Below are positions 1-64,000 of a stretch of DNA of 64,000 nucleotides, in pieces. The notes beneath the pieces were generated by a model. It worked only from the letters and a program-made list of their open reading frames with translations. It searched no databases and was not told where the DNA came from. Numbering within the stretch: the stretch's first letter is position 1; each line of letters opens with the position of its first letter. Position numbers and translations under genes: made by a program. The DNA is from Streptomyces flavochromogenes (GTDB taxonomy: Bacteria; Actinomycetota; Actinomycetes; Streptomycetales; Streptomycetaceae). The stretch is taken from contig NZ_JNZO01000002.1 in assembly GCF_000717595.1 (NCBI RefSeq), positions 124,001 through 188,000 on the forward strand, in the 5' to 3' direction.

Positions 1-871
1 CGCCGGCGGCGAAGACGCCCGGCACGTTCGTGCGGGTGGAGGGCGCCTCCACCGTGATGTAGCCCTCGTCGTCGAGGTCGACCTGGCCGGCGAAGAGCTC
101 GGTGCGCGGGTCGTGGCCGATGGCGATGAAGAGTCCGGTGGCGCCGAGGTCGCGGGTCTTGCCGGTGAAGGCGTCGCGCAGGACGACGCCGGCGAGCATG
201 CCGTTCTCGGACTTGATCTCGGCGATCTCGCTGTCGAAGGCGAAGGAGATCTTGTCGTCCGCGAAGGCCCGGTTCTGCATGACCTGGGAGGCGCGCAGGG
301 TCGAGCGGCGGTGGACGACGGTGACGGAGCGGGCGAAACGGGTGAGGAAGGTGGCTTCCTCCATGGCGGTGTCGCCGCCGCCGACCACGACGATGTCGCG
401 GTCGCGGAAGAAGAAGCCGTCGCAGGTGGCGCACCACGAGACGCCGCGGCCCGAGAGCTCGTCCTCGTTCGGCAGGCCGAGCTTGCGGTAGCCGGAACCG
501 GTCGCGATGATCACGGCCTTGGCGCGGTGGACCGTTCCCTCGCTGTCGGTGACTTCCTTGATGTCTCCCGTCAGGTCGACGGAGACGATGTCGTCGTCGA
601 TCATCTCGGCGTCGAAGCGCTCGGCCTGGGCCCGCATGTTGTCCATGAGGTCGGGGCCTTCGACGCCGGTGGGGAAGCCAGGGAAGTTCTCGACCTCGGT
701 CGTCGTGGTCAGGGAGCCGCCGACGAAGATCGAACTGCCGAAGAGCAGGGGCTTGAGCTGGGCTCGGGCGGTGTAAAGGGCGGCGGTGTATCCGGCGGGG
801 CCGGAGCCTATGACGATGACCTCACGGACGTCGCCCCCGGTCGCTGCATTCCCGTCGGGCAAGGGGGTCAC
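1..871 (-). CDS. trxB: Thioredoxin reductase (ArsT-like), 3' end cut by window edge
   Basis: NADPH-dependent flavoenzyme that would reduce thioredoxin, the electron donor for the arsenate reductase encoded just before it. The leftward frame reads a GSGPAGYTAA FAD-binding loop near residue 22, the redox motif CATC (C147/C150), a VVVGGGDTAMEEA NADPH loop, and ends in TRTNVPGVFAAG at the window edge, so about 30 C-terminal residues are missing. The GTG start overlaps the arsC stop by four bases (GTGA), showing translational coupling. Known Streptomyces arsRBOCT operons carry a thioredoxin reductase (arsT) with arsC; placing this copy in that role, and not as the housekeeping enzyme, is inference from context. 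Confidence 0.93.
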   Translation of the reverse strand, partial: MTPLPDGNAATGGDVREVIVIGSGPAGYTAALYTARAQLKPLLFGSSIFVGGSLTTTTEVENFPGFPTGVEGPDLMDNMRAQAERFDAEMIDDDIVSVDLTGDIKEVTDSEGTVHRAKAVIIATGSGYRKLGLPNEDELSGRGVSWCATCDGFFFRDRDIVVVGGGDTAMEEATFLTRFARSVTVVHRRSTLRASQVMQNRAFADDKISFAFDSEIAEIKSENGMLAGVVLRDAFTGKTRDLGATGLFIAIGHDPRTELFAGQVDLDDEGYITVEAPSTRTNVPGVFAAG

Positions 872-1287
872 GCCTTCTGCTTCGCGTCGATCTCGGCGAT
901 GAGGCCCTCGATCAGGACTTTGATCTCGTCACGGATGGGGCGGACGGCCTCGACACCCTGGCCGGCCGGGTCCTCCAGGGCCCAGTCGAGGTACTTCTTG
1001 CCGGGGAAGATCGGGCAGGCGTCTCCGCAGCCCATGGTGATGACGTAGTCGGATGCCTGGACGGCCTCGGTGGTCAGCACCTTCGGCTTCCGGTCGGAGA
1101 TGTCGACGCCGACCTCGGCCATGGCCTCCACGGCGGCCGGGTTGACCTGGTCGCCCGGGATCGAACCGGCGGAGCGGACCTCGATGCGGTCGCCGGCCAG
1201 GTGATGAAGGAATCCGGCGGCCATCTGGGAGCGGCCCGCGTTGTGGACGCAGACGAAGAGCACGGAGGCGAGCGGAGCGGTGGTCAT
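868..1287 (-). CDS. arsC: Arsenate reductase, thioredoxin-coupled LMW phosphatase type
   Basis: Reduces arsenate to arsenite so that the efflux pump can remove it. The 139-residue protein has the phosphatase-like loop CVHNAGRS (C13 to R19), the RSAGS segment and a GCGDAC pair (C87, C91). Three cysteines at these places fit the thioredoxin-dependent ArsC class, in which a disulfide relay is resolved by thioredoxin. The thioredoxin reductase gene starting in its stop codon agrees with that. It is divergent from arsR across 71 bp. Close in sequence to the second arsC at 4363-4776. Function is well supported; the exact electron donor (thioredoxin or mycothiol/mycoredoxin) is inferred. Confidence 0.95.
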   Translation of the reverse strand: MTTAPLASVLFVCVHNAGRSQMAAGFLHHLAGDRIEVRSAGSIPGDQVNPAAVEAMAEVGVDISDRKPKVLTTEAVQASDYVITMGCGDACPIFPGKKYLDWALEDPAGQGVEAVRPIRDEIKVLIEGLIAEIDAKQKA

Positions 1288-1324
1288 CGGTTCTTCCTTG
1301 CCGGCAAGAGGTCAGCCCCGGCTG

Positions 1325-1355
1325 GTATCAGCAGCGAGTGATGTGAGAGTATCAG
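1325..1355. promoter_or_regulatory. Direct GTATCAG repeats in arsC/arsR intergenic region
   Basis: Two copies of GTATCAG start 24 bp apart (1325-1331 and 1349-1355) in the 71-bp gap between divergent arsC and arsR, the second ending four bases before the arsR ATG. Position suggests an ArsR operator controlling both directions; this is inference. Confidence 0.4.
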
Positions 1356-1358
1356 TCC

Positions 1359-1667
1359 ATGATGACGTCAGTCGACACTGATCTGATCCGGGTTCTGGCC
1401 GATCCTCTCAGGCTCCAGATCGTGACCCTGCTCGCCCGCGAGACCCTCTGTACCACCCACCTCGTCGAGGAGACGGGCGCCAAGCAGACCAACCTCTCCA
1501 ACCACCTGCGCGTGCTGCGTGAGGCCGGTGTGGTGGAGACCGAGCCCTGTGGTCGCTTCACCTACTACCGCCTGAAGCCGGACGTCATCGCCCAGCTCGC
1601 CGGCCAGTTCGCCGACCTGGCCGAGTCCGCCCGTAGCGCTGCCGAGAACAAGAGGGCCTGTCCGTGA
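1359..1667 (+). CDS. arsR: ArsR-family repressor with C31/C64 cysteine layout
   Basis: Winged-helix metalloregulator of 102 residues, expected to repress the ars genes until arsenite or another trivalent arsenical binds. The recognition helix region reads QTNLSNHLRVLREAG. Cysteines sit at C31 (in ETLCTTHL), C64 (EPCGRF) and C101 near the end. This differs from the classical CVCDL sensor, so the binding site is probably built from C31 and C64; that is inference. Start could be the ATG at 1359 or 1362. There is no clear Shine-Dalgarno. Its stop overlaps the arsB GTG start (GTGA). Very similar to the regulator at 4864-5172. Confidence 0.93.
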   Translation: MMTSVDTDLIRVLADPLRLQIVTLLARETLCTTHLVEETGAKQTNLSNHLRVLREAGVVETEPCGRFTYYRLKPDVIAQLAGQFADLAESARSAAENKRACP

Positions 1668-2749
1668 CCCCGACCCAAGCGCCCGCTCCGGCGGCGGACT
1701 CCTCGGTCGTCGCGAAGCTGTCGACGCTCGACCGCTTCCTCGCCGTCTGGATCCTCCTTGCCATGGGCCTCGGCCTCGGGCTCGGGCGGCTGATCCCCGG
1801 CCTGAACGACGCCTTGGCCGAGGTCGAGACAGGCGGCATCTCGCTGCCCATCGCCGTCGGCCTGCTGATCATGATGTACCCGGTCCTCGCCAAGGTCCGG
1901 TACGACAAGCTCGACGCCGTCACCGGCGACCGGAAGCTCATGGTCTCGTCGCTCGTCATCAACTGGATCATCGGTCCGGCACTCATGTTCGCCCTCGCCT
2001 GGATGTTCCTGTCGGACCTGCCCGAGTACCGCACCGGCCTGATCGTCGTCGGCCTTGCCCGCTGCATCGCCATGGTGATCATCTGGAACGACCTGGCGTG
2101 CGGCGACCGTGAGGCCGCCGCGGTCCTCGTCGCGCTGAACTCGGTCTTCCAGGTCCTCGCCTTCGGCGTCCTGGGCTGGTTCTACCTCGACCTGCTGCCC
2201 GGCTGGCTCGGCCTCGGCGAGGGCGAGACGCTCGACGTCTCGATGTGGAAGATCGCCCTGAACGTCGTCATCTTCCTCGGCGTCCCCCTGGTCGCCGGCT
2301 TCCTGACCCGCCGCATCGGTGAGAAGCGGATGGGGCGGGAGTCGTACGAGACGAAGTTCCTGCCGAAGATCGGACCTTGGGCGCTCTACGGGCTGCTCTT
2401 CACGATCGTCATCCTCTTCGCCCTTCAGGGGAAGACCATCACATCGCAGCCGCTGGACGTCGCAAGGATCGCCCTCCCGCTCCTCGTCTACTTCGCGGTG
2501 ATGTGGTTCGGCACCTTCGCCCTCGGCAAGGCCATCGGCCTGAACTACGACCGCACCGCGACGCTCGCGTTCACCGCCGCCGGCAACAACTTCGAACTCG
2601 CCATCGCCGTCGCCATCGCCACCTTCGGCGTCACCTCCGGCCAGGCGCTCTCCGGAATCGTCGGTCCCCTCATCGAGGTCCCGGTCCTGGTTGCGCTCGT
2701 GTACGTGTCGCTGGCCTGGCGCAAGAAGTTCGCCCCTGCCCAGCGGTAA
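1664..2749 (+). CDS. arsB: Arsenite efflux permease, Acr3 family
   Basis: Inner-membrane carrier of the Acr3 (BART) family that exports arsenite using the proton gradient. The 361-residue protein has about ten hydrophobic segments. It carries the family segment GLARCIAMVIIWNDLA with the conserved cysteine in transmembrane helix 4, the segment TAAGNNFELAIAVAIA late in the protein, and the GPLIEVPVLVALVYVSL ending. Length fits the Acr3(1) group. It is coupled to arsR by a 4-bp overlap. Named arsB because that is the usage in Streptomyces arsRBOCT operons, though it is unrelated to the E. coli ArsB fold. Confidence 0.95.
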   Translation: MTPTQAPAPAADSSVVAKLSTLDRFLAVWILLAMGLGLGLGRLIPGLNDALAEVETGGISLPIAVGLLIMMYPVLAKVRYDKLDAVTGDRKLMVSSLVINWIIGPALMFALAWMFLSDLPEYRTGLIVVGLARCIAMVIIWNDLACGDREAAAVLVALNSVFQVLAFGVLGWFYLDLLPGWLGLGEGETLDVSMWKIALNVVIFLGVPLVAGFLTRRIGEKRMGRESYETKFLPKIGPWALYGLLFTIVILFALQGKTITSQPLDVARIALPLLVYFAVMWFGTFALGKAIGLNYDRTATLAFTAAGNNFELAIAVAIATFGVTSGQALSGIVGPLIEVPVLVALVYVSLAWRKKFAPAQR

Positions 2750-2767
2750 CCCCGCCACACCACTCCT

Positions 2768-2801
2768 CGGTGCCTCGCCCCTCCGGCCGGGCGGGGCACC
2801 G
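2768..2801 (+). terminator. GC-rich hairpin between arsB and arsO
   Basis: Thirteen-bp stem with one G-T wobble and an 8-nt loop, starting 19 bp after arsB and ending 23 bp before the arsO ATG. It may end part of the transcription from arsR-arsB and lower arsO expression; no T-run follows, so a purely RNA-protective role is possible. Confidence 0.5.
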
Positions 2802-2824
2802 TCGTACGAAGGGAAGTCGGAGAG

Positions 2825-3883
2825 ATGAGCAGCTCACTCGACGTCGTCGTGATCGGCGGTGGCCAGGCGGGACTCGCGGCCGGATACCACCTGCGTCGCC
2901 TGGGCGGCCTCGACTTCGCCGTCCTGGACGCTCACCCCGCGCCGGGAGGGGCCTGGCAGCACGCGTGGGACTCGTTGCACCTCTTCTCGCCGGCCGCGTA
3001 CTCGTCCCTGCCCGGTCGCCTCATGCCGCCGCAGCAGGGGGAGACGTACCCCGAAGCCGCGCACGTCGTCGACTACCTGACCGACTACGAGCAGCGATAC
3101 GAGCTCCCCGTCCACCGGCCCGTTCGCGTTCAGGCCGTCCGCCGCGACGGCGCGCACCTTCGCGTGGAGACCGACTCCGGTACCTGGCGCGCCCGCGCCG
3201 TCGTCAGCGCCACCGGAAGCTGGTCACGACCGTTCCTCCCCGCCATCCCCGGCCGTGACGCGTTCCAGGGGCGGCAGCTCCACACCGTCGAGTACCGCAC
3301 CCCGGGCGAGTTCGTCGGAATGCGGGTCATCGTCGTCGGAGGCGGGAACTCCGGAGCTCAGGTCGCTGCCGATCTCGCGTACGACACCGACCTCACCTGG
3401 GTCACCCAGCGCCCCGCGCGGTTCCTGGCCGACGACATCGACGGCCGTGCCCTCTTCGATCACGCCACCGCCCGCCGCCGTGCCCTCGATGAAGGCCGCA
3501 CCGACGGCGGGGGAGTCGCTTCGCTCGGTGACATCGTCGCCGTACCGCCTGTCCGAGAAGCCCGCGATGCGGGCCTCCTCAAGGCGCAACCGATGTTCAC
3601 GCGTGTGACGGGGACCGGCGTCGAGTGGGCTGACGGTACGCGGGCCGAGGCCGACGTGATCATCTGGTGCACAGGCTTCCGACCTGCTCTCGCTCACCTG
3701 GCCCCGCTCGGGCTCCGCGGTCCTCGCGGACACATCCCCACCCGGGGAACGGAGGCTGTCGGAGAGCCTCGACTTCATCTGCTCGGGTACGGCGACTGGA
3801 CCGGGCCCGCCTCGGCCACCCTTGTCGGCGTCGGCCGTCCCGCCCGCGAAGCCGCGCGGGCCGTCGCTGCGCTTCTGCGATGA
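2825..3883 (+). CDS. arsO: Flavin-dependent monooxygenase-like ArsO
   Basis: Probable FAD/NADPH oxidoreductase of the ArsO type found in streptomycete arsRBOCT operons, where its exact reaction is unsettled. Visible motifs in 352 residues: N-terminal FAD loop GGGQAGLAAGYHL, the ATGSWSRP linker, a second dinucleotide loop VVGGGNSGAQVAADLA in the middle, and CTGFRP near the C-terminus. This order fits the flavin monooxygenase/ArsO/YpdA-like group. The ATG follows GGGAAGTCGGAGAG at good spacing. It lies 75 bp behind arsB with a hairpin between them, so it may be made at a lower level. Role in arsenic handling follows from context. Confidence 0.85.
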   Translation: MSSSLDVVVIGGGQAGLAAGYHLRRLGGLDFAVLDAHPAPGGAWQHAWDSLHLFSPAAYSSLPGRLMPPQQGETYPEAAHVVDYLTDYEQRYELPVHRPVRVQAVRRDGAHLRVETDSGTWRARAVVSATGSWSRPFLPAIPGRDAFQGRQLHTVEYRTPGEFVGMRVIVVGGGNSGAQVAADLAYDTDLTWVTQRPARFLADDIDGRALFDHATARRRALDEGRTDGGGVASLGDIVAVPPVREARDAGLLKAQPMFTRVTGTGVEWADGTRAEADVIIWCTGFRPALAHLAPLGLRGPRGHIPTRGTEAVGEPRLHLLGYGDWTGPASATLVGVGRPAREAARAVAALLR

Positions 3884-3971
3884 GGCTGCGTGGGTGAACG
3901 AACGGTGAACGCCTGACGGATATCGATCCTCGGATTCGCCGTGCGATCTTGTCGGCTCGTATGGTGTCAGG

Positions 3972-4352
3972 ATGGCAATTCCTTTGGCGGGTATACCGAT
4001 CGAGGACCTGAGCGCGGGGCCCTGTGTTCCATGCTCCCCGGGGCTGCTGATCGACCGCGACGAAGTCGAGATGCTGACCGCGCAGTTGAAGGCGATGGCC
4101 GACCAGACCCGCCTCCAGATCGTCCACCTCATCGACCAGTCGCCGGCCGGAGAGCTCTGCGTCTGCGACCTGACCGAGTCGCTCGACCTGGCGCAGCCCA
4201 CGGTGAGCCGTCACCTGAAGATCCTCACCACGGCAGGGCTGCTGCACCGCGAACAGCGAGGAACCTGGGCCTGGTTCTCGATCCGCTGGGATGCTCTTCA
4301 GGGGCTCAGGAGGCATGCCTTCCCCCGGGGTATCGACTGCTCGTCGGCCTGA
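3972..4352 (+). CDS. arsR: ArsR-family repressor with CVCDL arsenic sensor
   Basis: Metalloregulator of 126 residues with the classical sensor ELCVCDLTES at the start of the DNA-binding domain and the recognition helix QPTVSRHLKILTTAGLL. An extra CVPC pair lies in an N-terminal extension (residues 18-21). A TATGGT hexamer (3959-3964) ends only seven bases before the ATG and there is no proper ribosome-binding site, so this mRNA may be leaderless. It stands between arsO and a leftward arsC, convergent with the latter (10-bp gap), and may be a single-gene unit. Confidence 0.93.
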   Translation: MAIPLAGIPIEDLSAGPCVPCSPGLLIDRDEVEMLTAQLKAMADQTRLQIVHLIDQSPAGELCVCDLTESLDLAQPTVSRHLKILTTAGLLHREQRGTWAWFSIRWDALQGLRRHAFPRGIDCSSA

Positions 4353-4362
4353 CCTCTCAGGT

Positions 4363-4776
4363 TCAGCGCGTCGGCGCCGCGTCCATCTCCACGATGAGAT
4401 TCTCGACGAGGCGTCTGATGGCGTCGCGGATGGGGCGCACCGCCTCCACGCCCTGCCCGGCGGGGTCGTCGAGCTTCCAGTCGAGGTAGCGCTTGCCAGG
4501 GAAGACCTCGCAGGTGTCCCCGCAGCCCATCGTGACGCACACGTCCGACTCGCCGACGGCTTCCGTGGTGAGGATCTTGGGGACCTCTGCGGAGATGTCG
4601 ATGCCGACTTCGCGCATCGCTTCGACCGCAGCCGGATTCACCGCCGAAGCCGGGGCGGAGCCCGCCGAACGGACCTCGATCCGGTCGCCGGCCAAGTGAC
4701 GAAGCCATGCGGCGGCCATCTGGGACCGGCCGGCGTTGTGAATGCAGACGAACAGGACAGAGGGCATCCGGGACAC
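4363..4776 (-). CDS. arsC: Second arsenate reductase (ArsC)
   Basis: A 137-residue paralogue of the protein at 868-1287 with the same CIHNAGRS loop (C11 to R17), RSAGS segment and GCGDTC pair. It reduces arsenate to arsenite. It is divergent from an arsR (4864-5172) across 87 bp, repeating the arsC/arsR arrangement at 868-1667, but has no reductase gene behind it. The two arsC/arsR pairs appear to be copies of one ancestral unit that have diverged moderately. The ATG is preceded by an AGGTGTCCCGG ribosome-binding region. Confidence 0.94.
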   Translation of the reverse strand: MSRMPSVLFVCIHNAGRSQMAAAWLRHLAGDRIEVRSAGSAPASAVNPAAVEAMREVGIDISAEVPKILTTEAVGESDVCVTMGCGDTCEVFPGKRYLDWKLDDPAGQGVEAVRPIRDAIRRLVENLIVEMDAAPTR

Positions 4777-4863
4777 CTACGTCTCCTCAAATGGGTTGCG
4801 GTGCAAGGGGGTTGAGAATCTGGTGGTTGACACTGGTTGTGCTCGGTGTGCCACGATCGGGCC

Positions 4864-5172
4864 ATGCTGACGTCGGTGAACGCGGAACTACTGAGGGCCC
4901 TGGCGGACCCCCTGCGGCTTCGCATCGTGTGCCTGCTTGCCCGCGAGTCGCTGTGTACGACTCACCTCGTCGAGGAGACGGGCGCGCGGCAGACGAACCT
5001 GTCGAACCATCTCCGGGTTCTCCGGGAAGCGGGCGTCGTGGAGACCGAGCCCTGCGGGCGTTTCACCTACTACCGGCTGCGTCCCGAGGTGCTGACCGAC
5101 CTGGCCACGTTCTTCGGTGGTTTGGCCGACGGGGGATGCGAAGCCTCTACACCCCGGCGGCCTTGCGGTTGA
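4864..5172 (+). CDS. arsR: ArsR-family repressor, paralogue of the first
   Basis: Start set at ATG 4864 and not the upstream in-frame ATG at 4837, because MLTSVNAELLRALADPL then aligns with the start of the first regulator and both genes become exactly 309 bp. The same unusual cysteines are present (LCTTHL and EPCGRF), with NLSNHLRVLREAG as recognition helix. It probably controls itself and the divergent arsC. A TTGACA hexamer (4827-4832) lies 32 bp upstream of the ATG and could be the -35 box. Confidence 0.92.
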   Translation: MLTSVNAELLRALADPLRLRIVCLLARESLCTTHLVEETGARQTNLSNHLRVLREAGVVETEPCGRFTYYRLRPEVLTDLATFFGGLADGGCEASTPRRPCG

Positions 5173-5757
5173 AAGCGCGGCCGCTTCTCCATCGGAGCGC
5201 CCGTGTCGTCTCGACGTTCACTCACCCGTGACCTCGCGGGCTGCGGATCGCGGTCCGTGCGCGAAGGCTATCCTCTCCCCGCCTCTCTGGCGACCCTGGT
5301 GCGGGTGGCTTGATCGCCTCGGCAACCACGCGGAGGAGATTGGAATCAGAGTCGTCCGCCAGGTCTGAAAAATCGATAGTCGCCGATCGACTCTACCGCG
5401 CGTCTCGCGATCCAGGCGTCATCGCCCAGCCCTGGAGGCGGAAATCCGTCAGAGACCCAAGGCGCGTGGGCGCTCTTGGTCCTTACCGGTCTCATCTGTA
5501 TGAACACCCACCCGGGGTAACCTGAGCGGCTAGCGCAAGAACCCACAGAGGTGGGCGAATCGGGGCAGTCGTGCCGTGTGGCGGTGGCGTCCGCCAAGGG
5601 GTGACCTTTCGGCTATTCATCGATCTATTGACATACATCGCTTAACGCTGGCAAGGTTCCGGCCGTCGGCCGACAGCGCCGTTGCCGACCTGGGCCCTAC
5701 CCCGTTCCGTCGGCCGGCCTCGGCCCCGACCACACGTCGACACAAAGGTTTCCCATC
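5173..5757 (+). other. 585-bp intergenic region, no supported gene
   Basis: No convincing coding frame is seen here: codon third positions lack the expected G/C bias, and parts are richer in A/T than their surroundings. The right part holds the promoter/operator candidate for the ATP-grasp/mtn operon listed separately. The lower GC may mark a junction between two arsenic modules. Confidence 0.6.
5616..5656 (+). promoter_or_regulatory. Candidate promoter with ArsR-like box for ATP-grasp/mtn operon
   Basis: A perfect TTGACA (5628-5633) is preceded by TCTAT, just as in the ArsR-type operators at 15344 and 15988, and is followed by ATCG. A weak -10-like CAAGGT lies 18 bp downstream. The partial match to the dyads at the arsI operon suggests arsenic-responsive control of the downstream six-gene operon; this is inference. 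Confidence 0.45.
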
Positions 5758-7020
5758 ATGGCCGCCACGCCCCACGCGCAGTCGTCCAACACCGAGGCAC
5801 CGGTCCTTCTCCTCATGGGCAGCGGCGACCGCCGCTACCGGGAGTACATCGTGGCGGCCGTCTCCCGCCACTTCCGCCTGTGGCTCCTCGACGCCCACGA
5901 GCCGAGCTGGCAACTGCCGTACGTGGAGGGGACCACGCTCCTCGACACCAAGAACCTCGACGAACTCCTGGTCGAGGCGAGGAAGATCATGCAACAGCTG
6001 CCCGTTGCGGGGGTCTTCACCTACGACGAGTCCCTCGTGCACGCCGCCGCGCGACTCGCCGAAGCCCTCGGGCTGCCCGGAAGCGCGCCCGACGCGGTGC
6101 TCGCCTGCCGCGACAAGGCGACCACCCGGGCGCGGCTGACGGCAGCCGACGTGCCACAGCCGGCCTGCACCGCGGTCTCCACGGCGGCCGAGGCACGTCG
6201 TGCGGCCGACGCGACCGGCTATCCCGTGGTGGTCAAGGCCCGTGGACTCGCCGGCAGCCTCGGTGTCGTCCGGGCCGACCACGGCGACGCCGTCGAAGCG
6301 GCCTTCGAGGCGGCCAGCTCCGCCAACTGGCCCGGAGTACCCCGCTACGAGGCCGACGTCCTGGTCGAGGAGTACCTCACCGGCCCCGAGATCAGCATCG
6401 ACGCGGTTGTCGTCGAAGGCGTGTGCACCCCGATGATCGTGGCGCGCAAGCAGGTCGGCATGGACCCGTACTTCGAGGAGACCGGCCACACGGTCGACGC
6501 CGCTGACCCCCTCCTCCAGGACGCTGAACTCCTCGACCAGCTGCACCGCATCCACAAGGCGCTCGGCTTCGAACACGGCTCCACGCACACGGAGTTCAAG
6601 CTCACCCCCAAGGGGCCCCGCCTCGTAGAGATCAACGCTCGCCTCGGCGGCGACTTCATCCCCCTCATCGGAATGCTCGCCACCGGGACCGACCCCGCCG
6701 TCGCAGCCGCCCACGTGGCGGCCGGACTCGTCCCCGACACCGCGCCGAAGGCGCAGAAGACCGCGGCCATCAGGTTCCTCTACCCGGAGCGCGACTGCGA
6801 GGCGGTCGAAGTGACCGTCCGCACCGACCTCTTCGGGCCGACGGTTCACAGCGCGGTCGCGACGGCCGGCCCCGGCACCCGGCTCGCCCTCCCGCCCCGG
6901 GCGTACATGAACCGGTACGGCTATGTCATCGCCGTCGGCGACGAGCACGAGCAGGTGACCGCCGACGTGGAGGCGGCTCCCACCCTGGTCGAACTGCGGG
7001 CTCGTCCCCTGACCGGCTGA
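5758..7020 (+). CDS. ATP-grasp domain carboxylate-amine ligase
   Basis: ATP-dependent ligase of the ATP-grasp superfamily (420 residues), the fold of dipeptide ligases, carnosine synthase and biotin carboxylase. The N-terminal domain (about 1-120) is a pre-ATP-grasp fold with MGSGDRRYREY. The grasp domain carries GYPVVVKARGLAGSLG, VLVEEYLTGPEISIDAVV and the metal-binding segment PRLVEINARLGGDFIPL. Substrates cannot be told from sequence; an amino acid or an amino-acid-like arsenical are possibilities. It is the first gene of an operon with five MTA-salvage genes (58-bp gap to mtnA) inside an arsenic island. The ATG has an AAAGG 9 bp upstream. Confidence 0.85.
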   Translation: MAATPHAQSSNTEAPVLLLMGSGDRRYREYIVAAVSRHFRLWLLDAHEPSWQLPYVEGTTLLDTKNLDELLVEARKIMQQLPVAGVFTYDESLVHAAARLAEALGLPGSAPDAVLACRDKATTRARLTAADVPQPACTAVSTAAEARRAADATGYPVVVKARGLAGSLGVVRADHGDAVEAAFEAASSANWPGVPRYEADVLVEEYLTGPEISIDAVVVEGVCTPMIVARKQVGMDPYFEETGHTVDAADPLLQDAELLDQLHRIHKALGFEHGSTHTEFKLTPKGPRLVEINARLGGDFIPLIGMLATGTDPAVAAAHVAAGLVPDTAPKAQKTAAIRFLYPERDCEAVEVTVRTDLFGPTVHSAVATAGPGTRLALPPRAYMNRYGYVIAVGDEHEQVTADVEAAPTLVELRARPLTG

Positions 7021-7077
7021 CCGGCTGACCGTCAGACCGACCGGTTCCACCTTTCAGGCCCCAAGGAGCCGCCGCCC

Positions 7078-8103
7078 GTGAGCAAGCCCTCCGATCAGCC
7101 GTCACTGCGCTGGGACGACAACGCGATCGTCACCCTCGACCAGCGCGCGCTGCCCCACGAGCGGCGGTTCCTGCACCTGAGCACTGTGGACGACGTCGTC
7201 ACCGCCATCACGACCCTCGCAGTACGGGGCGCCCCCTCCATCGGTCTCGCGGGGGCCCTGGGCGTCGCGCTCTCGGCGTACGCCCACTGCTCGCAGGGCA
7301 GCACCGGCGACGGGCATGAGGCCGTGCGAGCCGACGCGCATCGGCTCGCCGCCGCGCGCCCGACGGCCGTCAACCTGGCCTGGGCCGTCGACCGGGCTCT
7401 CGCAAGGCTCGATGATGGTCCGGACGCGGTCCTGGCCGAAGCCACCGCCATGATCGACGAGGACCTGGCGGTCAACCGGCAGATGGTCGCCCACGCCGTC
7501 CAGGCGGTACGGGACCGCTGCCCGCAGCGGTCCCTGCGGCTCCTGACCCACTGCAACACCGGCCGGCTCGCGACCGCCGCCGTGGGTACGGCCCTCGGCA
7601 CGATCCTCGCGCTCGCCGACGCCGGAAGGGTCACCGAGGTCCTCGTGGACGAGACCCGACCGCTCCTGCAAGGAGCCCGGCTGACGGCCTGGGAACTGGC
7701 CGAAGCCGGTGTGCCGCACCGCGTGTGCGTCGACAGCGCGGCCGCCGCGGCCATGAGCCAGGGGCTCGTCGACTGCGTCCTCGTCGGAGCCGACCGCATC
7801 ACCGCGCGCGGGGACGTGGCCAACAAGATCGGCACCTACGCGCTGGCGATCGCCGCCGCCCACCACGGCATCCCGTTCATCGTCGTCGCCCCCGAATCGT
7901 CCTGGGACAGGTCCCTCGCCGACGGCCGGGACATCGTCATCGAGGAACGCGCCGACGACGAGGTGACCTTCTACGGCGGGACCCGCACCACCCCGCTCGG
8001 TACACGCGCGTACAACCCCGCCTTCGACGTCACCCCCGCCTCCCTGATCTCCGCCATCGTCTCCGAGCACGGTGTCCACCACGCATCCGAGGTGAGCGCA
8101 TGA
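7078..8103 (+). CDS. mtnA: Methylthioribose-1-phosphate isomerase
   Basis: Second step of MTA salvage: converts 5-methylthioribose-1-phosphate to methylthioribulose-1-phosphate. The 341-residue protein shows the family features RGAPSIGLAGALG near the N-terminus, LTHCNTGRLAT with the catalytic cysteine, and VLVGADRITARGDVANKIGTY with the catalytic aspartate. It is related to eIF2B-type proteins but the MtnA-specific motifs are all present. GTG start with AAGGAG nine bases upstream. Its TGA overlaps the mtnB ATG. Confidence 0.95.
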   Translation: MSKPSDQPSLRWDDNAIVTLDQRALPHERRFLHLSTVDDVVTAITTLAVRGAPSIGLAGALGVALSAYAHCSQGSTGDGHEAVRADAHRLAAARPTAVNLAWAVDRALARLDDGPDAVLAEATAMIDEDLAVNRQMVAHAVQAVRDRCPQRSLRLLTHCNTGRLATAAVGTALGTILALADAGRVTEVLVDETRPLLQGARLTAWELAEAGVPHRVCVDSAAAAAMSQGLVDCVLVGADRITARGDVANKIGTYALAIAAAHHGIPFIVVAPESSWDRSLADGRDIVIEERADDEVTFYGGTRTTPLGTRAYNPAFDVTPASLISAIVSEHGVHHASEVSA

Positions 8104-8792
8104 CCTACGCGCCGTCCACCGCCGCCGGCAAGCAGACCGCCCAGCAGCTGGCCGACATCTCCCGCACCCTGTACGAGCGCGGATGGATGCCGGGCACCTC
8201 CGGCAACATCTCCATGCGGCTGCCCGACGAACCCGGCCGCGCGCTGATCACGGCGAGCGGCCGGGACAAAGGCGAACTGACCGCCCGGGATGTCGTCGAG
8301 GTCGCCGCCCGCACCGGCCAGGCGTCCCATCCCGGCCAGGACCGCCCCTCGGCGGAGACGTGCATCCACGCGGCGATCTACCGCGTCACCGGAGCCCGCG
8401 CTGTCATCCACGTCCACTCCCCGTACGCCACCGTTGTCGCCCACAGTGCCGCTGCCCGGGACGCTGTCACCTCGGTCCGAGTGGAGCGCTTCGAGCTGCT
8501 CAAGGGCTTGGGGCTGAAGGATCCGACCTTCGCGGACCTGCCGGTGTTCCCCAACTGGCCCCAGGTCGACCGGATCGCCGACGACGTGGCCGCCCACCTC
8601 ACGGCGGACCGGGACGGCCCGCCCGGGCTCCTCCTGGCCGACCACGGCATCACCGCGTGGGGCGACTCGCTGGGCCAGGCCAAGAACCGGCTCGAGTGCC
8701 TCGAATCGCTCTGCCAACTGCTCGTGCTCTCCCACGCCGAGCTGCATGTCTCCCGTGCCGCGCAGGCACCCGACCACAGGACCGCGCCATGA
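8100..8792 (+). CDS. mtnB: Methylthioribulose-1-phosphate dehydratase
   Basis: Class II aldolase-type zinc enzyme that dehydrates methylthioribulose-1-phosphate to the diketone DK-MTP-1-P. Seen in 230 residues: WMPGTSGNISMR near the N-terminus, a SAETCIHAAIYR stretch, the zinc histidines in VIHVHSPYAT, and a later LLLADHGITAWG with the third histidine. ATG at 8100 overlaps the mtnA stop (ATGA), and its own stop overlaps mtnD the same way, so these genes are translationally coupled. Confidence 0.94.
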   Translation: MTYAPSTAAGKQTAQQLADISRTLYERGWMPGTSGNISMRLPDEPGRALITASGRDKGELTARDVVEVAARTGQASHPGQDRPSAETCIHAAIYRVTGARAVIHVHSPYATVVAHSAAARDAVTSVRVERFELLKGLGLKDPTFADLPVFPNWPQVDRIADDVAAHLTADRDGPPGLLLADHGITAWGDSLGQAKNRLECLESLCQLLVLSHAELHVSRAAQAPDHRTAP

Positions 8793-9364
8793 CACTGCTG
8801 CAGATCATGCCGGACGACGCGCCGGACACCGTCCTGCTCCGCACCCGCGACGAGGACGCCATCGCGCAGGCCCTGCGCGAACGGTCGGTCTCCTTCACTC
8901 GTTGGCCGCAGCGCGCAGAGGTGACTCCGCAGACGACGTCCGAGGAACTGCTCGACGCCTATCGGTCGGAGGTCGACGAGCTGTGCGCCGACCAGGGGCT
9001 GCGCCTTGTCGATGTGGCCCGTCTGCACCCAGAGGAAGGAGCGGAGTGGCAGGAGCGTGCGGCCAAGGCACGCTCGACGTTCCTCGACGAGCACCGGCAC
9101 GCCGAGGACGAGGTCCGGTTCTTCGCCCACGGCACCGGCTGCTTCTACCTGCACCTCGACGACCGCGTGTACGCCGTGGTGTGCGAGGCAGGTGACCTTC
9201 TGTCGGTCCCGGCCGGCACCCGGCACTGGTTCGACATGGGTCCGGTACCGGACTTCTGCGCCATCCGGTTCTTCGAGAAGGAGGACGGCTGGGTGGGCGA
9301 CTTCACCCAGGAGCCCATCGCCGAAGGCTTCCCCCGCCTCGACGCGCTCCTTGGGGAAGGCTGA
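8789..9364 (+). CDS. mtnD: Acireductone dioxygenase
   Basis: Cupin metalloenzyme that oxidises acireductone to 2-keto-4-methylthiobutyrate and formate (Fe form), the last oxidative step before transamination to methionine. The 191-residue protein has the metal ligands in EHRHAEDEVRFF (H-x-H and E) and in AGTRHWFD (H), as in the ARD family. Listed here before mtnC although the pathway order is the reverse. 4-bp overlap with mtnB and 1-bp overlap with mtnC. Confidence 0.95.
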   Translation: MTLLQIMPDDAPDTVLLRTRDEDAIAQALRERSVSFTRWPQRAEVTPQTTSEELLDAYRSEVDELCADQGLRLVDVARLHPEEGAEWQERAAKARSTFLDEHRHAEDEVRFFAHGTGCFYLHLDDRVYAVVCEAGDLLSVPAGTRHWFDMGPVPDFCAIRFFEKEDGWVGDFTQEPIAEGFPRLDALLGEG

Positions 9365-10146
9365 TGCCGGGCAGCCGACGGGCCCGCGTTCCCGAGATCG
9401 GGCTGCGGGCCGTCGTGCTCGACATCGAGGGAACCACCGGCTCCCTCAGTCACGTACGGGAAGTTCTCTTCCCCTACGCGCGTGAGCGGCTTGCTCCCTG
9501 GCTCGCCGCTCGCCGCGGCACCGCCCCCTGGCGGCAGATCCTCGACGCGGTCACCGCATACACCGGGGAGGCCCAGGACGAGGCGAGCGCTCTGGCGCTC
9601 CTGGAGCAGTGGGCCGATGCCGATGTGAAGGCGCCGCCCCTAAAGACGCTGCAGGGACTGATCTGGTCCGGCGGCTACGCTGCGGGCGAGTTGCACGGTC
9701 ACGTGTACCCGGACGTGCCGCCCGCACTCGAGTACTGGCAGACACAGGGAACGGGCCGCTTCATCTACTCCTCCGGCTCTGTTGCCGCCCAGCGGGACTG
9801 GTTCGGCCACACTGCCCACGGCGACCTGCGTCAGCTGCTCGACGGCTACTTCGACCTGACGACGGCCGGCCCCAAGGCGGACGCCGACTCCTACCGTGCG
9901 ATCGCGGCGGAGCTGGGGCACGCACCCGCCGACCTGCTGTTTGTCAGCGACGTCGGTGCCGAGCTCGACGCCGCGGCCGAGGCCGGCTGGCAGACGGTGG
10001 CCGTGCGCCGCCCCGACGACGAACGCGCGGCAGTGACAGGCCACGAGGCCGTCGCCTCTCTCACCCCACTCGTTCCCCGACCCGGCCAGGGCAGCTCCAC
10101 GGCCCTGGTCGACACGCAGACGCAGGAGGACCCAGACGATGAGTGA
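9364..10146 (+). CDS. mtnC: Enolase-phosphatase E1
   Basis: HAD-superfamily bifunctional enzyme that enolises and dephosphorylates DK-MTP-1-P to acireductone. The nucleophile motif reads VVLDIEGTTGS (residues about 17-27), the second motif is FIYSSGSVAAQ, and LLFVSDVGAELDAAAEAG is the Mg-binding motif. Length (260 residues) is a little above the family norm because of a polar C-terminal tail. It starts one base inside the mtnD stop and overlaps mtnP by 8 bp. Confidence 0.93.
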   Translation: MPGSRRARVPEIGLRAVVLDIEGTTGSLSHVREVLFPYARERLAPWLAARRGTAPWRQILDAVTAYTGEAQDEASALALLEQWADADVKAPPLKTLQGLIWSGGYAAGELHGHVYPDVPPALEYWQTQGTGRFIYSSGSVAAQRDWFGHTAHGDLRQLLDGYFDLTTAGPKADADSYRAIAAELGHAPADLLFVSDVGAELDAAAEAGWQTVAVRRPDDERAAVTGHEAVASLTPLVPRPGQGSSTALVDTQTQEDPDDE

Positions 10147-10960
10147 TCCGTCCGACTCGGCGCCGAAGGCCGACATCGCGGTCATCGGCGGCAGCGGCTT
10201 CTACGAACTCCTGGAATCGGTACAGCGCGTCGAGGTCACCACCCCGTACGGCGCACCCTCCGACGCGGTGTCCGTCGGCACCGTGGGCGACCGCAGAGTG
10301 GCCTTCCTGCCGCGGCATGGCAGCCACCACGAACTCCCCCCGCACCGCATCAACTACCGTGCCAACATGTGGGCCCTGCGCTCGCTGGGAGTACGGCAGG
10401 TCCTCGCCCCCTGCGCCGTCGGCTCGCTGCGCGGTTCTCTCGGCCCCGGCAGCGTCGTCCTCCCCGATCAGCTCGTCGACCGGACCGCCGGCCGCGCACA
10501 GACGTACTACGAGCACGGCGCGACCCACGTGTCGTTCGCCGACCCGTACTGCGCGTCGGGCCGCGCGGCCGTGCTCAAGGCCGCGGGGGAGGCGGGCGCC
10601 GACGTCCACGACGGGGGAGTGATGGTGGTCGTCGAAGGCCCCCGGTTTTCCACCCGGGCAGAGTCCCAGTGGTACGCCTCGGCAGGCTGGTCCCTGATCA
10701 ACATGACTGGACACCCCGAAGCCGTACTCGCCCGTGAACTCGCCCTCTGCTACACCTCCATAGCCCTGGTCACCGACTACGACGCGGGTGTGGAGCACGG
10801 AGAAGGCGTCTCGCAGGACGAGGTGTTCCGTGTGTTCGCGGCGAACGTGGAACGCCTGAAGGGCCTGGTCCTGAAGACCGTCGACGTCCTGGAGCGCGAG
10901 CGGGCCTGCGCGTGCGCGACGGCGCTGGACGGGATGGACCTGCCGTTCGAGCTCCCCTGA
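10139..10960 (+). CDS. mtnP: 5'-Methylthioadenosine phosphorylase
   Basis: Phosphorolyses MTA to adenine and methylthioribose-1-phosphate, feeding mtnA directly, which explains the absence of a methylthioribose kinase. The 273-residue protein carries IAVIGGSGFYELL, the phosphate-binding LPRHGSHHELPPHRINYRAN, the VVEGPRFSTRAE segment and INMTGHPEAVLARE, where the purine site lies. It could be read as a purine nucleoside phosphorylase, but the Asn/Met/Thr site and the operon favour MTA. Last gene of the operon, ended by a strong hairpin. Confidence 0.93.
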   Translation: MSDPSDSAPKADIAVIGGSGFYELLESVQRVEVTTPYGAPSDAVSVGTVGDRRVAFLPRHGSHHELPPHRINYRANMWALRSLGVRQVLAPCAVGSLRGSLGPGSVVLPDQLVDRTAGRAQTYYEHGATHVSFADPYCASGRAAVLKAAGEAGADVHDGGVMVVVEGPRFSTRAESQWYASAGWSLINMTGHPEAVLARELALCYTSIALVTDYDAGVEHGEGVSQDEVFRVFAANVERLKGLVLKTVDVLERERACACATALDGMDLPFELP

Positions 10961-11007
10961 CATGGTGGTCGGTACGGGCCGTGTCCACACCGATCAGAGA
11001 CATGCAG

Positions 11008-11041
11008 ACTGATGCCGGTCACCGTGGTGACCGGCATCAGT
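11008..11041. terminator. Bidirectional terminator between mtnP and arsN1
   Basis: Perfect inverted repeat of 16 bp with a 2-nt centre, 47 bp after mtnP and touching the last base of the leftward arsN1 stop. It can end transcription in both directions. Confidence 0.8.
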
Positions 11042-11553
11042 CATTGGACCACCGGGCTACGGCGCTCCACCAGCAGGACGTCGCGCCAGACGCCGTGGTG
11101 GCGGGCCACGCGCTCCCGACGGCCCAGCACGCGGAATCCCGCGGACTCGTGCAGGGCCAGGCTCGCCACGTTCTCGGGAAAGATGCCGGCCTGGACCGTC
11201 CAGATGCCCGCCTTCTCCGTGGAGTCGATCAACGCCTCCAGAAGCGCGCGCCCCACGCCGGCTCCGCGCGCCGCGGGACTGACGTACACGGAGTGCTCGA
11301 CGACCCCCGCGTAGGCGGGACGAGCCGAGACGCGGGACACCGCCGTCCAGCCGACGACCCGCCGTCGCGGGTCGAGCGCCACGAGCCGGTGGGCCGGCAG
11401 CTTGGAGGTGTCGAAGACGCTCCACGGCGGTGCGACCGTCTCGAACGTGGCGTTTCCCTCGTCGATGCCCTGCTGGTAGATCGCCATGACGGCGGACGCA
11501 TGGTCGTCGGTCATGGGGGCGAGAGCGATCGTGGTGCGTCGGGGTGTGGCCAT
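11041..11553 (-). CDS. arsN1: ArsN1-type N-acetyltransferase
   Basis: GNAT acetyltransferase of 170 residues in the phosphinothricin acetyltransferase-like group. Seen: IYQQGIDEGNATFET near residue 30, VSARPAYAGVVEHSVYV in the middle (substrate segment and beta-4), the acetyl-CoA loop RGAGVGRALLEAL, and the C-terminal ARHHGVWRDVLLVERRS typical of ArsN/PAT proteins. ArsN1 enzymes are known to acetylate the amino group of arsinothricin, an arsenical glutamate mimic. Assignment to ArsN1 and not Bar/PAT rests on family resemblance and the arsenic island. A terminator lies between it and arsP upstream, so it may have its own promoter. A broken second copy of its 3' end is at 14016-14093. Confidence 0.82.
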   Translation of the reverse strand: MATPRRTTIALAPMTDDHASAVMAIYQQGIDEGNATFETVAPPWSVFDTSKLPAHRLVALDPRRRVVGWTAVSRVSARPAYAGVVEHSVYVSPAARGAGVGRALLEALIDSTEKAGIWTVQAGIFPENVASLALHESAGFRVLGRRERVARHHGVWRDVLLVERRSPVVQ

Positions 11554-11607
11554 GCTCGGCTCCTTTCCGGGTGCGCTCCTGGAAGCTGCGCACGGGCGGG
11601 TACGGCG

Positions 11608-11643
11608 ACGCTCCTGTGGCGGCGCCGGCCGCCACAGGAGCGT
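11608..11643 (-). terminator. Terminator after arsP, before arsN1
   Basis: Perfect 16-bp inverted repeat with a 4-nt loop in the 117-bp gap between arsP and arsN1. It should end arsP transcripts and separates the two leftward genes into different units. Confidence 0.78.
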
Positions 11644-11670
11644 GGGTGGGGGGTGAGGAGGAGTTCCAGG

Positions 11671-12786
11671 TCAGAGAATCGCCAGCGAGACCAGGCCGAT
11701 GCCCACGCTGCCGAGCAGGCCCACGCCGAGGTAGAACGCGAAGACCTTCGCCTTGACGACGCTCTTGACGGCCACCATCGCCGGGATCGTCGTGATGGCA
11801 CCGCCGAGGAGGAAGGTGACACCCGCGGCAGCGACCATGCCTTGGTCCAGGAGGCCCTCGACGACCGGGATCGCACCGACGCCGTTGAGGTAGAGAGGGA
11901 CGCTGATGAGCCCGGCGACCAGGACGGAGAGGACGCCGTCCGTGCCCAGGATGCCCGACACGACGTCGGTGGGCACGTAGCGGACGATCAGGGCTTCGAG
12001 GACGATGGCGAGCAGCAGCCACTTGCCCAGGATCAGCGAGTCGCTGACGATCTCCTTGAGGATCTCGCCGGCGCGCAGGTTCTTGATGTCACGCCGGACG
12101 AGCACACGCCACGGAGTCCCGTCGTCGTCCTCGTCGTCCCGTGCGGCGGTGGAGCAGCCTCCTGCCGCGGGCGCGGGCTCCTGTGCGGCACCTCCGCAGC
12201 CGCCCTCGGACGTGCCGCCGACGCCGCCACCGACAGTCACTGGCTCGGGCACGGTCGCCTTCGCCGTGGAGCATGCCGTCTCGGGAACGGTCACCGTCTC
12301 CTGAGAGCAGGTCTTCGCGGGCTTCTTCTCCTCGGTGGAGTCGAGCAGCGGATCCGCGAAGCGCCCACGCCGTTCGAGCGCCAGGACGATGAGACCTGCG
12401 CCGAAGCTCAGCACCAGGGCGCCGATGAGGCGAGCCGTGGCGATGGGGAGACCGAGCTGAGCGGCGGAGAGCGCGTAGATCTCCGGGTCCATGGAGGGGG
12501 AGGCGATCCAGAACGACATGACCGCCGAGAGCGGGACGCCGGCTATCAGGAAGCGGCGGATCAGGGGGATCACAGTGAAGGAGCAGAAGGGGCTGAACGC
12601 TCCGATGGCCGTGACGATGGCGATGCCGAGGATGCCCCTGCGCCCGTGGGCGAAGCTGCGGCGCGCAACCACGTCGATCGACAGACGCTGTACGGCGATC
12701 CCCAGGACGATGGCGACCAGGAACCACGGGAGATAGTGCAGCACCTCGAACAGGATGAACCGGCCAAGGGCCAGCAATTCGTCCAC
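11671..12786 (-). CDS. arsP: ArsP-family permease
   Basis: Multi-spanning permease (371 residues) of the ArsP/DUF318 type. Characterised ArsP members export trivalent organoarsenicals such as methylarsenite and roxarsone(III). Hallmark FSPFCSFTVIPLIRRF with C68, and GGAITTIPAMVAVKSV late in the protein. Between the two membrane halves (about residues 135-210) is a soluble loop unusually rich in Cys, Gly and Glu/Asp, including TCSQE, TACS, GGCGG and GGCS. Start is GTG at 12786, behind AGAGAGG; an open frame continues further upstream but lacks a matching start and crosses the operator. Related SO_0444-type permeases move Cu/Zn, so substrate is inferred from the island. Confidence 0.88.
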   Translation of the reverse strand: MDELLALGRFILFEVLHYLPWFLVAIVLGIAVQRLSIDVVARRSFAHGRRGILGIAIVTAIGAFSPFCSFTVIPLIRRFLIAGVPLSAVMSFWIASPSMDPEIYALSAAQLGLPIATARLIGALVLSFGAGLIVLALERRGRFADPLLDSTEEKKPAKTCSQETVTVPETACSTAKATVPEPVTVGGGVGGTSEGGCGGAAQEPAPAAGGCSTAARDDEDDDGTPWRVLVRRDIKNLRAGEILKEIVSDSLILGKWLLLAIVLEALIVRYVPTDVVSGILGTDGVLSVLVAGLISVPLYLNGVGAIPVVEGLLDQGMVAAAGVTFLLGGAITTIPAMVAVKSVVKAKVFAFYLGVGLLGSVGIGLVSLAIL

Positions 12787-12891
12787 AGGTGAACCTCTCT
12801 GAGACGGTGACACATGAGGGGGAGCGGCGCCGTGAAGGGGCGTACGGGGGACGTGGCGAGCCGCGTGGGGAGGCTCGATCGGCATCCCCTT

Positions 12892-12908
12892 TATCGAATA
12901 TCGATGAT
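12892..12908 (-). promoter_or_regulatory. Operator-like dyad upstream of arsP
   Basis: TATCGA-ATA-TCGATG lies about 106 bp upstream of the arsP GTG in an A/T-richer patch. Its half-sites match those of the dyad in front of the arsR at 13186, suggesting one regulator for both directions. Confidence 0.45.
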
Positions 12909-13163
12909 AGACGATTAAAGAGATGCCCGGCAATGGGGATCCGAGGTCCCTCGTCGCGCCGAAGAAGCCCGCCCTGCGCTTCCGGTGGCGGTTGCCGGGA
13001 AGTGAGCCTTGTTCCCAGGTCGCACTGGCGTGGCTACCTTCCATGTGGTGTCTACACAGTCGCTCACGCCCGCAGTCTCGGGCGCGCCTGTGGCGCTGGC
13101 GGGCCTCAGCGGGCCCTCCGCAGGCCCCATCTGCGTGGAGCGAACCTTGCCGTCGCGGGTGGT

Positions 13164-13181
13164 CATCGAATAACATCGATG
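13164..13181 (+). promoter_or_regulatory. Operator-like dyad in front of arsR (13186)
   Basis: CATCGA-N6-TCGATG ends four bases before the ATG of the arsR gene, so a bound regulator would block initiation. No Shine-Dalgarno fits between the dyad and the ATG, so the transcript may start at or very near the ATG. Confidence 0.5.
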
Positions 13182-13185
13182 GATC

Positions 13186-13515
13186 ATGAGCGGTACGATG
13201 AATGCCCAGCTGATCGACCGAAGCACGGCCGAGTCCTACGCAACCTGGTTCAAGGCCCTCTCCGACCCCACCCGCGTGCAGATCCTCAATCTCCTCGCGC
13301 TGGCAACCGGGCCGATGAGTGTCGGAGAGATCGTGGACCGGATGGGCGTCGGACAGTCGACGGTGTCCCACCACCTGAAGCTGCTCGCCGACGTGCGATT
13401 CGTCCTGCGCGAGCGCCAGGGGACCTCGATGCTCTACTCCATCAACGTCGCCTGCGTGGCCTGCTTCCCCAGTGCTGCCGACGCCGTCATGGGCCGCCCC
13501 GCGGCCTCGGCTTGA
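13186..13515 (+). CDS. arsR: ArsR-family regulator with C-terminal CVAC pair
   Basis: A 109-residue winged-helix regulator (recognition helix QSTVSHHLKLL). It lacks both the CVCD sensor and the C31/C64 layout; its only cysteines are C90 and C93 (CVACF) in the C-terminal helix, a position resembling C-terminal arsenic sites in some ArsR proteins. ATG at 13186 lies directly behind an operator dyad. It is followed 11 bp later by another arsR, so two different sensors are expressed together. Confidence 0.9.
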   Translation: MSGTMNAQLIDRSTAESYATWFKALSDPTRVQILNLLALATGPMSVGEIVDRMGVGQSTVSHHLKLLADVRFVLRERQGTSMLYSINVACVACFPSAADAVMGRPAASA

Positions 13516-13526
13516 GGACCGGCCCC

Positions 13527-13922
13527 TTGACCAAGTCGACCCCGCGCATACCCGGTGCGGCCCCTGCCGCCTGCTGCCCACCCATCGTGACCGCCGCGCT
13601 GTCCGAAGGGGACGCCGAGATCATGGCGGCGATGTTCAAGGCGCTGGCCGACCCCGTCCGACTCCGCCTCCTGTCCAGAGTGGCCTCGCACCCCAACGGT
13701 GAGGCATGCGTCTGCGACATAGCCGACGTAGGCGTCTCACAGCCCACGGTCAGCCACCATCTGAAGAAGCTCCGGGAAGCGGGCCTGCTCACCTCCGAGC
13801 GGCGCGGCACCTGGGTGTACTACCGTCCGGCGCCCGGCGTTCTCGCCTCGCTGGGGGAGTTCCTCGCCGACACCGAGAAGGCCGGTAAGGGAGAGAGCTC
13901 TCTGGCGGCCCAGGCATCCTGA
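13527..13922 (+). CDS. arsR: ArsR-family repressor with N-terminal CC and CVCD sensor
   Basis: Start set at TTG 13527 because this keeps the N-terminal AACCPP (C16/C17), which is conserved in the related regulator at 14973-15335; GAGG lies 9 bp upstream and overlaps the previous stop. A GTG at 13587 is the alternative but would drop the CC pair. CVCD (C61/C63) precedes the recognition helix QPTVSHHLKKLREAGLL. A CC pair plus a distal cysteine matches the site described for Corynebacterium ArsR, where cysteines near residues 15, 16 and 55 bind As(III). Ended by a strong terminator. Confidence 0.9.
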   Translation: MTKSTPRIPGAAPAACCPPIVTAALSEGDAEIMAAMFKALADPVRLRLLSRVASHPNGEACVCDIADVGVSQPTVSHHLKKLREAGLLTSERRGTWVYYRPAPGVLASLGEFLADTEKAGKGESSLAAQAS

Positions 13923-13926
13923 CGTT

Positions 13927-13962
13927 CGGCGCCGCCGCCTCTGAACAGGGGCGGCGGCGCCG
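13927..13962 (+). terminator. Terminator after tandem arsR genes
   Basis: Perfect 13-bp GC-rich inverted repeat with a 10-nt loop beginning five bases after the TGA of the upstream arsR. Confidence 0.85.
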
Positions 13963-14015
13963 TTCTGCCGTGGCCTACCTGCATGCGGGCAGGCGCGCGC
14001 CCGGGCTTGCTCGCG

Positions 14016-14093
14016 TCAGTCGATGTGCGGGCTGCGACGCTCCACGAGGACGGTGTCGCGCCAGACGCCGTGGTGGCGGCCGACGCGCTCACG
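14016..14093 (-). pseudogene. 3' remnant of a second arsN acetyltransferase gene
   Basis: Read leftward, 25 codons give ERVGRHHGVWRDTVLVERRS plus PHID and a stop, matching the C-terminus of the ArsN1 at 11041-11553 (ERVARHHGVWRDVLLVERRS). DNA similarity ends abruptly at about 14093; nothing of the acetyl-CoA domain remains. It is a truncated duplicate, probably cut by the event that placed the TauE/SafE pseudogene beside it. Confidence 0.8.
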
Positions 14094-14134
14094 CGTGCCG
14101 TGGGGATGCCTGTCGTGACCACGGACCAGAACCT

Positions 14135-14882
14135 TGTTCCGCTTCGATCGACGCGCTCGGCACCCGTCGTGTTCGGGGCGGAAGCGGCCATCGGCGTACT
14201 GGGCGGAATGATCGGACTGGGCGGCGCGGAGTTCAGGCAGCCGCTGCTGATCGGCCTGTTCGGGTTCGCCGCTCTGTCGGCCGTCATCCTGAACGAGGCG
14301 ATGAGCCTGGTCGTGGTCCTGGTCGCGCTGCCCACCCGACTTCCGGCGGTCCCGGCAGCGGCGGTGGCCGCACGCTGGCCCGTCGCGGGGCAACCTGCTG
14401 GCCGGCAGTCTGCTCGGTGCGTGGGCCGGAGCTTCCTGGGCGGTGCGCATGCGCACCGCCGGCCTCTACAAGGTGCTGGCCGGATTGATGGTGCTGATGG
14501 CGGCTGCCCTCGTGGTCACCCGCACCACGACCTTGGGGACGCTCGACCTGCCGCTGTGGGCTGAGGTGCCTTCTGGCGTGGTGGCGGGGTTCGGCATCGT
14601 GGTGGTCGCCGCGATCATGGGTGTGGGCCGGCGGCGGGCTGCTGATTCCCACGTGCTGCTCTTCGGAGAGGACATCCGGACCGCGCCTCCCTGCTGGTCT
14701 CCCTGCCGACGATGCTCGTTGCGTTTGCCCGCTACAGCCGGGACGGCAGCTTTGCGGTACTTGGCGCGAACCTGCGCTTCATCATGGGTATGGTCGCAGG
14801 GTCTGCGGCGGGTGCGGTATTGATTCCTGCGCCGGCTTTGATCCTGCTGGTCTCGGCGGTGAAGCTCTCCCGCCACGAATGA
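14135..14882 (+). pseudogene. TauE/SafE-family permease, disrupted by frameshifts
   Basis: The pieces of one membrane protein lie in successive reading frames: GVLGGMIGLGGAEFRQPLLI and AMSLVVVLVALP up to about 14385, then NLLAGSLLGAWAGASWAVRM and LWAEVPSGVVAGFGIVVVAA, then a short AGGGLLIPT in another frame, then VLLFGEDIRTA, and finally SLLVSLPTMLVAFARYSRDG to a TGA at 14880-14882. At least four shifts are needed, and part of the region between the last helices is lost. TauE/SafE proteins are anion/sulfonate exporters and occur in some arsenic clusters. No intact product is possible. Confidence 0.88.
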
Positions 14883-14972
14883 CGGTGCCGAAGCATCGGT
14901 GATCAGCATCGCCCGGCCTGCCGCCGTCACGTGAAAGTCCTGCCGAGAGCACCCCGGCGACCGTGAGGTCGG

Positions 14973-15335
14973 TCAGGTCGAAGCCGCCTTGGTGAGGAGG
15001 GCGCCCATGGCCGCGAGCACGGTGGGCTCGACGCGGTAGTACACCCAGGTGCCGCGCCGTTCCGAGGAGAGCAGCCCGGCTTCCTTCAGCTTCTTCAGGT
15101 GGTGGGAGACCGTGGGTTGGGAGACGCCGACGTCGGAGATGTCGCAGACGCACGCCTCGCCGCCCTCGTGCGAGGCGACGGACGAGAACAGCCGCAGCCG
15201 GACCGGATCGCCGAGTGCCTTGAACATGACAGCGGTCCGCTCGGCCTCCTCGGCGGTCAGCGGCCGCTCGTTGAGAGGCGGGCAGCAGGGCTCTATTTCG
15301 GGCTCCAGTACAGGTAGCACCTTCACATTCGACAT
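14973..15335 (-). CDS. arsR: ArsR-family repressor next to arsI operon
   Basis: A 120-residue regulator closely resembling the one at 13527: EPCCPP near the N-terminus (C17/C18), EACVCDISDVG, recognition helix QPTVSHHLKKLKEAGLL. The ATG lies only eight bases from a GTTGAC-N4-GTCGAA dyad with no Shine-Dalgarno, suggesting an autoregulated leaderless transcript. The same dyad occurs twice before the flavoprotein-arsI-MFS operon at 16064, so this is the likely regulator of that operon. Confidence 0.93.
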   Translation of the reverse strand: MSNVKVLPVLEPEIEPCCPPLNERPLTAEEAERTAVMFKALGDPVRLRLFSSVASHEGGEACVCDISDVGVSQPTVSHHLKKLKEAGLLSSERRGTWVYYRVEPTVLAAMGALLTKAAST

Positions 15336-15343
15336 CTATCTAT

Positions 15344-15359
15344 GTTGACATATGTCGAA
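15344..15359. promoter_or_regulatory. ArsR-type operator 1 (GTTGAC-N4-GTCGAA)
   Basis: Near-palindrome with spacer ATAT, immediately upstream of the leftward arsR. Same half-sites and spacing as the sites at 15988 and 16031. Confidence 0.7.
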
Positions 15360-15399
15360 CCAACCGCCAAAGGCTCTGTGGACGGGGCGGCCGGGGTTG

Positions 15400-15801
15400 C
15401 TATGGCGCGTAGCGCCACGGCCCGTCTTCGCAGTCGACGCGCACCCCGTTCTTGTAGAAGCAGAACTTGACCCGCAGTACGTCCTCGGTGTGCGTCACGG
15501 CCTTGCCGGAGTTGTCGGAGCCGTTGTCATCGATCTGGTCGGAGTAGGTCAGGCTGTTCTTCCACTGGATGTACGCCCCGATCGCGGAGCCGTCGGCGTT
15601 TCCGTCGTACACCCATACCCACGATTGGTTACCGGCCCGGTTGGGGCCGTTGTCGACTTCGATCTGGTTGCCGTAGAAGGTCCACTCGCACCGCCACCCG
15701 CTACAGCCATCGGCGGTGGCGGGGCTTGCCGACAGCGCTACCAATCCGGTGACCGTCGCCGCAATTCCGAGGAGGCGCGAGTGCCTCGATGTCCGGGTCA
15801 T
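15400..15801 (-). CDS. Small secreted protein, unknown function
   Basis: A 133-residue protein with a Sec signal peptide: basic MTRTSRHSR, a hydrophobic core LLGIAATVTGLVAL, and a likely cut after SPATA. The mature part (about 102 residues) is polar, with two cysteines near its start (DGCSGWRCEW) and two near its end (KFCFYKNGVRVDCEDG), suggesting two disulfides, and is rich in Trp, Tyr, Asn and Asp. I do not recognise the family. Start chosen at ATG 15801 for the signal peptide; no strong ribosome-binding site is seen. It sits between arsR and the arsI operon, but nothing ties it to arsenic. Confidence 0.7.
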   Translation of the reverse strand: MTRTSRHSRLLGIAATVTGLVALSASPATADGCSGWRCEWTFYGNQIEVDNGPNRAGNQSWVWVYDGNADGSAIGAYIQWKNSLTYSDQIDDNGSDNSGKAVTHTEDVLRVKFCFYKNGVRVDCEDGPWRYAP

Positions 15802-15987
15802 GGCGGGCGAGCGTAGTGCTGTCCCCAGAGCCGCACCCAGCCTCGTTCCAGCCGTACTGCGGTGGTCGTCATCGGCTTCGGCCGGAACTGCTCGCAGCTG
15901 CGTGGCGCAGCCGCGCGCGCCAATGCGGTCGGGCTGCCTCGTTTCGACGGCACGCGCTTGGCGGTTATGACTTCGACGGATGTCTAT

Positions 15988-16003
15988 GTTGACGCTCGTC
16001 GAA
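15988..16003 (+). promoter_or_regulatory. ArsR-type operator 2, over the -35 of arsI operon
   Basis: GTTGAC-GCTC-GTCGAA. The TTGACG within it could be a -35 box, with CATGCT 17 bp later as -10; bound ArsR would block the polymerase. Confidence 0.65.
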
Positions 16004-16030
16004 TCAAGTGCCATGCTGAGGACGTAAGAG

Positions 16031-16046
16031 ATCGACGAACGTCGAA
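16031..16046 (+). promoter_or_regulatory. ArsR-type operator 3, before flavoprotein gene
   Basis: ATCGAC-GAAC-GTCGAA, same geometry as operators 1 and 2, lying 43 bp centre to centre after operator 2 and 17 bp before the GTG start. Confidence 0.6.
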
Positions 16047-16063
16047 TCAAAAGGGGAAGATCC

Positions 16064-17431
16064 GTGAACGTCACCGCCATCGACCAGTTGCCCGTCGTGG
16101 TCGTCGGAGCCGGGCCTGCCGGTCTGGCCGCTGCCGCGCACCTCGTCGACCGGGGTCTGGAACCCTTGGTCCTGGAGGCCGGCACCCAGGCGGGAGCCGC
16201 TGTGCGGGAGTGGTCCCACGTGCGGCTCTTCTCCGCCTGGGGCGAGGTCGTCGACCCCATCGCCGAGAAGCTTCTGGCTCCGACGGGCTGGGTGAAGCCT
16301 GACGCGGACACCTACCCGACCGGCGGGGACTGGGCGGTCGCGTACCTACAGCCGCTCGCGGACGTCCTCGGCGACAGGGTCCGGCTCGACGCCCGTGTCA
16401 CTGGTATCTCCCGCACCGGACGCGACCGCGTCGTCGACGCCGACCGCGAGCAGCAGCCCTTCACCGTGCACATCCGGTACGGCGACGGACGCGAGGAGCG
16501 CGTCCTCGCCCGGGCCGTGATCGACGCCTCCGGTACGTGGGCCACCCCGAGCCCCGCCGGCGCCGACGGCCTCCCGGCCCTGGGCGAGCGCGCGGTGGCA
16601 GACCGAATCTCCTACCGCGTTCCCGACCTCAAGGACCCCGCCGTGCGGGCCCGTTACGCAGGCCGGCGCACCGCCGTCATCGGCTCCGGAGCCTCCGCCT
16701 TCACTGCTCTCGCCTCGCTCGCGGCTCTCGCGAAGTCCCGGGACGGCGCGGACACCCGCGCGACCTGGATCCTGCGGCGCGCCATCTCGGGCAACACCTT
16801 CGGCGGAGGCAGCGCTGACCAGCTCCCCGCCCGCGGCTCCCTCGGCCTCGCGGCGAAGGCCGCGGTCGACGAGGGGTACGCGGACGCCGTCACCGGCTTC
16901 CGTACGGATGCGATCGAGCGCGACGGCGAGCACCTGGTCCTGGTTGCCGAGGACGGCCGACGGCTCGACCCGGTCGACGAGGTCATCGTCCTCACCGGCT
17001 TCCGCCCCGACCTGACCTTCCTCGATGAGCTCCGCCTCGGCCTGGACGACCGTCTCCAGGCCCCGGTCGAGCTGGCTCCGCTGATCGACCCGAACCAGCA
17101 CTCCTGCGGCACGGTCTACCCGCACGGTGTGAAGGAGCTGGCGCACCCGGAGGAAGGCGTGTATCTGGTGGGCATGAAGTCCTACGGCCGAGCTCCCTCC
17201 TTCCTGGCCCTCACCGGCTACGAGCAGGTCCGCTCGGTCGTCGCCGCCATCGCCGGCGACCGTGAGTCCGCCGAACGCGTCGAGCTCGTACTCCCCGAGA
17301 CCGGGGTCTGCGGCGGCGCCGGCCTCTTCGACCAGCCCGCCGACACCCCGACCGACGACGGCGGCTGCTGCGCGAGCCCGACGGCGCTCCAGATCGGCGT
17401 CGGAGCCCCGGCCGTCTCCGGCGGCTGCTGA
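16064..17431 (+). CDS. FAD/NAD(P)-binding oxidoreductase of the arsI operon
   Basis: Flavoprotein of 455 residues with an N-terminal FAD loop VVVGAGPAGLAAAAHL, an ATG-like DASGTWATPS linker, a second dinucleotide loop AVIGSGASAFTALASL, and LTGFRPDLTFL near residue 310. The tail is unusual: GGCGGAG, then GGCCAS and a final SGGC, possible trivalent-arsenic ligands. Likely an NADPH oxidase or monooxygenase acting on an arsenical; the exact reaction is unknown. GTG start behind AAGGGGAAGA. First gene of an operon with arsI (38-bp gap) and an MFS transporter, under two ArsR-type operators. Confidence 0.85.
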   Translation: MNVTAIDQLPVVVVGAGPAGLAAAAHLVDRGLEPLVLEAGTQAGAAVREWSHVRLFSAWGEVVDPIAEKLLAPTGWVKPDADTYPTGGDWAVAYLQPLADVLGDRVRLDARVTGISRTGRDRVVDADREQQPFTVHIRYGDGREERVLARAVIDASGTWATPSPAGADGLPALGERAVADRISYRVPDLKDPAVRARYAGRRTAVIGSGASAFTALASLAALAKSRDGADTRATWILRRAISGNTFGGGSADQLPARGSLGLAAKAAVDEGYADAVTGFRTDAIERDGEHLVLVAEDGRRLDPVDEVIVLTGFRPDLTFLDELRLGLDDRLQAPVELAPLIDPNQHSCGTVYPHGVKELAHPEEGVYLVGMKSYGRAPSFLALTGYEQVRSVVAAIAGDRESAERVELVLPETGVCGGAGLFDQPADTPTDDGGCCASPTALQIGVGAPAVSGGC

Positions 17432-17469
17432 CCCCGGCCCATCCACCCACCCGCAGCTGGAGGAACACG

Positions 17470-17937
17470 ATGTCCCGCGTACAGCTCGCCCTGCGCGTAC
17501 CCGACCTGGCGGCGTCCGTCGCCTTCTACAGCAAGCTCTTCGGCACCGAACCGGCCAAGCTCCGTGACGGCTACGCCAACTTCGCCATCGAGGAACCGCC
17601 GCTCAAGCTCGTCCTCGTCGAAGGCGCCGAGAACGAGGACACCCGTCTGGACCACCTCGGCGTCGAGGTGGGCACCACCGAGGCGGTGCACGCCGCCACC
17701 GCCCGCCTGGGCGAGGCCGGTCTGCCGACGACGGAGGAGAACGACACCACCTGCTGTTACGCCCTCCAGGACAAGGTGTGGGTCCACGGCCCCGGCCGTG
17801 AACCGTGGGAGGTGTACGTCGTCAAGGCAGACGCCGACACCCTGACCAAGCAACAGGGCAGCACCTGCTGTGCCGGCACAGCGACCACCGCTGACAACGA
17901 GGCGAGTGAACCGGTCGCCGCCGGCGGATGCTGCTGA
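17470..17937 (+). CDS. arsI: ArsI-type C-As lyase (ArsI/CadI family VOC dioxygenase)
   Basis: Fe(II)-dependent VOC-fold enzyme that cleaves the carbon-arsenic bond of methylarsenite and trivalent aromatic arsenicals. In 155 residues: Q5, H62 (LDHLGVEV) and E114 (REPWEVYVV) are spaced as the VOC metal triad, and the vicinal cysteines C95/C96 (DTTCCYAL) are the arsenic-binding pair that defines ArsI. The C-terminus adds STCCAGT and a final GGCC, an extension beyond the catalytic domain that echoes the Cys tail of the upstream flavoprotein. Seven bases separate it from the MFS gene. Confidence 0.93.
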   Translation: MSRVQLALRVPDLAASVAFYSKLFGTEPAKLRDGYANFAIEEPPLKLVLVEGAENEDTRLDHLGVEVGTTEAVHAATARLGEAGLPTTEENDTTCCYALQDKVWVHGPGREPWEVYVVKADADTLTKQQGSTCCAGTATTADNEASEPVAAGGCC

Positions 17938-17944
17938 TCTCTCG

Positions 17945-19162
17945 ATGACCGACCTTCACACCCGCGGAGCCGCGACCGGAGCAGGGGACCGGTCGCGGCC
18001 CCGTGCCGTTCTGCCCGCGCTCTGCGCCACCCAGATCACCAGCTGGGGCATCGTCTACTACGCCTTCCCGGTCCTGAACCCACAGATCACCGCCGACAGC
18101 GGATGGTCCACCGGCGCCACGATGGCGGCGTTCTCGCTTGCCCTGGTCGTCTCCGGGATCGCCGGGATACGCGTGGGCCGCATCATCGACCACCGCGGCC
18201 CACGCACGGTCATGACGGCGGGCTCCGTGGCCGGGGTCCTGAGTCTGGTGATCGTGGCCCTGGCACCGAACCTTCCGGTGTTCTTCGCCGGGTGGCTGCT
18301 GGGCGGGTTGGCCATGGCGGCCACCTTCTACCAGCCCGCGTTCGCCGCACTCACCCGCTGGTGGGCCCCCGACCACGTCCGCGCCCTCACGATCGTCACT
18401 CTTGCCGGCGGCCTCGCCTCCACGGTCTTCGCCCCGCTCACCGCGGCCCTGGCCGACCAACTGTCGTGGCGCGAGACCTATCTGGTGCTGGCGGCGATCC
18501 TCGCCGCCGTCACGATCCCGGCCCACGCGATCGCCCTCAGAGCCCCCTGGCCCCCGGCGGCACCCTCCCCGGCCGGTACGGACGCGAGCCCCGGCTCGGT
18601 CGCCCGCAGCCGACCGTTCCTCCTGCTCGCGGTCGCGTTCACTCTCTCGGCCTTCGCGATGTACGCCGTGGTCGTCACTCTCGTCCCGCTCCTACTCGAA
18701 CGCGGCTACACCACATCCCAAGCGGCCTGGGCTCTCGGCCTCGGCGGCGCGGGCCAGACCCTCGGCCGCACGCTCTACGCCCCGCTCGCCCGCCACACCG
18801 GCACGACAGTCCGCACCACGACCCTCATCGCACTGGGCGCCCTGACCACCGCGGCCCTCGCCGTCACACCGGGCCCGTACGGCCTGGTGATCGCGGTGTC
18901 GATCGCAGCAGGCATGGTCCGCGGCAACCTCACTCTCCTCCAGGCGACCGCGATCACCGACCGCTGGGGTACACGGCACTACGGCCGACTCTCCGGAATC
19001 CTCGCCGCTCCAGCCATGACTGCCTCAGCCCTCGCCCCCTTCGCCGCCGCCCTGCTCGCCGGACCGCTGGGCGGCTATCCAGAGCTCTTCGGAGCGCTCG
19101 CTGGTATCGGGGTGGTGGCAGCGCTCGTCGCCACGGCGACATCCGTCCGTATCGCGAGGTAG
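17945..19162 (+). CDS. MFS transporter of the arsI operon
   Basis: A 405-residue major-facilitator transporter with about 12 membrane segments. The region VGRIIDHRGPRTVMTAG is the conserved loop 2-3 motif, and TLARWW-type and ALGLGGAGQTLGRTLY segments recur in the MFS group related to monocarboxylate and arsenic-operon transporters. Start at ATG 17945, seven bases after arsI; the reading frame is open further upstream inside arsI but that part has no hydrophobic start. Context suggests export of arsenite released by ArsI or of an oxidised organoarsenical; substrate unknown. Confidence 0.85.
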   Translation: MTDLHTRGAATGAGDRSRPRAVLPALCATQITSWGIVYYAFPVLNPQITADSGWSTGATMAAFSLALVVSGIAGIRVGRIIDHRGPRTVMTAGSVAGVLSLVIVALAPNLPVFFAGWLLGGLAMAATFYQPAFAALTRWWAPDHVRALTIVTLAGGLASTVFAPLTAALADQLSWRETYLVLAAILAAVTIPAHAIALRAPWPPAAPSPAGTDASPGSVARSRPFLLLAVAFTLSAFAMYAVVVTLVPLLLERGYTTSQAAWALGLGGAGQTLGRTLYAPLARHTGTTVRTTTLIALGALTTAALAVTPGPYGLVIAVSIAAGMVRGNLTLLQATAITDRWGTRHYGRLSGILAAPAMTASALAPFAAALLAGPLGGYPELFGALAGIGVVAALVATATSVRIAR

Positions 19163-19335
19163 ACCCCGAACCAGGCGTGTGAGCGTCTGGGGACCAGACT
19201 TGGGGACCAGTGTGCACTGCAGGGGTCTCAGCCAGAGAGCTTGGGTGGCGTCTGGAGAAGCATGCCCGCGGTTAGCAACACGCCTCGACGGCGGGCCCGC
19301 CAGGGGGAGGCTCTTCACGTGAGCCCGCAGGGGCC

Positions 19336-19452
19336 ATGCGCGACCGACGCCGACCGGCGCGCACCCCGACCACCGTCGCCGCCCTCACGGCGGCCGCCGC
19401 CGTGATCAGCTACCTGGCTCTCAACGCGCAGGCCCCACGGCGAGTTGAGTAG
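19336..19452 (+). CDS. Possible 38-residue membrane peptide
   Basis: Reads MRDRRRPARTPTTVAALTAA, then a hydrophobic stretch to SYLALNAQAPRRVE and TAG: a basic N-terminus and one potential membrane helix. The stop lies inside a 16-bp palindrome. Codon bias is acceptable, but no clear ribosome-binding site is seen. It could be a chance frame. Confidence 0.35.
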   Translation: MRDRRRPARTPTTVAALTAAAAVISYLALNAQAPRRVE

Positions 19453-19461
19453 CGCTACTCA
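19446..19461. promoter_or_regulatory. Perfect 16-bp palindrome upstream of SCO4225-like gene
   Basis: TGAGTAGCGCTACTCA lies 78 bp before the ATG at 19540. Length and symmetry fit a TetR- or GntR-family operator; the regulator is not in the neighbourhood. Confidence 0.55.
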
Positions 19462-19539
19462 GGCGCCGGGGGGCTGCGCCTCGCACGATGGAACCGTCGT
19501 CGACACGGCGGCACCGGTCCCGTCCAGGAGGAATCGATC

Positions 19540-19875
19540 ATGCGAGACAGCCGCCCACGCACTCTCGTCCGGCTCGCGTTCGCCAACCCCGCCTCGCTGG
19601 TCTACCTCGGCCTGGTGGTCGCAGCGGCGCTCCCCATGCTGTTCGCCTCAGCGACCGCAGACAGCAGCTTCGCGGCCGTCTGGATCCTCCTGATCACTGC
19701 GCCGACCAGCATGGTCCTGCTCCTCCCCGACTTCGCGGACGGCGACTCGGGCCTGGCGACCGGGTACTTCCTCGCTGTGCTGGCCTTCTCCGCGCTGCTC
19801 CACTCCTTCCTCCTCGGCCTCGCATACCGGGGACTCCGGGGAATCCCGGCGCAGCAGGCCCGCATCACCACGTGA
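19540..19875 (+). CDS. SCO4225-like small membrane protein
   Basis: A 111-residue integral membrane protein with three or four helices: SLVYLGLVVAAALPMLFASA, AAVWILLITAPTSMVLLL, and GYFLAVLAFSALLHSFLLGLAY. The pattern resembles the streptomycete SCO4225 family, whose function is not known. An excellent AGGAGG is placed nine bases before the ATG. A perfect palindrome lies upstream, so expression is probably controlled by a dedicated repressor. Confidence 0.8.
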   Translation: MRDSRPRTLVRLAFANPASLVYLGLVVAAALPMLFASATADSSFAAVWILLITAPTSMVLLLPDFADGDSGLATGYFLAVLAFSALLHSFLLGLAYRGLRGIPAQQARITT

Positions 19876-20101
19876 AACCCCCCGACTCCACAAAGCGCCA
19901 TGAGCCAGAGCCGAGCCCGGACAGCAGGGTACGTACCGCGCAGAGGCGGTCGACATCGTTGGCTCAGCGTGGCTCGGGGTACCCGTCCAGACCAAAGGGG
20001 GCCGACGATGTGCGCGACGGCGCACGACCGACACCCACCCGCACAGCCTGCGCCCGGATTACCCTTGACCCTTACTTTCGGGGGCCATCCGGGCATCAAC
20101 T

Positions 20102-20126
20102 CGCCCTGACCGGTGTCGTCAGGGCG
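20102..20126. terminator. Terminator between SCO4225-like gene and response regulator
   Basis: Nine-bp perfect stem CGCCCTGAC/GTCAGGGCG with a 7-nt loop, followed by TGTTT on the plus strand, five bases from the stop of the leftward response regulator. Likely bidirectional. Confidence 0.75.
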
Positions 20127-20130
20127 TGTT

Positions 20131-20808
20131 TCAGTGGCCGGCCGGCCGGACGAGGCCGGTGTCGAAGGCGAAGACGGCTGCCTGGGTGCGGTCGCGCAGC
20201 CCCAGCTTGACCAGGATGCGGCTCACATGGGTCTTGACGGTCTGTTCGGCCACGACGAGACAGGTCGCTATCTCCGCGTTCGACAGGCCCTGGGCGACGA
20301 GGGTCAGGACCTCGGTCTCCCGCTCCGTCAGCGCCCCGACGCGGTCCTTCAGAGGGCTGCGAGGGGTGGCACTGAGCCGCGAGAACTCCGCGATCAGACG
20401 TTTGGTGAGGTCGGGGGCGAGCAGGGCGTCGCCCCGCGCCACCACCCTGACCGCCTCGGCGAGTTCGTCGGCGGAGGCGTCCTTCAGCAGGAATCCCGAG
20501 GCGCCGGCCCGCAGTGCCTCGTAGACGTACTCGTCCAGGTCGAAGGTGGTCAGGACGAGGACCTTCACGGTGGAGCCGGCGGCCGTGGTGAGGACGCGGG
20601 TGGCCTCGATGCCGCCGGTGCCGGGCATGCGGATGTCCATGAGGACGACATCGGGCGAGAGATCCGCGACCTTGGCCACCGCGTCGGCGCCGTCCACCGC
20701 CTGACCCACGACCTCGATGCCGGGCTCGGCGTTGAGCAGCACCGTGAACCCCTGTCTGACCATCATCTGGTCGTCCGCGATGAGGACGCGGATGGTGCCG
20801 CCGGTCAT
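20131..20808 (-). CDS. NarL/LuxR-family response regulator
   Basis: Two-component response regulator of 225 residues. The receiver domain (about 5-120) has the acidic pair DD near residue 12, the phosphoacceptor D58 (VVLMDIRMP) and the conserved Lys in GFLLKDAS. A LuxR-type HTH occupies the C-terminus (LTERETEVLTLVAQGLSNAEI, VVAEQTVKTHVSRILVKLGL). Its ATG overlaps the stop of the partner kinase by 4 bp. The target genes are unknown; the coupled hydrolase and acyltransferase are candidates. Confidence 0.95.
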   Translation of the reverse strand: MTGGTIRVLIADDQMMVRQGFTVLLNAEPGIEVVGQAVDGADAVAKVADLSPDVVLMDIRMPGTGGIEATRVLTTAAGSTVKVLVLTTFDLDEYVYEALRAGASGFLLKDASADELAEAVRVVARGDALLAPDLTKRLIAEFSRLSATPRSPLKDRVGALTERETEVLTLVAQGLSNAEIATCLVVAEQTVKTHVSRILVKLGLRDRTQAAVFAFDTGLVRPAGH

Positions 20809-22136
20809 GTGCCGTCCTTGGGGGTGTCGAGGGGCAGGGTGGCGGCCACCTCGTAGCCGCCGTCGGCGGTCGGCCCGGTGACCAGCTCGCCGCCCAGCAT
20901 GGCGGTGCGTTCCCGCATGCCGAGCAGGCCGTGGCCGAGTCCCGGCGACAGGGGGAGGGCGGCGGGGTCCACGGGGCGGGTGGCCGGGGCGTTGGTGATC
21001 CGGAGGGTGAGTCCCGTGGTCAGGTAGCCGGTCTCCACCCGCACGGGGGCTCCCGGTGCGTGCCGCATCGCGTTGCTGAGCGCCTCCTGGACGATGCGGT
21101 ACGCGGACAGCTCGACGCCCGGCGCGAGCCGGCGGCGTTCTCCACGGGTGGCGTTGTCGACGGACAGGCCGGTGGCGCGGACGTTGTCGAGCAGCTCGTC
21201 GAGCCGGTCCAGGGTGGGTTGCGGGGTGTGCCGTACGGAGTCGGCCGCCGGGTCCTCCGCGCGCAGGACGCCGAGGACGCGGCGCAGTTCGGTCAGCGCC
21301 TCGACGGCGTTCTGGCGTATGCCCGCCAGATTCTCCCGCAGTTCCTCGGACGGGTTCTCGACGAGGTGCGGCGCCACCTGAGCCTGGATGGAGATCACGG
21401 ACATGTGGTGGGCGACGACGTCGTGGAGTTCGCGGGCGATCCGTCCGCGCTCCTCCAGGACGGTGCGCATGGCCCGCTCCTCGGCGGTGAGGACCTCCTG
21501 CTCGACCAGTTTGTTCCGGGCCACCCGGCTCAGCCGCAGGGAGGCGCCGACGACCGCCGCGATCGCGAAGGCGAGCGTGCCGCCGGCCAGGTCCTCGTTG
21601 TGCGCGATGTCCGAGGGCACGGCCGTGCTGCCCAGCCCGGAGAGCACCGTGAGCAGGAACGTGACGGCGGTGACGAGAGGGGGGACGCGCAGCGCGAGGA
21701 GCAGCACCACGAAGGTGTGCACGACGATGCCCCACATGCTCCACGGCCAGAGCAGGTCGGGTCCGACGGTCGTGTCGGCGATCTCGGCGGTCAGGATCAG
21801 GCTGAGCGTGGACAGCCACCAGGCCGGCACCGGTCGGCTCAGGGCGAGGACGAGGGAGGCGGCCTGGAGGATCACGAGGAGTTCGACCGGGGCGGAGAGG
21901 CCGTTCATCGCCTCGCTGTACTCGGCCATCTTGGCGACGCCCGCGAAGACGGCGAGCAGCACGAGGTGTCCGTGCGGCAGCCGGCCGAACCAGGTCAGAC
22001 GCGGCAGCGGGTCGCGGGCCGTCGTCCACAGGTCGCGGCGCAGCGTGCTCGGCGCCCTGCGCAGGGCGGCGCCCAGCGCCCGCCCGTAACCGTCCCCCAC
22101 CCGATCCCCCTTGTCGGTCACGTCCACCCTATGCAC
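20805..22136 (-). CDS. NarL-type sensor histidine kinase
   Basis: Membrane sensor of 443 residues: five or six hydrophobic segments in residues 55-205, then the HisKA_3 dimerisation domain with the phospho-accepting histidine in RIARELHDVVAHHMSVI, and a HATPase domain with YRIVQEALSNAMRHAPGA (N box) and GHGLLGMRERTAMLGG (G boxes). The start may be the first ATG or the GTG five codons later. It overlaps the acyltransferase stop by 8 bp and the response regulator start by 4 bp, so all four leftward genes at 20131-24241 appear to be one coupled operon. Confidence 0.94.
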   Translation of the reverse strand: MHRVDVTDKGDRVGDGYGRALGAALRRAPSTLRRDLWTTARDPLPRLTWFGRLPHGHLVLLAVFAGVAKMAEYSEAMNGLSAPVELLVILQAASLVLALSRPVPAWWLSTLSLILTAEIADTTVGPDLLWPWSMWGIVVHTFVVLLLALRVPPLVTAVTFLLTVLSGLGSTAVPSDIAHNEDLAGGTLAFAIAAVVGASLRLSRVARNKLVEQEVLTAEERAMRTVLEERGRIARELHDVVAHHMSVISIQAQVAPHLVENPSEELRENLAGIRQNAVEALTELRRVLGVLRAEDPAADSVRHTPQPTLDRLDELLDNVRATGLSVDNATRGERRRLAPGVELSAYRIVQEALSNAMRHAPGAPVRVETGYLTTGLTLRITNAPATRPVDPAALPLSPGLGHGLLGMRERTAMLGGELVTGPTADGGYEVAATLPLDTPKDGT

Positions 22137-23295
22137 GCTGTACCTGCTTTCTCGCGGCGGGTCGCCGCACTCGGGACGGACGGCGGCCGCCCGCTTCGTA
22201 CGTACGGAAGACGGCGACGCACACGAGCAGCGCGATCCCGAACACGGGCAGCCAGGCGAACCGTGCGAGGACCCAGCCGTATCCGTCGGGGGCGGTGTGC
22301 AGACCGGTCGCCGGGCCGTGCCCGGTCAGCCCGCCGGCCCAGAGGCCCAGCATCGTGACGGCCATCATCGCGGTCTGGTGCCACAGGAAGACCGTCATGG
22401 CGGTGAGGTTGACGAGGGCCACGGCCGCCCAGGCGGCGGGCCGCCTCAGGACCCGGCGCAGTGGGCCGACGAGCAGGAACGCCGCGCCGCACTGGGCGAT
22501 GCCGAAGGTGACGGCGGCGAGCGTGGGCGGGTTGAGGTTGGAGACGGCCGCGTCGGGCACGCCGACCATGGACGCCGGATAGCCGGCGAGGACGACGAGG
22601 AGGACGGTGGCCGGAGCGCCCGTGATCAGCAGGGCCCGCCCGGCGGACCGCTCCCTGATGCCGCGCCGGGCCCACAGGGCCCCGAGGCAGTACGGAACGA
22701 GCCAGCCGGCCGCCACGTTCGTCCAGCCGAGCCACTCGGGTCCGCCGAAGCCGAAGCGGATCACATCGATGTGCACGACGACGGCGAACGGCCACAGCGG
22801 GTGCACCCTGGCGACCAGCGGGGTCGCCGCCGTGAGGGCGGCGAAGACCAGCAGGAACCAGAGCGGGGAGAGGACCAGCTTGCCGAGCGTGTGGACGGTC
22901 TGCCAGGGCACCCCGCCCAGGGTCATCACGAGTGCCGCGGCGGCCCACACGGAGAGGACGACGGCCACGGGCCGGAACAGCCGGCCGAGCCGCGCGGTGA
23001 GCCAGTCGCGGTAGGACGTGCCCTGGACGAGGGCGGCGGTGTGGCTTCCGGCGGCGACCCGTCCGCCGACCAGGAAGAAGACGGCCAGTGTCTGGAACAC
23101 CCAGGAGACCGGGGTGAACTCGGGCAGCCGGCTCAGCGGGCTGACGGCCCGCAAGGTGCCGCTGTCGGTGGTCAGGGCCGTCACCAGCCAGTGTCCGAGG
23201 ACCACGCCGAGGATGGCGAGGGCGCGCAGGGCGTCGAGGGCGCGGTCGCGGCCCGGCGGGGTGGCGGCGTCGATCCGGAGGGCGAGGTCACGCAT
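22129..23295 (-). CDS. Acyltransferase family 3 membrane protein
   Basis: Integral membrane O-acyltransferase of 388 residues. RALDALRALAILGVVLGHWLV at the N-terminus contains the family's conserved R and catalytic H; VFFLVGGRVAAGSH and about ten further helices follow, including NLTAMTVFLWHQTAMMAV. Such enzymes acylate sugars, peptidoglycan or lipids at the membrane; the acceptor is unknown. Start ATG 23295 lies eight bases inside the hydrolase stop. Being locked between a secreted hydrolase and a two-component pair suggests a cell-envelope role. Confidence 0.88.
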   Translation of the reverse strand: MRDLALRIDAATPPGRDRALDALRALAILGVVLGHWLVTALTTDSGTLRAVSPLSRLPEFTPVSWVFQTLAVFFLVGGRVAAGSHTAALVQGTSYRDWLTARLGRLFRPVAVVLSVWAAAALVMTLGGVPWQTVHTLGKLVLSPLWFLLVFAALTAATPLVARVHPLWPFAVVVHIDVIRFGFGGPEWLGWTNVAAGWLVPYCLGALWARRGIRERSAGRALLITGAPATVLLVVLAGYPASMVGVPDAAVSNLNPPTLAAVTFGIAQCGAAFLLVGPLRRVLRRPAAWAAVALVNLTAMTVFLWHQTAMMAVTMLGLWAGGLTGHGPATGLHTAPDGYGWVLARFAWLPVFGIALLVCVAVFRTYEAGGRRPSRVRRPAARKQVQRA

Positions 23296-24241
23296 CGGCC
23301 GGGTCCCGCCCCGCGACGATTCGGGCCATGTTCCGCAGGGGTACGGAGCCGGGGCGGAGATAGTCGCTGTGGCCGCCGGTTCCGGCGTCGAAGACCCGGG
23401 CGCCGAATTCAGGGGAGACGGGGTCGGTGCCGAAGCCGAGTTCCCCGAGGACCAGGGAGAGGCGGACGTGGGGGACATGGGCGATCCAGTCGTCCGTGCC
23501 GCGCCCGGCCCAGACGGTGGCCGCGGTGTCGAGGTCGGCGGCGCGCCCGGCGCCGGTGCCGGGGCTGCCGTAGAGCACGAGTCCGGCGACGGGGAGCCGG
23601 TCCGCGGCCTCGGCGCAGACGACGGAGCCGTACGAGTGGCACAGCAGCGTGAGGCGGGCCCGCGGTGCGGCGGTGGCCAGTTCACGGACGAAGGAGGCGA
23701 GGAGCGGGGCGGCCTCCTCGGCGCGACCGGGGGTCGTCGCGGCGGCGCTGAGGGTGGCGGGGGTCCGGTAGCCGAGCCACGCCAGGACGGCTGTCCCGCG
23801 GCCCAGTTCGCGCTGCAGTGCGGCGGCGCCGGACCGGAAGCGGTGGCTGTCGAGCCGGGTGTCCGAGCCGGGCACGAGGACGGCTATCCGGACGGCGCCG
23901 ACGAGGTCGCCGAACACCTCGACGCTGCGGCCGCCGTCTCGGCCGTCGAACGAGAGGAGTCGATGGTCCTCCCCGGCCATGGCCCGCAGGGTGGCGGCGC
24001 GTCCGTGGTCGCCGTGGGCGTCGGCCATGGCTTCGGCGGCCCGGACGGCGGAGCGGTTGGCGGCGTACCGCGCGGTGAGTTCGCCGGGCACGGCGAGCGA
24101 GAGCGGTGCGAGCGGGGCGGGGACGGGCGCGGGCACGGCGGCCGGGCCTGCCGCACCCACGGTGGGCACCGCCACGGAGGCGGCGACGAGGGCGGCGAGC
24201 AGGGTGCGGCGCAGGCGGCGGCTGCGCGGGCGGGACGCCAT
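23288..24241 (-). CDS. Secreted alpha/beta hydrolase (DUF1023-like)
   Basis: Predicted exported hydrolase of 317 residues. RSRRLRRTLLAALVAASVAVPTV is a signal peptide with an arginine-rich start. After a helical region it reads AVLVPGSDTRLDSHRF and the nucleophile elbow LLCHSYGSVVCAEA (GHSYG-type, here CHSYG). A late GHSDYLRPGS supplies a likely catalytic histidine. Start at ATG 24241, with GGAAGG nine bases upstream; an upstream in-frame ATG lacks both signals. First gene of the four-gene coupled operon. Confidence 0.87.
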   Translation of the reverse strand: MASRPRSRRLRRTLLAALVAASVAVPTVGAAGPAAVPAPVPAPLAPLSLAVPGELTARYAANRSAVRAAEAMADAHGDHGRAATLRAMAGEDHRLLSFDGRDGGRSVEVFGDLVGAVRIAVLVPGSDTRLDSHRFRSGAAALQRELGRGTAVLAWLGYRTPATLSAAATTPGRAEEAAPLLASFVRELATAAPRARLTLLCHSYGSVVCAEAADRLPVAGLVLYGSPGTGAGRAADLDTAATVWAGRGTDDWIAHVPHVRLSLVLGELGFGTDPVSPEFGARVFDAGTGGHSDYLRPGSVPLRNMARIVAGRDPADA

Positions 24242-24392
24242 GGCGTGGTCCTTCCGTACCGGGTGTCTCTCGATTCCGGTGCCGAAACTATGGATCACGC
24301 GGGGTCGTCGACGTCCCGCCAGGGGGGACACTTGCCGCGTAGCTCTGGAGTACTACGGGTATGGGGCGCCGGGGGCCCGGCCCGGCTCTTGG

Positions 24393-24429
24393 CGACGACT
24401 CCGGATCTCCACGAGATCCGGAGTCGTCG
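24393..24429 (-). terminator. Strong terminator after GlsB-like gene
   Basis: Perfect 17-bp inverted repeat with a 3-nt loop, 105 bp downstream of the leftward gene at 24534. It also insulates the four-gene operon promoter from upstream transcription. Confidence 0.85.
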
Positions 24430-24533
24430 TCACCCGGCATTGCGTCACATGAGTTTCCTGACGGGCACGTTCGGTTGCGATTCGCTCATGTCGGGGCCAC
24501 CGCGGTCGCTACGGGTGGTGGATCGTGGACGCG

Positions 24534-24794
24534 TCACCTGCGCCGGGCGAACAGGCGATAGACGGCGAGGAGGATGAGCGCCCCCACGATGGCGGCGATC
24601 CAGGTGGACAGCTCGAAGAATCCGTCGATGGAATCGACGTCGAAGACGACCTTGCCCAGCCATCCGCCGAGCAGTCCGCCGGCGATGCCGATGAGTGTGG
24701 TGACAATGATGCCGCCCGGGTCCTTTCCAGGCATCAACATCTTGGCGATGATGCCCGCGAGAAGCCCGAGGAGGATCCAAGCGAATATTCCCAT
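24534..24794 (-). CDS. GlsB/YeaQ/YmgE-family stress membrane protein
   Basis: An 86-residue transglycosylase-associated-like protein with three helices: IFAWILLGLLAGIIAKML, GIIVTTLIGIAGGLLGGWLG and TWIAAIVGALILLAVYRLFA. The PGKDPGG turn between helices 1 and 2 is the family signature. Members are small inner-membrane proteins induced by stress; no enzyme activity is established. It stands alone between a hydrolase operon and a weak hypothetical gene. Confidence 0.9.
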   Translation of the reverse strand: MGIFAWILLGLLAGIIAKMLMPGKDPGGIIVTTLIGIAGGLLGGWLGKVVFDVDSIDGFFELSTWIAAIVGALILLAVYRLFARRR

Positions 24795-24892
24795 GATTCC
24801 TTCTGTCTCCCCATGCGAATCGTTTGTCAGGGCTGTTCGTCAGTGCCGTTCGTCGCTGTGACGCGGTGACGGGACGGAGAGTGCGAACCGGA

Positions 24893-25174
24893 CTACATCT
24901 TGTGCCGAACAGCAGTCGGCAGCACGGCATGGAAGGCCCGTCGGAATGTCATCCGCACGCCCCATGCCATCAGGTGGAGCTCCCATTTCGTCAATCGCAC
25001 CAGGCTTCGGCGGACGAGGGCCCGCGGTGTCCACCGGGCGAGGACCCGGTGTCTGCCCCGTCTGCGGCTGCGGCGGCCCGCGCCGAATTTCACGGATATC
25101 TCCTCCCGGCCGCAGAGTTCTGGGAAGTCGTGTCGTCCAGGAATGGATTCCTTCGTGACTTTCGACGTCTGCAT
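24893..25174 (-). CDS. Hypothetical basic protein (uncertain)
   Basis: An open frame of 93 codons from ATG 25174, with AGAAG just upstream, giving MQTSKVTKESIPGRHDFPEL and then a very arginine-rich remainder. I recognise no family. The region is lower in GC than the surroundings and third-position bias is modest, so it may be an acquired gene or non-coding. The opposite strand is also open but has no better start. Confidence 0.3.
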   Translation of the reverse strand: MQTSKVTKESIPGRHDFPELCGREEISVKFGAGRRSRRRGRHRVLARWTPRALVRRSLVRLTKWELHLMAWGVRMTFRRAFHAVLPTAVRHKM

Positions 25175-25260
25175 GTTTCTTCTGCGCCGTCGCTTCGACT
25201 TTAAACATCGATAGCGATATCGACGGAAAGGGTCTTGTCCGGGCCGGGAGGCGCCGGACG

Positions 25261-26271
25261 TCACCCCCGTCGTGCCACGGCGTCCGGGGCGAGCGGCGGC
25301 ACGCGCTCCGACGCGGGCGGTGGTGCGGGCGGGGTGCCGTCGCCGAACGGGCGGCCACCGAGCTGCTCCCGCCCGTGCGGCGAGAGCCAGCCGCCCGGGT
25401 CCGGGCCCCGGGGGATGATCCCGGTCGGATTGATGTCGTGATGGACCACGTAGTAGTGGGCCTTGATCTGCGCGAAGTCGATCGTGTCACCGAAGCCGGG
25501 CGTCTGGAACAGGTCCCGTGCGTAGCCCCACAGGGCGGGGAGCTCGGTCAGCTTCTGCCGGTTGCACTTGAAGTGGCCGTGATAGACGGCGTCGAAGCGC
25601 ACGAGGGTCGGGAAGAGACGGATGTCGGCCTCGGTGACGGTGTCGCCGACCAGATAGCGCCGGCCGCCGAGACGTTCCTCCAGCCAGTCCAGCCGTTCCC
25701 ACAGGCGTCGGTACGCCTCGTCGTACGCCTCCTGGCTGCCGGCGAAACCGCATCGGTAGACGCCGTCGTTGATGTCCCGGTACACCTTGTCGGCCACGTC
25801 GTCGATTTCGTCGCGCCACCTTTCCGGATAGAGGTCCGGTGCGCCGTCCCGCTGATGGGCCGCCCACTCGCTGCCCAGGTCGAGCGTGATCCGCTCGAAG
25901 TCGTTGGTCACCACCCGGCCGGTGGGGATGTCGACGATCGCGGGCACGGTGATGCCGCTCGGATAGCCGGGTTCGCGCCGGTGGAACGCCTCCTCCAGCC
26001 TTTCGATGCCGAGGACGGGGTCCCGCCCGCCCGGGTCGAGATGGAAGGACCAACTGCGCTCGTCGTGGAGGGGCCCGGCGATCCCCATCGAGAGCACGTC
26101 CTCCAGGCCCATCAGGCGTCGGACGATGGCGCTCCGGTTCGCCCACGGGCACGCCCGGGCGATGACCAGGCGGTAGCGCCCGGGTTCCACGGGATAGCCG
26201 TCCCGCCCGTCGGCCGTGATCCGGGTCGTGATGTACGTGCGGTCACGCTCGTAGGAGCCGCTGCCGGTCAT
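25261..26271 (-). CDS. Glutathionyl-hydroquinone reductase-like GST (ECM4/YqjG family)
   Basis: Xi-class glutathione transferase relative of 336 residues. The catalytic motif RACPWANR occurs near residue 38, followed by DPVLGIERLEEAFHRREPGY, TVPAIVDIPTGRVVTND and the C-terminal helical domain with VGDTVTEADIRLFPTLVRFD and NINPTGI-like HHDINPTGIIPRGPD. In glutathione users these reduce glutathionyl-hydroquinones through the Cys; actinomycetes lack glutathione, so mycothiol is the likely thiol (inference). Start at ATG 26271; an earlier frame opening is less likely. The C-terminus carries a Pro-rich tail. Confidence 0.9.
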   Translation of the reverse strand: MTGSGSYERDRTYITTRITADGRDGYPVEPGRYRLVIARACPWANRSAIVRRLMGLEDVLSMGIAGPLHDERSWSFHLDPGGRDPVLGIERLEEAFHRREPGYPSGITVPAIVDIPTGRVVTNDFERITLDLGSEWAAHQRDGAPDLYPERWRDEIDDVADKVYRDINDGVYRCGFAGSQEAYDEAYRRLWERLDWLEERLGGRRYLVGDTVTEADIRLFPTLVRFDAVYHGHFKCNRQKLTELPALWGYARDLFQTPGFGDTIDFAQIKAHYYVVHHDINPTGIIPRGPDPGGWLSPHGREQLGGRPFGDGTPPAPPPASERVPPLAPDAVARRG

Positions 26272-26518
26272 CGTTCCGACCCTTCGTCGTGCCTCGGTCC
26301 GGGAGCCGTCGTCAGGCCGACGGCTTCGTCGCGCACGGGCTCCCTGCGCCCCGCATGCCGGTTCATCTCGGCTCATGAGGGTCCCGCACCAGGGCGTCCG
26401 GCTCCCTCGCCAGGGGGAGCGGGTGAGCCCGGCGGCCGCCTACCGCCCCTCATGAGGAGATCTGCCATCGGCCGTGTACAGGCGGGTACCCGCGCCGGCC
26501 CGTACTACGCCCGCCGCA

Positions 26519-26568
26519 TCACGTCTGACGGCGCCACCACCCGAGGGTGGTGGCGCCGTCAGACGTGA
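26519..26568 (-). terminator. Exceptionally long hairpin terminator after subtilase gene
   Basis: Perfect 24-bp inverted repeat with a 2-nt centre, 71 bp downstream of the leftward subtilase gene. It would also block read-through in the other direction. Confidence 0.85.
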
Positions 26569-26639
26569 ACGCCTGGGAACGGTGTCACGCGGTGCAGCGG
26601 TTGAGCACTGTCACGCGGGCAACGGTCGGCAGGGCGGCG

Positions 26640-29600
26640 TCACTTGCCGATCCACGCGTTGTGGACGGTCAGCGTCGACGTGTTGCCCTGCTTGTCCTTG
26701 ACCACGGCGGAGAGTGAGATCCCGCTGTCCTTCGCCGGACTCTTCACGAAGATCGCGCCGTTCCGGACCGGCACGCGCTGCCAGGTCTTCCCGTTGTCGT
26801 AACTCACGGAGATGTCAAGAGACTTGAGATTCCTGCCGGCCGCGGAGCCCTGCACGGTCACCGGGACGACGACCGGAGCGTGCTCCGGAGCGCGCGAGGT
26901 GAGGTCGACGGGGGCGGAGAAACGGACCGTGGACACCGGCAGCGCGGTGGTGGCCGTGACCTGCTTCGAGCGGAACGTGAAGCCGGTGTCGACCCGCGTG
27001 GAGGCGGCGGCGAGCTGCGCCGAACGCTCCACGGAGGTCACCAGCCGGTACTCGGCGTCGGAGCCGTCGACCGTGAAGGGCTCCGAACCGGTCAGCGGGT
27101 CCTCGTTCTCGGCGACCTTGACGCCGTCGCGGTACAGCGTCGACGTGGCCGAGGTGGACGGGGAGTACCCCGAGTGTCCCTTGCCGTCGGCGAACAGCGG
27201 CAGCGAGCCGACGAGCCGCTGCTCTCCCGTCGCCGGGTCGGGAGCGGTGCGGAACACGCCCGCGTTCCCGCCGAGGAGCGGGCCGAAGACGCCCGTGCCG
27301 AAGGTCTCCCGGTACGTCCGACCGGCTTCGTAACGCTTCGGCCGGGCCATCTCCCAGCTGCCCTCGAAGGTCGGGTAGCCCCACGTGTCGGGCTCTCCCA
27401 CCTGGTCGAACCTGGTGAGCCACTCGACGTCGTCGGCGGTGGAGACGTAGAAGGTGCGTGTGCCCGGCGCCGGCTGCAGGTCGAAGAAGCCGTTGCCCTC
27501 GGGTGCGCCCGGGATGCGGGCGAAGGGGGAGACGACGGCGGACTTCCCGGGGGCGGAGGCGCCGAGGCCGACCTTGAGCGTGGCCAGCTCGTTCGCCTTC
27601 ACGTGCTTGGTGTAGCCGGTCGAGACCTTGCTGGTCGGGCCGCCGAAGGCCACCGAGTACTGGCTGGTGGCGTCCTTGAGGAAGTGCGCGTCCCAGGTCT
27701 GCAACAGTGAGCCGTCGGTGACGGCCGGACCCAGGTGGGCGGTGCGGAAGCCGGTGAAGCTCCGGAGGACCCAGCCGTTGCCGACGCGGCCGATGTCGGT
27801 GCCGCCGAGCTCGTAGTACGTGCCTCCGGAGTCCACCGAGTCGATGCCTGGCACGGTGAGGTCCACCGGCCTGGTGGTGCGTGCGTCGGCGGTGACGGTG
27901 GTGTCGCCGGAGATCTCCAGCTTCGGCTGGGCGATCCAGTCGGTGCCCTTGGTGTAGTCCGACGGGTCCTGGTAGACGGCCGTGTTGAAGGTGTACGTGC
28001 CCTTGGGGACCCGGACGGTGTGGCTGCCCGGCTCGTTGCCGATACGGATCATGAAGCCGGCGGCGGGGCCGCCGACGCCGATCAGCGAGCTGTCGAAGTT
28101 CTGGGCGTCGGCCCCGTCGCGGCCGACGGCCCGGACCGTGACGTCGTACGACTCCGCCTCGCGGACGGCCACCGCGGCCGTGCGGACGGACTGGCCCGCG
28201 GCGGTGGCGGTGACGTAGCCGGAGTAGCTGCCGTCGGCGTCGCCGATCCGGGTGTCGGCGGTCAGGTCGACCTCGGCCCGGCCGCCGGCGGGCACGGTCA
28301 CCTTGTCGGCGCCGAGCGTGAGGAATCCGGCCGGGGCCGGCTCGCCCTTCGGGTCGAGCGTGGCGACCGACAGGTCGAGGGTGACGTCGGTGGCCCCGAG
28401 GTTGCGGTAGGCGACCTTACGGGTGAGGGGCCGGTCGTCGGCGTGCGGCCACCGCGCCGTGCCGAAGTTCAGCGACACCGGTTCGGCGACGACGCTCTGG
28501 GCCAGTGCCCTGTCGACCTGGACGCGGCCGGAGCCCTGCTGGAAGGCGGTGTAGGCGCCACCCTTGGTGGATGCGGTCAGCGCGCCCTTGAGCTCGGTGG
28601 ACTTCCAGTCCGGATGACGCTGCTTCAGGATCGCCGCCGCGCCCGCGACGTGCGGGGTGGCCATGGAGGTGCCGTCCAGCTGCAGATATCCCGGAGCGGG
28701 GTGCGGGGTGCCGGGGCGCAGGTCGATCGCGCTGCCCGCCGCGGCGGCCGCGGCGATGGCCACGCCGGGCGCGGTCACGTCCGGCTTGACGCCGCCGTCA
28801 CCGACGCGCGGGCCGGTGCTGGAGAAGGCCGCGAGGCGGTCGTCCTTGTCGACGGCGCCGACGGTCAGCGCGGCGTCCGCGCTTCCCGGCGAGCCCACCG
28901 TCGAGGCGCCGTCCTCGCCCTCGTTGCCCGCGGCTATGGCGAACAGGATCCCCTTCTCGGCGGACAGCCGGTCGACCGCCGCCTCCAGCGGGTCGACGCC
29001 GGGGCTGTCGGGGCCGCCGAGGCTGAGGTTGACCACGTCGGCGCCCTCGGCGGCGGCCCACTCCATGCCGGCGAGGACGGCGGAGTCGTCACCGAAGCCG
29101 TTGTCGTCGAGGACCTTGCCGCTGATCACCTTGGCACCGGGGGCGACGCCCCTGAACCGGCCGCCGGACTTGGCGCCCGTGCCCACGGCGATCGAGGCGA
29201 CGTGGGTGCCGTGTCCGACGCGGTCCACGGCGTCGGCGGAGGACGAGAAGTTCTTCTCGCCGACGACCTGGGCGCTGAGGTCGTCATGGGTCTTGTCGAC
29301 GCCGGTGTCGAGGACGGCGATCTTGACGCCGGTGCCGTCGTACCCGGACGCCCACGCCTTGTCGGCGCCGATCTGCCGGACGCTGCGGTCCAGGCTCGCG
29401 GCCCGCACCCCGTCCAGCCACACCTTGCCGATGCCGGATGCGGTGGCCCGCAGGCCGCTGCTCCGGCGGTCGGTCAGCGCCTCCCACACTTTGGCGACGT
29501 CGTCCGGGGAGGTACGGACGGCGTCCGCGTCGAGGGTCGGGAACGTCCGCCGTACCTGGGTGTCGCCGGCCGCGCGCACCTCGGCCCGCGCGGCGCCGGC

Positions 29601-29993
29601 GCCCCCCTCGTACTGCACGATCAGCTTGAGCCCGTCCCGATGGCTCTCGCGCAGCCGCGTGTCGGTGAGCACGTCGAGGTCGAAGAGCCGCTGGTCCAGC
29701 TTGCCGGCGGCTATCAGGCGCTGGGCGTCGCTGGGCACGACCAGCGTGCGGTGCTCGGTGCGCTGCACCTGTACGGGTATGTGCTCACGGCCTCGGGCGG
29801 GCTCGAAGCCCACCATCCGGCCCTCGGCGTTCACCACCACGCGGTCGCCGGTGACGAGCGGGATCCGCTGGTCGCCGCCGGGGCGCGCGGTGTCGGGTGT
29901 GGCCGTGGCGGGGCCGGTCATGCCTGCCACCAGGGCCACGGATGTGGCCGCTGCGATGGTGAAGGCGCGTGCTCTCTTCACATGTGGGCGCAA
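26640..29993 (-). CDS. Secreted S8 family serine peptidase (subtilisin-like)
   Basis: Exported multidomain subtilase of 1117 residues. Signal peptide MRPHVKRARAFTIAAATSVA, cut near TGPATATPD; an I9-like propeptide region (about 45-200); then the S8 domain with catalytic D229 (AVLDTGVD), H261 (VGHGTHVAS), oxyanion N357 (AAGNEGE) and S443 (DGTSMATPHVAG). About 600 residues follow, with Fn3/Ig-like beta-sandwich segments, a pattern of large streptomycete subtilases that process extracellular proteins. No membrane anchor or cell-wall motif is seen at the end. Apparently transcribed alone, with a long terminator behind it. Confidence 0.95.
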   Translation of the reverse strand: MRPHVKRARAFTIAAATSVALVAGMTGPATATPDTARPGGDQRIPLVTGDRVVVNAEGRMVGFEPARGREHIPVQVQRTEHRTLVVPSDAQRLIAAGKLDQRLFDLDVLTDTRLRESHRDGLKLIVQYEGGAGAARAEVRAAGDTQVRRTFPTLDADAVRTSPDDVAKVWEALTDRRSSGLRATASGIGKVWLDGVRAASLDRSVRQIGADKAWASGYDGTGVKIAVLDTGVDKTHDDLSAQVVGEKNFSSSADAVDRVGHGTHVASIAVGTGAKSGGRFRGVAPGAKVISGKVLDDNGFGDDSAVLAGMEWAAAEGADVVNLSLGGPDSPGVDPLEAAVDRLSAEKGILFAIAAGNEGEDGASTVGSPGSADAALTVGAVDKDDRLAAFSSTGPRVGDGGVKPDVTAPGVAIAAAAAAGSAIDLRPGTPHPAPGYLQLDGTSMATPHVAGAAAILKQRHPDWKSTELKGALTASTKGGAYTAFQQGSGRVQVDRALAQSVVAEPVSLNFGTARWPHADDRPLTRKVAYRNLGATDVTLDLSVATLDPKGEPAPAGFLTLGADKVTVPAGGRAEVDLTADTRIGDADGSYSGYVTATAAGQSVRTAAVAVREAESYDVTVRAVGRDGADAQNFDSSLIGVGGPAAGFMIRIGNEPGSHTVRVPKGTYTFNTAVYQDPSDYTKGTDWIAQPKLEISGDTTVTADARTTRPVDLTVPGIDSVDSGGTYYELGGTDIGRVGNGWVLRSFTGFRTAHLGPAVTDGSLLQTWDAHFLKDATSQYSVAFGGPTSKVSTGYTKHVKANELATLKVGLGASAPGKSAVVSPFARIPGAPEGNGFFDLQPAPGTRTFYVSTADDVEWLTRFDQVGEPDTWGYPTFEGSWEMARPKRYEAGRTYRETFGTGVFGPLLGGNAGVFRTAPDPATGEQRLVGSLPLFADGKGHSGYSPSTSATSTLYRDGVKVAENEDPLTGSEPFTVDGSDAEYRLVTSVERSAQLAAASTRVDTGFTFRSKQVTATTALPVSTVRFSAPVDLTSRAPEHAPVVVPVTVQGSAAGRNLKSLDISVSYDNGKTWQRVPVRNGAIFVKSPAKDSGISLSAVVKDKQGNTSTLTVHNAWIGK

Positions 29994-30399
29994 GTCTCCC
30001 CCAGGAGCTCGGGATGAGGTCGATCGGTCGGTTCCGGCCGGGACGCAACGACGCCCGCCAACCGGTCAGCGCAGTATGTGAGCTGATCAACGGCGGTGCG
30101 GGCGTGGGGGATTGGGCGGCGTGGTTTCCGGCCAGCGGGAAGGCCCCGAGTGCGATGGGGCCACGACGGCTCCGTGACGGCACCGTGACGGCCGGACGAT
30201 CCTTGTGCGACAGCGGGGCCCCCGCCCCCTCCGCTTCGCAGTCCCCGCCGACCTTCCGGACACCACCGCACGCGCGGTCGGAGCGCCTCCCTCCCCTTGG
30301 CCGTATCCGCACCCCGGGGGAAAGGACTTCCCCCAGGGCACGGGACCCGGCCGGCGCCGCGCGGTCGCCGGGTGGAGCGGTCGACGCGGTGCGGTGCGG
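29994..30399. other. 406-bp intergenic region, no supported gene
   Basis: Lies upstream of the subtilase gene and downstream of the leftward serine hydrolase homologue. GC-rich and without a convincing coding frame, perfect palindrome or T-tailed hairpin. The subtilase promoter must lie here, but I cannot point to it. Confidence 0.5.
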
Positions 30400-31641
30400 T
30401 CAGCCGAAGTCGGGGATCGGGTGGTCCGGGGCGAGGGTCGCGGCGATGCGCTGGGCGATGGTGTGGGCGCTGTGGCCGGCCTGGGCGGTGGGGCCGTTCG
30501 TGGTCGAGACGGCGATGGCCAGGCGCTTCGCCGGGAGGTAGGCCTGGGAGGCGGAGTAGCCGAAGAACAGCGGGTGCTGCGCGATCCAGTCGCCCAGGAT
30601 CAGCACGCCCATGCCGTAGTGGGTGGCTTCGGTGTTCGGGAGGCAGACCGTCGCGGGGCACGTCTTGGTCGGGTGGCCCAGGCCGACCGTTCCCGGGTTC
30701 AGGAGTTCCCGGTACGAGGCCGGGGACACCAGTTCTCCCGAGCCGATGCCGGCGGCCGAGCGGGCCAGGTCGCAGATGTCGGTGGTCTGCACCGCGCCGG
30801 GGGCCGTGGTCCACGAGGGGTTCCAGAAGGTGGACTCCTCGTACGTCCCCCGGTCGGCGGTGAAGGCGTGCAGGACGGGCTCGGGGATCTCGGGAGTGAA
30901 GCTGTTGCGGGTCTCGCGCAGTCCGAGGGGGCGCAGGACCTCGTGCCGGAGCAGGACGTCGAGGCGGGTGCCGGTGATCTTCTCCAGGGCGGTGCCGAGC
31001 AGGACGAAGTTCGCGTGCGAGTAACTCCAGTTGGTGCCCGGCTCGTACCACCGCGGACGGCTCGTCGAGATGGCGACCAGTTCCCTGGCCGTCCACTGGC
31101 GGAACGGGTTCGCGTAGACGCTCTCGCCGAACCCGGCGGCGGTGACGTAGTCGACGAGCCCGGTGGTGGAGGCCGCGAGCATCCGCAGAGTGATCCTGTC
31201 GCCGCCCTTGAGGTCGGGCAGCCAGCGGGACACCGGGTCGTCGAGACGGACCGCGCCCTGGTCGACCAGGCGCAGCAGCGCGGTGCCCATGTAGCTGATC
31301 GCGATGTTGCCGTTCCGGAAGTGCATGGCGGGGGCGGCCGGCACGCCCGTCATCGACTCGCCGAGCGCGGTGGTGACGATCTCGCGGTCGGCGGCCGTGA
31401 CCCGCACGATCACGGACTTGAGGCCCATCTCCGCCTTGGCCCGCTCGGCGATCCGGAGGACGTCGCGCGCCGGGCCGCGGTCGGGAAGCCGCGAGGCGAC
31501 GCAGGGACGGCGGTCGTGGCCGCCGCCGGCGGGGTCGCCCACGGCCGTGACGGGAGAGCCGAGCGCGAGGAGCGCGGTGACCGCGGTGACCGCGGTGACC
31601 GCGGCGAGGCGGGACCGGAAGGGGGAACGGGCTGATCTCAT
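30400..31641 (-). CDS. Class C beta-lactamase fold protein lacking catalytic motifs
   Basis: A 413-residue exported protein of the serine beta-lactamase/D-alanyl-D-alanine carboxypeptidase fold. The signal peptide contains a repeated AVTAVTAVTA. The fold is clear from GTALLRLVDQGAVRLDDPVS, RITLRMLAASTTGL and PGTNWSYSHANFVLLG. However, the S-x-x-K site aligns with N112-I-A-I115, the Y-x-N motif is Y207-S-H209, and the H-x-G region near the end reads FFGYSASQAY. All three catalytic elements are therefore replaced, and the protein is probably not a classical acyl-serine enzyme. Binding or scaffold roles are possible. Confidence 0.88.
   Translation of the reverse strand: MRSARSPFRSRLAAVTAVTAVTALLALGSPVTAVGDPAGGGHDRRPCVASRLPDRGPARDVLRIAERAKAEMGLKSVIVRVTAADREIVTTALGESMTGVPAAPAMHFRNGNIAISYMGTALLRLVDQGAVRLDDPVSRWLPDLKGGDRITLRMLAASTTGLVDYVTAAGFGESVYANPFRQWTARELVAISTSRPRWYEPGTNWSYSHANFVLLGTALEKITGTRLDVLLRHEVLRPLGLRETRNSFTPEIPEPVLHAFTADRGTYEESTFWNPSWTTAPGAVQTTDICDLARSAAGIGSGELVSPASYRELLNPGTVGLGHPTKTCPATVCLPNTEATHYGMGVLILGDWIAQHPLFFGYSASQAYLPAKRLAIAVSTTNGPTAQAGHSAHTIAQRIAATLAPDHPIPDFG
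31574..31600. repeat. 9-bp tandem repeat in signal peptide codons
   Basis: Three exact copies of GCGGTGACC, encoding the AVT units in the hydrophobic core of the signal peptide of the gene above. Copy number changes would lengthen or shorten the core in frame. Confidence 0.8.
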
Positions 31642-31729
31642 GGCGGGAGTATTGGCCGGGGCATACCCGCTCGGGGGCGGAGGAGCCGCCGACCCGCACC
31701 AATGTCACCCGTCAGGCCCGCGCGCGGGC

Positions 31730-31882
31730 GGTCTGCCCGGAGGATGGCCCTCGTGCGGGCGGTCTGCGCGGCGGATGGTCTGCCCGGAGGCTGGTCGGCC
31801 CGGCGGGCGGTCTGCCCGGAGGATGGCCATCGCCCGGACGGTCTGCCCGGTGGTTGACCTGCCCGGCGGACGGTCTGCCCGG
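31730..31882. repeat. Degenerate ~32/16-bp repeat array
   Basis: GGTCTGCCCGG or a one-base variant begins at 31730, 31761, 31777, 31809, 31840 and 31872, with GCGGAC/GGATGGC spacers; the period is about 32 bp with one 16-bp step. It fills the gap between the starts/ends of two leftward genes. No coding role is apparent. Confidence 0.75.
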
Positions 31883-31922
31883 CGGACGGGAGGGACTGTG
31901 GTCTCCGCCTGCGTCCCCCGCC

Positions 31923-32453
31923 TCAGGTCCGGGGGGTGTCGGTGCCCGCGGGTGCGTCCGCGCCCGTGGTCGCGTCCGCGCCGGCCGTCAGCCAGGAGCC
32001 GACACCCGGGAGCGCCTCCGGCCCGCTCTCGCCCTCCACCGTCGCGACGAGATCGGCGATCGTGGTGCCCGCGAGTGAGGCCCTCCACGCGGCTTCCGCG
32101 GCTCCCATCGCGCGGGCGATGGGGCAGGCCCTGGTGCACTTCTCCGGTGGGGTCGCCAGCGGTCCGCGCTGCCGGATCTCGGTGCAGACGAACGCCGGAT
32201 CGGGCCCGTCGACGGCCTGCACGACGTCGAGCAGGGTGATCTCGGCGGCCTCTCTGGTCAGCACGTATCCGCCGGTCTTCCCCTGCACGGAGCGCACGAG
32301 ACCGGCCCGCGACAGTGCCTGCATCTGCTTGGCCAGGTAGCTCGGCGACACGTCGTGCAGCTGCGCGAGGCGGGCCGCCGGCACCGGTCGGCTCGCGGCC
32401 GTGAGCACCACACAGCAGTGGAGCGCCCACTCCACACCACCGGACAGTTTCAT
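31923..32453 (-). CDS. Rrf2-family transcriptional regulator
   Basis: A 176-residue winged-helix regulator: MKLSGGVEWALHCCVVLTAA at the start, the recognition region VSPSYLAKQMQALSRAGLV, and the wing VQGKTGGYVLTREAAEITL. Three cysteines (FVCTEI and EKCTRACPI) lie where NsrR/IscR/RsrR-type proteins bind an iron-sulfur cluster, so it may sense redox or NO. The C-terminus is a low-complexity Ala/Thr/Asp/Gly tail beyond the usual length. Divergent from an NmrA-like gene; two identical dyads between them are the likely operators. Confidence 0.92.
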   Translation of the reverse strand: MKLSGGVEWALHCCVVLTAASRPVPAARLAQLHDVSPSYLAKQMQALSRAGLVRSVQGKTGGYVLTREAAEITLLDVVQAVDGPDPAFVCTEIRQRGPLATPPEKCTRACPIARAMGAAEAAWRASLAGTTIADLVATVEGESGPEALPGVGSWLTAGADATTGADAPAGTDTPRT

Positions 32454-32470
32454 GGCGCCTCCCCGTTTGA

Positions 32471-32491
32471 CTCGGACACATACTATCCGAG
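32471..32491. promoter_or_regulatory. Rrf2 operator 1: CTCGGA-N9-TCCGAG
   Basis: Perfect 6-bp half-sites around 9 bp, 17 bp upstream of the Rrf2 regulator ATG. An identical arrangement follows 27 bp downstream. Confidence 0.75.
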
Positions 32492-32497
32492 TATCAT

Positions 32498-32518
32498 CTC
32501 GGACATCGGGTATCCGAG
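32498..32518. promoter_or_regulatory. Rrf2 operator 2: CTCGGA-N9-TCCGAG
   Basis: Second copy of the dyad, 46 bp upstream of the NmrA-like ATG. The two copies are 27 bp apart, so dimers would bind on nearly the same helical face if spacing were 31-32 bp, and are here turned by about half a turn. Confidence 0.75.
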
Positions 32519-32564
32519 TTTGCGCTCCAGGGGGCCCCGCCGGGCCCACGAGGGAAGGCACACC

Positions 32565-33311
32565 ATGAAGATCACCGTCATCGGCGGCACCGGCCTCATC
32601 GGCACCCAGGTCGTCGCCCTGCTCCAGAAGGCCGGCCACGACGTGGTCGCGGCCTCCCTCTCCTCGGGGGTCGACCTGCTCACCGGCGCAGGCCTGGACG
32701 AGGCGCTCGCCGGCGCCCACACGGTCGTCAACGTCAGCAACTCCCCGACCTTCGACGACCAGTCGCTCGGCTTCTTCCGCACCACCGTGGGCAACCTGGT
32801 CGGCGCGGGTGAGCGCGCGGGCGTACGCCATCAGGTCGCGCTGTCGATCGTCGGCGTCGACCAGGTGCCCGACCTGGACTACTACCGGGCCAAGGTGCTC
32901 CAGGAGGACCTGCTGCGCGACGGCCCCACCCCGTACTCGATCGTCCGCGCCACCCAGTTCTTCGAGTTCATGGACGCCGTGATGTCCTGGACGGCGACCG
33001 ACGGGGAAGTCCGCCTCCCCGCCACCCCGTTGCAGCCGATCGCGTCCGCGGACGTGGCCGCCGCCCTCGCCGACGTCGCCGTCGGGGAGCCGCTGAACGG
33101 CACGCTCGACGTCGCCGGACCCGACTTCCTCGCGCTGGACGAGATCGGCCGGATCACCCTGGCCGCCCGCGGTGACGACCGTTCCGTCGTCGTCGACGAC
33201 CGGGCGGGCATGTTCGCGGCCGTCCGTGGCGACGTCCTCACTCCCGGGCCGGGCGCGCGCCTGGCCCCCACCCACTACCGCGACTGGCTGAGCACCTCCC
33301 TCGCCGCCTGA
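32565..33311 (+). CDS. NmrA-like NAD(P)-binding protein
   Basis: A 248-residue atypical short-chain dehydrogenase/NmrA-like protein. The N-terminal VIGGTGLIGTQVVALL is the NAD(P) loop, SIVGVDQVPDLDYYRAKVLQE contains the YxxxK-like element, and PYSIVRATQFFEFM is typical of NmrA/NAD(P)H-binding sensors. It could be a quinone or flavin reductase or a redox sensor. ATG at 32565 behind GAGGGAAGG; the frame is open upstream but crosses the operators. Expected to be controlled by the divergent Rrf2 protein. Confidence 0.88.
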   Translation: MKITVIGGTGLIGTQVVALLQKAGHDVVAASLSSGVDLLTGAGLDEALAGAHTVVNVSNSPTFDDQSLGFFRTTVGNLVGAGERAGVRHQVALSIVGVDQVPDLDYYRAKVLQEDLLRDGPTPYSIVRATQFFEFMDAVMSWTATDGEVRLPATPLQPIASADVAAALADVAVGEPLNGTLDVAGPDFLALDEIGRITLAARGDDRSVVVDDRAGMFAAVRGDVLTPGPGARLAPTHYRDWLSTSLAA

Positions 33312-33351
33312 TCGCCCCCGCCGTCCGCCGCCCGGTCGAAGGGCGGCCGGT

Positions 33352-33380
33352 CCCGTCGACCCGCCGGTGGGGTCGACGGG
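33352..33380. terminator. Terminator between NmrA-like gene and GH64 gene
   Basis: Perfect 11-bp stem CCCGTCGACCC/GGGTCGACGGG with a 7-nt loop between convergent genes; usable in both directions. Confidence 0.75.
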
Positions 33381-33467
33381 CCGACGGTCCGCCGGCGTGG
33401 CGGCTCGGCAGTCCGCCGGTGTGGTGCGGTCCCGGTTCGGTGGGCCGGCGGTTCCGCCCGCCCCGTC

Positions 33468-34682
33468 CTAGTTGAACGGGTCGAGCGTCACGTACGCCTG
33501 CTGCGGGTTGCCGTCGTGCACCAGCGACTCGTGCGCGCCGACGTCGTCGAAGGCGAAGCCGTACGCCTTGCCGTCGGCCATCTGGGCATGGATCTTGCGG
33601 GAGTAGTGGTTGGTCACCGCGTCCTTGTAGAAGTCCGCCGACGACGTGTCCGGCTGGTTCGGGTTCGTCAGCAGGGTGGAGCGGTTGAAACCTGCGCAGA
33701 GCGTACGGGAGATGGGGCCGCGCACCTGGTCGTTGGGGGCGTCGAGGTGCTTGTAGCAGCCGAAGACGCTGTCGGAGTCGGGCTTCTGGAACGAGGTGAC
33801 GACGGCGCCGGACGTGTTGGTGAAGTTCATGACGTTTCCGGAGACCCGGCCGAAGTACTTCACGGAGGGCTGGTTCGCGAACGGCGTCACGGTCAGGGTC
33901 GACGAGGCGTACTTGGTCCAGACGCGGTTGATGTAGTCGTTCATCACCCCCGAGGGCAGTGCGCCGGCCTCGATGCCGTGACCCGGGGCCAGGGCGCGCA
34001 GCACGGTGCCGTCGGCGCGGGTCTGGATGAGGTTGGCCCAGCCGCCGGGCTGGCCGCGCAGGGCGTCGTAGAAGCCCCGGTAGCCACCGGGCTTGAGGCG
34101 GCCCGTGTTCGCGACGGTGCCGTCGGGGCGCTTCACGCCGACGGCGTAGGGCGCGGAGACCATGTCGACCTGGGTGCTGTTGATCCAGATGCCCGCGTCG
34201 TTGAGCGTGTACTCGGACCAGTTGAAGAGGATGTTCCTGTTGGGGTCGCTCGGGTTCTGGACCGCGGGCTGCACGAGGCCGCCCGTCGCCACCTTGAACA
34301 CCAGCTTCTGTCCGTAGCTGAAGTAGATCCGGCCCGAGAACTTCGGCAGCCGGATCGTCATCGACCCGCCGTTGGCGGGACCGGCGATGGCGGCGTCCGG
34401 CGCGGGAACGGGGACGGAGCCGCCGGCCGGCCAGGGGTGGAAGGTGCCGTTCGCGTCGGCCCAGCCCTGCCTGCCCGTCGAGAGCTCGGTGCCGAGGTTG
34501 TAGACGTAGACCTGGTCGCCGCGGCCGGAGTTGTTCGTGAAGGTGAGCGGAATGGTGGCGGGGACGGCGGCCTCGACGGTGTCGGACGGGCCGGCGACGG
34601 TGACGACCGTGCCGATCGACGCGGCGGCGGCCAGGGTCACGAGTGCGGCGCGGCTGTGCCTGCGCCGGCGGTGTGCGGACAC
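33468..34682 (-). CDS. Secreted GH64 beta-1,3-glucanase
   Basis: Glycoside hydrolase family 64 enzyme (404 residues), which cuts beta-1,3-glucan, often releasing laminaripentaose, and attacks fungal cell walls. Signal peptide SAHRRRRHSRAALVTLAAAA, likely cut near TVEAAVPA. The mature protein begins with the beta-sandwich TIPLTFTNNSGRGDQVYVYN, and includes SGRIYFSYGQKLVFKV, LFNWSEYTLND with an acidic pair, and the C-terminal YGFAFDDVGAHES segment characteristic of thaumatin-like GH64 enzymes. GTG start at 34682 with GAGGAG six bases upstream. A CebR-like box lies 79 bp upstream. Confidence 0.92.
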   Translation of the reverse strand: MSAHRRRRHSRAALVTLAAAASIGTVVTVAGPSDTVEAAVPATIPLTFTNNSGRGDQVYVYNLGTELSTGRQGWADANGTFHPWPAGGSVPVPAPDAAIAGPANGGSMTIRLPKFSGRIYFSYGQKLVFKVATGGLVQPAVQNPSDPNRNILFNWSEYTLNDAGIWINSTQVDMVSAPYAVGVKRPDGTVANTGRLKPGGYRGFYDALRGQPGGWANLIQTRADGTVLRALAPGHGIEAGALPSGVMNDYINRVWTKYASSTLTVTPFANQPSVKYFGRVSGNVMNFTNTSGAVVTSFQKPDSDSVFGCYKHLDAPNDQVRGPISRTLCAGFNRSTLLTNPNQPDTSSADFYKDAVTNHYSRKIHAQMADGKAYGFAFDDVGAHESLVHDGNPQQAYVTLDPFN

Positions 34683-34760
34683 GTGGGGCTCCTCGGAGGT
34701 GGGGACTCCGTGTGGGGGGAATCCGTGGGTGGATGGGCGGGCTTTGAGGCCTGAGCGGCG

Positions 34761-34774
34761 TGAGAGCGCTCTCA
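34761..34774 (-). promoter_or_regulatory. CebR-like palindrome upstream of GH64 gene
   Basis: Perfect 14-bp palindrome TGAGAGCGCTCTCA. It differs at two symmetric positions from the CebR consensus TGGGAGCGCTCCCA, which controls cello-oligosaccharide genes in Streptomyces, so a LacI-family regulator probably controls the glucanase. Confidence 0.7.
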
Positions 34775-34875
34775 ACAATGGTGAGAATGAGCTGGACCTG
34801 TCAATGGTCGCGGGCGGAGCGGCAGCGGCTTCGAGGTGGCTTGAGGCGGCCTTAAGGCAGCTTTAAGGCGACTTC

Positions 34876-34965
34876 GCGTTGGCCGGCTTCGCGTTGGCCG
34901 GCTTCGGGGTGGCGGGCTTCGGGGTGGCGGGCTGTGTGATGGCCGGCTTCGGGGTGGCCGGGCTT
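34876..34965. repeat. 15-bp tandem repeat array
   Basis: Six consecutive 15-bp units of the type GCGTTGGCCGGCTTC / GGGGTGGCGGGCTTC; the first two are identical and later units drift. In one minus-strand frame it would give repeated Pro-Ala-Thr-Pro-Lys units, but no start or flanking domain supports a gene there. Confidence 0.8.
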
Positions 34966-35132
34966 CGAGGTGGCTTCGAGGCGCCCGATCGGCGCAGGAC
35001 CGGCGCGCCTCGGCCGCATGCGCGCTGGTCCGTGGAGGATCGACGGGGGGTGGCCGCGGTGTCGGTGTCCGGGATGCCGGCGACGCCTCCAGGCCGCCCT
35101 GGAATCGCCCCACCGCCTGAAGAGATCCGGTC

Positions 35133-35231
35133 ATGACATTGTTCGAGGACCCCCTGTTCCCGCGCCTTGCCGACCGGGCGCCGGAGCGCGTCGAGTCCGA
35201 CGCCCGTCTCGTCGCTCCGGTGACGGCGTGA
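35133..35231 (+). CDS. Possible 32-residue peptide coupled to methyltransferase
   Basis: ATG 35133 gives MTLFEDPLFPRLADRAPERV, then ESDARLVAPVTA and TGA. The stop overlaps the GTG of the methyltransferase by four bases (GTGA), the usual sign of translational coupling. AGAG lies ten bases upstream. No family is recognised. It may be a leader peptide or the relic of a longer gene. Confidence 0.45.
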   Translation: MTLFEDPLFPRLADRAPERVESDARLVAPVTA

Positions 35232-36052
35232 CCACCGCCCCGCGCGGGGGCGCGCCGGGTGAAGGCCGTTACGGCGAGGCCGTGTTCCCTCCCGAACGGG
35301 CGGGCGAGGGTGAGCGCATCGACTTCGGCGCACTCGCCTACGACGACATCACCATGGCGCGATTCCGTGCGCTCGGGGTCGGTCCGGGGTGGCGGTGTCT
35401 CGACGTGGGCGCCGGCACGGGCACCGTCTCCCGTCGGCTGCTCGACGAGGCCGGGGTGACGGGCGTGCTCGCCGTGGACCGCGACGTGCGTTTTCTCGTC
35501 GAGCGTCCCGTGACCGGCCTCGACGTCATCGAGGCCGATGTCACCGACCCGGACTTCGACCCCGGACGGTTCCGTCTCGTCCACGCGCGCTTCGTGCTCA
35601 TGCATCTCCCCGAGCGCGACCGTGTGATCAGACGCCTGGCCGAACTCGTGGAACCTGGCGGGTTGTTGGTGCTGAGCGACGCGGTGGACCTGACGAGCGA
35701 CCGGGCGCCCGGCACTCCGTACGCCACGGTGATGCGGGCGATATGGCAGGCGCTGGGGGAGACCATCGGCACCGACGTCTCCCAGGTGCCCGCGTACCCG
35801 CAGCTGCTGCGCGGTGCGGGCCTCGTGCCCGTAGCAGCCGAGATCCATGTGCCGCCGCTGCTGGCGGGGAGTCCGATCAGCCGGTTCTGGGCGGACACGT
35901 GGGAGCGGAGCAGGGCGCCGATGCTGGCGACCGGTCTGGTCGACGACGCGGCCGTCGACGCGGCGATCCGGTACCTGGGATCCGACGAATGCGCCGCGCT
36001 GTCGGCAGGCATGCTCACGGCCTGGGGCCGGAAGCCGGGGGAGAGCCCGTAG
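35228..36052 (+). CDS. Class I SAM-dependent methyltransferase
   Basis: A 274-residue methyltransferase of the Rossmann type. Motif I is CLDVGAGTGTVSRRL (about residues 57-71), motif II VLAVDRDVRF, and post-motifs VHARFVLMHLPERDRVI and LVEPGGLLVLSDAVD. Substrate unknown. It lacks the conserved cysteines of ArsM arsenite methyltransferases, so it is not part of the arsenic system. GTG 35228 was chosen from the overlap with a short upstream reading frame; it has no strong ribosome-binding site of its own. Confidence 0.87.
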   Translation: MTTAPRGGAPGEGRYGEAVFPPERAGEGERIDFGALAYDDITMARFRALGVGPGWRCLDVGAGTGTVSRRLLDEAGVTGVLAVDRDVRFLVERPVTGLDVIEADVTDPDFDPGRFRLVHARFVLMHLPERDRVIRRLAELVEPGGLLVLSDAVDLTSDRAPGTPYATVMRAIWQALGETIGTDVSQVPAYPQLLRGAGLVPVAAEIHVPPLLAGSPISRFWADTWERSRAPMLATGLVDDAAVDAAIRYLGSDECAALSAGMLTAWGRKPGESP

Positions 36053-36256
36053 TCGTCGAACCGCCGCGGTCGCGGGTGCCCGCCGGGGGTCTGCGACGGT
36101 GAACACCCTTGCGGAAAGCGGTACCTGGGTCGAGCAGGTCTCGCTCGCCGCCGCCGTGCGGTCGAGTCCCTGGTGCGGTCATCGGGCCGTTCGGTGTCGG
36201 GTGCGGGACTCGGGCCCGCTCTCGCCCCGGTCGTCAGGACGTTCGCCCCTCCCACT

Positions 36257-36297
36257 CGCACCGGGGCGAGTCGTCCTGCCCGCACCGGGGCGAGTCG
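36257..36297. repeat. 17-bp direct repeat, 24 bp apart
   Basis: CGCACCGGGGCGAGTCG occurs at 36257-36273 and 36281-36297 in the non-coding gap after the methyltransferase gene. No function apparent. Confidence 0.7.
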
Positions 36298-36324
36298 CGG
36301 CCGCCGCGCGGCCGGCCCGCATGC

Positions 36325-36624
36325 TTACCCGCCGGGGGTGATCGCGTCCAGGCCCTTGGCCAGGTCTTCGGGGTTCATGACCGGCGAGTAGTGGACCTTG
36401 GCGTTGAGCTTGAGGAAGAAGGGCTCCGAGATCTTCGGCATCATCGACGGATCGGCCATGTCGAAGAACAGGTACCCCGTCCGGCAGCCGTTCTCGACCG
36501 TGAAGTAGGCCGCTTCGGGACGGAGCTCCTGGAGGGTCTCCTCCACGATCTTCCGCAGCATGCCTGCTCGGATGGCCTCGTTCGAGGCCGGGGTGTCCAT
36601 CTGAACCTTCAGGAGCATGCGCAT
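36325..36624 (-). CDS. Small DUF3303-like protein
   Basis: A 99-residue protein reading MRMLLKVQMDTPASNEAIRA, then AAYFTVENGCRTGYLFFDMADP and LNAKVHYSPVMNPEDLAKGL. The compact ferredoxin-like alpha/beta pattern and the MxP-EDL ending resemble the DUF3303 group of small dimeric proteins. Function unknown. Start chosen at ATG 36624; the longer frame upstream has poor composition. Confidence 0.75.
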   Translation of the reverse strand: MRMLLKVQMDTPASNEAIRAGMLRKIVEETLQELRPEAAYFTVENGCRTGYLFFDMADPSMMPKISEPFFLKLNAKVHYSPVMNPEDLAKGLDAITPGG

Positions 36625-36759
36625 GATGTCGCTGCCTCTCCCGACCGGGCCGGCGTGCCGCCGGCTACGCCCTCGACACCCGGACGCGCTCAGTTCCAGC
36701 GTCCTCCTTCCCCTCCGCCGCGACCACTCGACGGGCGCGGTCGGCACCGGCCGTCGCTC

Positions 36760-37634
36760 TCAGGGTGCGGGTTCCGCGGGTGAGGGTTCCGCGGGGGTGG
36801 GAGGCGCCGGGACGGGAGGCGTGCCGGGCTGGGGGTTGCGGGCGAACCAGCGGGCGACGGGTTCCGCCGTGAGACCGTGCAGGATCACGCTGAGCAGCAC
36901 GGTCGCGGCCGTCGCGTTGACGACGAAGGCCGCGTCGTCGCCCTGGAGCTGGGTGTAGGCGAGGGTCGCGAAGACGATCGACGTGACCCCGCGAGAGCCG
37001 AGCCGGCCGACCGCGCCGCGCTCGGCCCAGGTGAACACGGTGCCCGTGAGCGCGGCCGCCACCGGTACGAGCCGGGCGACGGTCAGGACGAGCGCCGCGT
37101 AGCCGACGACCTGAGGGGTGATGCCGTTCGAGAACTCCTCCGCGACCACCGTGCCGAAGGTGAACCACACGGCCAGGGCCAGCAGGTGACTGATGTCGTA
37201 CACCAGGTCGAGGGTGTGTTCACCGAGTTCGGATGCGGTGCCGGCGAACCACAGGCCGGCGACGGAGGCCGCGACGAAGCCGTTGCCGTCGATCAGTACG
37301 GAGGCGGCGTAGGCCAGGAACGGCAGGGCCGGGGCGGACACGCGCAGGCCGGCGGGTCTGGCCCGGCCGGACTCCAGGGCGCGCCGCATCAGGAAGGCGC
37401 CCAGGTAGCCCAGTACGGTTCCGGCGAGCATCGCGTACCCGGCGCCCTTCAGGACGTGGCCCGCTGGAACGCGTGGGTGTCCACCTCGAGCGGGGCGAGC
37501 GGGTCGTCGCCGCCGCTCGGTACGACGCCGACCAGCGCGAAGGTGAGGGGCGCGGTGATGCTCCACCGGGCCGGCCGGTCCGATACGAGCGTCCACACGA
37601 AGAGCAGGGACAGCAGGACGAGAACGGCGATCAC
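36760..37634 (-). pseudogene. Na+/H+ antiporter gene with internal deletion and frameshift
   Basis: Two parts of a CPA1-type cation:proton antiporter lie in different frames. The 5' part starts at GTG 37634 (MIAVLVLLSLLFVWTLVSDR, SITAPLTFALVGVV, LEVDTHAFQRATS) and stops at 37449. The 3' part continues in another frame with HVLKGAGYAMLAGTVLGYLG, FVAASVAGLWFAGTASELGE and SRGVTSIVFATLAYTQLQGD to the stop at 36760. Full-length relatives have about 170-200 more residues at the junction, including the ion-binding Asp pair helix, and these are missing. The C-terminal Pro-rich tail survives. No functional carrier can be made. Confidence 0.85.
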
Positions 37635-37798
37635 GGCGACTCGCAGGAGCGGGGACGACGGATGAGGTCAGCCGCCCCATCAGGTGACCGCCGCGGTCCC
37701 CGGTCCGGCACCCCCACACCGGTGTCGCTTCGAGGCAGGGCGGCCGCCCGGCCTCCGCGGCCGTCGCGGCGTCCCGGCGGTGGGTTCCGCCGGCCGGT

Positions 37799-38215
37799 CT
37801 ACCGTGCGGCGGCGTCCAGCGCGGGCTCGATTCGCCTCAGCAGGCCGGGCCAGCCGCGCCCCATTCCCTCGAAAGCGGCCTTGCCGAGCGGTGAGTCGAG
37901 GTCGAACCCGGCGTGGTCGAGGAAGAGCCGCGTACCGGTCCCCTCGGCCTCGAGCCGCCAGGTGACGGTGGTGTCGAGGGTTCCCGGCGCGAAGCTGTAG
38001 CTGAGGAGCCGCTCCGGCTCCACGGCGAGCACCTCGCACTCCTGGTGGCCCCACTGCCCCATGTCCAGGGTGAACCGGTGCCCCACCTCGGCACGGACGT
38101 CCCCGGCGGCCCACCAGTGCGCGTGCAGCTCGGGGTCGGTGAGCGCCCGCCAGACGGCCTGGGGCGGGTGGGCGATGAACTGGTCGCAGTGGATGGTCCG
38201 GAGTTCGGCGGTCAT
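37799..38215 (-). CDS. SRPBCC (AHSA1-like) domain protein
   Basis: A 138-residue START-fold protein: IHCDQFIAHPPQAVWRALTD at the start, HAHWWAAGDVRAEVGHRFTL in the middle, and GWPGLLRRIEPALDAAAR at the end, as in AHSA1/CalC-like proteins that bind hydrophobic ligands. It is the second gene of a unit with the ArsR-type regulator at 38260-38607, a pairing common in actinomycetes. Ligand unknown; the regulator lacks metal-binding cysteines. Confidence 0.9.
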   Translation of the reverse strand: MTAELRTIHCDQFIAHPPQAVWRALTDPELHAHWWAAGDVRAEVGHRFTLDMGQWGHQECEVLAVEPERLLSYSFAPGTLDTTVTWRLEAEGTGTRLFLDHAGFDLDSPLGKAAFEGMGRGWPGLLRRIEPALDAAAR

Positions 38216-38236
38216 GGAGATTCGTCCTCGGTTCTT

Positions 38237-38301
38237 GTCGCTGTCAGCTCGCGCCGCTGTCAGCTCGCGCCGCTGTCAGCTTTGTCGCTGTCGCTGTCGC
38301 T
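38237..38301. repeat. Tandem repeats across the 3' end of the ArsR-type gene
   Basis: The 16-bp unit CGCTGTCAGCTCGCGC occurs about two and a half times, followed by GTCGCT repeats. It spans the regulator's stop and encodes its SDSDSDK and ADSGAS tail, so slippage could alter the C-terminus. Confidence 0.75.
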
Positions 38302-38607
38302 GATCTCGTCCAGTACGTCACGCAGGGCGCCCATGCGGGCGCGCCAGTAGTGCTCGAACGGGTGGAGCCAGTCGCCCACCTCGGCGAGCGGCTCCGGCCG
38401 CAGGTGGTAGTAGCGATGGCGCCCGCGGGGCTCCTCGTGCACCAGCCCGGCCCTCTTGAGCACGGCGAGGTGCTCGGAGACGGCCGGACGGCTGAGGGAG
38501 AACGCCCCTGCCAGCTCGCCGGCCGGGCGTGGTCCATCGATCAGCCCTTCGAGCAGTCCGCGCCGGACCGGATTGGCCAGCGCGCTGTAGACGTCGACGG
38601 TTGGCAT
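38260..38607 (-). CDS. ArsR-type repressor without metal site
   Basis: A 115-residue winged-helix regulator: TVDVYSALANPVRRGLLEGL, recognition helix SRPAVSEHLAVLKRAGLV, wing EEPRGRHRYYHLRPEPL. No cysteine is present, so it does not sense metals; this subgroup usually accompanies SRPBCC genes and senses unknown small molecules. Start at ATG 38607, fourteen bases from a perfect 16-bp palindrome that is the likely autoregulatory operator. The low-complexity Ser/Asp tail is encoded by a tandem repeat. Confidence 0.9.
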   Translation of the reverse strand: MPTVDVYSALANPVRRGLLEGLIDGPRPAGELAGAFSLSRPAVSEHLAVLKRAGLVHEEPRGRHRYYHLRPEPLAEVGDWLHPFEHYWRARMGALRDVLDEISDSDSDKADSGAS

Positions 38608-38620
38608 GCCGACAGAATGT

Positions 38621-38636
38621 GTCGGAGATCTCCGAC
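38621..38636 (-). promoter_or_regulatory. Perfect 16-bp palindrome before ArsR-type gene
   Basis: GTCGGAGATCTCCGAC, just upstream of the regulator ATG; a TCCGAC half-site recurs at about 38651. Likely operator of the regulator/SRPBCC unit. Confidence 0.7.
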
Positions 38637-38782
38637 GCGTCAACTTCTTCCGACGTGTCGAGAGGGTGCGGAGGGGACGGCGGGGGTGTCGCCGGCGTGG
38701 ATCCGTCGGCGCGCGAGGGGTCGTGTCCGGTGCAAGGCTGAGGGCGTACCCGGCGTCCCCAGAACCGTGAAAGGCCTTCGCC

Positions 38783-39580
38783 ATGATCACCACGGACTTC
38801 GTCCCCGGCTCCCCTTGCTGGCTCGACCTCGGCGCCCCCGACGTCCCGGCCGCCGCGGCCTTCTACGGCGGTGCGCTCGGGTGGGACTACGAGTCCATGG
38901 GGGAGGGGGAGGGCATGGAGGGCGGGATGTTCCGGAACGACGGACAGATCGTGGCCGGTCTGGGCAAGCTCACCGAGGAGGGCGCGCGTTCGGCCTGGAT
39001 GATCTACTACAGCGTCGCCGACGCGGACGCCACGACCCGGGCCGTGGAGGAGGCCGGCGGCACCGTGCGCGTCGCGCCGACGGACCTCGACGAGTGGGGT
39101 CGGATGGCGCAGTACAGCGACCCGCTGGGCGGTCAGTTCGCCGTCTGGCAGCCGGGTTCGAACAAGGGCGTCGAGCAGGTCGACACGCCGGGCTCGCTGT
39201 CCTGGACCGAGCTGTACACGAGCGACGCCGCGGCGGCGAAGCAGTTCTACGGCAGTGTCTTCGGCTGGCAGTACAGCGACATGCCGATGCCCGGCGGGGA
39301 GGGCATGTACACGATCATCACCCCCGCCGGACTGCCCGAGGAGCGCATGCACGGCGGCCTCATGCAGGTGAGCGAGGCGGACCTCGCCCTCGCGCACGGC
39401 CGGCCGTACTGGCACCCCGTCTTCGCCGTCACCGACTGCGACGCCGCGGTCGCCAGGGTCACCGCGAACGGCGGCAACGTGCAGATGGGGCCGGACGACG
39501 CGGAGGGTGTCGGGCGGCTCGCCGTCTGCCTCGACCCGTCGAACGCCGATTTCGTCGTCCTGGCCCCGCCCGCCGGCTGA
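38783..39580 (+). CDS. Two-domain VOC family protein
   Basis: A 265-residue protein made of two vicinal-oxygen-chelate (glyoxalase-like) domains, about 8-125 (GSPCWLDLGAPDVPAAAAFY) and 136-262 (SLSWTELYTSDAAAAKQFYG). Both have the paired beta-alpha-beta modules, but the usual metal ligands are only partly present, as in many members of the CFP32/Rv0577 group from actinomycetes. Exact activity unknown; roles in methylglyoxal or antibiotic resistance are described for relatives. It is divergent from the ArsR-type repressor gene. Confidence 0.9.
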   Translation: MITTDFVPGSPCWLDLGAPDVPAAAAFYGGALGWDYESMGEGEGMEGGMFRNDGQIVAGLGKLTEEGARSAWMIYYSVADADATTRAVEEAGGTVRVAPTDLDEWGRMAQYSDPLGGQFAVWQPGSNKGVEQVDTPGSLSWTELYTSDAAAAKQFYGSVFGWQYSDMPMPGGEGMYTIITPAGLPEERMHGGLMQVSEADLALAHGRPYWHPVFAVTDCDAAVARVTANGGNVQMGPDDAEGVGRLAVCLDPSNADFVVLAPPAG

Positions 39581-39591
39581 ACGGCGGGGCC
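39562..39591 (+). terminator. Terminator overlapping VOC gene stop
   Basis: Perfect 9-bp stem GGCCCCGCC/GGCGGGGCC; the loop contains the VOC stop codon. Lies before the convergent GNAT gene. Confidence 0.65.
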
Positions 39592-39653
39592 GGGGCCGAG
39601 GGTCCGGAAGCAGTGGGGCCCGGCAGGGAGTCGCCGGAGCCGTGACCCCGGGG

Positions 39654-39998
39654 TCAGTGGGCCAATCGGCCCTCCAGCCACGTCAGGACCTCCGGCGTCA
39701 CCGGGTCGGTGATGTCGGCGAACTCCTCGTGCTTCTTCAGGAACTTGGCCACGTACGGGCAGACCGGCACGATCCGCATTCCGGAGGCGCGCACGTCGGT
39801 CAGCGCCTGCTCGACCAGGATCGAGGCGAGTCCCCGGCCCGCGTAGGCGTCGTCGATCTCGGTGTGGAAGAAGACGCGCCGGTCGTCGCGGTCGCGGTAC
39901 GCCGTGAGGCCCGCGCGCTGGTCGTCGACCAGGATCTCGTAGCGGTGGCGGGGGTCGACGTGGCGGACGACGGGGGTGGTTGCTGCCTGCTCGCTCAT
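39654..39998 (-). CDS. YjdJ-type GNAT acetyltransferase
   Basis: A 114-residue minimal GNAT protein of the N-acetyltransferase group related to human NATD1. RYEILVDDQRAGLTAYRDRD and RRVFFHTEIDDAYAGRGLAS (with the acetyl-CoA loop) are followed by VEQALTDVRASGMRIVPVCPYVAKFLKKH. Substrate unknown. Next gene in the same direction upstream is the pirin, 75 bp away. Confidence 0.92.
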   Translation of the reverse strand: MSEQAATTPVVRHVDPRHRYEILVDDQRAGLTAYRDRDDRRVFFHTEIDDAYAGRGLASILVEQALTDVRASGMRIVPVCPYVAKFLKKHEEFADITDPVTPEVLTWLEGRLAH

Positions 39999-40073
39999 GA
40001 TGTGCCTTTCGGGTCGAAGGGTGCGTACGGTCCGTGGGGTCTGGGGGTTGCGCGAGGTGCGGCGGTGCGTGGA

Positions 40074-40997
40074 TCAGGCGCGGAGCGGGTTTCCGCGGGG
40101 AGTGAGGGCGGCGTTCGGCAGGGCCGGGGCGGGGAGGCGGTCGCCCGGGTAGCCGTCGACGTGTCCGAAGCGGTCGGAGGCGCGCTCCCATGCCTCCCTG
40201 GCCTCGACGATGTCCTGGTTGCTGCGGCCGATGAAGTTCCACCACATGACGATCTCCTCGCCGAACGGCGTACCGCCGATGAGGACCGCCCGCGCGCGGC
40301 GGTCGGACTCGTTCGTCAGGGTCAGGGCCTCGTGTCCGGTGTCGACGTATCCCAGTTCGGCGGGGCGGAGGAGGGTTCCGGAGAACCGGACGTCTCCTTC
40401 GTCGACGAGCAGACCGTGCTCGTGGGCAGGGTCGACGGGAAGGACGACCGTGGCGCCGGGGTCGAGGAGGAGCTCGGCGCCGAGCAGGGGGGTGAAGGTG
40501 CGTACGGGGGAGGTCTCGCCGGCGAGCGAGCCGAGGAACGCCCGGAGTTCCGCGCCGTCGAGCCGCACCGGCTGCGGGGCGTGGTGCTGGAAGTCGCGGT
40601 CGGCGTGGCGGTGTTCGTCGGGCAGTGCCACCCACAGCTGCACCCCGTGCAGGACGGTGGTGCCGGGGGTGGAGACCTCGGTGTGGCTGATGCCGTGGCC
40701 GCCGGTCATGAGGTTCAGTTCCCCGGGCCGTACGAACGCGTGGCTGCCCAGGCTGTCACGGTGCTCGATCTCCCCGCTGAAGAGCCAGCTCACGGTCTGC
40801 AGTCCGGTGTGCGGGTGGGGTGCGACGTCCATGCCGCCGGACTCGGCGACCCGGTCGGGGCCGTAGTGGTCGGCGAAGCACCAGGCGCCGATCAGGGTCC
40901 GGGACCGCTGGGGCAGGGTGCGCCGTACGGTCATGGCGCGCGGCCCGCCCAGCGGGACGTCCCGCGCGGAGAGAATCTCGACCTCCGTGTCGCTCAT
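40074..40997 (-). CDS. Pirin family protein
   Basis: Bicupin pirin of 307 residues. The metal site is visible as APHPHTGLQTVSWLF (two histidines) and GGHGISHTEVST (H and E), and the C-terminal cupin ends with IGGTPFGEEIVMWWNFIGRS. Bacterial pirins can act as quercetin dioxygenases or bind regulatory partners; which applies is unknown. Divergent from an AhpD-like gene, with an A/T-rich inverted repeat between them, suggesting joint oxidative-stress control. Confidence 0.95.
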   Translation of the reverse strand: MSDTEVEILSARDVPLGGPRAMTVRRTLPQRSRTLIGAWCFADHYGPDRVAESGGMDVAPHPHTGLQTVSWLFSGEIEHRDSLGSHAFVRPGELNLMTGGHGISHTEVSTPGTTVLHGVQLWVALPDEHRHADRDFQHHAPQPVRLDGAELRAFLGSLAGETSPVRTFTPLLGAELLLDPGATVVLPVDPAHEHGLLVDEGDVRFSGTLLRPAELGYVDTGHEALTLTNESDRRARAVLIGGTPFGEEIVMWWNFIGRSNQDIVEAREAWERASDRFGHVDGYPGDRLPAPALPNAALTPRGNPLRA

Positions 40998-41034
40998 GCC
41001 CGACCCCTCTCCATCCGTTCTCGATCCAGCGAAT

Positions 41035-41057
41035 ATAGTTTTGTTTTCAACAACTAT
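41035..41057. promoter_or_regulatory. Inverted repeat between pirin and AhpD-like genes
   Basis: ATAGTT-N11-AACTAT in a short A/T-rich patch that stands out from the GC-rich surroundings. The 23-bp span fits a MarR/HxlR-type operator; such regulators often control pirin genes. Confidence 0.6.
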
Positions 41058-41110
41058 GGATGATCATAGCCCCAGAACCCGTGACGCGCACGGATTCCTC
41101 GAAGGAGCGC

Positions 41111-41656
41111 ATGGTGAACGACGTGAACGACGACGCGAACGGCACGACGGACGGCCGACGGGTCTACCTCGACAAGCAGAGCCCCGCGGTCTACCGGGCG
41201 CTGGTCCACACCGCCGACGCCGTCCGCGCGACCGCCGCCGAGGCGGGGCTCGACCGGATCCTGGTCGAGCTGGTCAACCTCCGCGTGTCGCAGATCAACG
41301 GCTGCGCCTACTGCCTCGACGTCCACACCAGGGCCGCGCTCCGGGCCGGCGAGACGACCCGGCGCCTCGGCGTGCTCCCCGCCTGGCGGGACACCGAGCT
41401 CTTCACCGCACGGGAACGCGCGGCCCTCGCCCTGGCGGAGGCCACGACCGCCCCGGCGGACGGCCTCGCGCAGGAACGGGCGTACGGCGCGGCCCGCGCG
41501 GTCCTGAACGACGAGGAGATCTCGGCGGTGATCTGGGTGGCCATCACCATCAACGCGTTCAATCGTGTGTCGATCCTGAGCCGTCATCCGGTACGCGACG
41601 CGGCCCCCGCCGCTGTCCCCGTCTCCGCCCCGCTCCCGGTCGACGCTACGGCCTGA
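41111..41656 (+). CDS. AhpD-like carboxymuconolactone decarboxylase-family protein
   Basis: A peroxidase-like alpha-helical protein of about 181 residues. The active motif is QINGCAYCLDVHTRAA (CxxC plus His), as in AhpD/CMD proteins that reduce peroxides. The start is ATG 41111 or GTG 41114; AAGGAG is better spaced for the GTG. The frame stays open upstream to 41060, but that part overlaps the operator. Its stop overlaps the convergent DUF1275 gene by 11 bp. Confidence 0.9.
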   Translation: MVNDVNDDANGTTDGRRVYLDKQSPAVYRALVHTADAVRATAAEAGLDRILVELVNLRVSQINGCAYCLDVHTRAALRAGETTRRLGVLPAWRDTELFTARERAALALAEATTAPADGLAQERAYGAARAVLNDEEISAVIWVAITINAFNRVSILSRHPVRDAAPAAVPVSAPLPVDATA

Positions 41657-42374
41657 CCCACACCGCGTCGGTGGCCGCCAGACGTCTCGTGACGACGGCG
41701 GCCACCACCAGCAGGGCGAGGGCCACCCCCAGGACGACCGCGAGCCCGGCGTCGAGGAGCAGGGCGCCGACGAGGGCGCCGAGGACCAGCGCGAGGACGG
41801 ACAGGATCCGCCGACCGGGCCGGGGGCCGTCGCCACCGGCCGGGGCGGGGTCGGAGGCCAGTCCGGTCAGCGTCTGGGTCAGTACGGTCGTGGTCAGGTC
41901 CGGCACGCCGATGCGCCGGGCCACCGCGGTCTGCATCCCCATGGCGAGGCCGAGGGCGACGATCAGGGTGTACCGGCCCGGCGTGCCCACGCTGTCGCGC
42001 GCCGCGAGGGCGGTGGCGAGCGCCGCCGCGACGAGCACCGCCTGCAGGGCGAGCGACGAGGCGAGCAGCCGCCCGCGGTGCGCGGCGAACCGGGCGCCGA
42101 ACCGGCCACCGGCCACCGCGCCGACGAGGAACGAGGCCAGGGACACGAGCGTGGCGGGCGCGGACAGGCCCTCGGCGCCAGCGAGGGCGAAGCCCAGGAG
42201 TGCCACGTTGCCGGTCATGTTGGCCACGAAGACCTGCCCGAGCCCCAGGAAGCTCACCGCGTCCACCAGCCCGGTGACCACGGTCAGCGTCAGCATGAGC
42301 GGCGGCAGAGGCCCGTCCCGGTCCCCCTTGGGCGGCACCAGCGTGTGGGCGAAGTCGACCAGCAGCTTGCGCAT
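41646..42374 (-). CDS. DUF1275 (YoaK-like) membrane protein
   Basis: A 242-residue membrane protein with six helices: MLTLTVVTGLVDAVSFLGLG, then the family signature VFVANMTGNVALLGFALAG, later GLAMGMQTAVARRIGVPDLT and TTVLTQTLTGLASD. Function unknown; members are proposed transporters. The two family signatures make the assignment firm. It overlaps the AhpD-like gene tail to tail by 11 bp. Confidence 0.92.
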   Translation of the reverse strand: MRKLLVDFAHTLVPPKGDRDGPLPPLMLTLTVVTGLVDAVSFLGLGQVFVANMTGNVALLGFALAGAEGLSAPATLVSLASFLVGAVAGGRFGARFAAHRGRLLASSLALQAVLVAAALATALAARDSVGTPGRYTLIVALGLAMGMQTAVARRIGVPDLTTTVLTQTLTGLASDPAPAGGDGPRPGRRILSVLALVLGALVGALLLDAGLAVVLGVALALLVVAAVVTRRLAATDAVWVRP

Positions 42375-42580
42375 CCCTCGGGCGCTCCTTCCGCGACGGG
42401 GACCGCGGCCAGGTTCCGAAGCCCTCCTGTGGCGTACACCGATTCGCTCCCCATCCGGTGCGTCGCCACGCCGGAACGGGTCCGCTCGCCGCGGCGCGGC
42501 CGCACCGCGCCGGTGGTGCCAACGGGCGGTGTGGGCGGGGTGCGGCCGTGTCCGTCGGCGGAGCCGGGCGTTGTGAGGGT

Positions 42581-42874
42581 GTGATCTCTACACGACGCAT
42601 TTCCTCAGTTCTCGCCGTCGCCGCCGCCTTCTCGTGCCTCGGCGCGTCCGCGGCGCAGGCCGTCGCCACCACCAGCCCGCTCGGCCCGCCGATCAACCCG
42701 GTCACCGAACTCGACGCGCTCGCCACGACCGGGATTCCCGAGGAGTCCAAGGGGCAGTTCCCCGGCATCGCGGATCAGCTCGTCGGCCTCAGCCGGGTGC
42801 AGGAGGTGAACCAGCTCCACCAGCTCACCGACCTGGCCGCGCCGGTCACCGGGCTGCTGCCCGAGATCTCCTGA
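42581..42874 (+). CDS. Small secreted protein, streptomycete-type
   Basis: A 97-residue exported protein: STRRISSVLAVAAAFSCLGA is a signal peptide with the likely cut after SAAQA, leaving about 70 residues (VATTSPLGPPINPVTELDAL and on to GLLPEIS) without cysteine in the mature part. I know the pattern from streptomycete genomes but not a function. GTG 42581 is chosen for the signal peptide, although GAGG is only two bases upstream; GTG 42548 is an alternative. A T-tailed terminator follows. Confidence 0.7.
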   Translation: MISTRRISSVLAVAAAFSCLGASAAQAVATTSPLGPPINPVTELDALATTGIPEESKGQFPGIADQLVGLSRVQEVNQLHQLTDLAAPVTGLLPEIS

Positions 42875-42893
42875 CCCTTCCTCCGGGCGGACG

Positions 42894-42926
42894 AACCGGC
42901 ATCGCGCGGACGGCGCGGTGCCGGTT
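42894..42926 (+). terminator. T-tailed terminator after secreted protein gene
   Basis: Fourteen-bp stem with one G-T wobble and a 5-nt loop, followed by TTCT on the plus strand; one of the few classical intrinsic terminators in the window. Confidence 0.8.
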
Positions 42927-42952
42927 TTCTCCTGTGCGGCCGAGGCCCGGTG

Positions 42953-43204
42953 TCACCAGCCGAAGCGGCGGTCGACCAGAGCGGCGAACTCCTCGAACGA
43001 CAGGACGCGGTCACCGTTCTGGTCGGCCTGGTCGAACAGGGCCGAGGCGTCGTCGTCGTTCCCCACGCCCCACGCCGGTATCACGCCCTGCGCGGCCAGG
43101 GTCGGGCCCTTGGCCCGCAGCGCGTTGATGACCTCGATGCGCGTCAGGCTCCCGTCATGGTCGAGATCGAGCGCGTCGAAGAGAGTACGGGCCTTGTCAC
43201 TCAT
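42953..43204 (-). CDS. EF-hand calcium-binding protein
   Basis: An 83-residue protein with two canonical EF loops: DLDHDGSLTRIE (residues 13-24) and DQNGDRVLSFEE (about 61-72), each with Asp/Asn at the calcium-ligand positions and Glu at position 12. A longer linker separates them. Similar small calmodulin-like proteins occur in Streptomyces and may buffer or sense calcium. Convergent with the secreted protein gene and apparently monocistronic. Confidence 0.92.
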   Translation of the reverse strand: MSDKARTLFDALDLDHDGSLTRIEVINALRAKGPTLAAQGVIPAWGVGNDDDASALFDQADQNGDRVLSFEEFAALVDRRFGW

Positions 43205-43417
43205 GATGTGTCCTGCTTCCCTGTGGCCGTGGCTGGTGCGTCGGCCGATGCGTCCCTGTGCAGAAGGACGCAGGGTTCGCCCCCCGCGTTGCCTGGGGGC
43301 TCGTCATCGAGCCCAATCGCGCGGTGCGGGCCCGGTGTGCGAGAGCGGGGACGAGAGGTTGTCCACAGGTTTCCGCGGTGCGGCCGGGGTGTCCGTGGCG
43401 GCCGATAGGGTGGGTGA

Positions 43418-45487
<2,070 letters not shown>

Positions 45488-45539
45488 GCCGACTGCTTCC
45501 GCCCCCTTCCGCGCGTCCCTGACCCTCACCCCGTGTCCC

Positions 45540-46817
45540 TCAGGCGGGCTGCGGGGTGAGGCGGCGCAGGCCCCGGCGGTCGTAGTACCGGGTCATGGCG
45601 AAGCCGAACGCCAGGGCCAGAGCCGTACCGACGGCGATCATGATCCAGCCGCGGGCGAGACCCGCGTCGGCGCGGGCGTCGAAGTACAGGATGGCCCGGA
45701 CACCGGCGCTGAGCTGGTGCATCGGCTCGAAGACGCCCAGGAAGCGGAAGAATCCCGGGGTGGCTTCCAGGGGGACGGTCGCACCGGAGGAGGGGAGGGC
45801 GAGGGCGATGAAGACGAACATGGAGACGAGCTGGCCGATGCCGCCGAACGCGGCGTTGATGGCCTGGACTCCCAGACCGACGGCGACCGTCGCGCAGTAG
45901 GAGAAGAGCCACAGCATCGGCAGGTGCGAGGCGTCCATGCCCAGGACCGCGATCGTGGCCACCATGACGAGCGTGGTGGTGAGGACCGAGATGCCCGCCG
46001 TCATGAGCATCTTCAGGACCAGCGTCTGCGTGCGGTCGATCGGGACCGTCGGGTGCCGGGAGTGCCAGGGGCCGATCTCGCTGTCGGCGTAGCCGAGCGC
46101 GGTGTCGACGCCGCTGTTGACGAGGTTGCCGCCGATGAAGCCGCCGAGGACGAGCAGCAGGGTGTAGTAGAAGGCGGTCAGGCCCAGACCGCTGTGCCGG
46201 CCGATCGGATGGCCGACCTGGGTGGTGACGGCGACCGGGTCGGTCAGGAGCAGCCGGGTCGTCGGCACGTCGGTGGAGGCGGCGAGTTGCTTGCCGATGT
46301 TCAGCGAGGCCTGATGGGCCGCGTTCTGGTTGATCTGGGCCGTGATCGAGGACCCCAGGCTGCCGACGCCGGGATTGGTGAGCACGGTGATCGTCGGCCG
46401 TACCGTGGCCCGGTTCGTGGTCAGTGCGGCCACGGACGCGGTGAAGTCCTCCGGGACGACGAGGGCGCCGAAGATCTCGCCGGACGCCAGCGCGTCCTGG
46501 GCCTGCGCGCGGTCGAGCCGGCGCCAGTCGACGCTGGTCCTCGACGAACCGGCGGCGACGATCCCGTCGGTGATCTGCTTCCCCAGGGTCTCCCGCTGTC
46601 CGGGCAGCGGCGTGCCCCGGTCCTCGTCGACCAGGGCGACGGGGAGCCGGTGCAAGTTCTCGTTCGGGTTGAGGATGCCGCCCATGTAGAGGAGCGAGAG
46701 GCCCACGGCGACCAGTGCGCTCAGGACGGTGGGTACGAGCCACAGTTTGGGGTTCCGGACGAGGGTCCGGGCGCGGACCTGCGGGCCGGGGGTGTGCGGG
46801 GGGATCGCGGACGTCAT
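45540..46817 (-). CDS. ABC-2/YhgE-Pip (DUF3533-like) membrane protein
   Basis: A 425-residue membrane protein. One N-terminal helix (LWLVPTVLSALVAVGLSLLY) is followed by a large extracytoplasmic domain (about 50-215: LPVALVDEDRGTPLPGQRET and FGALVVPEDFTASVAAL), then five helices toward the C-terminus. This layout is that of YhgE/Pip and DUF3533 proteins, ABC-2 transporter-like permeases linked to secretion or phage receptor functions. No ATPase gene lies beside it. Substrate unknown. Confidence 0.85.
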   Translation of the reverse strand: MTSAIPPHTPGPQVRARTLVRNPKLWLVPTVLSALVAVGLSLLYMGGILNPNENLHRLPVALVDEDRGTPLPGQRETLGKQITDGIVAAGSSRTSVDWRRLDRAQAQDALASGEIFGALVVPEDFTASVAALTTNRATVRPTITVLTNPGVGSLGSSITAQINQNAAHQASLNIGKQLAASTDVPTTRLLLTDPVAVTTQVGHPIGRHSGLGLTAFYYTLLLVLGGFIGGNLVNSGVDTALGYADSEIGPWHSRHPTVPIDRTQTLVLKMLMTAGISVLTTTLVMVATIAVLGMDASHLPMLWLFSYCATVAVGLGVQAINAAFGGIGQLVSMFVFIALALPSSGATVPLEATPGFFRFLGVFEPMHQLSAGVRAILYFDARADAGLARGWIMIAVGTALALAFGFAMTRYYDRRGLRRLTPQPA

Positions 46818-47081
46818 GGTGTCATCGTCGACGCGCGCGCCGTCGCGGCGGGGATTGCGGCCCGTACGGGGAGGCGGGCGTGTCGGCCCCGGTGGGCGTA
46901 CGGCCCTTCGCGCACGGGCTCGGGCGGGTCACGGGGGCGTTCGGCCACGGGCTCGGGCTGGCCCGAGGATCGTCGTCGTACCGCCTCCGGCGCGGGCATT
47001 CCGCAGGGCCTCATTCCGGTTGCGGGGCCCAGAGTGCCACGTTTGAGTGGGAATGACCCCTAGTGCGTCCCTGGAGCTGAC

Positions 47082-49634
<2,553 letters not shown>

Positions 49635-49639
49635 GACCG

Positions 49640-49804
49640 ATGGCCCCGCACCACAAGTCGAACAAACAGGTCGAGGGCGACCCCGACACCGGGCACAGCC
49701 GCGGCATGCCCCGCCGCCCGGACGAGGACGAACTCGCGGAGCGCCTGGAGGAGGACCGCGAGGAGGTCGGCCTTCCCCCGGACGGCGAGCGGCAGGCCGA
49801 CTAG
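49640..49804 (+). CDS. 54-residue charged protein following Clp gene
   Basis: ATG at 49640, five bases after the Clp stop, with AAGGAG nine bases upstream, gives MAPHHKSNKQVEGDPDTGHS, then a strongly acidic/basic helix-forming stretch (DEDELAERLEEDREEVG) and ends LPPDGERQAD. Codon bias fits a real gene. No family recognised; small size, charge and tight linkage suggest a Clp adaptor or co-expressed stress protein. A terminator follows. Confidence 0.75.
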   Translation: MAPHHKSNKQVEGDPDTGHSRGMPRRPDEDELAERLEEDREEVGLPPDGERQAD

Positions 49805-49814
49805 CCCGGCCCTC

Positions 49815-49836
49815 GGGGGTGCCCCCGGGCACCCCC
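49815..49836. terminator. Terminator after Clp unit, shared with LysR gene
   Basis: Ten-bp perfect stem GGGGGTGCCC/GGGCACCCCC with a 2-nt centre, between the small charged gene and the convergent LysR gene. Confidence 0.75.
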
Positions 49837-49843
49837 AGGTCCC

Positions 49844-50761
49844 CTAGTCCACGGGCAGCCGCTCCAGAGCGGCGGCCACATCGGTGCGGCCCGCGATCTC
49901 ACGGAGGGCGCGGGCCGTCACCGATCCCGGCTCCCGTGCGAGCGTCACCAGGCCCATCGGCACCGACCGGGCCGGCTCGACCAGCGGCACCGCCCGCATG
50001 CCGTGCGGCACGCCGAACACATGCAGCCAGGTGTGCGGCACGATGCCGGCCCACCGGCCCGTTCTCACATGGGCGAAGAGCACGGCCACCGAGTCCGTCT
50101 CGACCCGGGGCGAGGGCCGCACACCGGCCTCCCCGAACCGCTCGTCCAGGACCCGGCGCCCCTGCATCGCCTCCGTCAGCAGACACAGCGGCAGCCGCGC
50201 GGCCTCCGCCCAGGTCGCCGTCGCCCGATGGACGGGGACGTCGGCGGCGCCGGTGAGGAGGACGTAGCGCTCCTCGTACAGCGGAACCGTCCGGAACAGC
50301 TCCCCGAGACCTTCGTGGACGTACGTGATCCCGGCGTCGATCTCGAAGTTCCGCAGCTGCCGGAGCACGTCCTCGGACTGGAGGTCCCCGATCACCTCCA
50401 CCGTGACCAGCGGATGCGCCAGACAGAACGGCGCGGTGAGCAGGGCGACGGCGCCGGACGCCGTCGGCACCGCCCCGATCCGCATCCGGCCGCTCAGCCC
50501 GGTACGGAGATGACCGACCTCGCTCGTCAGGGCGTCACGGTCGGCCAGGATCCGCTGCGCCCACACCACGATGCGCTCACCCTCGGGCGTGAGGCCCTCG
50601 TACCTGCGGCCGCGCAGCACCAGCGGGACGTCGAGCTCCGCCTCCAGCTTGCGGATCGCCTCCGAGAGCGCGGGCTGCGAGACGTGGCAGGCCTGCGCGG
50701 CGCGGGCGAAATGGCGCTCTCGGGAGAGGGCCACCAGGTACTCGAGTTGACGGAACAGCAC
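49844..50761 (-). CDS. LysR-family transcriptional regulator
   Basis: A 305-residue LysR regulator. HTH: LEYLVALSRERHFARAAQAC and VSQPALSEAIRKLEAELDVP; the effector domain starts near residue 90 (GLSGRMRIGAVPTASGAVAL). GTG 50761 is used because VLFRQLEYLVAL is the natural LysR N-terminus; upstream codons are poor. Located immediately downstream of fdhD in the same direction, it may regulate the formate dehydrogenase-like genes; LysR proteins of this type accompany fdhF/fdhD in several actinomycetes. Confidence 0.92.
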   Translation of the reverse strand: MLFRQLEYLVALSRERHFARAAQACHVSQPALSEAIRKLEAELDVPLVLRGRRYEGLTPEGERIVVWAQRILADRDALTSEVGHLRTGLSGRMRIGAVPTASGAVALLTAPFCLAHPLVTVEVIGDLQSEDVLRQLRNFEIDAGITYVHEGLGELFRTVPLYEERYVLLTGAADVPVHRATATWAEAARLPLCLLTEAMQGRRVLDERFGEAGVRPSPRVETDSVAVLFAHVRTGRWAGIVPHTWLHVFGVPHGMRAVPLVEPARSVPMGLVTLAREPGSVTARALREIAGRTDVAAALERLPVD

Positions 50762-50825
50762 CCCATGGGTGTACCCGACGGGTCGGCGCGACACCAATCG
50801 CCCCACCGTGGCCCGCCGGCTCCCT

Positions 50826-50865
50826 GCCCGTACGTGTCAGGCCCCGGGCCCGTACGTGTCAGGCC
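50826..50865. repeat. 18-bp direct repeat at the fdhD 3' end
   Basis: GCCCGTACGTGTCAGGCC occurs at 50826-50843 and 50848-50865; the second copy includes the fdhD stop codon. It looks like a short local duplication. Confidence 0.75.
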
Positions 50866-51695
50866 ACGGGGACGGAGCTCAGCCGCCCGTCGCCCGTGTA
50901 CACGTTCATCGAGGACCCGCGCAGGAAGCCGACCAGGGTCAGCCCGCTCTCCGCCGCGAGGTCCACCGCGAGCGAGGACGGCGCCGAGACCGCCGCGAGC
51001 AGCGGGATCCCGGCCATGACCGCCTTCTGCACCAGCTCGAACGAGGCACGGCCGCTCACCATCAGGACCGACTCGCGCAGCGGCAGGAGCCCCTCGCGCA
51101 GGGCGTGGCCGACGACCTTGTCGACGGCGTTGTGCCGGCCGACGTCCTCCCGCAGGCACACCAGCTCTCCCTCGGCGGTGAAGAGCCCGGCGGCGTGCAG
51201 CCCACCCGTGGTGTCGAAGACCCGCTGGGCCGCCCGCAGCCGGTCCGGCAGCGCCGCGAGGACGTCCGTCCCGATCCGCAGCGGGTCCTCGGCGACCGAC
51301 CAGGCGGCCGTCGTGCGGACCGCGTCCAGGCTGGCCTTGCCGCACAGACCGCACGAGGAGGTCGTGTAGAAGTTGCGCTCCAGGGACGCGTCGGGGGCGG
51401 CGACGCCGGGCGCCAGACCGACGTCGACCACGTTGTACGTGTTGCCGCCGTCGGCCGTGGCCCCCGCGCAGTAGCGGATCCCGGCCACGTCCTCGGCGGA
51501 GTGCACCACACCCTCGCTCACCAGGAAGCCGACCGCGAGGTCGAAGTCGTCGCCCGGGGTCCGCATGGTCACCGTCAGCGGACGCTCGCCGACCCTGATC
51601 TCCATCGGCTCCTCGGCGGCCAGGGTGTCCGGGCGGTAGGAGGAGTCCCCCTCGCGCACGCGCAGGACGCGCCGCCGTACGGTCACTCGTCCCAT
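50859..51695 (-). CDS. fdhD: Formate dehydrogenase accessory sulfurtransferase FdhD
   Basis: Delivers sulfur from a cysteine desulfurase to the bis-MGD molybdenum cofactor, required for active formate dehydrogenases. In 278 residues: DDFDLAVGFLVSEGVV, the sulfur-carrying pair C115/C118 in TTSSCGLCGKASLD, LREDVGRHNAVDKVVGHAL and the SGRASFELVQKAVMAGIP segment. The molybdoenzyme at 53944-56280 is the obvious client. It precedes the LysR gene and may be co-transcribed with it. Confidence 0.95.
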   Translation of the reverse strand: MGRVTVRRRVLRVREGDSSYRPDTLAAEEPMEIRVGERPLTVTMRTPGDDFDLAVGFLVSEGVVHSAEDVAGIRYCAGATADGGNTYNVVDVGLAPGVAAPDASLERNFYTTSSCGLCGKASLDAVRTTAAWSVAEDPLRIGTDVLAALPDRLRAAQRVFDTTGGLHAAGLFTAEGELVCLREDVGRHNAVDKVVGHALREGLLPLRESVLMVSGRASFELVQKAVMAGIPLLAAVSAPSSLAVDLAAESGLTLVGFLRGSSMNVYTGDGRLSSVPVA

Positions 51696-52136
51696 GGTTC
51701 GTTCCTCTCCTCGGAGCGCCGCTCCGACGGTGTTCGATGTGTGGCCCGGTCGTCCGGTCGCCCGGTCGTGCCTGTTCGGGGGCTGTCTACGACTCTGTCA
51801 CGGCGACGACGCCGGCATCGCCCCGGGCCGGGTGCGCCTCGTCTTCTCCTGCGGTGCCCTTGTTCCGGGGTCCTGTGTCGCGGGAATCGTTCCCCGAATA
51901 TCCGCGCATTCGCGGGGCAGGAAGTCGAAGCGGTGAATTCGATGAACTGACAAGTGCGACCTATTGCTGCGAAGTCGCAGGTCAGATGTATCCTCATCGG
52001 TCTGATCGGCGCCACCGATCACGTCATGGAGAAACCCTCTTTGACTTCATCCCGGCATCCCTCGAAAGTGGTCGGCGTATGAGGAATGCGCGACTGCCCC
52101 GGGGCGGAACCCACCCGCCCCCTTTCCAGGACCTGG
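51696..52136. other. 441-bp intergenic region between fdhD and FUSC gene
   Basis: Contains the divergent promoters. An A/T-richer patch (about 51895-52070) holds the inverted repeat TGCGAC-N13-GTCGCA near 51960. No coding frame is convincing. The dyad could serve a regulator of either gene. Confidence 0.5.
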
Positions 52137-53933
52137 ATGATGACGCACCTGCCCGATGCCTCCGAGGGGGATGACACGCCCGGTGGTGGGCGGCGGGCCG
52201 CAGGCCGGGTCGGGCGGGCGCTCTCCCCTCGGGGTGCGCTCGCGCTGCAGAGCGTGGACGGCGCCCTGTCCTTCGCCCTGCGCGCCGCCCTCGCCATGGC
52301 CGTGCCCGCGCTGCCGTTGGCCCTGGCCGGGCGCGCCGATCACGCCGTCTACACGATGCTCGGTTCCTTCACCACCACCTTCGGCCGCAACCTGCCCTAC
52401 GCGCGGCGGGCCCGGGTGCTCGCGCTCGTCGCGGTGGCCATGACGGCATGCGTGGGCTGCGGTTCGGTGCTCGCCGTGTGGGCGCAGCCGCGGGACGGGG
52501 GAGCGGGCGCCGCCGTGACGGTCGTGGCGACGGCGGTGGTGGCCGGTGCGGCGAAGTTCGCCTGTGACGCGGCCCGGCTGAGCGGCCTCGGCGCGATCCT
52601 GCTGCTCTTCTCGTTCGCCGTCGCGGCCAACGGCTCCACCGATCCCGCCGACATCCTCCTCCAGACGGTCCTGGCCGCGATCGGCGCGGCGGTGGCCTGG
52701 GCCCTCGCCGTTCTCGGGTGGTTCGTGCACCCGGACCGGCCGCAGCGCCTGGCCGTGGCGGCGGCGCTGCGCGAGCTGGCGGACCTGTGGGAGGCGGCGG
52801 GCACGGGGAGCGGCAGCGGGCTCGTACGGCACCGGGCGACGGCCGCCGTCCTCCAGGCGTACCGCACGCTCGGCGTCCTGCCCCCGAGCACCGTCCAGCG
52901 GGGCGGCCGGGGCGACACCTGCCTGCGCCTCACCGACCTCGCGTGGGCGCTCCTGGTCGGTTCCGCGCGGCGGGTGCCGGACGACCCCACCGGCCTGGCG
53001 CGGAACCTGCGCCGGCAGGTCCGGTCGCTGGTGAGCCGCCGCCGGCGGCTGCCCCGGATACTGCCCGAGCTCGCGGTCCTGTCCCTGATCGCCCAGGGTT
53101 CCGCCGTGCCGGGGGCGATTCCGTCCGGTGCCACCACCTCGCGGGCCACCCGACTGCGGGCGGCGGAACTCGTGTGGGGGAGGGGGGATCCCGGCGCGGA
53201 GGCAGCCGGTCGGGTTGCTCCCGGCCGTACGGCGATCCTGCTGGTTCCCGCCCTGCGCATGGTCCTCGGGACCGGCCTCGCCGGTGGGGCCGCCCTGCTG
53301 TTCGGGCTCGGCCACGGCTACTGGGCGGCGATCTCCGCCGCCGCCGTTCTGCACTCGATCAACGTACGGACGGCGGCGCAGCGGGCCGTGCAGCGGACCC
53401 TGGGCACGATGGCCGGCCTGGTGCTCGCGCTCGGCGTGCTGGCCGCGCGCCCCGATCCCGTCGTCCTCGTCCTGGTGATCGTGCTCCTGGAGTTCCTCCT
53501 GGAGTACGTCGTCGCCCGCAACTACGGTCTCGGCGTCGTCTTCCTCACCCCGCTCGCCCTGCTGCTCACCGATCTGGCCGCGCCCTCACCGGCCGGGGAC
53601 CTCGTCCAGGACCGGGCGCTGAGCAGTCTGCTCGGGGTGGGGATCGCGCTGGTGTGCGCGCTCGTGGTGGTCCACGACCGGGCGGCCGTACGGGCGCAGC
53701 GCGCGCTCACCGCGTGCCGGGCGGCGTCGGACCGTGCCGAACGGGCCCTGGACGAGCGGGCGATGGAGTCGTTCCCGGTGGTTCAGGGTCACCTCGCGGC
53801 CGCGGTCGTGGAGTTGCGGGAGGCGGACGACGCCGCAGCGGGCGAGCTCTGGCCGGCGGAGATCGACCCCACCGAACTCGCCGCGGCGGAACACCGCGGC
53901 TACGTCCTCCTGGAGCGGCTCGCCCGAGGGTGA
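52137..53933 (+). CDS. FUSC-family membrane protein
   Basis: A 598-residue protein of the fusaric acid resistance/aromatic acid exporter type: two halves of about six helices each (residues 40-210 and 375-510) with cytoplasmic helical domains between and after them. The repeat is visible as YTMLGSFTTTFGRNLPYARR in the first half and WAAISAAAVLHSINVRTAAQ in the second. Function is inferred as efflux of a small acid. Start at ATG 52137 or 52140, behind CCAGGA. Its stop is 10 bp from the convergent fdhF end. Confidence 0.88.
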   Translation: MMTHLPDASEGDDTPGGGRRAAGRVGRALSPRGALALQSVDGALSFALRAALAMAVPALPLALAGRADHAVYTMLGSFTTTFGRNLPYARRARVLALVAVAMTACVGCGSVLAVWAQPRDGGAGAAVTVVATAVVAGAAKFACDAARLSGLGAILLLFSFAVAANGSTDPADILLQTVLAAIGAAVAWALAVLGWFVHPDRPQRLAVAAALRELADLWEAAGTGSGSGLVRHRATAAVLQAYRTLGVLPPSTVQRGGRGDTCLRLTDLAWALLVGSARRVPDDPTGLARNLRRQVRSLVSRRRRLPRILPELAVLSLIAQGSAVPGAIPSGATTSRATRLRAAELVWGRGDPGAEAAGRVAPGRTAILLVPALRMVLGTGLAGGAALLFGLGHGYWAAISAAAVLHSINVRTAAQRAVQRTLGTMAGLVLALGVLAARPDPVVLVLVIVLLEFLLEYVVARNYGLGVVFLTPLALLLTDLAAPSPAGDLVQDRALSSLLGVGIALVCALVVVHDRAAVRAQRALTACRAASDRAERALDERAMESFPVVQGHLAAAVVELREADDAAAGELWPAEIDPTELAAAEHRGYVLLERLARG

Positions 53934-53943
53934 TGACGAACGG

Positions 53944-56280
53944 TCAGCCGGTGGGCTCGATCGTCACCTTGACGTGCTTCATGATCGGCTGATCGCTCTG
54001 CGTGCTGTAGTCGACCAGTGCGCAGAGCACGTTCATCTCCGGCATGTAGCCGGCCGCGCAGCCCCGGGGGATGTCGTACGGGATGGCGAGGTAGCCGCTG
54101 ACGGACCGTCGGCTGCCGTCCTTCGCGGTGCTCGTGATGTCGACGGGTCCCATGTCGGCGATCCCGCGTTCCCGCATGTCGGCCCGGTTCATGAAGACCA
54201 GCGTGCGCAGGTTCCTGATGCCGCGGTAGCGGTCGTTGTCGGAGTAGATGGTGGTGTTCCACTGGTCGTGGGACCGCATGGTGCCGAGGGCGAGGGTGCC
54301 CGGCTCGGGCACCACGTCGGGCAGCGGGGCGCTGGAGAACTCGGCGCGACCGGACGGGGTGAGGAAGACCAGTTCGCGGGCCGGCTGCTTGATGCGGAAG
54401 CCGAGCGGGAGACGCACCCGCCGGTTGAAGTCCTCGAAGCCGTCCAGGGCCCTGGCCATGGTGTCCCGGATGCGGTCGTAGTCCTCGATGTACCACTCCC
54501 AGGGCGTCGCGCTGTCGGGCAGCGCGGCCCGCGCCATGCCGGCGACGATCGCGGGTTCGGACAGCAGGTGCGAGGAGGCCGGGCGCTTCATGCCGATCGA
54601 CAGATGGACCATGCTCATCGAGTCCTCGACGGAGGTGCTCTGGATGCCCTTGCGCTGGTGGTCCTTCTCGGTGCGGCCGAGGCACGGCAGGATCAGTGCC
54701 TGCTTGCCGTGGACGAGATGACTGCGGTTCAGCTTGGTGCTCACCTGGACGGTGAGGTCGCAGGTGCGCAGCGCCGCGTAGGTGAGCGGGGTGTCGGGAG
54801 CGGCGAGCGCGAAGTTTCCGCCCATGCCGACGAAGACCTTGATCTCGCCGCGCTGCATCGCCTCGATGGTGCGCACGGTGTCCATCCCGTGCTTGCGCGG
54901 CGGTTCGATCTCGCAGACCTCGGCGAGACGGTCGAGGAACGCCTCGCTGGGTCGGTGGTCGATGCCGCAGGTGCGGTTGCCCTGGACGTTGCTGTGTCCG
55001 CGGACGGGGGAGGGGCCGGCGCCCTCGCGCCCCAGGTTGCCTCGGAGCAGCAGCAGGTTGACGATCTCCCGGACGGTGTCGACGCCGTGCTCGTGCTGGG
55101 TGAGGCCCAGGCACCAGCTGACGATGGAGCGGTCGGCCTCGCCGTACACGCGTGCGGCCTTGAGGACGTCGGCGCGGGTCAGTCCTGACTGCCGCTCGAT
55201 CTCCTCCCAGGGCGTGGCCTCGCACAGCGCGCGGTACGCGTCGAAGCCGCTCGTGTGGCGGTCGATGAACTCCCGGTCGAGTGCCTTGGGGTCGGTCGCG
55301 GACTGTTCCAGGACCGCCTTGGCCATGCCGCGGAGCAGCGCCATGTCGCCGCCGATGCGCGGCTGGAGGTTCAGCGTGCTGGTCTTCGTCGCCTTGAAGA
55401 GGGCCATGTCCGTGAAGTCGTGCGGGACGATGGTCCGGGTGGCGGCGGCCTCGACGAGCGGGTTGACGTGCACGATCTGCGCGCCGCGGTGGTGGGCCTC
55501 GGCGAGCGCGGTCAGCATCCGGGGTGCGTTCGAGGCGGCGTTCACCCCGAGGATGAACAGTGCGTCGGCGGTCTCCCAGTCCTTGAGGTCGACGGTGCCC
55601 TTGCCCGTGCCCAGGGAGGCCTGGAGGGCGCGGCCGCTGGCCTCGTGACACATGTTGGAGCAGTCGGGCAGGTTGTTGGTGCCGAGCTCACGGGCCATCA
55701 GCTGGTAGAGGAAGGTCGCCTCGTTGCCGAGCCGTCCCGATGTGTAGAAGGACGCCTGGTCGGGGTTGTCGAGGCCGCGCAGGGAACGCCCGACCACCTC
55801 GAACGCGTCCTTCCAGGTGATCGGGACGTAGTGGTCCGACTCCGGGTCGTAGACCATCGGCTCGGTCAGTCGGCCCTCGTTTTCGAGGTCGTAGTCGCTC
55901 CACTCGGCGAGTTCGGACACCGAGTGCGCGGCGAAGAACTCGGCTCCGACGCGCTTCCGGGTCATCTCCCAGGTGACGTGTTTGATGCCGTTCTCGCAGA
56001 TGTCCAGGTGCAGGCCCTTGGTGTCGTCGGGCCACGCGCAGCCGGGGCAGTCGAAACCGGTGTTCTCGTGGTTCATCCGCATGATCGCGCGTGGGCCGTC
56101 GACGAGGGCCCCCTCGCGGACGAGGAAGCCGGTCACGCTCTTGGCCGCGCCCCAGCCCGCCGCGGGGTGGTGGTAGGGGTGGAACTCGGGGTCGCCCTCG
56201 GGGGTGGGGCCCACCCGGTGTTCCACGGGCTCCGAGGCGCCGGGCGTCGGGGGTTGCTGCGCGTCCTGGTCGGTGCTCAA
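53944..56280 (-). CDS. FdhF/YdeP-family molybdopterin oxidoreductase
   Basis: Molybdenum enzyme of 778 residues in the formate dehydrogenase alpha/YdeP family. Near the N-terminus is GFDCPGCAW, then VPITWKDAFEVVGRSL, FYTSGRLGNEATFLYQLMAR and LPDCSNMCHEASG, the stretch beside the Mo ligand. The C-terminal MGD-binding domain has LVFMNRADMRERGIADMGPV. YdeP-type proteins lack the full [4Fe-4S] set of classical FDH, and here too only one CxxC is seen, so formate may not be the substrate. fdhD nearby supports a sulfurated cofactor. Confidence 0.92.
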   Translation of the reverse strand: MSTDQDAQQPPTPGASEPVEHRVGPTPEGDPEFHPYHHPAAGWGAAKSVTGFLVREGALVDGPRAIMRMNHENTGFDCPGCAWPDDTKGLHLDICENGIKHVTWEMTRKRVGAEFFAAHSVSELAEWSDYDLENEGRLTEPMVYDPESDHYVPITWKDAFEVVGRSLRGLDNPDQASFYTSGRLGNEATFLYQLMARELGTNNLPDCSNMCHEASGRALQASLGTGKGTVDLKDWETADALFILGVNAASNAPRMLTALAEAHHRGAQIVHVNPLVEAAATRTIVPHDFTDMALFKATKTSTLNLQPRIGGDMALLRGMAKAVLEQSATDPKALDREFIDRHTSGFDAYRALCEATPWEEIERQSGLTRADVLKAARVYGEADRSIVSWCLGLTQHEHGVDTVREIVNLLLLRGNLGREGAGPSPVRGHSNVQGNRTCGIDHRPSEAFLDRLAEVCEIEPPRKHGMDTVRTIEAMQRGEIKVFVGMGGNFALAAPDTPLTYAALRTCDLTVQVSTKLNRSHLVHGKQALILPCLGRTEKDHQRKGIQSTSVEDSMSMVHLSIGMKRPASSHLLSEPAIVAGMARAALPDSATPWEWYIEDYDRIRDTMARALDGFEDFNRRVRLPLGFRIKQPARELVFLTPSGRAEFSSAPLPDVVPEPGTLALGTMRSHDQWNTTIYSDNDRYRGIRNLRTLVFMNRADMRERGIADMGPVDITSTAKDGSRRSVSGYLAIPYDIPRGCAAGYMPEMNVLCALVDYSTQSDQPIMKHVKVTIEPTG

Positions 56281-56480
56281 GGCTGTTCACCCTTTCACCT
56301 GCGGAGATCTGGGGCACGACGGAACAGGAAGTCGCCCCTTCGGGCAGGTTATGCCCGCCGCATCACGGGTGCCACTCAGCCTCGAAAGGCCGTACGGGCT
56401 GCGTCCCGGATCAAGCGCGCCTACGCTGACGCTGTCCATTTCGTTACATATATGCGCGATTGCCTGTCGGCGGGAGTCCC

Positions 56481-57467
56481 ATGGTCGTCGTACAACCCGT
56501 CGTCGCCCCGTCATCCCGGGCGGCCGTGTTCCTCGTGGCCACCGTCAACCCCGGCGGCGAGGCCACGGTGCGGGGGGCCCTCCAGGACCTGTCGGGGCTG
56601 GTCCGGTCGGTGTCCTTCCGCTACCCCGACTCCGGCCTCACCTGCGTCGCCGGGATCGGCTCCCAGGGCTGGGACCGGCTCGTCGGCGGTCCGCGTCCCC
56701 GCGAACTCCACCCCTTCCCGGCCCTCAGGGGCCCCCGCCACCGGGCCCCGGCCACCCCCGGTGACCTGCTGTTCCACGTCCGTGCCGGGCGCATGGACCT
56801 CTGCTTCGAACTCGCCCGGCTGATCGTGGAGAGCCTGGGCCCCACCGTGACCGTCGTCGACGAGGTGCACGGCTTCGCGTACTTCGACGAGCGCGACCTC
56901 CTCGGCTTCGTCGACGGCAGCGAGAACCCGGGCGGCCAGGTGGCGGCCGAGGCGGTCCACATCGGCGACGAGGATCCCGACTTCCGCGGCGGCAGCTACG
57001 TCATCGTGCAGAAGTACCTGCACGAGATGCCGGCCTGGGACGCGCTGACCGTCGAACAGCAGGAGCACGTCATCGGACGCGCCAAGGCGTCCAACGTGGA
57101 GATGCCCGACGACGTCAAACCGTCGAACTCGCACGTCGCGCTGAACACCATCGTCGACGAGGACGGCGTCACCCGGCAGATCTTCCGCGCGAACATGCCG
57201 TTCGGCCGGATCGGCGGCGGCGAGCTCGGCACGTACTTCATCGGCTACGCGCGCACACCCGCCGTCACCGAACTGATGCTCCGCAACATGTTCCTCGGAG
57301 ACCCCCCGGGCAACACGGACCGCATCCTCGACTTCTCCCGTGCCGTGACCGGCGGCCTCTTCTTCGTGCCGAGCGCCGACCTCCTCGACGACCTGCCCGC
57401 CGCGCCGCCGGACGCCGCCGTCCGCCAGGGAGACTCCCTGGGCATCGGCGGCCTGAAAGGAGCCTGA
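56481..57467 (+). CDS. DyP-type peroxidase, encapsulin cargo
   Basis: Heme peroxidase of 328 residues, class B dye-decolourising type. The signature GFVDGSENP (distal Asp), SYVIVQKYLHEMPAWD, the proximal histidine in PSNSHVALN and the distal Arg in QIFRANMPFG are all present. The last residues SLGIGGLKGA match the short C-terminal peptide that targets cargo into encapsulin shells. ATG 56481 with GGGAG upstream. The encapsulin gene starts six bases after its stop. Confidence 0.95.
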   Translation: MVVVQPVVAPSSRAAVFLVATVNPGGEATVRGALQDLSGLVRSVSFRYPDSGLTCVAGIGSQGWDRLVGGPRPRELHPFPALRGPRHRAPATPGDLLFHVRAGRMDLCFELARLIVESLGPTVTVVDEVHGFAYFDERDLLGFVDGSENPGGQVAAEAVHIGDEDPDFRGGSYVIVQKYLHEMPAWDALTVEQQEHVIGRAKASNVEMPDDVKPSNSHVALNTIVDEDGVTRQIFRANMPFGRIGGGELGTYFIGYARTPAVTELMLRNMFLGDPPGNTDRILDFSRAVTGGLFFVPSADLLDDLPAAPPDAAVRQGDSLGIGGLKGA

Positions 57468-57473
57468 CTCCCC

Positions 57474-58340
57474 ATGACGACCCCCGACGCCACGACCCCC
57501 GGCCCCACGAGCGACCCGTACCACGGCCCCGACACGAACAACCTGCACCGCGAACTCGCCCCGATCACCCCTGCGGCCTGGGCCGAGATCGAGGAGGAGG
57601 CCCGCCGCACGTTCCGCCGCAACGTCGCAGGCCGCCGCGTCGTCGACGTCCCCGACCCCGGAGGTCCGGACCTCGCCGCCGTCGGCACGGGGCACCTCAG
57701 CGACATGGGCTCGCCCGCCCCCGGCGTCACCGCGCGGCTGCGCGAGGCGAGACCGCTGGTCGAACTCAGGGTGCCGTTCACCGTCGACCGGTCCGCCGTC
57801 GACGACGTCGAGCGCGGCGCGAAGGACTCCGACTGGCAGCCCGTCAAGGACGCCGCGCGCGCCATGGCGTTCGTCGAGGACCGCACGATCTTCGACGGGT
57901 TCGGGGCGGCCGGTGTCGACGGCCTGCGCGCCAGGTCCTCCAACCCGCTCGTCGAGCTCCCCACCGAGCCGCGCGACTACCCCGACGCCGTCAGCCGGGC
58001 CCTCACCTCCCTGCGCCTCGCCGGCGTCGACGGCCCCTACGCACTGCTCCTCGGCGCCGACGAGTACCGGGCGGTCAGCGAGACCTCCGACCACGGCTAC
58101 CCGATCGCGGCCCACCTCGGCCGCATGCTCGACGGCTCGCCGATCTGGGCACCGGCCCTCAGCGGCGGCTTCGTCCTGTCCACCCGGGGCGGCGACTTCG
58201 AGCTGGTCCTCGGCCAGGACCTGGCGATCGGCTACACGGGCCACGACGCGAACAGCGTGCAGCTCTACTTCCAGGAGACGCTGACCTTCCGTACGTACAC
58301 CGACGAGGCCGTGGTCGTCCTGGAGGCACCGGGCGCCTGA
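57474..58340 (+). CDS. Family 1 encapsulin nanocompartment shell protein
   Basis: HK97-fold shell protein of 288 residues that self-assembles into an icosahedral compartment around the DyP peroxidase. Typical segments: NLHRELAPITPAAWAEIEEE at the N-terminus (cargo-binding helix), GRRVVDVPDPGGPDLAAVGT, ARAMAFVEDRTIFDGFGAAG, and YTGHDANSVQLYFQETLTFR near the end. An extension of about 20 residues precedes the usual start. Two-gene operon with the peroxidase; a role in oxidative stress is the common view for this pair. Confidence 0.95.
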   Translation: MTTPDATTPGPTSDPYHGPDTNNLHRELAPITPAAWAEIEEEARRTFRRNVAGRRVVDVPDPGGPDLAAVGTGHLSDMGSPAPGVTARLREARPLVELRVPFTVDRSAVDDVERGAKDSDWQPVKDAARAMAFVEDRTIFDGFGAAGVDGLRARSSNPLVELPTEPRDYPDAVSRALTSLRLAGVDGPYALLLGADEYRAVSETSDHGYPIAAHLGRMLDGSPIWAPALSGGFVLSTRGGDFELVLGQDLAIGYTGHDANSVQLYFQETLTFRTYTDEAVVVLEAPGA

Positions 58341-58376
58341 GGATCCGGGGACCCGAGAGCCGGGAGGCCACACGCC

Positions 58377-59012
58377 GTGAAGAGTCCGCTGCTGCTCTCC
58401 GCCGTACCCCGCCTCGCCGTCTCGGCGCTGGTCGGGGCGGCGGTCGGCGTCGTCGTCGGCGCCACCACCCACGTGCCGCTGGGCGTCCTCTCCGCGATCG
58501 CCGTCGGGGAGACGCTCTTCGTCGTCGCCGGATGGGTCACGCTGTGGCCCATGGACGCCACCACCACCCATCGCAACGTACGCCGCGAGGAGTTCCGGCC
58601 CGTCGTCGAGGAGCTCGCCGTCGTCGGGACGGCGGTGGCCGGACTCGTCGGCATCATCGTCCTGCTCCTGGTCGGCAGATCGGATCTGAGCCACGCCGCC
58701 GCGGCGACCGCGCTCGCCGGGGTGTTCATGGCATGGGCGGCGCTGCACCTGATGTACGCCACCCGGTACGCGTACGTCTACTACCTGAAGCCCGGCGGCG
58801 GGATCGACTTCAACTCCCGGGAACCGCCCCGCTACAGCGACTTCCTCTACTTCAGCTACAACCTCGGCATGACCTACCAGGTCTCCGACACCGACGTCTC
58901 CAGCACGAGGATCCGCGCGATCGCGCTCCGTCACTGCCTGCTGTCGTACGTCTTCGGCGTGAGTATCCTGGCCACCACCATCAATCTCGTCACGGGCATC
59001 GTCACGGGCTGA
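58377..59012 (+). CDS. DUF1345 membrane protein
   Basis: A 211-residue protein with five helices: [80 protein letters not shown] and a final one. The DUF1345 signature [20 protein letters not shown], followed by [12 protein letters not shown], is complete. Function unknown. It follows encapsulin by 36 bp and may be in the same transcript. Confidence 0.92.
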
Positions 59013-59052
59013 GGCGGTTCCGCACGGAGACTGCACCCCTGGAGAGCACGTC

Positions 59053-60552
59053 ATGACCACGGCCGTCGTCGTCGGTGCAGGGCCCAACGGGCTCGCCGCC
59101 GCCGCCCTGCTCGCGCGCGAGGGCCTGGAGGTCACCGTCCTGGAGGCCGCCGAGGAGATCGGCGGCGGCACCCGCAGCTTCGAGGCGATCCTGCCCGGTC
59201 TGCTGCACGACCACTGCTCCGCCATCCACCCGATGGCCGTCACCTCTCCCGCCCTCCGCTCGCTCGGCCTGGAACGCCACGGGCTGCGCTGGCGGCAGCC
59301 CGAGATCGACTGCGTCCACCCCCTCGACGACGGGACGGCCGGTGTCCTGTTCCGGTCCGTGGCGGAGACCGCCACCGGGCTCGGCGTCGACGGCGCCCGC
59401 TACCGGGCCCTGGTGGAGCCCTCCGTACGGCGGTGGGACATGCTCGCCCCCGACGTCATGGGCCCGCTGCTCCGGATCCCGGCGCATCCGCTGCCGCTGG
59501 CCCGTTTCGGCCTGCCGACCGTCCTGCCCGCCTCCGCCCTCGCGCGGCTCTTCCGCACGCCGCAGGCGCGGGCACTGTGGGCCGGAGTGGCCGCGCACTC
59601 CTTCCGCCCGCTCTCCGACCCGTTCAGCTCGGCCATCGGGCTCGGCATCCTCACCGCCGGGCACGCCGCCGGATGGGCCGTCGCCGAGGGCGGCTCGCAC
59701 TCCATCGCGCGCGGCATGGCCGCCGTACTCGCCGAGCACGGCGGCGCGATCCACACCGGCGTACGAATCACCGACCGCAGACAGCTCCCGCCCGCCGACG
59801 TGACCCTCCTCGACCTGGACCCCGGCCAGGTCGCACGCCTCTACGGCGACCGGCTGCCGGCGCGGGTGTCAGCCGCGTACCGGCGCTTCCGGCGCGGCCC
59901 CGGAGCCTTCAAGCTCGACCTCGCCGTCGAGGGCGGGGTGCCCTGGACGGACGAACGGGCCCGGCGCGCCGGCACCGTGCACCTCGGCGGTCCGCTCGCC
60001 GAAGTGGCCTTCACCGAGAAGGAGGTGACGGAGGGCCGGATGCCCGAGCGGCCCTTCGTGCTCGTGGGACAGCAGTACCTCGCCGACCCCGCCCGGTCCG
60101 TCGGCGACGTCCACCCCGTCTGGACGTACGCCCACGTCCCGTACGGCTACGAGGGCGACGCGACGGAGTCGATCCTGCGGCAGCTCGAACGCTTCGCGCC
60201 CGGCGTCCGCGAACGCATCGTGGGCCGACACCTCACCCGCCCGGCCGACTTCGCCGCCGCCAACCCCAACTTCGCCGGCGGCGACATCCTCACCGGAGCC
60301 AAGACCGTCCCCCAACTTCTCCTGGGCGCACGCCCCGCGCTCGACCCGTACGCCACCTCACTGCCCGGCGTGTTCCTCTGCTCGGCCGCCACCCCGCCCG
60401 GCCCCGGCGCCCACGGCATGTGCGGCGCGGGAGCGGCGGCGTCGGCCCTGCGCCACCTCGGGGCGAGGGCCTCGTGGCAGGGCGGCCGGCCGGCTAGTCG
60501 CCGAGGGACAGCACGACCGCCGTGGCCGGCCCCTCGGGAGTCACGTACGTGA
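59053..60552 (+). CDS. Phytoene desaturase-like FAD oxidoreductase
   Basis: A 499-residue flavin amine oxidase/phytoene dehydrogenase relative. N-terminal TAVVVGAGPNGLAAAALLAR is the FAD loop, with EIGGGTRSFE after it; the C-terminal substrate/FAD segment is LCSAATPPGPGAHGMCGAGA. The middle (GVPWTDERARRAGTVHLGG) matches the CrtI-like group of actinobacterial oxidoreductases not tied to carotenoids. Substrate unknown. The last 20 codons overlap, tail to tail, the end of the GreA-like gene; the true C-terminal domain may end before this stretch. Confidence 0.9.
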   Translation: MTTAVVVGAGPNGLAAAALLAREGLEVTVLEAAEEIGGGTRSFEAILPGLLHDHCSAIHPMAVTSPALRSLGLERHGLRWRQPEIDCVHPLDDGTAGVLFRSVAETATGLGVDGARYRALVEPSVRRWDMLAPDVMGPLLRIPAHPLPLARFGLPTVLPASALARLFRTPQARALWAGVAAHSFRPLSDPFSSAIGLGILTAGHAAGWAVAEGGSHSIARGMAAVLAEHGGAIHTGVRITDRRQLPPADVTLLDLDPGQVARLYGDRLPARVSAAYRRFRRGPGAFKLDLAVEGGVPWTDERARRAGTVHLGGPLAEVAFTEKEVTEGRMPERPFVLVGQQYLADPARSVGDVHPVWTYAHVPYGYEGDATESILRQLERFAPGVRERIVGRHLTRPADFAAANPNFAGGDILTGAKTVPQLLLGARPALDPYATSLPGVFLCSAATPPGPGAHGMCGAGAAASALRHLGARASWQGGRPASRRGTARPPWPAPRESRT

Positions 60553-60961
60553 CGGTGTCGCCCGCGCGGTGACCGAGCAGCGCGGCGCCCAGGGGGCTGT
60601 CGGCGGTGACCATCGTCCGGTCGAGCACGGCGGCCACCTCGCCGATCTGGACGGTCGACTCCGTGCCGTCCTCGAAGCGCACGGTCACGGTGGTGCCCAC
60701 GCCGACGGCGTCGGTGGGCGGTGCGCCCGCGGCGTCCGCCTCGCGCAGCCGTCCTCCGATCTCGTCAATGCGCCGGTCCAGCCGGTCGAGTTCCGTGGCG
60801 CGCTCCAGCTCGTCGGCCTGGTCGGCCCGGTCGCCGGTCTGGTCGCCGCCGCCGTCCTTGAGGGTGACGGCGACGGCCTCGCGTTCGGTGCGGAGGTCGT
60901 CGAGCTCCCGCTCCAGTGCCTCGCGGGCGACGGCGCTGATGGGCTCGGGTCCACCGGTCAT
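60494..60961 (-). CDS. GreA/GreB-type transcription elongation factor
   Basis: A 155-residue protein with the N-terminal coiled coil (SAVAREALERELDDLRTERE through ELDRLDRRIDEIGGRLREAD) and the C-terminal FKBP-like domain (VTVRFEDGTESTVQIGEV, DSPLGAALLGHRAGDTVTYV). Gre factors enter the RNA polymerase secondary channel and rescue backtracked complexes. The acidic tip between the helices reads GGGDQTGDRADQADE; whether it can stimulate cleavage is unclear. ATG 60961 with GGAG five bases upstream. 59-bp convergent overlap with the oxidoreductase gene. Confidence 0.88.
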   Translation of the reverse strand: MTGGPEPISAVAREALERELDDLRTEREAVAVTLKDGGGDQTGDRADQADELERATELDRLDRRIDEIGGRLREADAAGAPPTDAVGVGTTVTVRFEDGTESTVQIGEVAAVLDRTMVTADSPLGAALLGHRAGDTVTYVTPEGPATAVVLSLGD

Positions 60962-61077
60962 TGCTGCTCCCGTGGTGCGGCGGCACGATGACGTGCCGCA
61001 GGTCAAAAGCGGCATTTCTGACATTATCAGTCAGGTCGGCGGCCGTCGTCACAGGGGAGACCCGCAGGGTCTCCGGT

Positions 61078-62364
61078 TCAGTTCTTGCTGGGGCTCGGGC
61101 TGCTCGGGGCCGCCGCCGTGACCGGGATGTTGAAGACGTGGTCCGGGGTCACGACGCGGGTGATCGCCTCACCGAAGAGGGTGCTGGGTTCGTTGCCGTC
61201 GTGCAGTATGTCCGTGTTGAGGAGGACGACCAGGGTGGCCCGCGGCTCCGGCAGGTAGATCGTCAGCGACTCGTACCCGGGCAGGGAGCCGTTGTGGCCG
61301 ATCCAGCCCTGGACGTTGAAGATGCCGAGTCCGTATCCGGCGCCCGGGATGGCCGTCGGATAGACCTTGAGGCGCTCCGCCTGGGTCTCCGGAGTGAGCA
61401 GCGTGCCGGTGGCGACCACCCGCGCCCAGGTGCGCAGGTCCTGGAGGTTCGAGATCATCGCGCCGGCCGCCCAGCCCCAGGAGGGGTTCCAGTTCGTGGC
61501 GTCCTCGACCTGGCCCGAGGCGGTCTGGATGGTGTAGCCGTGTGCGTGCGGCTCCGGGAACGCGGCGTCGGTCGGGAAGACGGTGTGGTCCAGGCCCGTC
61601 GGGTCGAGCACGTTCTTCTGGATGAAATCGTGCAGCGGCGTGCCGCTGACCTTCTCCACGACGAGTCCGAGCAGGATCAGGTTGGTGTTGCAGTAGTCGA
61701 ACTCGGCCCCGGGCTGGAACTGGATCGGGTGCTTGAACGCGTAGTCGAGCAACTCCTGCGGGGTGAAGGGGCGATCGGGGTTCGAGGTGAACGCCTTGTA
61801 GAAGCTCTCGTCCGCCGAGTAGTTGAAGAGCCCGCTGCGCATGGACGCGAGGTTGCGCAGGGTGATCCTGTTGCCGTTCGGCACGCCGTCGACGTACTTG
61901 GAGATCGGGTCGTCGATGTTCAGCCTGCCCTGATCGGCGAGTTGGAGCAGCGCGGTCACCGTGAACGTCTTGGTCTCGCTGCCGATCCGCATGTACAGGT
62001 CGGGCCGCATGGGCTGCCCGGTCTCCTTGTCGGCGACGCCGAAGGAGCGGATGTACGTGCCCTTGCCGGGCGCCGAGAGCCCGACTGTGACACCGGGGAC
62101 GCCGGCCTCCTTCATGACGTCCTGGATCGCCTTGTCCAGGCGTTCGGTGACGGCCGGGGTGAGTTCGGGGAAGTCGCCCTGTGTCGAAGACGTCACGGGC
62201 GCCAAGTAGGGCCCAGGGATCGAGGGTTGGGCCGCGGCCCGATAGGGGCCCGGGGTGGGTGGTTCGGCGGCGAGGGCGGTGCCCGCGCCCAGCGGGGCGG
62301 CGAAGATTCCGAGAGCCGCGATTCCCGCGCAGACGCGCCTGCGGCATGTGCGTGAGTACCTCAC
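61078..62364 (-). CDS. Class C serine hydrolase (D-alanyl-D-alanine carboxypeptidase-like)
   Basis: Exported penicillin-binding-type hydrolase of 428 residues with all motifs intact: S129-E-T-K132 (RIGSETKTFT), Y224-C-N226 (FDYCNTN) and GWIGHNGSLPGY (HxG) near the end. Signal peptide RYSRTCRRRVCAGIAALGIF, cut near ALAAEPP; a short linker repeats PGPY before the domain. Likely acts on peptidoglycan stem peptides or related D-peptides. GTG 62364 with AGGAGG six bases upstream. It contrasts with the motif-less homologue at 30400-31641. Confidence 0.94.
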   Translation of the reverse strand: MRYSRTCRRRVCAGIAALGIFAAPLGAGTALAAEPPTPGPYRAAAQPSIPGPYLAPVTSSTQGDFPELTPAVTERLDKAIQDVMKEAGVPGVTVGLSAPGKGTYIRSFGVADKETGQPMRPDLYMRIGSETKTFTVTALLQLADQGRLNIDDPISKYVDGVPNGNRITLRNLASMRSGLFNYSADESFYKAFTSNPDRPFTPQELLDYAFKHPIQFQPGAEFDYCNTNLILLGLVVEKVSGTPLHDFIQKNVLDPTGLDHTVFPTDAAFPEPHAHGYTIQTASGQVEDATNWNPSWGWAAGAMISNLQDLRTWARVVATGTLLTPETQAERLKVYPTAIPGAGYGLGIFNVQGWIGHNGSLPGYESLTIYLPEPRATLVVLLNTDILHDGNEPSTLFGEAITRVVTPDHVFNIPVTAAAPSSPSPSKN

Positions 62365-62521
62365 GGCGGCCTCCTGCCGGCCGGGGACAACACTCCACTC
62401 CCAGGCTAGGCCGGGGCGCCCCGCCTCGCACGGTGACTCAGCGGCGTGGTCTGTTACGTTGCCGATGCCCGGGCCACGGAAGAGGTGGGCCGGACCCGCG
62501 AACGAGAGGGAGACCCGCACG

Positions 62522-63184
62522 ATGGCCGTCATCCACAAGACCACCATGCAGCCCACCAAGCTGGAACTGCTCACCGAGTGGCTCCCCACCCGCGCGTGGC
62601 ACACGGGCGGGGAGGCGCGACCGGCGCGGGTCGGCGGGTTCCGGCTCGACGACCCGGCGGGCGAGGTCGGCATCGAGTTCATGGTGGTGACCGACGGCGA
62701 GGGTGACGAGGCCACCGCGTACCTCGTCCCCCTGACGTACCGCGGAGAGCCGCTGGACGGAGCCGAGCACGCCCTCGTCGGCACCTCCGAACACGGCGTG
62801 CTCGGCACGCGATGGATCTACGACGGCACTCACGACCCCGTGCTCGCGGCCCAGTTGCACGCGCTCCTCACCGGCCGCGCCCAGGCACAGGCCCAGTCCC
62901 TGACCGACGCGCCGGACCTCACCGTCGCCGTCTCGCCGGTACCGGCGGACGGCACGGCCGCGGCGGAGCTCGTACGGGTCACGGACGGCCCGGACCACAC
63001 GGACGTGGTGGTGCGGACCGCCGACGCGGCCGCCCCGCTGACCCTGCGCGTCCGGCGGGTCCTCGGCGCCGGCACGGACCTGGCCCCGGGTGACGGCGGC
63101 GGAGTCACCGCCGAGTGGCGGCTCCCCGACGGAACCGCGGTCCGGGGCGTGTTCGCCGTCGCGGGCACCGGGACCGGGTCCTAG
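62522..63184 (+). CDS. Maltokinase N-terminal cap-like domain protein
   Basis: A 220-residue protein starting MAVIHKTTMQPTKLELLTEW, with ARPARVGGFRLDDPAGEVGI, DEATAYLVPLTYRGEPLDGA and GTSEHGVLGTRWIYDGTHDP. This is the cap domain found at the N-terminus of actinobacterial maltokinases, here without the kinase part (CG0192-like proteins). It probably forms a stand-alone domain in glycan/trehalose metabolism; function unproven. Divergent from the serine hydrolase. ATG 62522 behind GAGGGAGA. Confidence 0.85.
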   Translation: MAVIHKTTMQPTKLELLTEWLPTRAWHTGGEARPARVGGFRLDDPAGEVGIEFMVVTDGEGDEATAYLVPLTYRGEPLDGAEHALVGTSEHGVLGTRWIYDGTHDPVLAAQLHALLTGRAQAQAQSLTDAPDLTVAVSPVPADGTAAAELVRVTDGPDHTDVVVRTADAAAPLTLRVRRVLGAGTDLAPGDGGGVTAEWRLPDGTAVRGVFAVAGTGTGS

Positions 63185-63217
63185 CGCGGGCTTCGGAGAG
63201 GGCGGGGACCGGCGTTC

Positions 63218-63817
63218 ATGGGAGCGTCCATCGACGGATTGATCGAGGCACGAACGGCCGGCGCGGCCTGGGAGATGGAGGTGGATCTCTTCGACTTCGA
63301 CCTCGGGAAGCAGCGGTACGCGCGCGAGTGCCTGTTCGGTTTCGGCGGCGGACTCGGTGTGGACCGTCCCCTGTTCGACGCGCGGGGATGGCCGGAGGAC
63401 TCCTGCGACGAGGTACCGAAGCGGTGTGACGAACTGAACCACAGCCACTCCTACGCGACCTGGGCCGAGATCGCGGCGGTCGACTGGGACGCGCCGGTCT
63501 GCGACGCCCCCGACGGACACCGGGTGGGGGAGTGGCGGCCGGGGCCGGACGGCGCACTCGTCCTGCGCGACGTGCTCTGGACGCCGGCCGAGGTGGACGC
63601 CACGGCGACGGAGCTCTTCGGCGAGGAACTGTGTCCCCATGAATGGCCACCGGGCGGCGAGGTCCGGCTGAACGGCGCCGTCTACCGTCCGGTGGTCCTC
63701 ACGCCCGGGATGATCGTTCCGCCGGACGGCGACTGGGCGCCGGTGTGGGCGTCGATGCGGTCTCTCGCGGCCGAACACGGCGACGAGAACGTCCGGCTGG
63801 TGGTCTGGTTCGGCTGA
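63218..63817 (+). CDS. Hypothetical protein
   Basis: A 199-residue cytoplasmic protein, rich in Trp, Asp and Glu: IEARTAGAAWEMEVDLFDFD, RYARECLFGFGGGLGVDRPL, NHSHSYATWAEIAAVDWDAP and a final ENVRLVVWFG. No family recognised; the composition suggests a compact alpha/beta protein, similar to streptomycete proteins of unknown function. Codon bias is normal. It starts 33 bp after the cap-domain gene and may be co-transcribed. Confidence 0.75.
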   Translation: MGASIDGLIEARTAGAAWEMEVDLFDFDLGKQRYARECLFGFGGGLGVDRPLFDARGWPEDSCDEVPKRCDELNHSHSYATWAEIAAVDWDAPVCDAPDGHRVGEWRPGPDGALVLRDVLWTPAEVDATATELFGEELCPHEWPPGGEVRLNGAVYRPVVLTPGMIVPPDGDWAPVWASMRSLAAEHGDENVRLVVWFG

Positions 63818-63858
63818 GCGCCCCGGGCGGGACCCTGGCCCGACGCACAGGCCGCACC

Positions 63859-64000
63859 CTAGACCCAGTTGACCTCCGCCGCGGCCAGCAGCGGGTCGTC
63901 CACCAGCTCCCACAGCGGGACCGCGAAGTTGCCCGTGCCGTAGCGGCCGCCGAAGTGGAGGCCGAGGACACGGTGGTCGGCGAGGTCGAACACCGGGGAT
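63859..64000 (-). CDS. Trypsin-like serine protease, C-terminal end only
   Basis: Reading leftward from the window edge to the TAG at 63859, the frame gives PVFDLADHRVLGLHFGGRYG, then TGNFAVPLWELVDDPLLAAA and EVNWV. The PVFDL..VLGLHFGG pattern follows the catalytic GxSG in trypsin-like/V8-type peptidases, so only about 47 residues of the domain end are present; the active-site serine lies outside. Confidence 0.75.
   Translation of the reverse strand, partial: SPVFDLADHRVLGLHFGGRYGTGNFAVPLWELVDDPLLAAAEVNWV

Follow-up and report, generated by a model that had tools for sequence, protein, structure and literature searches.

A methylthioadenosine salvage operon with an ATP-grasp ligase in a Streptomyces arsenic island and its possible link to ArsL-type organoarsenical biosynthesis

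A stretch of 64,000 nucleotides of Streptomyces flavochromogenes DNA, referred to here as the window, raises the question of why genes for the salvage of 5'-methylthioadenosine (MTA) and an amino acid ligase-like enzyme should lie amid arsenic genes. A preliminary description, made from the sequence of the window, proposed that the operon may recycle MTA released during organoarsenical synthesis, that the ligase may join an arsenical amino acid to another amino acid, and that ArsL, the enzyme releasing MTA, could be encoded left of position 1. ArsL is indeed found there, and the interpretation as a whole is supported, with the qualifications given below.

The operon and its arsenic neighbours

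The operon comprises, in order, an ATP-grasp ligase gene, mtnA, mtnB, mtnD, mtnC and mtnP, and is surrounded by an ars island.

868..1287, minus strand: ArsC-like arsenate reductase, copy 1; below the ArsC equivalog cut-offs
1664..2749, plus strand: ACR3 arsenite efflux protein; TIGR00832, 440 bits, cut-off 283
2825..3883, plus strand: ArsO flavin monooxygenase; NF040505, 558 bits, cut-off 425
4363..4776, minus strand: ArsC-like arsenate reductase, copy 2; below the ArsC equivalog cut-offs
4837..5172, plus strand: ArsR-family regulator closest to the ATP-grasp operon; NF033788, 87 bits, cut-off 55, scanned from 4864
5615..5640, plus strand: 26-bp element ATTCATCGATCTATTGACATACATCG, putative ArsR operator/promoter; imperfect dyad over a TTGACA box
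5758..7020, plus strand: ATP-grasp ligase, L-amino acid ligase type by fold; Pfam ATP-grasp_4, 55 bits, cut-off 27
7078..8103, plus strand: mtnA, methylthioribose-1-phosphate isomerase; TIGR00512, 393 bits, cut-off 279
8100..8792, plus strand: mtnB, methylthioribulose-1-phosphate dehydratase; TIGR03328, 167 bits, cut-off 137
8789..9364, plus strand: mtnD, acireductone dioxygenase, ATG at 8789; Pfam ARD, 101 bits, cut-off 27
9364..10146, plus strand: mtnC, enolase-phosphatase (acireductone synthase); TIGR01691, 238 bits, cut-off 128
10139..10960, plus strand: mtnP, methylthioadenosine phosphorylase; NF005876, 445 bits, cut-off 306; TIGR01694, 306 bits, cut-off 275
11041..11553, minus strand: ArsN1-like N-acetyltransferase; NF040503, 124 bits, below the cut-off of 170
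11671..12984, minus strand: ArsP-family permease; Pfam ArsP_1, 139 bits, cut-off 32

The operon is real, and its coordinates hold as first described. The ligase and mtnA are separated by 57 bp, and the four junctions from mtnA onward overlap. MtnA, MtnB, MtnC and MtnP all exceed NCBIfam equivalog cut-offs; MtnD, for which the family searches ran from 8774, five codons ahead of its ATG, matched no NCBIfam model and is identified by Pfam ARD alone. MtnP, A, B, C and D of MtnC-type methionine salvage are all encoded in one operon. No transaminase gene was found in the operon or among the annotated genes.

The expectation of ars genes on both sides is borne out by matches over cut-off to ACR3, ArsO, ArsI (202 bits, cut-off 116), ArsP_1 and ArsR-type regulators; of the last, six genes pass NF033788, including one that lies beyond the left edge of the window. 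The next gene after the operon, named ArsN1 in the preliminary description, lies where it was placed and scores below its family cut-off. Both ArsC proteins likewise score 80-91 bits against equivalog cut-offs of 158-215, so that all three names rest on similarity. The ArsN1-like acetyltransferase is a possible self-resistance enzyme. A thioredoxin reductase gene (TIGR01292, 382 bits, cut-off 343) follows the first arsC copy and crosses the left edge of the window.

ArsL, operon 1 and a common upstream element

ArsL is encoded at C2:118602-119852, ending 4.1 kb left of the window. It scores 489 bits against the curated NF040542 cut-off of 450, and carries a CX3CX2C motif (CHHKCTYC) and an RCC-type tail (RCCVKC). 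The gene heads operon 1, followed by genes for a FemAB-fold protein, a CobW GTPase and an ArsM-like protein. The suggested search for ArsL and ArsM thus yielded an ArsL over cut-off and an arsM-like gene whose product falls under every reported ArsM cut-off: it fails the arsinothricin ArsM models (NF040538, 113 of 500 bits; NF040539, 58 of 240 bits) and reaches 245 bits against the 263 required for arsenite methyltransferase NF008823. An ArsQ exporter was not found among the annotated genes.

Searching the PDB by sequence for relatives of the FemAB-fold protein yielded no match. Its predicted tandem GNAT fold is nearest to aminoacyl-tRNA-dependent peptide synthases (Sbb17/Sba18 and FemX), with CoA acetyltransferases entering the Foldseek list from rank 10. 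Seventeen contigs are apparently common to the ATP-grasp and FemAB-fold matches, against a chance expectation of 0.27, when contigs are paired by hand-entered sizes (120 and 119, respectively, of 120 listed matches). This suggests that the two genes are linked across genomes.

The two operons have an upstream element in common. The 26-bp element ahead of the ligase gene contains the imperfect dyad CGATCTAT-TGAC-ATACATCG, which spans the TTGACA box, and an identical copy begins 138 bp upstream of the arsL start. In the 8.88-Mb genome, this position is the only other place that the region upstream of the ligase gene matches significantly. The element is perfect upstream of arsL in 11/11 distinct genomes checked; upstream of the ligase gene, 24-26 of its 26 positions are kept in 10/12. 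L030 is absent from this count, as its ATP-grasp matches fall in three pieces and its sequence starts 614 bases before them. We infer that ArsR binds the element, and the ligase-mtn operon is apparently under the same switch as arsL.

Distribution and likely function of the ligase and mtn genes

A survey of 392 genomes from the genus found ArsL in 10, and the ATP-grasp ligase, at 71% identity or higher, in the same 10 and no others; the two genes lie 4.8-10.1 kb apart. The probability of this overlap is ~5e-20 if genomes are independent, the true figure being larger owing to relatedness; a chance neighbourhood is ruled out by the 10/10 overlap. A phylum-wide ArsL search of 396 genomes (E 1e-60) returned only the source genome over cut-off and 20 others at 209-303 bits, which we infer to be CUAEP-type relatives. 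Among 17 plasmid-borne ArsL-like loci, 15, from Bacillota and Gammaproteobacteria, have an annotated ATP-grasp protein and GTPase; in the three that were compared, the ligase is 26-32% and the GTPase 37-43% identical to the island proteins. None of the 17 has annotated mtn genes.

Whether the ligase and mtn genes adjoin ars genes in other genomes was a further point of the preliminary description. The ligase does so at 11/11 genome loci; an mtn block is missing from two of the 10 ArsL islands (G304 and G370), with no mtnA match anywhere in either genome. Location mostly away from ars genes is thus untrue of the ligase, and mtnABDCP alone does occur elsewhere. The ligase, present in 10/10 ArsL genomes and with an annotated ATP-grasp protein at 15/17 plasmid loci, is therefore a recurrent partner of ArsL, better conserved in that role than the mtn block; MTA recycling, given the two genomes and 17 plasmid loci, is accessory.

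A different reading is that the mtn genes provide general methionine salvage for MTA from polyamine synthesis or other sources rather than from ArsL in particular, and lie in the island by chance or as a selected mobile methionine module. In the genome-wide search the island mtnA and mtnD are the only matches of their kind, as this reading would have it (a further mtnP copy above cut-off lies at C5:215440). An additional mtnA match outside the island occurs in just three of the 10 ArsL genomes, with mtnA over cut-off in 329/382 of the others (334 at E 0.001), and mtn operons of the same order are found away from ars genes. Against it, the arsL upstream element is repeated ahead of the ligase-mtn operon; in the diverged islands ISL-100 (L026) and G179 (L066), arsL through the ligase and mtnABDCP form one same-direction run with a single dyad (the ISL-100 mtnP match being in two pieces with 61% covered); and G065, G085 and G179 retain the island mtn genes despite another mtnA match. 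We regard general salvage as unlikely. ARD is found in eight of the 10 ArsL genomes, at island coordinates, and in 67 of the remaining 382 (p 4e-5 by Fisher test, genomes treated as independent). In a tree of 21 mtn sets (seven without mtnP; L027, L028, L030 and others lacking mtn genes were left out), a split with ultrafast bootstrap 100 divides the 10 island sets from mtn operons at other locations; this clustering disfavours independent recruitment of mtn in G179.

The ligase exceeded no NCBIfam cut-off among the best 25 of 31 models (top, PRK02186, 178 of 625 bits). Neither the BacD (65 of 850 bits) nor the DdaF (45 of 840 bits) cut-off is reached, and the LAL_C2 domain scores 25.7 bits, under its cut-off of 29.4. 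The predicted fold nevertheless has L-amino acid ligase architecture with an L-amino acid ligase as its nearest neighbour, 4dim (annotated as a phosphoribosylglycinamide synthetase) ranking level with BacD. On this basis the enzyme is predicted to work like an L-amino acid ligase without family membership. Its relatives are common in the genus (136/392 genomes at E 1e-60), and those of 54-60% identity that were fetched lie away from arsL; hence the family leaves the substrate unfixed. Among 120 listed homologues, four are ArsR-ATP-grasp fusions.

The fold tells only of a carboxylate-activating ligase and the island is rich in resistance genes, so the enzyme might instead produce a dipeptide or thiol peptide that protects by binding As(III), leaving the arsenical amino acid alone. 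This is improbable, if slightly less so than general salvage, as the ligase tracks ArsL exactly through 392 genomes and a relative again lies beside ArsL on the plasmids of two other phyla.

Proposed pathway and comparison with known systems

From the gene content, linkage, common element, co-occurrence and predicted folds established here, the window operon is probably the second of two co-regulated operons in an ArsL-type organoarsenical biosynthesis island. Arsenite would relieve ArsR repression at the dyad common to both. With SAM as donor of the 3-amino-3-carboxypropyl group and As(III) as acceptor, ArsL would yield (hydroxy)arsinothricin together with MTA. The latter would be converted by MtnP, A, B, C and D to ketomethylthiobutyrate, and a general aminotransferase would return this to methionine and then SAM, so that MTA is cleared and its sulfur kept. 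The ATP-grasp enzyme may activate a carboxylate and couple the arsenical amino acid to another one through an amide, and the FemAB-fold protein may add a second amide from an aminoacyl-tRNA. The end product would be an arsinothricin peptide made by the ligase, to which the FemAB-fold protein perhaps contributes.

ArsL belongs to the radical SAM enzymes, and the available portions of two papers (PMC10986504, PMC12632272) describe a DHAP shunt that starts from 5'-deoxynucleosides, so that MtnP, A and B could act on 5'-deoxyadenosine, the usual radical SAM by-product, and not on MTA. This is very unlikely: the end of the pathway, which is methylthio-specific, is represented in the operon by mtnC and mtnD, and ArsL is proposed, in the accessible text of PMC8552651, to form an aminocarboxypropyl radical and not a 5'-deoxyadenosyl one.

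Extended to related islands, the peptide pathway suggests a widespread class of arsinothricin clusters yielding peptide-masked arsinothricin, a proposal for which we see the case as evenly balanced. ArsL would build the arsenical glutamate analogue, the ligase (in actinobacteria with the aminoacyl-tRNA-dependent FemAB-fold enzyme) would cap it with amino acids, and the CobW GTPase would assist. Streptomyces would add a dedicated MTA-to-methionine loop, in which the methylthio group cycles and ATP-derived ribose carbons feed the arsenical. No report of such a class was found in the literature searched, and the literature collection searched held no paper pairing arsinothricin with ATP-grasp or with methylthioadenosine. 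If true, the island would represent a Streptomyces arsinothricin-type pathway that includes enzymes for peptide formation, and a biosynthetic cluster equipped to recycle the by-product of its aminocarboxypropyl transfer. The trio of ArsL, ATP-grasp protein and CobW-type GTPase recurs in three phyla and so predicts a new family of arsenical peptides.

The ligase resembles the L-amino acid ligases BL00235 (3vot), BacD/YwfE and RizA over nearly its full-length fold and in its ATP-grasp domain, at ~14-22% identity, and differs in lying in an arsenic operon and in being sometimes fused to ArsR. Compared with MtnC-type methionine salvage, all of MtnP, A, B, C and D are present, whereas the operon lacks a transaminase gene and appears to be controlled together with arsL. 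Phosphinothricin tripeptide (bialaphos) carries a toxic glutamate analogue in a peptide; such an analogue is possibly peptide-borne here too, with no NRPS among the annotated genes.

As far as the available text of PMC8552651 describes it, arsQML of Burkholderia gladioli GSRB05 likewise places ArsL and a methyltransferase of the ArsM type together within an arsenic island. The present island differs in having no ArsQ among its annotated genes, in an ArsM-like protein outside the arsinothricin models, and in the addition of the ligase, the CobW GTPase, the FemAB-fold protein and mtnABDCP. The B. gladioli arsL and arsM suffice for arsinothricin in E. coli, according to the same text, so that mtn and the ligase are dispensable for arsinothricin itself. 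The bisenarsan (bsn) cluster is another case of Streptomyces arsenic secondary metabolism; it makes its C-As bond without SAM enzymes, according to the portion of PMC12159101 available, whereas the candidate for C-As bond formation here is ArsL.

ArsL and the genes of the two operons

ArsL, predicted to lie left of position 1 of the window, is present there. A radical SAM search of the 8.88 Mb genome gave 19 matches, one at C2:119130 (the window comprises bases 124001-188000 of contig C2), and the gene at C2:118602-119852 scores 489 bits against NF040542, for which the cut-off is 450. The C-terminal end of ArsL reads RCCVKC. The ArsM sought on the same side is represented by an ArsM-like gene, although its score is under the cut-off of its models. 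The neighbors of arsL are:

Downstream of arsL, same strand: 420-aa protein with Acetyltransf_6 and FemAB_like domains
Downstream of arsL, same strand: CobW GTPase with a CxCC motif
Downstream of arsL, same strand: ArsM-like methyltransferase, under cut-off
After the ArsM-like gene, left of the window: ArsR gene
After ArsR and downstream of the first arsC, strand opposite to the arsL run: thioredoxin reductase gene

Cys-Cys pairs at or near protein ends recur in L010:15883-17145 and in plasmid loci L107-L109, on the FemAB-fold and ArsM-like proteins and on small proteins of Priestia, Alicyclobacillus and Pantoea; they possibly serve As(III) hand-over.

Within the window, the operon at 5758-10960 had been read correctly, comprising ATP-grasp, mtnA, mtnB, mtnD, mtnC and mtnP in this order, with overlapping junctions from mtnA onward. 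Four mtn products pass NCBIfam cut-offs, and mtnD is over the Pfam ARD cut-off only. Profile matches left and right bear out the flanking ars genes. The gene called ArsN1 keeps its name by similarity but scores under the curated cut-off, and both ArsC names also rest on matches below curated cut-offs. A divergent arsC-arsR pair occurs twice (865-1624 and 4360-5129; DNA 72-82% identical) and is, judged from the sequence, a local duplication.

Association of ArsL with the ATP-grasp ligase

ArsL over the cut-off was found in 10 of 392 genomes of the genus, and the ATP-grasp protein at ≥71% identity in the identical set of ten, 4.8-10.1 kb from ArsL. More distant relatives occur in 136/392 genomes at E 1e-60; the 12 fetched loci of relatives with ~47-60% identity contain no arsL, so that the ATP-grasp family is broader than arsenic. 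The expectation that ATP-grasp and mtn genes accompany ars genes elsewhere held for the ligase, since all 11 loci of the genome-collection scan lie in ars islands (arsL is visible in nine; the other two stretches stop short of it), but only partly for mtn, which follows ATP-grasp in 8/11 and is absent from L027, L028 and L030. The ATP-grasp gene of L030 (S. wedmorensis; L030:615-1518) matches only in pieces and may be decaying or misassembled. A second ATP-grasp gene, 60% identical (G290:C11:31070-32311), is accompanied by aminotransferase and MFS genes and lacks the island ars genes.

The ~170 bp upstream of arsL can be aligned to the region upstream of the ATP-grasp gene. A genome search with window 5600-5757, in which 40 of 138 first-look candidates were scored, returned, besides itself, the stretch preceding arsL (E 1e-30, 89% over 99 bp) and no further match below E 0.007. 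The 26-bp core, a putative ArsR operator/promoter, is perfect upstream of arsL in 11/11 distinct genomes (15 rows, four genomes being present twice) and matches at 24-26 of 26 positions upstream of ATP-grasp in 10/12. The exceptions, the ISL-100 (L026) and G179 (L066) islands, have a single copy, before arsL, and a unidirectional run of arsL, FemAB-fold, cobW, arsM, PiT-like transporter, arsR, ATP-grasp and mtnABDCP. In G179, ArsR and ATP-grasp are fused in one 544-aa frame (L066:9299-10933); four such fusions are among the 120 homologues listed. We infer an ancestral single unit, later split by ars resistance genes, with copying of the control region. The ISL-100 mtnP (L026:14380-14885) matches in two pieces only, 61% in all, and may be decaying or misassembled. 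The PiT-like phosphate transporter genes inside these runs (L026:8487-9569, by eye; L066:10942-12117) have a counterpart near ArsL in Priestia (L107:12653-13795; 33% identical to the L066 protein), and might mediate arsenate uptake.

Salvage genes inside and outside the islands

Judged by mtnA and mtnD coordinates, mtn genes are present in 8/10 ArsL genomes; G304 and G370 have no island mtn and are absent from the 342 genomes in which mtnA matched at all. ARD is less common in the genus (75/392), occurring in 8/10 ArsL genomes versus 67/382 others. A reading of the island mtn genes as dedicated to ArsL is countered by the rarity of mtnA outside the island in ArsL genomes, 3/10 (second match at E 0.001) versus 329/382 others (matches over the cut-off), a pattern that also fits a general salvage role. 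A tree of the concatenated mtn genes (LG+G4, 21 sets) places the ten island sets on one side of a split with ultrafast bootstrap 100 and the remaining eleven on the other; the mtn losses therefore look secondary.

Other Streptomyces also carry mtnA-B-D-C operons that are not near ars genes (L087, L089, L092-L096); those of L087, L089, L092 and L093 include mtnP. In L087 a SAM synthetase gene heads the operon, and PALP and DUF364 genes are nearby; that of L089 lies behind a single-module NRPS, L093 looking similar, and that of L092 behind PKS and AMP-ligase genes. The mtn genes may serve secondary metabolism as a portable module for by-products.

Plasmid loci and proposed chemistry

An ArsL-like gene (E 1e-20) was found in 17 plasmid records, many near copies of one another, and all 17 neighborhoods were covered, the flanks extending 9 kb in four records, 5.5 kb in five and 4.5 kb in eight. 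ATP-grasp and a GTPase are annotated in 15/17 (Priestia 7, Alicyclobacillus 1, Pantoea 6, Klebsiella 1), the latter as GTP-binding protein in 14 and cobalamin biosynthesis protein in one. The Pseudomonas amygdali locus is arsQ-arsL-arsM with neither. The Thermomicrobium match, likewise with neither, was rejected as ArsL, being a CUAEP-tail protein. No mtn genes are annotated in the 17 neighborhoods, for which the collection's gene table is incomplete. BLASTP of three plasmid loci against the window genome gave 35-36% identity for ArsL, 37-43% for the GTPase and 26-32% for ATP-grasp. Together, the neighborhoods and BLASTP point to ligase and GTPase, and not mtn, as recurrent ArsL partners in three phyla. 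The Klebsiella pneumoniae plasmid, typed conjugative, carries ArsL-like, ATP-grasp, MFS, ArsM, GTPase and aquaporin genes (L115).

MtnP-A-B-C-D constitutes an established aerobic salvage route. ArsL would move the aminocarboxypropyl group, leaving 5'-methylthioadenosine (MTA), as SAM chemistry implies, which MtnP-A-B-C-D would salvage. The ribose part supplies the new methionine backbone in salvage, so that the methylthio group would be reused in each round while the net source of the arsenical carbons would be ATP ribose. The ligase would act on an arsenical amino acid, the least secure link. Aminocarboxypropyl transfer by ArsL is described in PMC8552651, the main text of which makes no mention of MTA or methylthioadenosine.

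No open-licence PMC paper pairs arsinothricin with ATP-grasp or with methylthioadenosine, and either pairing may have been described elsewhere, for example in subscription literature; ArsL together with radical SAM and arsenic appears there only in the B. gladioli paper. According to PMC12159101, actinomycetes were long known for simple methylated arsenicals only, until bisenarsan.
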